Shown here: positions 1 through 64,000 of the stretch, in pieces
How the letters are laid out: every line of letters begins with the position of its first letter
Position numbering within the stretch: position 1 is the stretch's first letter
Assembly: GCF_022458985.1 (NCBI RefSeq)
Contig: NC_061783.1
Coordinates: 4,432,413-4,496,412 of the forward strand
Reading direction: 5' to 3'
DNA from: Mugil cephalus
Taxonomy: Eukaryota; Chordata; Actinopteri; Mugiliformes; Mugilidae
DNA length: 64,000 bases
The notes under the pieces: generated by a model
Seen by the model: only the letters and a program-made list of their open reading frames with translations
Database searches by the model: none
What the model was told of the DNA's origin: nothing
Program-made: the position numbers and the translations under genes

Positions 1-2017
1 CTCCCCACTTTATGAAACAAGCAGAGATGAAATTTAATTATCACATGCGGAACATGTTGGCCCCATCTATTGTGAGTCAGAGAGGGGAAATGTGGGAGAC
101 AGTCCAATAGCTCCAACAGTTCCGCTGATTCAGCCTTTAAGCCAGTAACTGAGCCGTGTAGTACCGACCAGGACGCACCAGCGCACAGTAAGAATGGCAG
201 CGGCCTGCTGAGCCAGTCAGGAGGGTCAATAATATGTGGCATCTGGAAGCGAGGTGAGTAAAGTCATCTCTTAGGTTTACACCAAAGGCAGAAAAACCGG
301 CTCAGGGTGTGAAAAATAATCAAATGCTTTTACCTGAAGGAAATGTACATTTGTCAACACTTGGGGGCAGCAAAAAGATATTTTCCACTTGGTATTGAGC
401 TGATTGCACCATGTGTAAACAGATCTAGGCCTGATAACATCCCAACAGGCTTTGGAAACGTTTCCTCTGAGCCAAAACTGACATCATAACTGTGCGCACA
501 GCTTCATGTGAAAGTTAAACATTTCCATGGACAACATTTCTTCAATCTTACTGAAATAATTCTGAGCAGAGATTCCTACAAAACCATTACTTTATTTGCT
601 TCAAAACTTTTTTCTTTTGATTTGCACAAAGGGGTTCTGCCAGAAATATAATATAAGGAGAGGAAGTTTTATTTCTCCAACTTTACTGATGATGCTGAAT
701 CCATTGAATCGAAGAAGCTACTAATACAGACCCATGTTTTTCAACAGCACTGCCTGCATCAAATCCAGCTTCTTCAGATTCTTTCAAACACATATTTAGA
801 CAACTCATTGTTTTGCTACCAACAAAAGTTTATATCCCAAAAGGAAAATTGGCGCTTCGCCCGTTTAACCAGCGATGAGGCAAACATGCAGAAAGAACTC
901 ATTTATTCCTATTGGAAAGAAATGACCCAGCTTTAATGGGGTTATTTAGGGGCTAATGTTTTCTGGTTGAACTGTCTGTGGTTGGAGTTTTTTGCCATAG
1001 CAGCAACCCAGACATGAAAGTCGGCAGAGGACAACGGCAACCATATTCTAGTTGCAGTAGGTGATGACTGTATTGCCCACACTAGGGGTTGAACTACTGC
1101 GTGGTGGAAATCAAGTCGACGTCAAGTAGTTTTGAAAAATGCAATGCTTTGCAACAATGAAATCTAGATTCTTGACCTGAATACATATAGCATCTCACAC
1201 AAGTAAGCTACCGAGGCTTTTTGACAAATTGAACACGTGCTACTCGGTTCAACTCTCAGCTCTGCTATAACGTCTCTCACATGGTGCATTCACTGACATC
1301 AAGGACAAAACAAATTGTTGACGTGCAGCCGCTTTCTATCTTTTACTTTAGGGCATTTGTTAAATGACTGCTGTCGAGAGGATTTAGACTGTTCCTCTGC
1401 TAGTGTCAACGGATGCCTTTTCAGATGAGTGTGTAACGCAGGACTGACTTACATATTTTGCATGTCACGGCAGAATGGACTTCATCTTAAGTGAAGCATT
1501 TCCACACACACGATGAACTGTTGCTAGTTTGTGACCCAGTTTGTGAGATCTTTTTCAGAGGCATCAGGGTTGTTATAGTAAAGTAAAGTCAAACCCCTAC
1601 ACAGTACACACACTGCAACACACTTAAAGTAACTGTTAGAAATCCGGTGTTATTCAATCCATCAACTTACTTGCTCTTGAAGGACGATGCAGTCTGCTTT
1701 GGATAGTTGCACTAAGACAGTGTTTTGAGAACTACAAGTCTATGGGTGTAAACACAGTATAAACAGACACAAATCCTGCTAAAGCCATAAACGAATGATG
1801 AACTGGTATAAATCACGGTAGCTTCAGTATGGTGTCACTGCCTTGCAAGTAAACCATCTGCTATGTTTGACAGATTGTTGACATCTTGGTTGGCCAGTAT
1901 TTTTTTTATGCAAACAAAGCCAAGGTTGGCACTTAGTGACAGCAGGTATGTTGCCTTTTAAACAAGCTAGATGCATCTTAACTAAACACAATACTCTGAT
2001 ACAAAAGACAAACAGAC

Positions 2018-2225
2018 CAAATGAAGCCACAACATTAAAACCACTGACAGGAGAAATAAATACCATTGACCATCTTGTGACAACTTGGTGTTCTGATGGG
2101 AAACTTTTGGATCTGGCAAACATTCACATGTTACTTAGACATGTACCATCCACCTAGCCCAGACCAGACACCCCCACCCCATAGCAATGATACTCCTTGA
2201 TGGCAGCAGCCATCCCCAGCAGGAT
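2018..2225 (+). repeat. Tc1-like transposon fragment, copy 1
   Basis: The segment begins with a GCCACAACATTAAAACCACT-type terminus and continues with CATGTACCATCCACCTAG and CCAGACACCCCCACCCCATA. Both inner blocks recur, diverged, at 9752-9940 and in reverse at 10911-11095. The same terminus bounds the element at 6379-7046. I attribute the family to non-autonomous derivatives of a fish Tc1-like element from memory of its terminal sequence; the recurrence itself is visible in the window. Confidence 0.7.
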
Positions 2226-2591
2226 GCAGCCAGACACAGACACACACACAAAAATGGCTTAGGTACAACTAAAAAAATCATGAAGAACAGCACAAGGTGT
2301 GGCCTCTAAATTCACTAGATCTCAATGATCAAGGTCAAAATGTTATATCTGGCTGATCAGTCTATATGTTTGCTTTATCAACTGAAATGCTCCTGGTCTG
2401 AAGGAACAGGATCTAGTTAAATGAACACTATTACTCAGAAACTGGCATTTCTCGTTGAGAGAGTTTCATTAGGCTATATCTAATATTATAACACAGGTTA
2501 GCAAACACAGAGATACTGGTTCTCAGTCTGTAGTTAAGCTCTGCTATCTACTATCTACAGTATCAATTGTTCATATATAAATTCTGCATAA

Positions 2592-2680
2592 ACAACATTG
2601 TGGAGCCTATCCAAGCCTATCCCAGAGCGAGAGGAGAGGTACATGCTGGACAGGTAGGACACTATGGTTGTGAATTTTTG
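2592..2680 (+). repeat. Interspersed repeat fragment, probably LINE-derived
   Basis: The string GTGGAGCCTATCCAAGCCTA, followed by a CCCAGAGCGAGAGG block and a GTACATGCTGGACAGGTAG block, matches a motif I know as recurrent in fish interspersed repeats (payload 'we sum of products; tabled tail'-type LINE 3' regions). Only a diverged fragment is present and no coding part is preserved. Confidence 0.4.
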
Positions 2681-5600
2681 GCCTTCATCTTCATTCGCAC
2701 TCTTTCAGCTAGTCTAACCAAAACAATGCAAACCCACATGCTTGCACGTATTTGACGTGCCCTTTGCTTCCACCTCCACTCCCTCCTTGCCTGTAGGCAC
2801 TCTCACTTACTTTTTCTTGTGTGTGTTAATCTCAAGAGTGGAGTTGGGTGTGGTGACGCCCGGCCATAGCCTCACCAGCACTGCAGTCATCTGTACAGCC
2901 ACAAGTACTCATCTCAGATAGAACAGACTCTGTTCAAGCAGTTAGTTCAATTTCCAGACATCTTCATTTTACTCTTCTGTCATTACTCTGACCTTAAATG
3001 ATCCTTGTTCTCCCATGTTCCTTGTTTTACTTGGATTTCTCAGCACTACATTCTTATCTTATCTTACATCTGGGTTGTTTTCCTCAGCAGTACTGCTCTG
3101 CTCAACTCGGCCACCAGCCACCGAAGTCCCAGCCACTGAGACAAATCTTCATCTCGGACCCTTAGCCACCATTTGACCACCAAGAGCCCAAAAGATTAAC
3201 TCCCTTAACCAGTATCTGCCTCTAGCTCGTTATCTACACTACACTCTTGACTTATGCCGCCTGAATCATGGTCATTATGGTTAAATATTTACCTCAATTA
3301 GACAGCCCTGTTATAAACCGAATGCAGCAAGGATTCAAAGGACGCTCTTGAAGTTGACCTGCCTATTTGGCTCTTTTGAAGGCACCTGCCATAAACAAGG
3401 AACTAATATTGGTATGCAAGTTCAAATAGGAACACCTGTGTCCATCTGTTAATGACCAGATACTTATCTGTAGTTGAAGGAAATTGTTTTTGATATTTCC
3501 ATTTATACCCCAGCTCCCATCAGTCTTTCTGTAATGAGGAATCTGCTTGTCTTAAAGAGTCCAGTGTCCAGAAGCCCAGTGTCCCTTGAACACTGAAGCA
3601 TCAACAAGATACATTCACAGTTAAGTTCTCGCCATTAAAACACAGCCCATCTGACAGTTTCTATGTGCTTATTATTACCATCCTCATCTGAGTTTCAGGC
3701 ATCAGACCTAAAGGGTGGCTGATATTGGTGAACACTTCAGATGTGCACTACTAACACCTGAAGGCCTTTGCCCCTAAGACTTTATGCATCTACAGCTGCA
3801 GTGATCATGCAATATAAATCAGGAATTTATCAGATGTTTAAGGAAACTTCCACACGACATCTCACAGAATTTCCAAACCAAGAGGTCTCCCACTTAACAC
3901 AGCCTTCTGTGCCTTACAGGGAGTATAAGGGTGCTACTATTAATACACGAGTCACATGTGACTTTCTTAAATTCAGCCAGTTGGTGCACAACTCTTTTCA
4001 ACCCACAGCCTCACAGTTCTCTCAGAGTTAGTTTTATACTGGCTGAGATGACAGTTGCCACCCTGTCTTTTCCTGGCTGTTTTTCTGAATAACCTCAACG
4101 CATCTGTTTTTCTATGTCGACTCCAGGCACAGTTTCACCTTCCGCTACCGTCTTCTTACAAATTACCAACACGCATGCACAGCGTCTCTCCGTCAAGTGC
4201 ATTCATACAGTATGTAAATAACAGCTGAGGCTCTTCTACGAGGAACACTGTTTGATTGGTTGCTATGGACACCAATTAAGCATCCTTTGAGAACCAGCCG
4301 TCACCTTCGTCATCTGTCTTGCATTAACAGATCATGTCATGATAGAATAAATGTTTTCCAAGCCTTAATACACGACATGATTCTAGGACCTGTATAAACA
4401 CAAAATGTAAATATCCCCCAGACATAAAGAATCCAGATTTTAAAATGCCATGATGTTAAAGTTTTTATTTTTTTTAACAGTTAAGACAGTGTTTGCATAT
4501 AAGACCTTACATGTCACAATATCAACTATAATTATCCCTTGGTTTCAAGAACTCCCAGCAGAAACTAGAGGTAGGTTTCATGCTGCATTTTAAAGATAAC
4601 AATCTAGATAACACGTCAGAAACACACCTTCTTTTACACATGAAGGTCGTCGTGCTCTTGATTAATACACTCGACGGTCATAACCGCCCCTCAAGTAAAA
4701 AAATAATAAAAGTACATCTTTGTTCAAAAATCTCATTGACAGGGAGGCTTTCTCAACAGTGTGCGTCATATGTCAGATCATGATGGAATTATGGTAGCTT
4801 TTCAGAAATGTTTTTATTGTATTTAGTATTTATGTTTTGCCGTGGCCAGTCAAGAACCACATTTCCCATAAGGCCTTGACAGTTTAAGCACAGTGTTGAA
4901 CATTGTTTGACTTAATACCACCTTCTTTACTTCATATTCAGTCATAGGCATCATCATCATCATCTCTTGCAAATATAAATTATCACAAAGGCACAAACAT
5001 GTTTTCACGTAAGACACAATACAGTGATTGCAGCGATTGTCTACACGTACGTAATAAACGTCTACAATATGACATTCCAAAAGACTTGCATTATATATTA
5101 AAATCCCTCATAATACGTCCACATTTTCTTAAAATACATTCTAAAGACAGTACATTCAATAATATCTAAGGGCAATGTAATCAAACTTGCAGTAGCACAG
5201 GAGATTGTAACTGGCAATGGAAAATGTCTTAGAGTGTCTTCAAAGGTTTTAAACCTGCATGTATAAGCTCGCGAAAAATGGCACCTTTAATACTAAGGCT
5301 TTAGCTCTTCAACAATCCGCACACTGTGTCATTACCTGCTGACATTTAGCAGACATGAGCACAGTCATTTTCAAGGCAGCAGACAATCTGGGCACCCTTT
5401 ATCCCAAGCCTGACATAAAATGTCAGACATAAAATGCAAACACAACGGCTTCCAAAGGCACATTAATAAAGGTCCACATGTCCAACAGTGGTGACTATAG
5501 TGTAAAATGGTTGATCTTTAGCTTGCACTTTATTAATAGGTCTAAACTTTTGACTGTGGAGATTTGCCAGCACTTTCGTACAATCAACAATCAAATAAAA

Positions 5601-6378
5601 TCTTAAAAGTCCATTGAAAAAATAATGGCCACAGTGTAACGAGACCTAGGGTCTGATGCTTTCTTAATCATATAAATACTTGTACATTTGAGATGCTCAC
5701 AACTTGGTTGTTAAAAACTATTATTATTATTATTTTTTTTATCAGTAACAGCAATAATACATATAAATGGCCATACACTACATGGAATGATACCCAAGTC
5801 TTGATAGACAAAACTCCAATACAAAGACAGTTAAAGTATTATGGCAGTGTTCAATCACAGTGAAGCGTCTGAACAGAAATCATCATCACTTCTGTTTTTA
5901 TCATATCAAACGTTTATGGAAAATCTTGAGTATCATTTATCAAGGTTTCTGAGAGAATGTGTTGCGTTGCCTGACGCGTACCTCCCCTGAAATGTAACTA
6001 GACACTGAAGCAACTCAGGCAGGTGAGATCGGGTCAGGGTGCATTTCATCATCGTCGTCTCTTTGTGGCCGTACAAACAAAACACTGCACCTCCTGCCTC
6101 GGCTGGCTCAAGGCCCATGCCGATCATCCAGTATTCGTCTCCCTTTTCTGTGCTGCAGTGATTTCAGCGAAAGTTGTAGTGATCAACATATGATCAACAA
6201 CTCCCAATAGTAATAATTATGGCTTCCAGTCACCACTGTCTGAAGAAAAAAATAAACTAAAGCAGCCACATAGAAAGAAAACTTGCAGATAAAGTCAGTG
6301 CGTTTAGTATAAATGCTAAAATAGGAGTAGGCTACCTATTTAAGGTATGAGGTGGTAGAACTGATGCAGGCACCAATT

Positions 6379-7046
6379 AGCCATATCATTATGACCTTGT
6401 GCGTAACACTGTGTAGGGCCTGTAAGGGCACGGACCTCACCAGACCTCTGACGGTGTGTTGTGGCAATCTGGTGCCACAGGGTTGGGATCAGATTCTTTA
6501 CGTAGTGCGAGTAATGAGTTGGGGCCTCCATGGATCAGACTTGCTCACTCACCACATCCAAAGGACGCCCAATTGGATTGGGATCTGGGGAATTCGTAGG
6601 TGAAGTCAACACCTCGAGCACGTCGTTGTGTTCCTCAGACCATTCCTGAAGCACTGGTGCATTATCCGGAATATTGTGTCCATGAAAGGATGTCTTAGGT
6701 AGGTAGTGTGTGTCAAATTAACATCCACAGGAATGGCAGGACCATAGGACTCCCAGCAGAACATTGTCCAAAAGTATCACGCAGCTTCCGCCAGCTTGCT
6801 TTCATCCCACGGCGTATCCAACGTATTCCCCTGGTAAGAGGTTAAAGTCCCCACAAGAGCCACTGTTTTGGAGGTGTTCATCCGAATGTGGCCCATGTCA
6901 AAGTCGCTCAAAATCTCCCGTCTTTCCTGCTTCTAACGCATCAACTTTGAGGACAGAATTTTTGCTTGCTGCCTGATATATCCCATTAGATGTATCCCAA
7001 TCAGACAATACGTGTTCACCATTTCAGTGGTCATAATGTTATGGCT
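6379..7046 (-). mobile_element. Internally deleted Tc1-like element with terminal inverted repeats
   Basis: The left end reads AGCCATATCATTATGACC and the right end GGTCATAATGTTATGGCT. These are reverse complements with one mismatch over 18 nt, so the 668-bp segment is bounded by terminal inverted repeats. Internal blocks, such as TGGGGCCTCCATGGATCAGA and TTGGATTGGGATCTGGGGAA, match a Tc1-like element I recall as frequent in fish genomes. The transposase region is shortened and full of stops, so this copy is non-autonomous. It lies directly downstream of paqr7. Confidence 0.75.
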
Positions 7047-7327
7047 GATGGGTGCATAAGTCAAGCTGCGTGAGCTGCAGCTTGATCTGGGAGGCCACAG
7101 TGACCTTGACCATTGATTTACATGTCAACAAAATGCGTCCAACAATGGCCGTCATCAGGGCGGAGGCGTGAAAGGCACCAGCCAAACGAATGCATGAAAG
7201 ATTTTTGAATTGTGCATTACGACAAAATACACAAGAGCATAAAATAATAACTTCTAACTTCAACATATAAATCTATATAGACAAAGCTGTGTCTGTAGGA
7301 AAGGCACATAGATGCTGTGGCATTTAA

Positions 7328-7333
7328 TTTATT
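7328..7333 (-). terminator. Possible poly(A) signal overlapping the paqr7 stop codon
   Basis: On the minus strand AATAAA occurs at 7333-7328 and overlaps the TAA stop codon. If used, it would give an almost absent 3' UTR. A later signal further into the AT-rich DNA below 7300 is just as possible, so usage is uncertain. Confidence 0.25.
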
Positions 7334-8390
7334 ATTTGGACTTGGCTTTGAAGTCAATCACTCGTTTAACTTTCTTCATCATGACGACGGCAATTAGCGA
7401 ACACACGACCAAGGTGACGGCATACAGCGCCACGAAGAGAGCCGGCTCGCCGCTCTCGTGAAGACGCGCGTACAGTTTCCTACGGTCCACGTAGTCCAGG
7501 TGGGAGGCGTGGATCTGACACAGGGTGCAACAAGAGAGAAGGAGGTGGAAGATCTGATGGCTGTGTCCCAGAAAGTCGCACCGACCGGGGAAGCAGCACT
7601 CTGGCAGGGGGAAGGTGAAGAAGAAGGCACAGCTGATAAAGAAAGCCACCTGACCAAAGTGCGAGACGATGGTGGAGTCGGTGCTGGACCACGATAAGAG
7701 TCTCATAGCCACCGGGCTGCTGTCCCAGATATAAGCGAGGGCTGAGGGCACCACCTGGCACACCTTACGCACCCAGGTGGGCAGTCTGTGGTTGGCGTAT
7801 TTGCCAAAGCAGCAGCCCAGGCATGAAAGACAGCTGAGGAGGGTGGCAGTTGGCATGAAGAGGCCCTTCACCTGTCTGTACAAGCTCTCATCCACAGCAT
7901 AGTAAAAGTGGACGACGGCGCTGCCGTACTGATACTGCGCTACCCCGACATAGTCAAGAAAGAAGAAGCAGTAGTTGCAAAGCACCGACTTGCCACCTAG
8001 CAAGTGAGCCGTCGCGCTGAACGCCGAGTAGATGAAGGAGGAAACGATGAGGACCAGCAGGGGCCACGAATGAGCGTCGCCCGCGAAGTCTACGGTCTCG
8101 GAGAGTTTATTCAGTTTGGCCAGAAACACCAAACAAGCCAGCAGGTGAGTCCAGATGTTGACCGTCTCGTTGTGGCGCTGGAACAGCGACAGGAAGTAGT
8201 AGCGCCAGTTCTGGTCGAGCTTCCTGTAGCCGCTGCAGACGTAGCGCTCCCTGAAATAGTGCGGGACCTCGGAGTCCCTGACCGTGTCGGGCATGGAGGG
8301 CGTCGCCTCGGTCAGCATCTGGGGAACTTGCCTGATCTGCTGGAGGCTGATGAACACTCGTCCAATCCTCTCCATCACTATGGTCGCCAT
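7332..8390 (-). CDS. paqr7: Membrane progestin receptor alpha (PAQR7)
   Basis: PAQR7 is a seven-pass PAQR-family receptor that binds progestins at the plasma membrane; in fish the alpha form is linked to steroid-induced oocyte maturation. The 352-residue frame has no intron, starting at ATG 8388-8390 and ending at TAA 7332-7334. Family landmarks are visible: HNETVNIWTH (residues 73-82, with the E75/N78 motif), a His in SATAHL (H129), Asp in LDYVGV (D146) and an H-x3-H motif in GHSHQIFH (H278, H282), as expected for the PAQR metal-binding site. Seven hydrophobic segments fall between about residues 82 and 338. ETVDF-GD-H-PL near residue 98 resembles human PAQR7 more than PAQR8. A splice acceptor (TTTCCTGCAG) lies 17 nt upstream of the ATG, with the exon beginning at 8407, so at least one 5' non-coding exon is expected. 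Length is typical of the family. Which teleost duplicate this is cannot be decided here. Confidence 0.9.
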   Translation of the reverse strand: MATIVMERIGRVFISLQQIRQVPQMLTEATPSMPDTVRDSEVPHYFRERYVCSGYRKLDQNWRYYFLSLFQRHNETVNIWTHLLACLVFLAKLNKLSETVDFAGDAHSWPLLVLIVSSFIYSAFSATAHLLGGKSVLCNYCFFFLDYVGVAQYQYGSAVVHFYYAVDESLYRQVKGLFMPTATLLSCLSCLGCCFGKYANHRLPTWVRKVCQVVPSALAYIWDSSPVAMRLLSWSSTDSTIVSHFGQVAFFISCAFFFTFPLPECCFPGRCDFLGHSHQIFHLLLSCCTLCQIHASHLDYVDRRKLYARLHESGEPALFVALYAVTLVVCSLIAVVMMKKVKRVIDFKAKSK

Positions 8391-9403
8391 GACACGCTCG
8401 TGTTAGCCTGCAGGAAAAGAAACACAAGGATAAACTATTTTAATCACTTTTAACAACAATTGTTGAAAATGGCAACAGCGATTAAAATGCGAAAAAGTAT
8501 ATTTATATATAGTGGTTGTACTATATTTCTTTTTGCCTACTTTTAAGGAATTAAAAAGGTGAAGAAAAAAATTTAATTTATTTTGACGCAGAAATGTAGA
8601 AAACTCTGAAGGGCAAAATAAAAAAATAATACTAATTAGCGCCGTCTATGCATAATAAACTCGAGCTGTTCACGCGCATTCGTGCGACTAATATCAACGA
8701 CTTTTATGTCCTTTAATGTTATATGAAACACCCCGTTTTGTAGGTGTCGCTCAGTTTCCACAAAGTCCAGATTTTAGACTTTTTTGTAAAATTTATTCCA
8801 AATGTAAAAAAAAAATTTTAAAAAAAATCCAAAAAGGTGAGGAAATAAATAGGTCGCGCGCCACTTCCCTGAAAGCTGCCAACTGTTGCTTTAACACCGC
8901 TGTGTTTGTTTCACACAAAAAATAAGCATTAGCTGGTGAGTTTTGTGGTTTCCCCAACTGTCCCCGCTGCTTTAATGGTCTTCATAACTGTTCCTCAGGC
9001 TAAACATCGCCTGGGCCCGGGTTTGAAGCTACTTCAACTCGAGAGAGCTGAAAGAAATTCAGTTTCACAGATTTATTAGCTGTTATATTTCTAGCTGCGC
9101 ACTAATAAAACACGAACTTGACGTGTCCCCCCCGGGTCCGCTGCCTCCCTGTCAACTTAAGGAAACGTCCTCCCTGGTGAGAACACGCTGATGCCTGTCG
9201 GATATCTAGCATCAGGCGGACTCGCCTCGGCCAACCTGTCATGTGTGTCCTGGCCAAGGTCTGCGACTGAGCCCGGAGCAAAAACCACCCCAAAAAAAGA
9301 AACTTCTGCCTCAGCCTTGAAACCAGCGCGTAACTTGTTGCACCTTGTGCCCATCACTTCAGCAGCCTCCCCGCTTTTCGAGTGGCCCGAGATGAGCCCG
9401 TAC

Positions 9404-9545
9404 CTTAAAGTTGTTTCTTCGCAGATACTGATCCTTAGACTCAGGCGACCTCTTCTCCTTCCTCTTCCTCCGACCGTCCGTCTTTTCATCAGATTCGCTC
9501 GTTCTTCTCAATGCTCGGGGCTCCGTCAAGCTGCCCGCCGTGTTG
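9404..9545 (-). other. Candidate 5' non-coding exon and promoter region of paqr7
   Basis: A minus-strand donor (TTTAAG then GTACGG) at 9404/9403 lies about 1 kb upstream of the paqr7 coding exon, which itself opens at a clean acceptor. The segment above it is richer in CG dinucleotides than its surroundings, as expected near a start site. Its exon boundary would be spliced out of frame with the paqr7 ATG, so it would be untranslated or carry an upstream frame. The upper limit is a guess; only the donor is seen directly. Confidence 0.35.
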
Positions 9546-9751
9546 CCGGAAGTGTGGTGATTGTGTCCTAAAAAGTACTTGTGCCCCTCATACTTGTACG
9601 GGTTTTCCCTTTCTTTTTTTTTAACAAAAAGAGTTAATACAATCGAAAACATTCCCCAATTTAATAGTAAGCTTTAAAAGATGAGACGTTAAAGCAAAAC
9701 CCAAACTGGCGTATGTCACAATTACTGTGGGATGAAGTGGATGAAATGACA

Positions 9752-9940
9752 CCGATCGGCCACAACATAAGGACCACTGTCAGGTGAAGTGAATAACAAT
9801 CCCCCATCTTGTAACAATTCAGGGTTCTGCTGAGAAACGTTTGGACCTGTCATTCATGTGGATGTTGCTTAGACATGTATCACCTACTTAGACCAGATAA
9901 TGCGCCCCCACCCCATTAAAATCAGAGCGCTGTGACAGGA
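9752..9940 (+). repeat. Tc1-like transposon fragment, copy 2
   Basis: It opens with CGATCGGCCACAACATAAGG and then CCACTGTCAGGTGAAGTGAA, the terminal sequence of the same family as 2018-2225 and 6379-7046. It shares the CATGTATCACCTACTTAGAC and CCAGATAATGCGCCCCCACC blocks with copy 1. There is no coding potential. Confidence 0.7.
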
Positions 9941-10910
9941 GCCAAACTAGGTGGAATACACCAGTCGTGAATATACCTCTTGTTTTTTTCCTACAATGAT
10001 GAAGTAAAATGTCCTCTGTAAAAAAAAAAATAGTCTGATAATACTGTGGACCTATTTGTGTCACCACCCATTCTATGATCAGCGTTTTACTTTGACAACT
10101 CATACCGGAAGTACCGTCGTACTTCTTACTTGTTGAATACCTGGAAGCCCTGTTGATCGGGAGGAAGGAGATAGGTTTCTAAAAAGGCTAAAAAAAAAAA
10201 AGAAAGAAAGAAAAGAAAAAAGAAAAACCACCGGGAGAGAAACCCCTTCGACGTGAGGTGGTTTATCCGTGTCATATGCACGCACTAAAGATAGAGACTA
10301 ATCTTGTTTTACACTGACTTTGAGCCACATTTGAAATGACATTACAAAAACCAAAGGAAAAAGCCCTTCTCACATTAATCCACATTTGCTTGTTAAAGTA
10401 AAATTCCTGGGTGGGTGCAAGCTCAAGGCAGTAAACAGCACTTAAATCAATGCGTCTCTTCCATAAAAAAAAGGACAGGGAGAGACGCTCAGAGTGTGTG
10501 GGTGTGAGCTGCTGGAACATTCTTTGTCAGTGACTATCTGCTCAGGAGTTGTTTTTACTTTACACAGACATGATATTTAATACATGATACAAAAAGGAGC
10601 CCCTATGAGCTCATATCACTTCGGACCTAGTTTTGTAATTCAACCGGCAATTGGTCCATTTTAACTGTTTTCACCTTAAAAGCTTAAATCGTTAAATATT
10701 TTGTTAAACCTTAGGACAGTAACGAACTGAATAAAAAGAAATGTGTGGAATCAAATAGAGATGATGTTCCCACGACGAGACCAGGAACAGATTAGTTTTC
10801 ACATTAGTTTGCCACAGACGCTTCATCAGTTTGGGAACCAGTTCAACACCTTGTACTAATATTCATGTTTTGTTTTAGTTGTTCCTAAACAGTTTTTGTG
10901 CGTGTGTCTG

Positions 10911-11095
10911 TGTCAGGCTGCATCCCGCTGGGGATGGCTGCTGCCATCATGGAGAGTCATTGCTATGGGGTGGGGGTGTCTGGTCTAGGTGGATGGTACA
11001 TGTCTAAGTAACATCCACATGGATGAGATCCAAATGTTGCTCAGCAGAACACTGAATTGTCTCAAGATGGTCAATGTCACGTCTGCTATCAGTGT
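10911..11095 (-). repeat. Tc1-like transposon fragment, copy 3 (inverted)
   Basis: The plus strand reads GGATGGCTGCTGCCATCATG, then GTGGGGGTGTCTGGTCTAGG and ACATGTCTAAGTAACATCCA. This is the reverse complement of the blocks at 2090-2220, so copies 1 and 3 lie in opposite orientation on either side of paqr7. The terminal inverted repeat is missing here. Confidence 0.65.
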
Positions 11096-12911
11096 CTGTC
11101 CTAAAACAAAGCGGAAACAAGGGCAACTTGGCAACCAAGTAAAACAAGTTTCATCCAAAAGAGAAGTATTTGGTACTATCTATCTTATAGTCTCAAATGA
11201 GGAGTGCATTTGTGGAGTTTAACTCATATTCAGTTAAAGAATAAGCCAAACTCCTTCATTAAAAGACACATTTGTTTATATGTTGAGACGTAGGGTTTAT
11301 AGTAGAATGAGAAATGTTAGCGTCATGCTAATGCTTTGAGGCGCGCACGTGCTGGTTAAATTCAAAGATGGTAGGAGATAAAGAATGTATTTTGGGGACG
11401 TGCGTGCTGTTGTTTGCATGTTTGTGCAAGTGCTAGAGGACGACAAGAATGTGATCTCAGAGACAACATATGCTCCTGCTCTGATTGCACGTTTCACTGA
11501 AATAACTTCACAAATAGTAGTTCTAGCTATTTTTCAGCAGTTGTATACCCGGGGGGGACATGATGGGGCACGTTTCTGACAACTGAACCGACTGTCTGTG
11601 AACAGCCGTCTACCCCGCTGGTTTTTGGTTTGACACGATTCAAATTTTACTTCACATCTGAAAAGCTGACCCAAAGCTGAGTCATTTGCACAGTGAGGAA
11701 ATGATACAAGATAAACATTGCAGCTAATCTAATAGATAAGATATTTGAATGTCCTTGGTGGTCATTTGGAAGAGAGAAATATTCCGGTCAGTAAAATGAA
11801 TGTGCCAAGTCTTTAATGGTTTAATGGTCAGTTTAAATCTGAATGTGTTGAACATGACACGGGAAATCCACAGGAGTCTGTTCGTGGACCTTTGTGGTTA
11901 TGTTATCAGTGACAGCTCTACCTGTTGCACAGGACTCTGGAACACATATGTATGTGTACAGTTTTATTTATTGCGGTCAAAGTTCCTATTATCGCTATAC
12001 TGCCAATGTCCAATGTGCGCAAGGTGGCACATTTCACATCAATAAAACTGTTTCTATGTGCTTTTCAATTAGAAAGTGAAAATGCAGTGAACGAGAGACA
12101 GTGCAGGAATTTTGTGGAATTGTTTTGGACACACAACTCAAGTTAAGCAAACCACGAAAAACAGTTAAAAAAAAATAGTAGTAGACTGGTTGGACCGGTC
12201 AGTCCTGACAAGGAAACCACTGCACTTGTCATTTTTATAAAGAGTATAATTTAGTTTTGGTTTAGTTTTTACTGTATTATTAAATACTCCAAGACATATT
12301 AGTTTATCTACCATCTATCTTCACCCTCAATGATAATTCAGTAAAGTGGCAATACCATGAACATTTAAAGACTGTAAAACTTTTCTCCTTAATGATTGTC
12401 AACCCACTCATGCCCATTCAGGGGGCCGATGTTGGAAATTTTTCTTTGGGTATATACACACATATAACTAGTCTATACAATGGAGACTGCCTCTGCACCC
12501 ATCTACTAAATAAAACTAAATGAGTGTTATCAATCTAATCATCACAGTTGAGATGAAATACTGCTGCTCTGTCATAAAATATCCAGTCTCTGTACGACTT
12601 CTTCTGAGTTTACATTGAGCATTCTTGGTGGTCAGTATCTCATCAGTTTTGAACTGGGAGGATGTCTCTAAGTGTTACTTTCACATGAGCAGTAAGACTG
12701 TTTCTCTTCACTGTTTTAAATATAGCCGCCCGGCCTCAGATCAAGACGCGCACTGACTGAGCCTAAAAGATTCTCGCTCTGTCACTCCCTGACTGTTTAT
12801 CACCCCTACAAATATTTACACACTTTGACTTTTGCTAATCTCAATCATTTATATGGTGATGTAATATCCTGCCCCAGGAAGCTTTATTATTCACTGCTCT
12901 AATACTGTATT

Positions 12912-13153
12912 GAGCTGAATTAAACTGAACTGAACTGAACTGAACTGAACTGAACTAATATGGACTGAGCTGAACTGAATTAAATGAACTGGACTAGACT
13001 AGACTGAATTGAAAAGGACAAGACAGACTTCACTAAACTAAACAGAACTGAACTGAACTGAATTAAACTAAACTAAACTAAACTAAACTTAACTAAACTA
13101 AACTAAACTAAACTAAACTAAACTAAACTAAACTAAAGTGGATTAAACTAAAC
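12912..13153 (+). repeat. Pentanucleotide tandem array, ACTGA changing to ACTAA
   Basis: About 240 bp are built of five-base units. The left part is mostly ACTGA repeats with interruptions; the right part (about 13060-13135) is nearly uniform ACTAA. The two unit types differ by one base, so one probably arose from the other by mutation followed by local expansion. Nothing suggests coding function. Confidence 0.9.
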
Positions 13154-14894
13154 TGGAATAATGAAAATCATACTTTAATAATTAAAGTGCCCCCTCTCAG
13201 ATCATTCACCAGATTATTCATTATCTTTAAGGACAGGTCTCATATTATCATGGTCTGTCATGTGAAAGTCCATTTTCCCCAAATCTAGTTTTAAAATAAA
13301 TACTTAAAATATGTGTTACTTAAATTTCTGATACATTCAAGTATGTGCTGTATACTGTGCAAAATATGTGAGGAGATAAAAAACAAAAAAGATGCGGGAA
13401 GGGACAGGCCCATACACAATGAGTGACTACTGGTCCCAGTCTGAATACATGCTGTATCTTGTACATCCACCATTTTAACGAGTTAGACTTGCTGTGCTAT
13501 AAGGTCACTTACCTCCCATGAAACTAGTTTTGCTGCATTTCCATGTTTCACGACTGGTGTTTATGCAGTTTATCCACATGGTGGCAGTGTTTCTTTTTTG
13601 CAACCATGTCAATCCCAGCAGGTAAAACTACAATTAGAATGAGAAAGCCTTTATTTGTCCCACAGTGGGTATATTGCAGTTTGGAACAGCATACACAGGG
13701 GCAATGAGAATAAAGAGTGGACTATATAAAAGATAAATAATATAATAAAAAAATAATAAGATAAAACAAAGTAGAATAGAATAGACAATATACAGGTATT
13801 GTCATATATACAAAAATGATTGAATCGCAACAAAAAGTAATTGAAGTGTAACAAAAAAATAACATTCATATTCACATTCAGTGTGGTTGTTTAGGCCTTT
13901 TTTTACACCCCAAATAGCAAAAATAATAATAATAATAATGATTTACACATGACGAATGAGAGTTCACCTTTATTAAGTGGTACATCCTAACATTGTGACC
14001 AAAAGGTTCTTTGAGTACCAATAAATAAATACATTTTATGTATAATACTTTGTGGTAGTCTGACTGAACAGAGATTTGTGTTGCAAGTGGCACGAATATA
14101 CAACCAGATTCTCACATAGGGTGTCTCACATCGGTTGCTCTAGCTGCACCTTGGGGGGTTGGGTAGGTAACTAAATTGAGTTGGACCCCTCATATATCAT
14201 TGTTAAGTAAAGCTTTTAGCAGGGTTAAAATAAATAAAAAATAAAAATGTCTCCACAGTGTCATCTGCAGCATCCCAGTTCACTAAAGATCCATCATAAC
14301 AGCCTAACATAATCATTCCGACCGGCTTTAAACAAGCGTTATCTGTTCATACGTAATATTCCTAAGGACTGAGGCAACAATGTCTCACACCACCGTAACA
14401 CAGGGGTGAAGCAGATCATGAGGATTAATAACAATATCAAATAACTGAATAGTTAAAACTAGTCTGAGAAGCATCTGACAGCAGTGTGTCCAGCTCTATT
14501 GTCTGTGATGAGGTGTATATTGACCATTTATGCCTGAGCAACCCCACCTCTGGGTGCAGCTCGGCCTTGATATATAAAGGCAAACACGTACAACCTGTGT
14601 CTCTCCACCACTTAACATTTCAGCCTGTGTTCTGCTAGAATGTTGCAAATTCCCTAGCAAAACGGTTCATTAAACAACAAACGAATTTCCATACAGTGAT
14701 CCAAGAGAGCTGAGGCCCGAGGGATCCTGGAATCATTTCCCGTTTCATCAGTGTAGTTGGGACGTCTGCACTGGCACAATATACATGTCCGAAAGTTTGA
14801 CACACATTGTAGTTGTCAGAACTGGAAATCAATATCCCAATTTCGACACATTACACCGGATCAATGAACGGAGTCATTATAGGAATCACCAGGC
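13154..14894. other. Intergenic, AT-rich
   Basis: Apart from the repeat at 13636-13760 and a short ATT/AAT run at about 13918-13940, I see only AT-rich sequence with scattered short frames. None has splice support. Confidence 0.5.
13636..13760 (-). repeat. Retroelement-like 3' end fragment
   Basis: GCCTTTATTTGTCCCACAGT, followed by GGGTATATTGCAGT, is a diverged form of a motif common at 3' ends of fish LINE/SINE elements. The reverse-oriented equivalent (ACCCACAGTGGAATAAATTG) appears at about 42172-42192. It is flanked by A/T-rich simple sequence. Confidence 0.4.
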
Positions 14895-14900
14895 TTTATT
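14895..14900 (-). terminator. Candidate poly(A) signal for the 15.2 kb minus-strand exon
   Basis: The minus strand carries AATAAA about 345 nt past the TAA at 15246. It is the first canonical signal I find downstream of that exon, which fits a terminal exon with a short 3' UTR. The call depends on that exon being real. Confidence 0.3.
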
Positions 14901-15245
14901 AGCCTTTAATGAAAAGCACTTCACCTCTTGGGAAGTGACATGACATTATGGAGGAAACTTTGCAATCCAGCTTTAAAACGACAGCTCTGAAAGGGTTTTT
15001 CTTTCCTCCCATCGTTAATCAGGGCCTCATTGACCAGTAAAAATTACAACTTTTTTTTTACTTTCTATAGCCTCCTAAGTAACTTCTAGATGAATTCACA
15101 TTCCGAATGTGCTTTTAAAAGAGTAGAATCAGATCCTCTTTTCATTTCTTGGCTGAGTAACCACTGTCAAGGGAGCTGGAAACCAGCAGACTCTTGACAT
15201 TTTACTTTTCAAACCTTTGACTGAAAAGGATAGCGCGTCACCCAG

Positions 15246-15574
15246 TTACAGTCTCCAAAGCAGCGCGTCTTCTGGCCTAATTGGGTTGGATGGCTCCGCC
15301 AGATATCGAGGTGGCATTTTGCCGGAGAATTCCCTCAGCTCTCCAATGATGAGCCCAGTGTGCCTTCGTTTATCAAAGTCTGCCTGCTTTTGCTGAGTAG
15401 TTTGTTTTTGCCCTTCGTGCAATTTATCACCTGCCACATCTAATGGGACCCAGTATGGAGTACACAGGGCCCCGGCAGATCCCTTGGGTTCATCTTTGTT
15501 TCCATTTCCACCGCTGCCATAGATAACTCCTTCAATATCTGGAGCCCTCTGCCTCTGCTGCAGTGGAGGGTTCT
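15246..15574 (-). CDS. Probable terminal coding exon of an unrecognised gene
   Basis: On the minus strand a plausible acceptor (TGCCAGCGCACAG) is followed by 109 codons ending in TAA at 15246-15248; the exon starts in phase, with two bases completing a split codon. The peptide has a mixed, non-repetitive composition: PDIEGVIYGSGG early, then TPYWVPLDVAGDKL, DFDKRRHTGLIIGEL and a closing RPEDALLWRL. This is more protein-like than the random frames around it. I do not recognise the family. It might be a small axonemal or sperm protein by its look, but that is a guess and is not supported by a motif. No upstream exon could be linked with confidence; they would lie between 15.6 and 17.4 kb or beyond. 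The gene would run head-to-head or nested relative to tmem222. Confidence 0.5.
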
Positions 15575-16839
15575 CTGTGCGCTGGCATGAAAACAAATAG
15601 AAGCTTTTTGCAACAAATTGGAGAGAAGTCTGGTTAAAGCCCTTGTGCTGGGGTTGAAATAATAACAGGTCTGGTCGGACTTAAAATTTAGAAGTTTAGT
15701 TGACAAAGTGTTAAGGTTTGCCTAACTGTTCCCCAAAGTTATTTAATGGAAGTGTACAACAGGTACAAGCAGGAAGGACTGCACTGTACCAGAAACTGCC
15801 ACAAAATATCATGCAAGGATGTGCTCATTATGTAGAGAGTTTGTGACTTGTGAGCAGTTTGAGCTATTAGTTGTTGTTTTTTTTTTTCTTTTCTTTTCCT
15901 CTTACACCATTTGGCCTGAATTACTCTTATTATATTCCCAAAATGACATTAAAAAGTATCCAGAAATACTTTTGGTTTATTCTATCATCTCGATGTCTTG
16001 TCTCAAACGTTCTACATTCTAACGCTTGATTAGTAAGGTTTTGGGAAAGGTTGCACCTGATGGTCATTTCTGTTACCAATCAATCTTCTGATTATTTTAG
16101 TGAATGACCAAACATTTGCTCAATAAAATGTACGGCAAATCCAACAAATTCATTCTAATGTAACAGTCACACACCAACTATTTTGTAATTTGTTTCTGAG
16201 GCTGTGGTTTGTGGTACTATTGAAGTATATTGTGTTTCTACAATGACAATTATAGCCTGAGGGCTACGCTAAAAAAAACAATAACACCTTTGTGTTTAAT
16301 TCAATCTATTTTAACAGCTGCACAAACGACATCTTCTAAAATAATCATGCAGTTCAGTGACCACCTTTCTGACAGTTTCCACAATAAACTCAATATTATA
16401 CCTGACATTAAAGGGGATTAGAATGTCTTCATTTTCTCTAGTGTATGTAGTTTAATCAACGATCCAAATCCACAGAATGGTCTCTGCAAACACATAAAAC
16501 TATTAAGGGCAGCAAATCTTCACACTGAACCAAAAACTGCTTTACATTTTTGGTTAAAGATTTACTCAAACAAATGAATTTAGACTAGAGCCTTTAATCT
16601 GTTATTAACTACTTGTTACAGCTCCATTAATGACACATCTTGACTGTGGTAAAGGAAAGCGAAGCTTTTTGTGTGTTTATTTTATTGGCTGGTTTAATTT
16701 CATATTTTGTAGTCTGTTTGACTAAAAACCTTAAAAAAAAGTTATGGCTGTTAATAACAATCCCTTTCTTTTTATTACTAAACTATACAGTTCGAATGCA
16801 GCTTTGCTCGAGTTGTTGCTTGAGTTAAAATTTCCCCAG

Positions 16840-16971
16840 TTATTAATGACAAAAACGGTTCAATATGTCCAGATAACAAAGGGCAATGGGAATGAATTCT
16901 TCCAGCAAAAAGCAATCCTTGAAAAACAGATGAAGGAGATTGAAAAGGAAATGAAACACCTGCAAGCGTGA
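16840..16971 (+). CDS. Possible terminal exon encoding a coiled coil, unrecognised
   Basis: An acceptor-like AAAATTTCCCCAG is followed by 43 codons and a TGA at 16969-16971. The last half reads as a charged coiled coil, including AILEKQMKEIEKEMKHLQ. An AATAAA follows only 20 nt after the stop. The combination of acceptor, heptad-like frame, stop and poly(A) signal is suggestive of a short last exon. However, no donor exon upstream was found, and the frame is short enough to be chance or a remnant of a mobile-element protein. Confidence 0.28.
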   Translation, partial: LLMTKTVQYVQITKGNGNEFFQQKAILEKQMKEIEKEMKHLQA

Positions 16972-16991
16972 AATACATTTCGGTCAAAGGA

Positions 16992-16997
16992 AATAAA
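16992..16997 (+). terminator. Poly(A) signal candidate after the coiled-coil exon
   Basis: AATAAA lies 20 nt downstream of the TGA at 16969-16971 and about 390 nt before the tmem222 start codon. It only matters if the preceding exon is real. Confidence 0.25.
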
Positions 16998-17390
16998 TGT
17001 TTTGCTGGACTGAAATTTTGCTGGAGCGATTCATTCTTTATGCTGGCTCTCAGGGATCCCGGAAGCTGTTGCTGTCATGCGAGTGTCAAGTGCCGTCGAA
17101 TAAGACAGGGCGCTTCTGATTATATTTTTCAAAGTAAAACACTCACAAATTTTTGATGCCAACTATATAAAAAATATAATTCATATTTTCAGCTTTATGT
17201 TTTCTACAATTAAGGAACAAATTTAAAAAATGGCAAGTGTGCCTATATAGCAATTATAGCATTGTTTAGCAAAACGGAAACGCTTATTTATTTTATTTTG
17301 AAACTGAAAATGGCATGTTTTCCGGTGTGGGTCTTGTATTTTGGGTAATGTGACGCAGGGACAAATGAAGTTCGCGTTCTACAGCTGGTG

Positions 17391-20300
17391 ATGGCGGATG
17401 TTGATGAAAAAGACAGCATGAAAAATTACCACTTAGCGTCTGAGAAAATTAACCAGGAGGCCAGTCGCTATCCTTATTGCATAGTCTGGACACCTATCCC
17501 CGTGCTATCGTGAGTTGACGCCGCCGCTGTACCTATGGACTTTTGAGGAAAAGCTCGGGACATGAAGTGACAGCTGTATTAGCTTAGCATGCTAGCAGGC
17601 GAACCGGAGCATCCTGTTGCTGGGTTCTGTCCGCTCAACTGTCACATTAGACCCGTTTCTCTGCTGGCATGAGGAGTCTGACTCACGAAAATACAAAACG
17701 TTTAAATACAAGGAACACAATTTACGATAGAATTGGTTAAGTGCATTGTTTAGTTACGTTTATCAGAGAAACCGTTTAACGCAAAGTAAACAAAATTGAG
17801 AACAACTGAAAGTTTCTACTCTTAAACTTACCCATATAGTTCAAATAATTTCTAAAGTTACAGTTTTTTTCTTATCATAGTTATGCCCATATACTAATTG
17901 TGCGTGTATATGACTTTGGTTGCGTTGCTCTGTTTATAATCTGTTGTTTTCAATCCAGCAACAACAAAAAACACGTTCCTCTCTGTCTAGTTTAAAATGT
18001 CAATATTACGTAATAAGTATTAACTAATGCTGCCCTAGAAGCAAACGTGTGGGGTTTACAACGGGAAGACATTAGATCTAGATGAGAAATCGTTCGAAAA
18101 ATTCCTTATGTTTCCTCATGTTGGGCGTTGTGTTACACTTGGTTATAAATCCTACCTGAACTACAGGAAGTTGAACGAGTGCTGCATAGTTAATAGTTAA
18201 TAGTTAATCGTTCCTCTGGTCGTGTCTGTGCGGTGTAGTTGTGTTATTTGGATTAATATTATGTTCTTTTTCTTGTTTTTCCTCAGATGGCTGCTTCCAT
18301 TCATCGGCCACATGGGGATCTGCACTTCCACCGGAGTGATCCGGGACTTTGCTGGGCCTTACTTTGTTTCCGTGAGTAATGACTGTGCCGCTGTCGCATC
18401 TACATGAGACCGTGAGAGTATTTTGTGTACACCTTTGTGTTAATGAGCATGAGCTAAGTGCACTAGGGAATCTGCTTTAGCACAATATATCAGGTGGCGT
18501 GAGGATACACTGCACACTTTGAGTTTTAAGGAGGAAGCGTGAGTTTTGAGAGTTTAGTCAGTAAGACTGAAAGCTCAACAAACACCAAAGTGCTTCAGAG
18601 TAAAGAACAATTTTAAACTCTGGAGAGTTTTCATGCTAGCATTTGTTTTGTTGTTACATTACAATGATCACAAATGTAGGTTCTTCTTATATAATTGAAC
18701 GAGACATTGTTTTTGCATTTAATGTGCCAATGCATGAGCCGACTGGATGACGTTGTCCTGAGTGGTGGCAAATAATTGAGTGATGTTCAAGTTTTCACTA
18801 GACAACCCTCTGTCTTATTTGCCACAGCCCCGTTCTAAATCCATCATGCAGTTTCACAGTTTTAATTTGGACCCATTAGGGCAGTGCACACAAACAAACT
18901 TAATGGTGAATTGCAACAAACAGGATGCGACGCACATTTCCTAAATGCTAAATGTTAAACCATGTAAACAATGCGTTCCAGGTTTCCAAAGAGCCCAGAT
19001 GTGTTTAGGTGCACAGCTGAATATTCGTCACATTCAGTGTGTTTACATGCAGAGCTTAATCGAGCTGTGCTCAAAATTTGACTTTCTCACTACAGTCCTT
19101 GTCCCAGTTTACATGCAGCACAAGAAAATCGAATAACTGTTCTCCTCTTCCACACTAGGTGGCGATACGTGTCTTTTCAGCAGGTTTATACCACATTAAT
19201 ACGGCCCAATTTCCGGTTGACCTATTACGTGATATAATAAACTAGAGTGTTCATGCAGCAGACCGGCATTACAAACAACAACCAGACGGATATTAGTACA
19301 TTTTTTAATCTCGTACGTAATGTTCACGCTACTTCAGGTGCAGATCCGCGCTATCCCTCAGACGGCTCCATTTCTCTTCTTCTTCTTCTTCTGCGATCGG
19401 CTTTCTTGGACGTTTTTGTCTCGGGGTCACGCGCAAGTGCAGCGGTCGTGGAGCATTTCGCACATGCATTATCCGATTGAAAAGTCCGATTCAATCACAT
19501 TATCTGGGTGTCTTAATCGGATAATTAGAACTTCGATTTTAATTGGATTAATGTGTTTACACGCACTTAAGTTCTCCTGTTATAGTCCGATTAAGGCAAT
19601 AATTTGTTTTTTTTTTTCACGTGCATGTAAACGCACTGACTGTGAGAAGCTTTTCTCATGAGAATCTTGAAAGGTTTAGGCTATCATTTTTACTGCACTG
19701 CCTTTGACCTAATTATTAAGTCTGCACCATGAAAAATAAAAAAAACCTGCCATGAGCCCAGTTAAAATGTTGAAAATGTTTTGTTCTTGCAGGAAGACAA
19801 CATGGCCTTTGGAAGACCAACAAAGTAAGTCATCAAAAATCTTTGATCGGTTTTAAGTGAGTGTATTTTGAGAGGAGAAAACCCGTCTCTTTCCATCTCT
19901 CAACAGTACAGTTTGGTTTTCTCTTTAAATGTAGGTACTGGATGCTTGATGTGAGCAAAGTCTACGCTAGTGGCTCAAACGCCTGGGACACTGCAGTACA
20001 CGATGCTTCCGAGGAGTATAAGCACAGGATGGTAAATAAACAGTCACGTGGGCTTGGCTTCTATTCACTCGATCGAACAGCAAGCACCAGTAATTATTTG
20101 TTTTAATCCTGTTTTCTCCAAAGCACAACCTATGCTGCGACAACTGTCACTCACATGTTGCCATGGCTCTGAATCTGATGCGATATGAAAACAGCACCTC
20201 CTGGAACATGGTCAACCTCTGCCTCCTCGTTCTCATCCATGGAAAACATGTCAGGTGAGAAACAGTAAACATGACCAAGTGTTGATGGGCAGAAAGAGAA

Positions 20301-21751
20301 AGACTTAGCTGAGTATATGTGGATCAAACATAATTTTCACACTTGACAAATGATGAAAAAAAGCTGAAGGTGTTCACGTTCTTGTAGGTGAACATTTCAC
20401 TTTGGACAGTGCGGCAGGAAATGCTCTTGACCAGCAACGTGAGCCACCTGAACTTAGTCCAACTGAACAGGTGTCTCACTTGTCCAAGTCCTTGAAACAA
20501 GCAGGCAGAGAAGGTGGCTGCTGTGTTAGTCTGGCAGAGCTTCACCAATTGCCTGCTCATGTCCGTGTGCTGTACGCTCTCAGCCCCATTAGATCAGCCC
20601 CAACAGTGCACGCTGATTTTAAACCCACTTCCTTACAGTACAGTACACACAATGCATTTCTACTATGTAAAAGCACATACAGACTAATAGTATAGTACAG
20701 TAACACTAATAAACACAACATTCTTAAGTTTCTTATCAGGAGCCTTGCAATGTGCTGCTGAGTCACTATACAAAGTAGGGCTCAAGCTTGTGAATAAGTT
20801 TCTCTCAGGATCCCAGGGGCTTGGGCACGATTTCACAAGTATTACTTGATCCTGTTGTTTCTCAGGACACAAGCCAGTCCTGATTCTAGGAAAGTGTATT
20901 TAGGACATTTCTCCAAATAGCCTTTGAGTGCCAATATCACAAGAAAACACTAGACATCCCAGCGAGTCCTTGTAGCAAACACTATTAGAGAGTAAGAAGA
21001 AGACACAAAACAGTCCGTTACCTTCGTACCACCATCAGGATGCTTCTTTCTGCACAGTGATAATACAGTCACATACAGTTGTCTGTTGTAAAATCGTCTA
21101 TTCTCAACATCTTGTCTTTTAGCAGCACACACCAGCTGCATCTCTTTGCCTCTCAGCAGGACTAAACATGAAAAAATTACGTACATGCACATAGCTACAC
21201 AGATACCATCGTTACAGCAAATGCAGGGTCAGAGGTGTTGTGCCTGGTTTTCAGCAGGATGTTATAGGGGCAGTTGGGGAGGTGGTCTGTTCAGACCTTG
21301 CATTAAGAATTAAGATCTGGGTGATCTGGTCGCGTGAAAGTCGGGTGTGAACAGCCCCAGGACGCATTGAGATCACGTTTGAGACATCTGATCTCTGACC
21401 ACATTCTGAAGTGGTCTGGGTCACATGTGTTCACATGTGTCTGCATTCCTTTGGTAGTGTGAAATGTTCTACTGCACCCCAGATGATGTCAGGGTGTACT
21501 TGCATAAAGAGCTCCAAACGGAACGCATTTGGACAACACATGTTAATGCCAAGTCTGAACAGGCCCACAGTCACTGCACTTAACCGTTTCTATCGACAGC
21601 GCGTTTCATCTGGTCGCCACATCCTTGTTTGCTCACCTCTCCTCCTCCTTGTGTCCGATCCAGCTGTGCAGGCTTTCTGAAGACCTGGCTGCCATTCCTG
21701 ATGCTGATGGGTGCCATCCTTACGGTGGCCCTGGCCTTCAACCTGCGGTGA
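17391..21751 (+). CDS. tmem222: Transmembrane protein 222 (TMEM222), complete, six exons
   Basis: Coding exons read 17391-17509, 18287-18371, 19793-19824, 19935-20031, 20124-20254 and 21664-21751, all with GT/AG borders and matching phase, giving 552 nt and 183 residues. The ATG is preceded by GGTG and opens MADVDEKDSMKN. The conserved DUF778-type core is clear: [48 protein letters not shown], then NLCCDNCHSHVAMALN. Two hydrophobic stretches near the end (MVNLCLLVLIHG and LPFLMLMGAILTVALAF) are membrane segments. Human TMEM222 is somewhat longer at its N terminus (208 residues, from memory). The protein is a small endomembrane protein of poorly defined function; loss in human causes a neurodevelopmental disorder. 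Introns 2 and 5 each host a MITE. Confidence 0.93.
19028..19645. mobile_element. MITE in tmem222 intron 2
   Basis: The left end (TCACATTCAGTGTGTTTACA then TGCA) and the reverse complement of the right end (TCACAGTCAGTGCGTTTACA then TGCA) agree at 22 of 24 positions. The 618-bp interior repeats motifs such as TCCGATTAA and ATCGGATAATTAG in both orientations and has no protein-coding frame. Terminal inverted repeats without transposase mark a MITE. I could not see a clear target-site duplication, so the superfamily is left open. Confidence 0.75.
21287..21562. mobile_element. MITE in tmem222 intron 5
   Basis: The segment begins CTGTTCAGACCTTGCATTAA and ends with the reverse complement of CTGTTCAGACTTGGCATTAA, 18 of 20 matches. 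The 276-bp body contains GATCTGGTCGCG and TGTGAACAGCCCC motifs that I associate with fish hAT-like MITEs. It ends about 100 nt upstream of the last tmem222 coding exon. Confidence 0.7.
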
Positions 21752-23533
21752 CCCGGGATCCACAGCGGAAACCCCCCCCCCCCCTGCTGGTCAGATGTGG
21801 CGCTGATCTTTAGAACAACAAGAAGAGGGGGCATCACACGGTGTCAAGGGAAAGTAACGAAGGAGATAAAGACTTCTCACCTCCGAGAGAAGCTTGTTGG
21901 ACGGGAAATGGCGAGCACACGCTTAGACAGCCTATCGCCGGCTTTACTGCAGTGCTGAAGTTGGAATATACTCTAATGGAAATGCATTTATATTCATCTA
22001 CTTTGAGAGAAGGAACTGAACCCCACCCACCACTTCCAGGACCACACAAACATTCAGCGGATTACTGAACATCTGACAGCAAGTTTAATCCATCACCAAA
22101 GTCTAAAAGTTGTGTAGATAAGTTAACGGTTAAGGAGAGGTTCCTGCATTGTTGAATTCTCCGAGAGGAAACACATCCATGCCTTGCTTTCAGATTTTGA
22201 TGATTGTATTTTGTAACGGACTGCGAGCGTAATCCCATGATTCAGTGCTTCCAGGGCGCCATTTTTATACTGGGAAGCACAAACATGTTAAGTCAATTAG
22301 CGGCCTTTCTAGAGAATTTACTGCATTTCATGCTTGATCTAATGTAGCTCTTCCACATTACTACAACTAATAACCTAAATACACAAGAGCAGGTTGTATT
22401 TTTAAGCATTTTCTTACTTGTATTCAATGTACTCTTTAGAATACCAAACAGTCTTCATCTTCTTAAAGAAATATTTTCTCAGAGCTATTTCATACATGCA
22501 TTACAACCATCACCTCACGGTACTATAACTGCAGGTCATCTGTGCAGCAACTGTAGCAACCTCAGTGTATGTGACTGTGGTAAATATCTAGAGAAACCAA
22601 GGGAATAGTCGAGATGCTCCCGGTTTTCCGCACATGTGCCAAATGTCGGGGGATGTGTGACCAACCCAAACTGAGTCCTGTAGTGGCACGGCTCATCTGT
22701 GACTCTGTAGCTGATGAGTGAAGCGCCTGTTGGTGTGAGAGTTTTTGAAACCTGCTGTGATAGTTTTGTTTTCCCCTTCCTGCTTTTGACTTTTATGTGG
22801 AGAGTCTGTTCCCGAAGATTACCTCTCTCACACATCTCTTCCATTTCCAGTTCGACAGTCGTCTTTCGCTCCTTTTAACAACCTGAAATCCGCGCGATGG
22901 TTGGCACTCAAAACCCGTTGCCATGGCTGTCGTGAGCAGATTCAAATCCCCTCATTGTTTGCAATCAAACAGGAGTAGAAAAAAAAGAGCTGAGCCCTCT
23001 CTTTTGTCCGCGGTGCTGCCAGAAGCAGCAGGTAGCCAGGATCCTCAGGTTTTTTCACGCTCGCCGGCTGATCATCCCCCCCCCCAGCGGCTGACCAGCT
23101 TCACTCCTGCAGTTTTCCACCTCTCCATATCAGAATCTAAGGTCATAGTGAAACGTCAGCTTTAATACAAAGCGACCATCATCCTGCGTAATCCAAAGTA
23201 GATGTCATTTACATGTGGACTTCTAAACGAAGTCCGTTTCATGCAGTGAGGGTTTGACTCTAGGGCTAACTCAGTGCCACTTTTCTACACTCGGTTTTCC
23301 TCGTTGGGCTCCGGATGGAAGCAGCTTTTCTGTGGCCTCTTCTTGTGCGTAACCCGCCCATGTTGCCTGTAAATATTTGAACACATATTATACTCTACAT
23401 CAGGTGCTCTCTATATACTTTGCAAACTTGATCACTCACCCTACAGATTCCTCCTCTGAATAATTTACACTGTAATTATTGTTGTCTTTACTCCACTTTC
23501 TCATGTCTGCTTGGCGGTGAAGCAGATCAGTGC

Positions 23534-23577
23534 CTGTGTGTGTGTGCTTGTGTGCGTGCGTGCGTGTGTGTGTGTGG
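23534..23577 (+). repeat. GT/GTGC microsatellite
   Basis: Alternating TG units with GC interruptions (TGTGCGTGCGTGCGTG) over about 44 bp. Confidence 0.9.
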
Positions 23578-25357
23578 CAATGTGAGAGAGCATGCACTTG
23601 CTTGCCAGCATGTGTGTAATGCATGCACACAAGGATATGAGTGAAACTGTCTGATAGAGGTCAGAGTCGACTCTTGATTAATCATCGGCTGCATTGTTTC
23701 AAAGCAGCAAACTGCCTTGTGGGTGATTTCTATATTTCTATTACTCCATATCCTTCTCTTAATCTCTATCAAGTGTCGTGTGATTTTAGTGAGATTAAAT
23801 AATGTATTAGAGTGTAACAAGTTCACTTAAGCTGATGTTGATTTGATGTTCTGTGTGTACTATAGCTACAGACTCAGTAGATTAGAGCTGCAGTCTTTTT
23901 CTCAAAACATTAAAATAAGGAAAGAAATTATTCTGCCTTCAACCGTTAAAGACTTTATAACTATGAAAACACTTCTCTTTTTAAAGCACTTACAGCCAGA
24001 GATAGTGAAAACACAACTTCTTTTTGCCGTAAACTCAAATATTTAGCCAGTCAATTATTGAATTAGGATGTACAGCAGGGAGGCTGGTGCCCTCGCATTC
24101 AGAGAGGTGTTACTAAAAGGGGCTTCTGTTTAAAAAGTCTGAAAAAATCTGGAAAAGCGCTTGTTCCGCCTAAACTGCTGTGACATTTCACATCGGAGCC
24201 CAGACTCTGTGGAAAATACCAGTTTTAAACAAACAGAAAAGTAAAAAAAAAAAAAAAAAACTTTGGTTCTCTGCAATTGAGCTAAATGGCAGAAAATGGC
24301 AGACAAACTGCGTCCCTGAATGTGTCGCTTGTCCTTTAATGAAGCAGCTCATTCATGACATTCGGAGCTATGAGCTAAGGAGCCAATGAATGACCCTTTG
24401 AGATCGGCCGATAAATTTCTATACACGTATGTATATTTGAGGAAAGGGAGATAGAAGGTAAATAATACACCGGTCCTTTGTGGGGGTGCGTGTGTGAGAT
24501 CATGTGAATGGTTTAATGTTGCCTGCTGCGGTGCCTTGTTGTATCCAAGAGCCAGGTCCAGGAATGTGGAGACCTCTGGTCCCGGCGATTCAGTCCACTG
24601 ACAAAAGACAGTTGGGTTGCTATTATTAGTGCCACTATCCATATATACTTATACCAGTCAGCAATTTCAAAACCCTCTTTTGTTGCTCTAATCCCCAAAA
24701 TATCTTTTATGCTGCAGGTCACAAAGCCCACAGGGAATTTTAGGAATCCTGCAAGTGTCTGAGCGAACTGAATGTGTTCCTGACATACAGCTATAATAAT
24801 CATAATAAAGATCTCTTTTATTGTAGAAATTAGTGGGACTATTTGTTCTTGTTCTTGGAATTCCATCATTGATGTCGTTGTGACGACTGTGTTTCATCAA
24901 GGTTGTCAGCGGGAGGGATGGTGGTAAGATTTCAAGGCCGTCTGAGGCCTGAAAGGGAAAAAAAAAAAAGTCTGCTCCTCCTCCTGGATTTCCTATAAAC
25001 AGACTCAGATGTGATTCCCGTAATGATGATCAGACGGTGTCACAATCAACATTAAGGAAAGGCTTTGATTCTCTGCTGTCAAGTGGCTAAAAGTCCCACT
25101 CAGAGGCTATTATCCTGCAAAGCATGGTGCACCGAGACCGGGGAGGGGAGGGGGGCATCAAAGGCTCTAAAGTCTGGGCCCCAAACACCCCTCCTCCACC
25201 TCTCACAAACCACCTGGGGAGCCGGGAATGACAGAATCCACTTATTGCAAAGCACAGTATGACTTTTATGGCAGAAATAAAGATACCTTTCAGTATCTTG
25301 TTCTGTCCGGATTTCTGGATCCACATTCAGACTCAGGTGAGAGCAGCGCTGACCACA

Positions 25358-25382
25358 GCTGCTGCTGCTGCTGCTGCTGCTG
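25358..25382 (+). repeat. CTG trinucleotide run upstream of tpbg
   Basis: About eight GCT/CTG units in a row lie some 490 nt upstream of the tpbg ATG, possibly within its 5' UTR or promoter. Confidence 0.9.
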
Positions 25383-25873
25383 GAACAGTCCCCGCAATGA
25401 ATTAAAGGAAAGAGAGGGCTGGGACTCCAACCACTTTCTCCTCCTCGTCCATCCTCGACGCCACAACTCTCTTCCCCAGCCTCCAGAGGAAGATCTCGCA
25501 GATCGGGACAGGAGAGAAGCCCCTCCCCACAGATCGCGGCACTGCTCGGTAGTTTTAACTTCATTGTTGGAGAAGAAGCGACGCCCCGCTTTTCCAACTA
25601 CAAAGGATCAAACACCCCCCCTGTGATCAGCGCGACCCCCGGTTTTGTTCTCATGGAAATCAGACCCTGCCTCCCGGCCACACTTTCCGCAGAGATGCAA
25701 AGTTGAGGGCGCATTCCCAGCCAGGTCAGCGAACGAGGATGATGTCTCGGAGGAGCTGATCGTTTTATTCGTCCCTCTTCTTCATCTTCTGCACGTGTCT
25801 TTCTAGTCGTTACTCCTCTTTCTCTCTCTCTCTCTGGCGACCTTGAACCGCACACTTTTAATGTGTGTCCAAC

Positions 25874-27210
25874 ATGCTGGATTTGATACAGTGGATTGTT
25901 TTCTGCGCGCTCCTCGGCTCCGTTTACGCGTCGTGCCCTCCGCGCTGCGAGTGCTCGGAGGCGGCTCACACCGTGAAGTGCGTCTCCAAAGAGCTGCGGA
26001 GCGTCCCGGCCGGGATCCCCGGATACACCCGGAATCTGTTCATAACTGGGAACCAGATCAGTCGCATCGGTCCGGAGTCTTTCAAAGGACTGGATAATGT
26101 GACCAATCTGTCACTGAGTAATAACAGGTAAGACGCGTTATGAGGAATCATCGCTCTATGTTGTGTCTGTTTATCTCTGTTGCAGTTTTTGAAGAAAATA
26201 AATCGGTTGTATGACAGTTGCAGGAATTATGGTGTCTTAGCTGTATTAAATTGACATTTTTTCCAAAGTAAATGTCTGGAAGCATCCATCATTTGTCCAC
26301 TCTATTTTGCTCTTGCATGTGATCGTATGTGATGTGTCTCATGGATCTCTTCGAATCCAGAATATCCGAGGTGGAATCACACACCTTTGCCGGTCTCCGC
26401 AACCTTCGCTCTCTGGATCTGAGCAACAACCAGCTGGCCGTGATTCACCCCGAGGCCTTCACCGTCCTGAACCAGTCTCTGCGGGAGCTCAACCTGAGCC
26501 GAGCCCTCTACAACCACTCATCGGTGATGGACCTGGCCACGTCTCTGCGCTGGAGCTCCCTGGGGAACCTGCAGGGACTGGACCTGTCCGACAACAGCCT
26601 CATCTATTTGCCCTCGCACGTCTTCTCCCATCTGACCAGCCTGCGGCGACTCCAGCTCTCCAACAACTCCCTGGTGGCCATCCACAACTCCACCTTCTCG
26701 GGTCTGGACATCCTGGAGGAGCTGGACCTCACACTGAACGCCCTCAAGGCATTGCCCGAGGAGGGTCTGCGGGAGCTGGACTCCGTGCCCAGAGCCGCTC
26801 TGCTGCTGGGGGAGAACCCATTCACGTGCACGTGTGGAATTGAACCCTTCGCTCTGTGGCTCAACAGATCACAGGGTCGCATCAGAGATGCCGAGGGCCT
26901 TGTGTGCGCCTTCCCGGCCGGCATGAGGAACACATCCATGCTCGCTGTCGGCACGTTGACTCTGGGATGCCACCAGAGGGACGCAGGGGCAGACCTCGCT
27001 CTGCAGACCTCCTACGTCTTCTTGGGCATTGTCCTCGGTTTTATAGGCCTCATCTTCCTTTTTGTACTTTACCTCAACCGCAAGGGCATCAAGAAGCGCA
27101 TCTACGACATGCGGGATGCCTGCAGGGAGGTGTGGGAGGGCTACCATTACCGCTTTGAGATCGACTCCGACCCTAGGTTATCACAGGTCTCTGCGAGCGC
27201 CGACTTGTGA
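25874..27210 (+). CDS. tpbg: Trophoblast glycoprotein (TPBG/5T4, Wnt-activated inhibitory factor)
   Basis: TPBG is a type I membrane leucine-rich-repeat glycoprotein that dampens canonical Wnt signalling at the cell surface. Coding exons are 25874-26127 and 26361-27210, joined across a 233-nt intron (GTAAGA...TCCAG) that splits an Arg codon, giving 367 residues. A signal peptide (about 1-19) precedes an LRR N-cap with C21, C25, C27 and C36. LRRs follow, such as LRSLDLSNNQLAVIHPEAF and LQGLDLSDNSLIYLP. The LRR C-cap has C241, C243, C267 and C288. A transmembrane helix spans about 302-323 and a 44-residue tail ends in SADL. The tail motif EGYHYRFEIDSDPRL is the family signature. N-glycosylation sequons (NLS, NHS, NNS, NST, NRS, NTS) are plentiful. 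The start ATG is chosen because it directly precedes the signal peptide. Teleost tpbga, tpbgb and tpbgl cannot be told apart here. Confidence 0.87.
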
Positions 27211-27615
27211 GAGGACAATCTGCCGTATTTTCTTATGTAACAGACTTTTTTTTTTCCGATGCATTTATTAGTAGAGAAAATGTAAAATATGTACAGATTC
27301 GACTGTGAATATATACCACACTGTTAATATTTCAGCCTCGTTGTTTGAAGCATGCACTGCCCACCTTTCCTCATCATCACCACTATTATGCTCTTTTGAT
27401 GCAGACTGCTATCATGGTTTTCTTTGCTAAACGGACACGAATGTTCTTGCTCTTCATGTGCACACAAAAGCCACAGTAAGTGCCTAAAGTCGGCTAGGTA
27501 TTATTTCCCAAGAAAAAAAAAAAGACTGATCTGAGCTCGCTTTTCTGCGCGGCACGCTCACTCGGCATTCCGTGTCGGATTTTATTTAGCTCCAAAAGAG
27601 GTGACAAAACGCTGC

Positions 27616-27621
27616 AATAAA
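27616..27621 (+). terminator. Poly(A) signal of tpbg
   Basis: AATAAA lies about 405 nt past the tpbg stop codon and is the first canonical signal there, giving a 3' UTR of roughly 0.4 kb. A second AATAAA near 28673 could give a longer form. Confidence 0.55.
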
Positions 27622-28779
27622 GCCCTGACACTATGAAAAACACACCTCTGGGAATTTAAAGCACAATCGCTCCTTCATCTTTGAACCATTTCAAGCCCTT
27701 TGGTCCCTCCGGGCCCCGGCCCCAGGGTGCCTGAGAAGAATTAAGCCACCAAAAGCTTCTCCAAAGCTCTCCTTAAAATCACCACTCTGCTCCTCTTTGG
27801 CTGTTGGATTAGAAGAGGAGGGAGGGGGGGGACAATTCAGCACAGGCCAGCGGAAATCTCCTAGCCCCCTCATTTTTTCCCCCTCTCCGTTTTTTTTTTT
27901 TTTTTCATGAAACGTTGCTTTGTTTCAACTTCTTGAGTTTTATTGTCAAAATGATGAGAACCAGTCCCGGGCTTGAGGCCGCTGAAAGCAATCTCCCTCC
28001 CTCCTTAAAGACAACAGCCGCTCTGCAGGCTCTTTGAAGGAAAAGTCTGGCTCTCCACGTTTTTCTGTTTAGGTTTTTTTTTTCTTTTCCAATGATAAGA
28101 CACAGATGATTCTGAAACACCAGCGACATTGTTTCATTCAGCGGTTTGCTCAGACCACATGAGGGAGTCAAGCCTTCAGTGAAGGGAGAAGAAGAAAGTT
28201 TTTAACATTTTACGCTCCTACAACTGGGGTCTGTGCTGAGACGAGTCAGGGAGTCAAGTTGTTTCTTGTGCATGTTTAAACTGAATCAAATTCTAACCGG
28301 ACAGTGAATGAATCCCAGACTAAGTCCTCTTCTCTCAAGTGTTGCATCATCTTTGTTTTTCAGTGACAAAAAAAAAAAAACATTCTCTGTGGCCTTTTGA
28401 CACTACAAGTGAGACGAACACAGACTGACAATGGCAAGCCGCCGCTCCTCCATGTGTTTATTGCTCAAATTGCTAGCTATCTAGGTATTTGGAGAGGGAA
28501 AAAAAGGGGAGGAGGAGGAAGAGGAGGAGGTCTGGAGCGAAGTGAAACAGCCTCCCATTGTTTGAAGCCAAAGTAGCATCTTCATCCCATCAAGATGTTC
28601 TCCAAACTCCTCTGATAGTGATCAAGAAATGTTTATAACACGGAGCCATTTTACTGCATGTGGAATGACAAAATAAAGCATTAGAAAGCGGTGATGTCTG
28701 TACACTCATTTAGACCAAATGTAATCTCATGATGTGTTATGAAAACAGCAGAAATGAATGCGGTCATAATGTTTGGACA

Positions 28780-29420
28780 AAACTCTAGGTATCATTTCTC
28801 AGCACCACATTAAGCCAGACATTTACTCGCCGAGGAGAAAACAATTGAGGCCCCGGCACGCTGACACAAAGGGCCAGCTCGGATGGCGAGACGCCTGAGA
28901 TGAGCTTTGTTTTCCAGCGCCAAAAGATGCCTTGTGACACTCATTCTCTTTCCGCACTCACAGACGGCCATTATGCCTGCGTGTAATAGGATTCACTCAT
29001 GATGACAAATCTGAGCGCTCGGGTCCAGCTATTGTTCAAGTGTCATCGTTCTTAATAACTGCCCGGGAGCGGAAGATCCCAGGAGGAGTTTTCATTTGCA
29101 ATTACACAACGTGTCACACCCGGGGCATCAACGGGGCCGCCGGTTATTGGCGTCGGTTTGCGGAGCAGAAAGAAGAAAAATGATTCTCTGCATGTCATTA
29201 CTTCCGTTCCTGCCCATTAAAGTGGGGATTAGAGACCATTCCTGTTTTTGTCTTTTTATGAGTCTGGCTGCTTGAAAAGATATATGGTCTGTTTGCTATG
29301 GCATGTGCGAGATTGTCTCAGCAGGAACGCAATGAAAAGAGGAACTTACACATACATCCAGACGTTCCCCATTAATCCCAGGGCAAAAGAGAGGCTTGTT
29401 AAAAACTAAAGAAGAAAACC
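28780..29420. other. Candidate conserved non-coding block downstream of tpbg
   Basis: This stretch is unusually free of repeats and homopolymers and has balanced base composition, with TTCATTTGCAATTACACAAC, ATTAATCCCAGGGC and CATTAATCCC-type motifs that could bind homeodomain or Otx-like factors. There is no coding frame of note. Placement beside a developmental Wnt modulator makes an enhancer possible. This is inference; conservation was not tested. Confidence 0.2.
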
Positions 29421-31859
29421 CTCTCCTCTTACTATGTTCCCCGAGACTGTATGTTGCCCGTATCTGATTAAAAGATCACGTCTTTATTTCAGCTTTGCTT
29501 GCATGGCTTCCCGCAAGACATTTCTTTACACCGCTGAGGCTTTCATTCGAGGAAGCAGCTCCACAAACTTTGGACAGTTTCATGTTGCTGTATTCTGTAC
29601 AGCATGTGGTTTTGTGCAAATATACATATCTGAAGTATTTCTTTTCGGGTTTCCTCCGGAGCCCAGCAGGCTTTTGATTTTATATACGCCTCCTGTCTCT
29701 GGGAACATCTTGGCGCCATTACATGGGTTTAATGGTCATGATAGGGAATATGCCTTAAAAGTGAACGCCACATCTGTGAGGAATTGAACATGTAAAAAAA
29801 AAAAAAGGTTGGAGGGGAGACCACAACAGTCAGCAGCATGACGACAGAGACGAAATGGCATTCACCCCCCTTCCACTGGCATGATGTGACAAATACAGCT
29901 GCCTCTCCCTCTCAGCTCAGGACATGTGTCATCATTTACATTTGCCATTGAATAAATACACGTTCTGCTTTTCATTTAGCTCCAAACAATCTCAAACCAA
30001 AACCCTGACTCAGGCTAGGCTACGCTCTGTTGACTGTCCTCACTTTAACAATCGTCTTATTTGTGACGGGAGATCAATGAGTTCATCGGCCCGGCTTCCA
30101 GTGCGTTTCCAATCCATCACCTCTAACAAGCCGGGTCAGTGTAGGTGGAGACTAAACTACACAAGTGGTTCCAGAGGGGTGTCACCCATTGTTCTGCTGC
30201 TCACTTGATCAATGTGGCTAATTGTGTTTGCCAGGGGATGCAAGTGAGGAGGAGTTGGTACAGCTGGCCCAACTGCCCATTAAAGCCAACCGGCCTCCCA
30301 TTTATCACTTTGACAAAAGCTAGGGCCAATCCTGCTGAAACAACGTGAGGCGCCAGGTACACACACACACCTGATTCCTAGGTTTTGTTAAAACTGTATG
30401 CATGCTCTTTCTCCATGTGGATATCAACAGAGAGAGCACAATACACGGTAACATAAAAATACAGCAAATACAACACAAACGCAATGGAGACTCACAACCC
30501 GAGCAAATACAGATTCTACAATGCTGCAGGTAGAACAAATGACATATTTCTACGGGAAGAAGAAGTGACAAAAAGACTCGGAATACATCTTTACATATTG
30601 CTAATGCAGTTCACTTGCAAGTGAATCGTGTTGCCAGATTTCTTTAACTGACAAGCTCCTGAAAAGACAAAAGACTCGTGAGGATGCACGTAATCAGGAT
30701 GTTAAAATAAATGAGCAAAAACAAACATCAAAAGTCATAAAGCTTTGAATAGCAAGCATGTCCCCAGCCAGGTGTCATGCAGCCAGGTTTACCCTGTGTG
30801 TTTTTTGTTTTTGTTTTTTTTTTTGGGATGAGCATTTGCATCACACGCATGTTCAAACTGAGAAGGACGTTTTCTCACTTTTTCTCAAGTTGAGTCTTTC
30901 TCAAGTTTCGTTTTCTTTGGAAGAAGATGTCAGTGTGACATTAAATTTAAATCAAAATGACTTCAGGCCTCAGTGTATGTCTGAGTGATATGTGGAGTTC
31001 AGAGATTACAGGAGGATTTTTGTCAGTGTGGTTTCGAATTTTACTTTGTAGGTAAAAATAGAGTTGGGAGGGTGAACAAAGGAATCACTTTTTCTAATAG
31101 CTTGTTAATGCTGATTTAATATAAAGCCCAAGTGAGTTTTCTCTTTCCAATAGTTATCCCAAGAGTTCCACTAAATGTGCGCTGCTTGTGCCTCTTTCTA
31201 AAGAGCAGAGAATTTCCATCTGTCTACCAGTGGACTAACATGACATCACCGGATGGCTTCATAGTAGCTAGATATGAGTAGTTGTGGTGCTTGGCTGCTG
31301 TGGTTTGGTGCTGGATGACAGGCTACATTAGCTGAAGCAATCTGGGTGATTAATGTACTAAACAAACTATCAGTCTAATATTTTATGTGTGTTTTGGTGG
31401 TTTCTGAACAGCTTCGGGGCTGGAAAACATCAGCTGTAACTTTTGTCAGTCTTTACTTTAACCCTTTAACATTCTGCTGGGTCATATATGGGACTGCAGT
31501 AGCTTTTTGAACCAATCAGAGCTCTGTACACGAGTTGTATTTGAGTAAAGGCTGCATGCAGCATGTCATTTTCTTCTGATTTCATTGATAAAAGTCATTA
31601 TAGGATTCAACCAACACAGCAGACACAACCAACCAATTTTTTCAAAAGAAAAAAGTTCAGGCGAACCCAACAAATTCTTATTTTTTACTTATCTTATTTA
31701 AAAGAAAAAAAAAATAATGTTTTGGGACGACCGTGAACGACTTCCACACCTCCACCACCACTTTTACTGTACAAGTGCAACAAACTGTAAATGGATCATT
31801 TGCATTAATCTTGTTTTTAGACTCGAATTTATCCAATGAATTATCACTGTCATCTGATG

Positions 31860-31950
31860 TACCTATATACGACTTTATGTATCGTATCATGATTCAAGTA
31901 TCGTGATATGTATCGTATCGTGAAGTTGCCAACTTGCCAATACCCACCCC
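31860..31950. mobile_element. MITE fragment with ATCGTATCGTGA motif
   Basis: TATCGTATCATGATTCAAGT, then TATCGTGATATGTATCGTAT and CAATACCCACCCC, form the diverged end of a repeat I recall as frequent in fish genomes. Only one end is evident, so element limits are unknown. Confidence 0.4.
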
Positions 31951-32012
31951 TTCTTGATTCTGACTTATGTGATAGAAACTTCTTGGCTTTCACAAGACAC
32001 TAAGACCATGAG

Positions 32013-32062
32013 TTTATTATTATTATTATTATTATTATTATCATTATTATTATTATTATTAT
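32013..32062 (+). repeat. ATT/TTA microsatellite
   Basis: About 16 trinucleotide units over 50 bp with one TCA interruption at the centre. Confidence 0.95.
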
Positions 32063-32274
32063 GAGCTCCAAAAGGTTCATGAACAGCATTCAATTTACTT
32101 TGGGTATGTCCTAAATCTGTGTTTTTTGTTTTGTTTTATTTTGTTCTTGCAAAAAGTCTGGAAAAATACATGATTTTTATATATTCTCAACATTTGCACA
32201 TTTCTTGTTTACACTTTTTGTTTAGCTGCTGCATCGTAGGCCTTTGAGGCTGGTGGTTTCAATCCTGTATTGTG

Positions 32275-32322
32275 TTGCACATGTCAGAATTGACAATAAA
32301 GTTGACTTGACTTGACTTGAAA
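32275..32322 (+). repeat. Retroelement tail with TTGAC units
   Basis: GACAATAAAGTTGACTTGAC followed by further TTGAC units is the typical ending of a fish non-LTR element: an internal AATAAA followed by a short tandem tail. The 5' part was not identified. Confidence 0.55.
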
Positions 32323-34799
32323 GAGAGACCGCTGTGGCTAGCTAACAGATGACACCAGGCTGGTTGTGCAGGAGATGAGACATAAGTTGGCAGGCCTTGA
32401 AATAACCTGAATGAAGAAAGAATCGGTGTACATTAGCAGTGTATGCTAAGTAGCTTCATCTTAGTTATCATAGCTTGCTAGCTTGAAGCGTTCAAGAGAA
32501 TACTAACATAACAGCAGGATTGTATATCATGAATATTCAAACAGTAAACACATTTCAAATTTTAATGATACACAAACAACACTATGTGGGCTTGTTGAAA
32601 AAAAGGGAAGACAGTGTCCTGCACCAACACAATAGCTGCACAAAAGCTTTGGTTATCACTGTAATTCCCAAGTTTCAGTTTGAATTTAAGAAAAGTCACG
32701 GTACAAATGGATGTGATTTGCGTTGAATTGTATAATCTATCCATCCCACTTGGGTGCAACCACCACTGTGTTTGCACAGCATGTATGTGTCCGCATGTCA
32801 TAGTGAGATTCCTTCCTCTCTTGAAGTTTAAACAAAAACCTCTTGGTGCATAACCACAATGGGTCCCCAGACTCGCGGAAAATGGGAAACAAATGCTCTC
32901 AACATAGTCGTGTCTTGTGTGAAAGAAAGGCTCATGTAAAACATTCCACCACAACAATGCAGAGTCCTTTTGATGTGTCCAGGGCTGCATCTGCATTGAT
33001 CTCTGAAGTGACTGCAACTGTAAACGCAGCAGGGGCAAGTAAGGCACTGTCTGGACTTATACCTCACCCTGCCATTACAACTGCCTCCTCACTGGGCCTC
33101 TGCTCCACTGAGGGACTGACCTGAAGCCTTGTTGTGGGCTCTGCTGTCTGACCATGAAGCAGCATATCCATGTCAGAAGTTTTGTTTTGTTTGCTGAGAA
33201 TAGGGAGTTTTCAGTTGTAGAAACATATTTCCCATTGTGTCCCATTCTGTCTCGCCCTCTCAAACTCTGGATGAACCATGAATCTGATGTGCTGAAGTTT
33301 TCAAAGAAGGTAACAGTTTTCTTCTCCACTCTGAGTTCTGGCAAAGAGCCTTACAGTAGACCACGGTATAAAGACGAATTGTCTCCACAGCAACTAAATG
33401 TAATCAAGCAGCTCAATTGATTATGGCGCACCAGAAGAATAAGCCCCGCTATGATTCATTAAAGAGTCTCTCCTCTGCTCCTCTCAGAGAAAAGTAGTAA
33501 GGCCTGTGTTGCTGCTTGATTATAAATGGCCTTGACCCGTTTTAAAGAAAGGACAAGATACTCAGAACTCCTGTGATACTTTATCATCTGCTTCATGCAT
33601 CAACGGGCAGGGCTGGAACAGAGCAGAGAGCAGGGCAGATACAATAGCCTGGCTGGAAACTGAAGTCATTTGTAGACACTTGGGATCAAAACCTCCTCTA
33701 GCAGACCCACAATGGTTCATATTAAATAATGAATCCATTTTTAGCTGGCTATGGTTCCCTTTCAATTTTTAGATGCAAGGAGATGCATTTTATGTAGTTA
33801 TTAAAGCTGCACTCATCCATATTTTTAATGAACATTAAAGCTGCATCATCAATACTTTTCCACTGAAATGGTATGTGTTCAAAATCAGGAGGCTGGGCCT
33901 CAACTGAAACAAACTAATAACCAATGATAACACATGTGCATGTCATAAAAGACACATCTGCTTCCATTTTGTATTGTTTAACGCCCTCAGTTGATGACAC
34001 ATTTTCAAATTCAAAGGATCCACTGAGTTGGAATCTAATTCGCTTTTAGTTGATCTATTTTAAAATGAATGACCAATGTCTTGGTTTATGTTTGACCAGT
34101 GGTTTAGATAATCCTGCTACACTGTGGGGTTTGTTAACTTGTAGACTTACCAGTGTTCCCTGATCTAAGTAAAGAGACAAATGTTACCAGAACCATTAGA
34201 ATTAATCACCAAAACTAAAGTTGTATTGGTGGGACAGAGTTGTTAAACTTCAACCCGTGAACGACATTAGCTGTAAACAGGTATGGAGGGGAGTATGATG
34301 GTGATGATGAATGCTCCAGGAATGTGTTAGGTGTGAACTCTCCATAGGTAGTATGACCTCTCGCCTTTCTGAAGGGAGGAGACTGAAGCTCATTATTACC
34401 TTCATCATTTCAAATGCTGGACCAGATGCCAGAGCGGGAGGGGGCCCGGTGCACCCAACAGGGATCTGAAGCACCTGATTGGTCAGAGGGAGAGCAACGG
34501 TTCGGAGGCCAAAGGGTAGATCTTCCAAAGAGGAGACACCATCTGCCGGCTGTCTGTCTCCACGACTTTACATTATCTTGCTACATTAAGGACTTTGAGG
34601 AGGCTCACTTCGGATGAGGACATTTTGTGTGTTTAGTCTTTATTTGGAACGTCTTCCTTCTAAATTTTCTATATTTTTGCATAAAAATTACTCAAAACAT
34701 CAGCAGATTTTTCTCACAAATCGTGAAAGTAGACAAAGACTTTATTCAGGAGAATGAGCCAATAATACATATCTGTGGATATAAAACTAATTAGGCTCA

Positions 34800-36000
34800 G
34801 GTATTGTGGAAGGGTATGATGGCATGGACAAAGGAGCTTTTTAAGGGCTTCAGAAAATAGTTAGGGTTGCTTCAAGGTTACAAAAAACATCTCTAAAGAC
34901 TTTAAAATCAACAAATCTAAAGTCAGATAGATTGTGAACAAATGGAGGAGATTTAAGGCGACTGTTACCCTCCACAGGAGTGGAAGACCAACTAAGATCA
35001 CTCCAAAAGCAAGACACATTGAAGCCTGACAGGTTCCAAAGGAACCGGGGTAACTTCCAAGCAACTAAAGGCCTCTCTCACATTGACCAGTGTTAATGCT
35101 GATGAGTCCACCATCAGGAGAACACTGAACTGTCATGGTGTACATAGCAGAGCGGGAAGGATAAAGCCACTGGTCTCTAAAAAGAAGATTTCTGCCAGTC
35201 TGCAGTTTTCTAAACATCATGTGGACAAGCCAGAAAACTACTGGGAAAATGTTTTGTGGACGTTTCAGACGAAAGTAGAATTGTTTGTCTTCAATTTGAG
35301 GCGTCATGCCTGGAGATGAAACAACACTGCATTCCAGCATCTGATCCTCATCCCATCTGTGAAACATGGGGGTGGCAATAATGTCCTTGTTTGGGCCTGT
35401 TTTGCTGCATCTGGGCCAGGACATCTTGCCATAGAGGCATATTGAGGCACAATGAATTTTGAATTATTACAATTACAAGATACTGGGTCATCCAGCAAGA
35501 CAACAAGCCCAAGCACATAAGTCATTCTACAACAGAAGATCAATACGACAGAATTGGCCATGTCGAAGTCTTGACCTTAATCCGTTTTAGATGCTGTGGG
35601 AAGACCTGAAGCAAACAATTAACGTGAGGTAACACACTAACATCTCAACTGAAACAGATCTATATAGTAAAATTTCTCCAAGCTGCAGTAGACGACTGAT
35701 CAGCAGCTACTAGAAACGTTCAGTTTCTGTCATTGCTGCAAAAGGGGGTCACCAGATAATGCAAACAAGTGTTCACTTACTTTTGCATAGATATGTAATT
35801 GCAGCATTTACTCGGATATGTAGTTTTGGCTCATTTTAGCAAATAAACAAATGCCCAAGTGTAATGTTTTTGTTTCATTTGTTTTATTGGGTTGTCTTTG
35901 TCCAGGACAAGTGTGAAAACTGGTTGATGCCTCAAAAAATTTTCATGTTCAAATGTATAAAATTCTGAAGAGTGCCATTTTTTTTTAAGTGGTAGTGTAT
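34800..36000 (+). pseudogene. Decayed Tc1/mariner transposase copy
   Basis: Several pieces of a Tc1/mariner transposase can be read in different frames. 35083-35319 gives STIRRTLNCHGVHSR, LVSKKKISASLQFSKHH, then LWTFQTKVELFVFNLRRH. About 35372-35430 gives NNVLVWACFAASGPGHLA, and about 35490-35520 the QQDN-PKH segment before the second catalytic residue. The frame is broken by stops and shifts. The first catalytic Asp expected in the LWSDE-like motif is replaced (LWTFQT). The 3' end finishes in an AAGTGGTAGTGTAT-type terminal repeat near 35987-36000. The matching 5' terminal repeat was not found, so the copy seems truncated as well as dead. Confidence 0.85.
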
Positions 36001-38360
36001 TTGAGCTATCCAAGCACTTCATTGACAGTTAAACCAGTTAAGTTAAACCATTTAGTCCTTATATGTAAATCAACACTGGATCAGAAAGACTGAAAGTAAA
36101 GTGGAAAGTATCGCACATAGTGGTCAAATATGGTTATTTAGTCAACTCTGACACTCAGTTCTGTTTTATGAGTCTTATTAGCATCTTTCAGCTCATTGTT
36201 TAGTTGTTCTGTCCCACAGCAGCTGGCAGTTAGTTCACTACTGGCTCAAAATTATTAGACAACCAAAATAAGTATCACACTCATATTGACCAGGTCACCT
36301 GAAAAGATCATCCTCTAAAAGAAAAGAACATCCTAAAACTTAAAAAAAAAAGAAAAAAAGAAAAAAACTGTCTCCAAACGAAGAGACCAAATACAACCAG
36401 AATTGATTGCAACAGCAAACCACAGCCTGGTAAACAGTACCTTATTCTTCTTTGCCACTGAGCTCCATTGTTGTCCGAAACTTATTAAAAACGCAGCAGT
36501 GAGCGACACTATTGTTGCGCTAGGTGACACGTTCCTCATTAGCATGAACACACATACACACACTGTGACTTACTTTGACTCAAGCCCACATGCACTGTCC
36601 TGCTGCTAGAAATGCCCTGTGGAGCGCTAAAGGCGTGCTGATCTGCTACGGAAATAACACAGTTCACTTTGGTTTGAGCACAATCCACAGTACTCTGCAT
36701 TGTCTTCCAACAAATGGGACAGAAGAAAGGAGCATTTTCAGATTCAGCTGGCACAGTGCGGTCTAACACTTTCTTAGACTTCCTGCGCAGCTCTTACACA
36801 TAAATCAGATGACGACGCCGCGTCGGGGTCCTCCTCCATCACGGACCTTTCGTGGTCCTGCACATGATAAAAACGTGTCTTAGTGCACAGGAAGCTCATG
36901 AGTGGAGTGGAACCCAGCGTGATGTAACCTTTACAGTTGCACGCCTGCAACTTGTCTGCAGCCCAGCCGTCTCCGCAGTTTGCACAGAATTATTCCTTTG
37001 TTAGATCTGAAACCGGTTCCATTGAAATCTGCATTAAAGGAGAAAGCATGCAGCCGTGACACATGATGCAAGCAGAGTTTGAATTCAAATGATACATCAT
37101 CCACAAGGAGAAAGGAGTCACCCACTTGGATGCGTAGATCTTATTTGGAGTCTGATTTATGCCTCCCTGTTTTGTGTTAGTTTTCTTCTTTTCTTTTCTA
37201 CAATACATCTGTCATCAGGGAAGATTCCAGTAAAGGACGTTCAGATGAATGTTGATAGGCGTAAATGGAAAGAATTCAGAGAGAAGGGAAACTGTTCCTG
37301 AAAAAAAAAGAAAAGGAAAGCCTCTGCACCATTTCCTTTGACAGGAAATTGTGTCTTTGATCTAAGCCACTGCACTCATCTGGTCATCGCATGCGAGGTG
37401 TCACTCTCTCCCACAGCGGAGAGGAGGAAACTTGCTATCACCACTCTGGCTCCCACAGGAGGCCCACTTGAATGTCACCATGAAAGACGACAGAAGATGA
37501 GAAATAAGGCGGACGATTTGAATAAACCCGGAGTTGGGGAAAAATATGATGAAAGCGAATAAAAGCAGGACAGATTGATTATTTGTCTCCCTCTTGTCGT
37601 GCCTCGCGCTTCCTCTGGCAGCAGGGGTTTGTCATTATTGAACGTTGTTGACCGAGCGCAGCTGGGGAGGAAGATTAACACCTTTCAGACTGTTCACCCA
37701 CTGACGGTGCACAGGGTCATTTTCACGTGGAGCGGCCCACATGGCCACGGGAGCCGCTGATATCACGCTCGCAAGCAAACATGACATCACGCATGCATTG
37801 TATTCCTCTCTTCTTACATTTTCATCTGAGAAAGTGAATTCAAATGAAGCAACCGATACGGAGGTTGTGGCGTCTCCAGTAAGTGATTTGTATTCTGCAA
37901 ACAGAAGGTGGAAACCGATCTTGATGCGTTGTTTGTCACAGTTATGGTCGACGGCATCATTATCGCAGCGTGCCGCCTGGGTCTATCCAGTCAGGAGGTA
38001 CAGGAGGCATCATTAGTAATGATAACAAGGCCGTCAATAGTGACGTGAACTGTCTCAGGGTCAGGCTCTGTGCAGAGAGGAGCACTCTCAGTCTAACTGT
38101 TGCAGGGAAGCGCTGTCAACTGTTACTAAATACACAAAAATCCTTTTCTATCCAAATCAAGATGATACTTGTCGGGTTTTTTTTGCACATGAACACCGAT
38201 CTGTGGACACCCTGACACCACCTCAGCAGCACCTGCACACAGTCAGCTCATCAAGCAGTGATTGGATGCAGGCTGCAGTAAATACCACCTCTCTGTTGGA
38301 TGAGCATGCAGAGCAAGTAGCTTCAGGTTGGTTGGGCTTCTGTTGCTTTGACTGGGCTGC
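36001..38360. other. Intergenic between the Tc1 copy and the secreted-protein gene
   Basis: No gene found. The segment carries A-rich runs near 36340-36366 and 37300-37316 and otherwise unique sequence. The 5' UTR and promoter of the gene at 38.4 kb should occupy the last few hundred bases; I saw no convincing TATA box. Confidence 0.45.
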
Positions 38361-38378
38361 ATGCTTTGGCACACAGAA

Positions 38379-39779
38379 ATGGCTTGTGGAGTTTGTTTGG
38401 GGTAAGTTTGTGCGTCTTGTTCAGATGTGTGTCGCGTTGACCCGTTGCCGAGGCTGACCTCGCTGTGTCGTTTCCTGACCAGGATCTTGCTGGTTTTAGT
38501 TAAAGCAGAGCATGTATGCTGTTCAAGTGCTACGGAAGGTGAGCAGCACACAAAATGTGTTGTAGTGTAATAGTGCTGCCACAGTGGACTCATTACTCTT
38601 TGTTTGTCTTACAGCTCAGCAACACGGCAACACATATGTTGGCTTCGTGCAGCAGGGTGGGAGGTTACGAACATTTGGCGTCGGTCATCCCCAGAATGGA
38701 TTCAGACAGGCCTCAGTCCAGAGAAGTAGCCTCAACACGGAGACCCCGGTTAACGGTGGTTATCATCATGGACATTCCACTAGTAGCTACACGCAAACTA
38801 TGTCACAACCAGCCCAGAGTTTAGTGAGAATAGTGCAGAGCAACTTGTTGTCACAACCTAATTGGCAATTGACGGACTTGGAATGGGTTAAATCTCAAAA
38901 GCCAGGGCCTGACGTTTCTACAGTAGTAAGTGGAGGTTCTTTAAGTAAGGGCATTCAAAAGCAAAGTGACCTTACTGTTCTGGACCAGGAAAGCACTGTG
39001 CGAGTCCAGAAGGGTACACCGCGTACTAGCAAGTATCTGAGCAGCTCTGTTTCTATTCAGAGTCCTTCTAGGGAAGGATACTTCATCTTATCCTCCATCC
39101 AACAGCCTGTTTCTCAGAAACCTGTGCCTGCCTACAGTGGGCAGGGAGGCTGGTCCTCTATGAAGTCTTCCACTCTGTTCGATGCAGATGCTCCTGCATC
39201 ACAGAGCCACTCCGCAACATCAGCTAGAGCCCCTGGTAGAAGAGCGTCTCCTCGTACCTCTAAACCCATAAGCAGAAAAAAACCCAAGCAGGCTGGAAGC
39301 GTCTACAAGAGTAGATTATTTCCTGTGACTGAAGAATACACCCAACACGAGTACCAGCCGTCTCCCACTTCCAACGCGGTGTCAAGTCCAGCCTACAACC
39401 AAAACGGTTTTAAGCCACGCAGTCTGGTGGTTCCCTCTAAACGGGTGCAGAGCTACAAATCTAGCTACGCTCCTGTTGAGCAGAACCCGAGTGGTACAAG
39501 AGAGAAATATGCCCCAACCAGGACCTACAACATCCCTGAACACTTGGGCGGCTTTGCGATCAGGCGGTTAAAGGAGCCCATCAACCAGAGGGAAGCGGGC
39601 GTCCAGACACCAGATCAGAGCTCCACGTCTTGGCAGCAGATGGGATCTTATGAGCCACAAGGCCAGACTTCATCAGGGAAACTAGCAAGTGAGTATTTGA
39701 ACATTGCTTTCTGTTTGATGCTCAAGCCTGTTTTCTAACTGCCTTTCTACCACTAGGTGCAGACAATGTCTACGGATGA
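38379..39779 (+). CDS. Unrecognised secreted, cysteine-free, Ser/Gln/Pro-rich protein
   Basis: Four exons join in frame: 38379-38401, 38483-38538, 38615-39688 and 39757-39779 (1176 nt, 391 residues). Introns are 81, 76 and 68 nt with GTAAGT/CCAG, GTGAGC/ACAG and GTGAGT/CTAG borders. The ATG has a good context (GAAATGG); an in-frame ATG six codons earlier (38361) is an alternative. The N terminus, MACGVCLGILLVLV then KAEHVCCSSATEA, looks like a signal peptide. The rest has no cysteine or usable N-glycosylation sequon and is rich in Ser, Gln, Pro and Tyr, so it is probably disordered. It has a basic patch (GRRASPRTSKPISRKKPKQ) and a C-terminal block TRTYNIPEHLGGFAIRRLKE, ending DNVYG. An AATAAA follows 12 nt after the TGA. 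I do not know the family. A secreted structural or matrix role is conceivable but unproven. Confidence 0.75.
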
Positions 39780-39791
39780 ATAGTGTTTTGA

Positions 39792-39797
39792 AATAAA
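39792..39797 (+). terminator. Poly(A) signal of the secreted-protein gene
   Basis: AATAAA lies 13 nt downstream of the TGA stop (39777-39779), with a T/G-rich stretch following, so the 3' UTR would be only about 30 nt. Confidence 0.6.
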
Positions 39798-41578
39798 TTT
39801 AATAATTTAGATCCTGTCTTGTGTTGAATTCCCCTCTGTGTTGCTGGTAAAGTCAAAACTTGAATGATGTAGAGTTGGGGCCATCTAGTGTGGAAACGAT
39901 TTGCTGCATGGTGGCCTCTTGGCAAAATACCACAAGATTAAAGTTGCCTCAATCTAATGCCATGGTCTAGGATTCATTTTTAATGTAAATCATTTGTTTC
40001 AAATTGGGGGGGGGGGGGTCTGTTCATGGTCTGATGCCTGCATCATTCAAAAAAGTGACATTTGAGCTGCAAAGAAGTTGTTTCAGGGGCTCCAAATTGG
40101 AGAGTAAAAATGTGAAGGCATTTTATAGAGGACTGATCTACACAATTGTCACACAAAATAGTAATTCACTGGCTGAATCCATACAGTAAATGGATGGAAA
40201 CATAAGGTTTTCTACTTCATACTCATGTGTTTGAGCTGTACTGCTGGAAATGTTGGGCCTCCCCCAAAGGAGCAGTAAGTGCAACTTTGAATTTGGAGAA
40301 AAGCTGGAATGCAACAAAGTAAAACCTTTAACTTCCTGTAGGGACGGGAACGACCTGTCCACTGCAACACCTTTTCACCAAAGGGCAATCGACACTTGTG
40401 TGGTTGTCATTCAGCAGCTGTAGATGACGGGAGATTCAGACAGATTTTAAATCCCAGGACTTGGCTAAAAGCCTCTTGGGACTGCAGCTCCACTTCTGAA
40501 TACGAAGTCTGAAAATTGAGATCTTATTCAGGGACGCCTGTTAATGTCCATTATGTTTCTGAAATATCTTTCAAATTCTTATCGAAGGAAAAGGGTTATT
40601 ACAGTGACGTTTGATAAAGTTGGATGAATACATTGAAGAAGAACCAAATCTCTTTACATGGTCTAGACATCCTTTTGTTGTAGAGGGCAACTAATTTTAT
40701 CCAATAAACCCAGTTGGTATTACAAATAACTGAAATCTTGACTATTTTACAGTATCTGCTCAGATTGTGAAAACTACCATGTTGGATTGAGCTGCATGGA
40801 ATAAAAATATTAAAATTGAACTATAGTTTAACTATATCAGCTTGAAAATGTTCAAATGTGTGTCAGTCCTAACGATGGACTGACATGGTGACGTAAAGCC
40901 TCACACAATCTCCATCTTCTCCTGTCCTCACCTGATCATCTTGGTTACCATGGAAACGCTGGGTATACAGCAGGAACTGTGAGTCTCATCCTCAGCACTT
41001 GGGTCATGCAGGTGTCTCCATATATTTACTGGCAAGAAGACGTGTATATGAATACAACAGTTAACTGAAATTGATAAAAACAAAATAATATGTCATGAAC
41101 TATTGTCATACCTTTTATTACTGGTCATTGCTACAATCGTGTCAGTTTCAGCCATTGACACCTGAGTGGGGAAAAAGTTTCTCATTAAAGCTTAAAAAAA
41201 AAATGCATTTTATTATGAAATAGTCTGAGGTAACGCTTTGCATGTGTCACTGAACTTTCTGTGATTGATCAAAAACGCAGCAGCAAAATGGTCATCATTG
41301 GTGTTTTCTACCAGCAGATCAGTTTGATATATTAAGAGAGTGATGAAACAAGAAGGAGCAGCCACAGAGACACACCTCTGACTCCTCAGTGGTAACCAAT
41401 CTCTACCACTGTGCCCTTTTGTGATCGACTAGTGAAGTGGAAGAGAATATACAATACACCCACACACACAGGCAAAAAATATCAATCTAAATATTTGATC
41501 AGGGTTCCTGTCATTCACATACAGTATTTTGTTTTGCTTGCTGCCCTCAAAATTCTGCCAAAGACCTGTAGAGTCGAA

Positions 41579-41767
41579 CTACCTTGGACGTTGCCACCAG
41601 ATTCTTCCTCTTGGCCGATCTGACCACTCACCACTACCATCTGTTTCCTCATTATCATCAACATGATTGTCCTCAACATCACTTTCAACCCATGATTCAT
41701 TCTCATTTTCAGAGGAAAGAAGTGGGAAGCTAACTATGTCATATCCTCCAAGTGCTCTTGCTGCTGG
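41579..41767 (-). pseudogene. Acidic coding-like fragment, possibly transposase-derived
   Basis: A minus-strand frame of about 60 codons between two stops reads AARALGGYDIVSFPLLSSEN, then an acidic run with WVESDVEDNHVDDNEETD and SDRPRGRIWW. Asp/Glu-rich leaders followed by basic-aromatic segments occur at the N terminus of piggyBac-type transposases, which is why I suspect a relic. No catalytic region was found nearby and no splice sites are evident. Confidence 0.25.
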
Positions 41768-42659
41768 TTAAATACATTCATTTCAGCATATTTATAATCC
41801 TATAAATGCAATAAAATGACCATCAGAAAGCCTGGAGGGCCCTCTTGTGGTGGACCTGGGATGTTAATCGGAATGCAGAATCGTTGGATGTGGTGGGAAT
41901 GAAAAGTCAGCCCTTTATCCTTAATGATTTACTTTTGCTTATTCATGTGGGTAAAGTATATTTTAATGAACCCAATTTTTGGCTTTGGTTTTGCTTAATG
42001 CTTGGTTTTACTTAACGAGCTGATTAGAGACAAATGTTTGCTTTGTTTATATGATGCATTTTTTTCCCTTTGTTCACTCATTATTCCCTATCTGTCTCTA
42101 TTGCTAGTTATCGATTTTTACTTTGTTCTTCATTTATTATTTCTATTCCAGGTTAGATATTACTTTAATTTACCCACAGTGGAATAAATTGCAATCGTAG
42201 TACGATGCTGCAACATCAATTAAGTACATTTTTCTGTTTTAACTTTTCACAACAATATTTTGTCAATAACAACTTCCGCCTCAAACAAATCCGAGAACAA
42301 TAGACATTTTTTATCACTATGTGCTGAAACTCACCCAATAAGACCCTATTTATATCCATTTACGTGTAATAACCGTGTGTCCGCACAGTTCCTGAAGCTT
42401 GTCGTGGTTTCACCAGACTCACCGCAATCAAATGTTGACTAATTAGTTGGTAGCAGCTAATTTTCAACTCAGACCACAATGCGCTGATTTGGTTACGACA
42501 CCACGTTCTGACGTCGTGACGTTTGCTCCTAACGCTTGGTCGTACCGTCTCCATGGTGATGAAGGACCGTGCATCAGAAGCATATTTTCAGTAAACCCAA
42601 CCGACCTCCCACAAACATGTAAAAACTGTTTTCAGTGACATATTAATAATTTACTGAAT

Positions 42660-42693
42660 TTCTTCTTCTTCTTCTTCTTCTTCTTCTTCTTCT
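42660..42693 (+). repeat. TTC microsatellite
   Basis: About eleven uninterrupted TTC units. Confidence 0.95.
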
Positions 42694-43899
42694 AATGTAG
42701 TGGAGTTTTAATGACAAACCTTCACTTTTAGGTCCAGTGTGTGTAAATAAACTCTTTAGTCTTTATCTAGATTTCTGTGTCAATTTTTGTTGAAAATTGT
42801 CAAGTGTCTTCCGCATTTTTAGCTAGTTTACTGTTATTTTTCCGAAAAGAAACAATTTTGTTATGACTGTGCTGCAGCGACACGCTGTACTTTGTTGCTC
42901 TGACCAGATGAGGGCGCATATCCCCATACCACATTTCAATTCCAAAAAAAACAAATCGTTTTTTCCTTTTTGTCCACCCTGGTCTTCTTGATTCTTTAAC
43001 ACACATTTTGCATTTCAAACTGCATACGTAAGGTTTCCACGGATGTGTATCAGATGTGGCCACTTGCATTATGGGAAATGGGAAAGGATCCAGTGTTGAT
43101 TCATCTAAATCTGAATGGCCTGGCAGCCGCAGCTTTGATTTTGATAAATATACCCGTCTTTGACTTGAGCTGTGCTTTGCTCTTCTGACCAGACGAGGGC
43201 GTCATGTTTCCAGAAAGAATAGAAAGAGGAGTCTGCTGAAAAGGAATACATGCTACAAAACAAAATACTACCAATAAACAATATATATTGAAGACAGAAT
43301 GTCTGTAAACCTTAAGAAAAATTAGATGTGAGACAAAAGCACAATACAGGACTCACATGCTCAATTGATGTTTATTTTATTTTACTGGATAATATTTATT
43401 TTTATTTAGTTTTAATCCAATCTCATTTTACCTTTCTTTTTTCTTGTGGTTTTTAAGAGTGTTTCTTTTATGTGCAACTAAGCTACTGTGACCAAGTAAT
43501 TTCCCTCATGGATCATTAAAGTCTAAGTTTATTTAGAAACATAATCTTCCTCTAGTACCTGAGGATTGTAGACATTTATTTATTGATTTAAATAGAAAGT
43601 CCAGTGTTGGTGGACTAATTTAGAGCCAGTAAAGTCCGCCACTAATAACTGTCTGAAATCAATTTGTGAGGAGCTGGATAGTGCTGATGCTGCAGTGAAT
43701 CCTGAGTGATCCACGCTGCCAGGACCACAGTATGTTGGAAGTATCTCTAGATGAGTGGGACGGGGCTTTGGGAGATTTGTTAGGTGCTTTGTTGATGCGA
43801 TTATAACGGCTTTAGAAACCATTTAGAGGCCCGGAAAATCTTTGGCAGCGCGCGCTTACTACTGGCTGCCACGACTGTTTGTCACGGCTCATTCAAAAG

Positions 43900-44155
43900 A
43901 AATCTATGACAGATGTGTTTACGCCTCGGTGAGCTTCAGGTGTCGGTGCGCAGATGAAATTCGCGGCACGGAGTCGTGAGTGTGCGAGTGAAAGTGGAAC
44001 CGATGGTGGTTTTAAGGGCACCTGGAGAGCTCCGTGGCTCTCTGGACAGATGTGGCCCGTGGATTCCTCAGATCACGCTCACATCATGCAGCTGCAGATG
44101 CTGTGTCCCATTAAAACTCCATGTGTGTTAGAAGCTAATTATAAATTAGTGACAT
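43900..44155. other. Candidate conserved non-coding element
   Basis: High-complexity DNA with CG dinucleotides, ending in a near-palindromic AAGCTAATTATAAATTAGTG that contains overlapping TAAT homeodomain-type cores. The 67-codon frame inside is not protein-like. Function is inferred only from composition and the palindrome. Confidence 0.2.
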
Positions 44156-45727
44156 AATGCTTTTTACAATGAGAGTAGTGGAAAGGTTGCTTCTAAGTTA
44201 AAAGTGTCGTTTCAATTTCAAGGGGGGGCTGTTAACAGTCCTAAAACACTAGTGAAAACACATTGATTCATTCTTCGTGAATGTCGTGGTATTTAGCAAT
44301 GATCATCAGTTGCGTTACTTCCTTCCTGATTGGCTTTTAGCACAAATTGAACATTAGTCATGGAGGGGATTTAGTGCAGGACTGTTAGAATGCATTCACT
44401 AGTGTACCTAATGAACTGGCAAGTGAGCATATGTACAACTCAGACAAGTTAAAGCAAATGTTTGCTATACTATCAGTCTCCCGTCCTACTCTTCTGGATG
44501 AGAACTTCATCTGAACATTTCAATTTTAGCTTCCATTTTTAGTTTATTCTGTTAAAGGAGTGTTTCCACAAACTGATTTTAGTTCATTTGGGTCACCTGG
44601 TGTTAACCGGACGGCCTGATTTGAATTAAAGATCCAGCTAGAAAAGTTACATTTCACGCTGGAGGTGTAGTTTTTGTTTTGTTTTTTCTCCTACAAAACA
44701 GAGCGTTTCCAGGGGATGCTGAAGAGTTGAATCATGGGAAATGTAGGAGAATCTGTGAGACTATCAAGTACAATGCTAAACTGGTGGTGTGACCATTTAC
44801 AGGACTGAATTGAATATTATCATCATAGTCCACGTTTTAGCTCTGGGATTCATCCAGAAGTCAGATTTATTTCAGGAGATCCATTAAGTCGGCAAAAGTC
44901 AAAGAAAGTGACTTAACTTTCTATTCGTGTCCGTCTAAAAAGAGATCTTGATCTCAGTGAGAGTTCTTGAATAAGTGAAACTGCAAGAAGCAGAAGCAGC
45001 CTTTGAAAATTCACTCGGAGCCACATTTAGCCTCGGCCCACCGTTTTGTTTTTACAGATGCTGTTTGGACTCTCCGGTGAGGACGGTAGTGGGAATGCAG
45101 ATTTCAAAAGTCCATCATGCTGTCTCTGCTGGGGCTAAATACACGTTTTGCCTTTCAAATGAATCCTTAAGCATTTCTTCAGTCAGCTGTTTATTAGTCT
45201 GTCTTGTGACCCATCTCCAAAGTAAACGCAGATTGCGTCGAAACATTAAACGAAATCAAGATTCTGGCGAGAAGAGCAGTTCATTTTTTTTTCGACTTTA
45301 TCCTCCGTAAATGAGAGCTCCTGGCTTATCTGCACGTATGGAGCTCTTCTTACCTGTTCCTGTTTGCCACTAATGTGAATATATATATATGTAAATATCA
45401 GCATGTGTGATCCAGAGACAAGGACAGCCTTGCAGCTCGGGGGTGAGATGTCAATCGATGCAGGGATGGGGAGACATGGCTGTGCATTTGATGAGCAGCG
45501 TACTCCACGGAGCGCAGCTCAACCCAGGCCTCCGCCTCCATGTGTAAATTTCAAAACCATCAGCAAAACACGCCGCTCGCCGCTTTAGACGCATCACATT
45601 GCCTCGGTGCAAGCGAAGTGCGAGGCAAATGAAACATTCAGGACTCTATTTACTGCTGCCTCGGCCACAAGTGAGAGGGAACAGGAAATAAATCCACAGC
45701 AAACGTCTTACGAAGATTTAATGTACA

Positions 45728-47159
45728 TTTATTCTTAACACGTGGAACATATAGTATAAAGATTTCATACTGAATAAATGATATTCATTAAGCCAAAAAA
45801 AGGAAAAAAGAGGAATTTACATCAAGTTTTTAGCTACATCATCTGAAATACAAATATGCAGAATCCGCATCACTGGAAAAAAAAAAATAAAAATAAACAA
45901 AATAAACAAAATTGAACTGGTTTCTTCATCAAGGTCTAGTTTGTCATTATACGAAGGAGCTCAAATGGAACATGATTCTTGTTAATATTCTCTACACCCA
46001 GACCGGAGACAAACTGAAACTTGAAGATGTCGGGGCGGCGTTGGACAGCAGCTGAACGCCTCCCCCCTCCCCCAGAGCGCGGTGCGAGCGGGGCGAGGCG
46101 CCGGGGTAACGGAGAGGGCGGGCGTCAAGTAATCACGTGGCAATACTTGACGAGGGGAAGGGGGGAAACTTGTAATCGTCAAAGATTAAAAACGGTGAAG
46201 AGCAACAGAAGTTGAGAAAGAGAGAAGTGTAATGTACAACATCATATATACACTGCAGCTTGGACTGCATCTAGAGTTGAGGACCAGTCCTAAAGAGGTG
46301 ACTTTTTAATATAAGGGTCAAGTCATACAATCAAGGGACAAAGAGAAGAGGTCGGGGTGTTGTAGGTTCACCATACTTTGGGGGGAAAGCCGTTTTCTCT
46401 CTCGACGTTAACTAAAACTGTTTTTAAAAACTACAGTTTGCTGCCAAGCCAGCGTATCTCAGTGTGAAACAGTATTATTACAGTATGTTTACAGTTTTTA
46501 AGGTGTACAGTACAGAAAAAGTCCTACAATCTACTGCACAGGCCTCCCATGACAGATGTCTGTTCACAGCCAATAATGTGGTTCCTGTGGGGCTGAGTAT
46601 ATAGCATCCAAAGTTACAGCAATTATACCACACCACAGTCCGTGAGTCTATGTAGCCTCCAAACATGAACCATAATATTGTTTAGTCTGTGCCCTCTTCC
46701 CCCTGCCGACCCCCCGAGGGAGGAAGCGAGCACACGTATCCCCCAAACTCACTGTAAACGAGACAGCAACTTTGGTTACAGTTTTTCTTTTTTTTTTTTT
46801 TCCGGAGATTTTTTTCTTTTCATTAAAAAACAAGTCCTGTCCACAGGCCAGCGCGCTCTGTCCTACGCCTGGGTCCCAAGTCTGCTCTTCTTTGCCAGTA
46901 TCTTTCCATTCCAGACGTTTAAAATCCACGGCTACTTCATGATATTCCTTCCTTTAGTGAGAAGCAGGGGCAGAAAAGACAGTGGAATCCGAGGTGATTT
47001 TGCATAAATTAAAAAAAGAAAAAAAAAAAAAAAAGAAAAAAAGAAGGACAGTCAGTTTTGCTCTTTTCACTCATGCGCAACAGACACTCACACACGCACA
47101 CAAAAAAGGGGGGCTGAATGGGAACGGAAAGAGGCAAAGCTGAAACCTCCCCACGGCTG
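45728..47159 (-). other. arid1a: arid1a 3' UTR with poly(A) signal
   Basis: Downstream of the arid1a TGA, the first canonical minus-strand AATAAA that I find is at 45733-45728, giving a 3' UTR of roughly 1.4 kb, similar to the mammalian gene. The stretch holds several A/T-runs (for example a T-run at about 46785-46800 and an A-run at about 47007-47040, plus-strand sense) and no competing coding frame. Confidence 0.55.
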
Positions 47160-58143
<10,984 letters not shown>

Positions 58144-58242
58144 TTAGTTAAAGTGTATTAAACTTATACTGCAATATTCTGTGAACTATAATGATGAGGA
58201 ACTTAGCCTTCAATATTAGCAAGTGTATTATTCTTTCTTCCA

Positions 58243-58266
58243 CAGAGAGAGAGAGAGAGAGAGAGA
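58243..58266 (+). repeat. GA microsatellite
   Basis: Twelve AG/GA units without interruption. Confidence 0.95.
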
Positions 58267-58541
58267 ATTAGCTGATGCCAAAGACGTTTCATTTTTACGG
58301 CTTATGGCAAATTTATTCACTGCAAATCAACAAAATGGCAACACTAACTGAAATTTTATTTTACGCACAATTTCAACAGTTTGGAGTAGGTTTGTAGGAA
58401 CAAGCGTTTAGAAGACGGAAACCATCAGTCAAACAAATAAATCTCTGCCACCCTTAGCCACTGTTTGGCTTACGCGGAAAGAGGGAAATTAAGTCAATAC
58501 ATGATATCAAAGGCAAAACAGTCTGCTAGCGTTAACGTGCC

Positions 58542-58579
58542 GGTGTGTGTGTGTGTGTGTGTGCGTGTGTGTGTGTGTG
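58542..58579 (+). repeat. GT microsatellite
   Basis: GT units over 38 bp with one GTGC interruption in the middle. Confidence 0.95.
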
Positions 58580-61176
58580 CAGGGATGAGAATAAAGCCCA
58601 GGTTGGCTCAGACTCAGAAATGTGAAGAAAGCAGCTGCATCTGGAGTAATGTGAATCCTATTCAGCAGAAATAAATACGGGAAATAAATATATTCTGGGT
58701 TTTTTTTTTTCCCCCCTCCCTGCACATCTTAGCATGAGGAAGGCACGAGCTTTTTTTTTATTTCAGAGTCATGTCAAAGTCAAGTGAAGTCAACTCAAAT
58801 GGTCAGCGATGCGTTGCAGCAATCTTTGACTTGGCCGGGGCGTGTCTGTAATTTTCTCATACCAGACTGCCAGGCCCATTATAGCGCACGCATTCTTTTG
58901 GGTACAATAACTTCTCTTTCCACCTTTTTAAAAATACTCTACATCACCCCCATAATGCTGATAATGATCCATCTTGGCTAGAAGAGCTCTGTTTGTGTGA
59001 CTTGCAAAGAGAAAGTGGGGGAGAAAAAAAAAGCAACAAAAAAAAACAAAAAAAAAAGGAAAACGTTTGAAGCAAGTCATCTCGGGAGGCAGTTGAAATA
59101 ATTGGTGCTGGGCACGGGCTCTGGTGCCATGTGGTGTTGTTATTGAGGCTCGCTGGCTGTGACACAAAGACAGGCAGGCGGGAAGGTAGGGAGGCAGCCG
59201 GCGATGATTATGTTTGTGGGAAGGTGAATGTTTACACACTGGCCACTCACGTGGAGCCCATGTGCTTGCTCAGAAATGCAAGCTCATCTGCCAGTCACAT
59301 TGGAGGAGGGAAAAAAATGGGAGGGGGGAGGAGGAGGAGGAGGAGGTGGAGTAGGAGAAAAAAAAAAGCACTCATTGGACGGTGGCCAACTATTCCCATA
59401 GAAATCTCACACTCGCAGGCTGGCTGCAGCCCCGAAGCCGGCGGTTTTGCACTTGAAACGGCGCCCGGTGCTATTTTTGGGATGTGACCTGATGGAGGAA
59501 CCCCAGAGGGAGTGACAGGAGGAGAACGCTGATTCAGAATCCACCCTCCCCCTCCAATCCAACCTCACCCTGTTCCCTCTGCCCTCCCTCCAACTCTTCC
59601 TCCCTCACTCCGGTGACTGCACAAGCCAAGGCCTTTCTGACCCGCACAGGGGGAAGAGGCAGCTACATAACCGTGCAAAACGCAGCGGGGGGGGGGCTTT
59701 ATGTGCGAGCATCACACTCTGAAGTGTTTCTCTGGCTGATACCCAATTAATGTTCACAAATGTAAAAACGGGTCAGGACGAGGCAGAGCCACGCTGTGTG
59801 GACGACACCGAGCAGCGAGATCTTAATGCCCTGGAATAGAGAGCAGAGATCAAACAGCATGACATTCCTCGCTTAAACAACCGTGGCGGGACCCTTTTAC
59901 CAGCAGCAAGCGCCGTCAGCTGACACACGCTTAACCCCGCCCCCCTTCCTCTTCCCAGCTAGCACCACCCCACCTCCACGCAGACATCACAAGATCACAA
60001 GACCGGTCATCTGATACGAGGCTCGGCCTGAAGGCCCTGGGCCGGCTGGCCGGCCGCCACGGTGACCACCTCCGCTGTCGCTACAATCCGAGCGTCAGAG
60101 CTCACAATGCAGAGTCATGTCCCAGACACAAAACACCACACAGCAACGCCTCCCTTGGCCCAGGCCACGAGGAGGGGGGGGAAAAAAAAGGCCAGGGGTC
60201 AGTTTCTGGGGTTACGCCTGGGAGTCAAACCTCAGCGGGAGGTGGAGGTGGATGGATAGTCATGAGACAGAAAAAGGAATGAAGAGAACTGTTGGCCACG
60301 TGGGAAGGTTTATGCAGAGTAGGAATGTCTTCACTATGTATTTCCTGGGAGACAAAAGCCAATATATTTAGAGCGTCCACTTCTCCACTCGAATGTTTAA
60401 ACTGAACAAGAGATTGGATGGGTCAGCATTCTGGATGATTGATGTTCCTGTGAAAAACCTTTTAATATAGTTTGGTGGATTTGGGACGACCACCACACTG
60501 GATGAAATACCCCGATTTCAAATAACAAAAGGACTCTTGACACGGCCCGGAGTGGATTTCTGCTTTTATTTGAGAAGGGCGACAATAGGCATTTTCAAAT
60601 TGGTAAAATATGTGGATTCAGTAGGTCCCACAGCCGGTCCAACGCTTATGAAGTCTTTCATACGCAACCCCTCATGAAAAATCTCTTTCGTCTCTTCCTG
60701 CCACTATAAAAGTCGCTAACTCAGCAACCCACTGTCATATCGGACCACCTTGACACAAACGATCCCAAGTGCGGATACATTTCCACAAAGTCAACAAAAC
60801 AACGGCAGTAATTGCAGGAAGGGTACCCTTCAATAATGTTAAAGGAAGTGGCCGGTCTCAGCGTGTGCCCGGTGCCTTCGCGAAATTCTGCAAACTCAAT
60901 TTAACCTTGAAGTGATATTAAATGCATTGTGCATGACGCAAAACGGGTATTTCTTTCTTCCTGAAAACTCCTGACAGATAGAACATTATTATTCCCACTG
61001 TGTTGCTTTTCTAAGAAAACGCACCTTTCTGCTGCAGCAAACCCGAAAGAAATGGGGATTAATGAGATGTGTTTATTCATCAGACAACCTTAGAAGATTT
61101 GAAAGCATTCAGATTCCTAGTGTTGACGTATTTATATGACGATGTTCAAGATCCATCATCTGTTAGTATCATTTTA

Positions 61177-61514
61177 CAGGGTCTCTGCAGGTTTGAACAA
61201 AAGAAATTTATGACTAATTGAGACCATTATGGGTTAAATTTAAGACCTAAAGAGCCAAAATTTATCGTCATTCAACCATCAACTCGGGACGTCCCTGGGG
61301 TGGGCTCCACTAATGAGGAACAGGAACATAATAGGCCGGGGCCAGAGGGGGTCATACTGCAAATGAAGAGGTAATAAACGGACGTAAGGATTTAAGACTT
61401 CACTAAAGTCACTTTAAGACCTACAATGCAAAACTTGCTTGCATTTAAGACTTTTTGAAGCCTTAAACGGGGATAATCAAATTTGAGACTTTTTAAGCCT
61501 CAGCAGGAACCTTG
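61177..61514. mobile_element. MITE with TTTTA target duplication in arid1a intron
   Basis: The 338-bp segment starts CAGGGTCTCTGCAGGTTT and its reverse complement starts CAAGGTTCCTGCTGAGGC, an imperfect terminal inverted repeat. The five bases on each side (61172-61176 and 61515-61519) are both TTTTA, a direct target-site duplication. Inside are repeated TTTAAGAC motifs (AATTTAAGACC, GGATTTAAGAC, CATTTAAGACTTTTT) typical of a non-coding DNA element. The intact duplication suggests a fairly recent insertion. Confidence 0.75.
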
Positions 61515-62024
61515 TTTTAGGCGTGTTGGATTGTAGGGGTGAGTGTATTGACAGCGCTTGGCTCATCGTTTATATTTTCAGAGTTGAATACGCCGTGAGC
61601 CCTTCTGGTTATGACGGAGAAACTCGTCGAGGCCACAGCACCAGCTAGCAGGGCGCTGGGCTGAGCATCAGGAGGACTGCCAGATGACGCCCATCCCTAA
61701 ATAACAGTGTAGTAAAAAAAAGGGACCTCATAAAATGTTAGAAGTCTGGCTTGTTAAAAGCAGAACACAAAGCATTCAAATGAAATGAGGTTCTGGCACC
61801 AGAACGGTGATTATGCGCAACTTAGAAATTAAAAACAACATTCCTTGACGCCACTTCTTTCCACCAAATCTCATCAAAAAGGCCAAACCAAAATGATGCA
61901 TCGATACTTTTAAAGACAAGTGCACCTGCTACAGTGGCAAACCTAACGGGTGAGCCCTTTACCGCTCTGTAAATATCTGATAACTGACAGCTCTGATTCC
62001 TCAGCCTGGATAGGCAGAAACACT

Positions 62025-62026
<2 letters not shown>

Positions 62027-62056
<30 letters not shown>
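62027..62056 (+). repeat. CA microsatellite
   Basis: Fifteen AC units without interruption. Confidence 0.95.
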
Positions 62057-62059
<3 letters not shown>

Positions 62060-62151
62060 CTCCTACCTACTCCCACTCTGCAGTCATTGATTTTCCCAAC
62101 TCAATACTGCACAGCACCAGCCTGTTCTGCTGACTGCACAAGCCGGACAGC

Positions 62152-62220
62152 GAGAGGAGAGGAGAGGAGAGGAGAGGAGAGGAGGAGAGGAGGGGAGGGA
62201 GGGAGGGAGGAGGGGCGGGG
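62152..62220 (+). repeat. GAGGA/GGAGG purine tract
   Basis: Five-base GAGGA units pass into GGAGG/GGGA units, a purine-only strand of nearly 70 bp that could form triplex or unusual structure. Confidence 0.9.
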
Positions 62221-62367
62221 GTGGTGGGTGGCTGTGGTGTTGCGCTTGGTGATACTGATGCTGCTGAGGCTCAGCTATTCAACACGTTCATTATTAGAAG
62301 GCAAATGATGGGGAGGTTGTGGATCAGGCACGAGGAGGAGCTAAGGGGCGACCGCGTGGCTGAGTTG

Positions 62368-62369
<2 letters not shown>

Positions 62370-62402
<33 letters not shown>
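62370..62402 (+). repeat. GT microsatellite
   Basis: Sixteen uninterrupted TG units followed by a G-run. Confidence 0.95.
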
Positions 62403-62404
<2 letters not shown>

Positions 62405-62454
62405 GGTGTTTATGAGCACGGAGGAAGGTCACAGCTGTATTATCTATGGAAAAT

Positions 62455-62680
62455 GTGGCAGCGGACGACGTGAGGATACAGACGAGCGCGCCATTTGTTT
62501 TTAAACGCGGGGGAAAGGGGGAAAGGAACGGCGAGCTGTGTTTGTGGAGAGAAGCAGAGAGAGCTGCAGTTCTTTCCCTACAAGCCTCTCTCTATGGCAG
62601 CCATTTTGTGTTTTTCCCAGCACTGCCTAACATGGAACTTCAGAGCTGCAAACTGCACAACAGTCCGCATGAGATCTGAA
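62455..62680. promoter_or_regulatory. Candidate regulatory or alternative promoter segment
   Basis: A locally CG-containing segment within otherwise repetitive intron carries GCGCCATTTG and GGCAGCCATTTTGTG. The latter matches the YY1-type GCCATnTT core, often found just downstream of TATA-less starts. No exon or donor could be tied to it, so an intronic enhancer or alternative arid1a start is only a possibility. Confidence 0.25.
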
Positions 62681-62953
62681 GGCTGAGGGGAGGCCTGTTT
62701 ACGTGCTGAAAGTTCACCGAAAAATAGCAGAAAAAATTAATGAAAATAGCGTTTCATCTGCAGTTATTGATCATGAATGTTGACGTTGTCTTTACTGTTT
62801 CCACCGCTCCCACATCCTCCACTGCTCCTCTGAGTGTGCCTGTGCCGTCTCTGAGTCATCTGCTCTGCTCTCCGGCGTCCTAATGTATTCCATTTGCAGA
62901 TTACTTCACTGAATCAATCAAGCCCGACCAGAGCCATTAGTCTGCCAAGCCAG

Positions 62954-62956
<3 letters not shown>

Positions 62957-62987
<31 letters not shown>
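62957..62987 (+). repeat. T homopolymer
   Basis: About 31 T in a row; length is likely to be uncertain in the assembly. Confidence 0.95.
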
Positions 62988-62988
<1 letters not shown>

Positions 62989-63940
62989 TAGGTTATGAGA
63001 AACAGAAAGTGAGAGAAGAGAGGTAGCGGCCTTAGTGGCCATGAGATAATGAAACGTATCTGGAATGCGTGACCCTGGCCAGTAGTGTAACTAGATCTGG
63101 TGGTGGTGGTGGTGAGAAGAAGAGGAAGAGGAGGAGGAGGAGAAAGGGAGGGGGGGGGGGGCAGAGTTCATCCCTCAGTCACACACTTTCCCTGACCCAC
63201 TCTTCTCGGTCATTCTCAGACGTCAGGGTTTCACCCACCGCCCGGCTGGCATGCTTCCTCGTTCTCAGGCCTCCAGATGCTGAACACAATATACAGAGGG
63301 TGGTGGGGGGGAGGAAAGGAAAAAAAAAAAAAAAGCTCACTCACTCCGGAGTAGACACATGCTCACACATCCTCTGTGGCATAGTGAAGAGAGAGACTAA
63401 GAAAGAGGAGAGGGGAGGGGGGGTAGAGGGGAGGAAAAAAAAAACTGGCTGCATCTCAAGGGCTGCCATGGTTACTGTGATCCACGTGGTTGACACATTA
63501 GAGCCGACACAGTCCCTCCCCCCTGTTGCTGCCATTCCTCCCTCCCTCTCTCTCTCTCTGTCTCTCGCTCTGTGGCCTCCCTGCGTGCCTGGCAGGGTCA
63601 CGGTGCAGTCAGCTACTACAAAAGAAGAAGCCCGTCATTGTTACAGGAAACGCAGACGCACCAAAGCCGTGTTCCTCCACCCCCCACCCTCCCCTCCACC
63701 GCTCCCGCCCCACCGCTTTAATTACACACTTAGCCTGTGGGCCTTTCGAGCCGAGGAGGCCCGCGAGACACGCACGCAGACGCCGGACAAGCACGAGACG
63801 GCGAAAGCCTTGAACTTTTCCTTCCCGTCTGTCGCGAGCGTCCTGGTGTTTGTGTTTATGTGGCGACGACCTCGCCGGCGAGAAACGCTCCGGCGCTGCG
63901 CTTTTACCACTCACTCAGGACGAAAACGGGCTTTTGATAT

Positions 63941-63942
<2 letters not shown>

Positions 63943-63975
<33 letters not shown>
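63943..63975 (+). repeat. G homopolymer of 33 bases
   Basis: Thirty-three consecutive G, an unusual length for a vertebrate genome. Either a true G-run able to form a G-quadruplex or a sequencing/assembly artefact; read support would decide. Confidence 0.95.
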
Positions 63976-63976
<1 letters not shown>

Positions 63977-64000
63977 CATGGGAAAAGTCAGCTCTTCCCT

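Follow-up and report, generated by a model that had tools for sequence, protein, structure and literature searches.

A putative four-exon gene for a probably secreted, Ser/Gln-rich protein between tpbg and arid1a in Mugil cephalus

The closest described systems to the locus reported here are the fish egg-coat (ZP-domain) proteins and choriogenins, the SCPP proteins of enamel, scale and bone matrix, and the cortical-alveolus sialoglycoproteins of the hyosophorin type together with the mucins. In the ZP egg-coat group some members are Gln/Pro-rich in part and end in a short 3′ portion, whereas the SCPP family is characterised by phase-0 introns and SxE phosphorylation motifs. Disordered secreted proteins rich in Ser, Gln, Pro and Tyr are found in several matrices.

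The locus lies in a 64,000-nucleotide stretch of the Mugil cephalus genome (C14:4432413-4496412; 634.8 Mb in 24 contigs), hereafter the window. With ZP-domain proteins and choriogenins its product would share secretion, but it has no ZP module (no Pfam match at E up to 10), and the conserved ZP cysteines are not found, as all four Cys of the precursor are within its first 21 residues. With SCPP proteins it would share secretion, disorder and a Pro/Gln-rich composition; its introns, however, are of phases 2, 1 and 1 instead of 0, and the coding of its signal peptide is split over exons 1 and 2. The product has two SxE motifs, SRE178 and SYE371. Hyosophorin-type proteins and mucins would resemble it in being secreted and Ser-rich but are marked by tandem repeats rich in glycosylation sites: self-BLAST of the present protein yielded the full-length match alone, with no internal repeats, and the chain contains no N-glycosylation sequons (NxS/T).

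Gene structure and its standing against chance

The features of the locus and of the sequence preceding it are as follows.

38230-38235, + strand: E-box CACCTG, a possible promoter element, one of 5 such motifs within 600 nt upstream of the ATG
38261-38265, + strand: ATTGG (inverted CCAAT)
38279-38284, + strand: TAAATA, TATA-like, 100 nt 5′ of the ATG; another is found at 38127
38361-38378, + strand: possible N-terminal extension MLWHTE, from an upstream in-frame ATG
38379-38401, + strand: exon 1, start of the putative signal peptide (MACGVCLG...)
38402-38482, + strand: intron 1, 81 nt, phase 2
38483-38538, + strand: exon 2, remainder of the putative signal peptide, with a CC pair
38539-38614, + strand: intron 2, 76 nt, phase 1
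38615-39688, + strand: exon 3, 357 whole codons, coding for a Ser/Gln/Gly/Pro-rich, presumably disordered body that opens with a predicted beta hairpin
39689-39756, + strand: intron 3, 68 nt, phase 1, containing a CTAAC branch-like site 22 nt from its end
39757-39779, + strand: exon 4, ADNVYG and stop
39792-39797, + strand: poly(A) signal AATAAA, with TG-rich sequence behind it

This structure had been proposed in a sequence-only reading of the window, and its elements were reproduced: the three introns have GT-AG borders at the positions given there, the four exons (23, 56, 1074 and 23 nt) together give 391 codons plus a stop, the translation of 391 amino acids ends in ADNVYG, and AATAAA starts 12 nt after the last base of the stop codon. 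A branch-like CTGAC is also present in intron 1, 29 nt before its end. Since AATAAA begins at most 20 nt from the stop triplet in 79 of 3063 cases in the window, its position, taken alone, is weak evidence and lends the gene little support. The upstream ATG at 38361 is 18 nt 5′ of the proposed start, and the context of the second ATG looks the stronger of the two. An oocyte promoter could contain the E-boxes, TAAATA and ATTGG, but these are too common to count as evidence.

It had also been claimed that the fit of phases and junctions exceeds chance, and both the ranking of splice sites and a scan for the architecture bear this out. Scored with weight tables taken from general knowledge, the donors are at percentiles 99.6, 99.8 and 99.4 among the GT sites of the window and the acceptors at 98.4, 98.8 and 97.6 among its AG sites, so that all six are within the top 0.2-2.4%. 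The scan required an ATG, a hydrophobic N-terminal stretch and a pair of introns 60-120 nt long; it covered the + and - strands of the window as well as those of 180 kb of contig C11 (488 kb of single strands). In its strict form it returned only this locus on the + strand of the window (2 models, corresponding to the two ATGs) and none on the - strand of the window or on either strand of the C11 region. When relaxed, it gave 3 distinct exon-3 acceptors in the window, only 1 of which, that of this gene, was followed by at least 60 codons, and one exon-3 acceptor, with 66 codons, on C11. From base composition, a stop-free run of 357 codons is expected with P of about 6e-8; no other open frame of the + strand reaches the 390 codons of this one, the maximum in 100 simulated 20-kb sequences being 240, and the remaining frames of exon 3 hold 13 to 22 stops.

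Codon usage is only weakly gene-like. The reading frame of exon 3 scores -0.117 and its other five frames -0.124 to -0.181, against 0.387-0.525 for four other coding stretches of the window, on which the score was itself trained. The maximum among 274 noncoding windows is -0.187; because all six frames of exon 3 exceed it, the excess is attributed to composition. Three-base periodicity is 1.81, a value surpassed by 1.8% of the 274 noncoding windows, with 2.4-19.6 in the four coding stretches; GC3 is 0.49 versus 0.60-0.79 in those stretches; and synonymous usage is above a null based on flank composition (z 4.0) and below all four of them. The coding status thus leans on the frame, the splice sites and the architecture more than on codon bias, the weakness of which would be in keeping with a gene that evolves fast, is young or is weakly adapted. 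Taken together, splice-site strength, the open frame and the rarity of the architecture give good support, as far as sequence can indicate, to a gene of four exons whose product begins with a signal-peptide-like stretch.

Properties of the predicted protein

The N terminus contains a hydrophobic core, CLGILLVLV (mean hydropathy 3.36 over 9 residues), and candidate cleavage sites, VKA|E and later ones, that obey the (-3,-1) rule as generally known. It therefore has both features looked for in a signal peptide, and the hydrophobic core suggests that the chain is exported from the cell. The mature chain had been described as free of cysteine: this holds if cleavage falls from residue 21 on (no Cys), but after VKA16 the CC pair would be retained, leaving 2 Cys. 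Counted from residue 17, the chain comprises 375 residues (about 41 kDa), is very basic (pI 9.8) and is rich in Ser (16%), Gln (9.9%), Gly (8%), Pro (7.7%) and Tyr (4.3%).

A structure was predicted for exon 3 alone, from the single sequence and without an alignment. The model has a mean pLDDT of 40.1 and a pTM of 0.18, and confidence is high only in a hairpin close to the beginning of the exon, with strands at exon-3 residues 6-13 and 16-23 and a block mean pLDDT of 85. The C-terminal block NIPEHLGGFAIRRLKE (exon-3 residues 305-320), which had been considered ordered-looking, does not appear so in the model, where the block means are 51 and 47. Such low confidence is compatible with disorder but does not prove it, since the model was made without an alignment.

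The earlier view that the protein could not be placed in any family agrees with the Pfam result given above. Among PDB sequences the best E value was 0.11; the three matches (E 0.11-0.67) were all to carotenoid-binding protein, a likeness that we took as noise. DNA and protein searches of the fish's own genome for paralogues returned the locus itself only, the second match of the protein search being exon 2 of the gene, and searches with two blocks of the product gave, besides self, one match of the C-terminal block on contig C6 (E 2.4, 31% identity). Collections of prokaryotic and viral contigs, which could hardly show a fish gene, contained 43 and 13 pattern matches, respectively, and no relatives. 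Neither Rfam at the gathering threshold nor ARAGORN gave any match in the window. We met no naming of the gene in the literature consulted, egg-coat papers included, and do not claim its absence from print.

Neighbouring genes and a putative duplicate block on C11

The following Pfam matches define the surroundings of the gene.

7335-8402, - strand: HlyIII protein
26323-27207, + strand: leucine-rich repeats
47163-49106 and 53770-54234, - strand: BAF250_C and ARID domains

We take these to be paqr7, tpbg and arid1a, respectively. The position between tpbg and arid1a given in the earlier reading is consistent with leucine-rich repeats on one side and BAF250_C/ARID on the other; the gene is convergent with arid1a. 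Apart from those in the window, the best copies of arid1a and tpbg (67% and 52% identity, respectively) are both on C11, 40 kb apart (C11:13239737-13241614 and 13279345-13280196), and we read this pair as a duplicate block. Open frames near it, which we recognise as presumably pigv, gpn2, gpatch3 and nr0b2, fit such a block. A tblastn search with the gene over C11:13170001-13350000, the 180 kb around arid1a and tpbg, detected no copy (best E value 2.0). This leaves loss of the gene from that region, divergence within it, or a later origin on C14.

Several other features of the two regions were observed. On C14 tpbg is past the 3′ end of arid1a, while on C11 it is past the 5′ end, and the order must therefore have changed on one side after the duplication. 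Open frames at 35065-35463 of the window (- strand) and at C11:13334685-13335059 (- strand) have a stretch with KTGPNKDI and LECSVVS at its centre in common, an indication of either a dispersed repeat or a shared relic. In addition, a long open frame of near-identical repeats, ICWCMDSFLPVITLERCSRSLTVSLSSC..., is found at C11:13302427-13303620 (- strand).

Possible role and alternative explanations

The favoured reading, which we consider about evenly balanced, is that of a true single-copy fish gene encoding a secreted, basic, mostly disordered coat or matrix protein. The product would probably belong among the lineage-restricted secreted disordered proteins, and the gene is probably an ordinary lineage-restricted one, the role of which is to be learned from its site of expression. 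In the proposed mechanism, the signal peptide split across exons 1 and 2 would direct the chain out of the cell, where the mature protein might serve an extracellular coat as a filler or adhesive that is flexible and can be cross-linked: its Gln and Lys could be substrates of transglutaminase, Tyr could form oxidative links, and the basic charge (pI 9.8) could allow binding to acidic partners. The fish egg coat is the favoured site, albeit as a tentative candidate of low probability. One reason for ranking it first is that very short 3′ ends may be typical of ZP genes; the ends examined in this genome, those of 17 of 74 PF00100 places, none of which can be named with certainty as an egg-coat gene and the last exons of which could not be placed, lend this no support. 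The other reason is that a chorion transglutaminase, which in medaka is activated by a protease at egg activation according to one report (PMC13079451), could use a Gln/Lys-rich chain. A more far-reaching version, which we regard as doubtful, is that of a new fish extracellular-coat protein unrelated to the ZP, SCPP and mucin families, restricted to one side of the duplicated arid1a/tpbg block, the disordered cross-linkable chain of which builds the coat while being pinned by its N-terminal beta hairpin.

A real secreted protein might instead act elsewhere, in the matrix of skin, scale, bone or otolith, in mucus, or in a seminal or sperm coat. This is possible, if somewhat unlikely as we judge it: no feature of the sequence fixes the tissue, although for a mineral-matrix protein of the SCPP type the phases 2, 1 and 1 differ from the phase-0 introns of that family; the SxE motifs number two. 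Quite unlikely, in our estimate, is a young gene that emerged from noncoding C14 sequence once the fish genome had duplicated, weakly adapted in its codons and perhaps of little function. The lack of a copy in the 180 kb near arid1a and tpbg of C11, the weak coding bias and the lack of a Pfam family would all be in keeping with it; however, it would be unusual for a de novo gene to combine three strong introns with a signal peptide and 357 open codons, and an old, fast-evolving gene lost from C11 would give an identical picture. We hold a chance open frame or a dead, unexpressed gene to be very improbable, given that the open frame, the splice sites and the architecture are each unlikely by chance and that the frame has no internal stop, even though its frame-specific codon signal is weak.

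Lineage-restricted secreted proteins are easily missed or left unnamed, since disordered chains defeat homology searches. Should the gene proposed here prove to be conserved among fishes, and its product to be made in the egg or some other coat, it would represent a coat component beyond the ZP family as well as a marker at a well-defined point of synteny; were it limited to a few species, it would offer a test case of how genes are born or lost following the teleost duplication.

The ZP family itself is represented in the same genome by 74 PF00100 matches (E up to 1e-5), with clusters at C2:6.86-6.91 Mb, C3:30.61-30.71 Mb, C13:16.94-17.11 Mb and C16:2.55-2.66 Mb.
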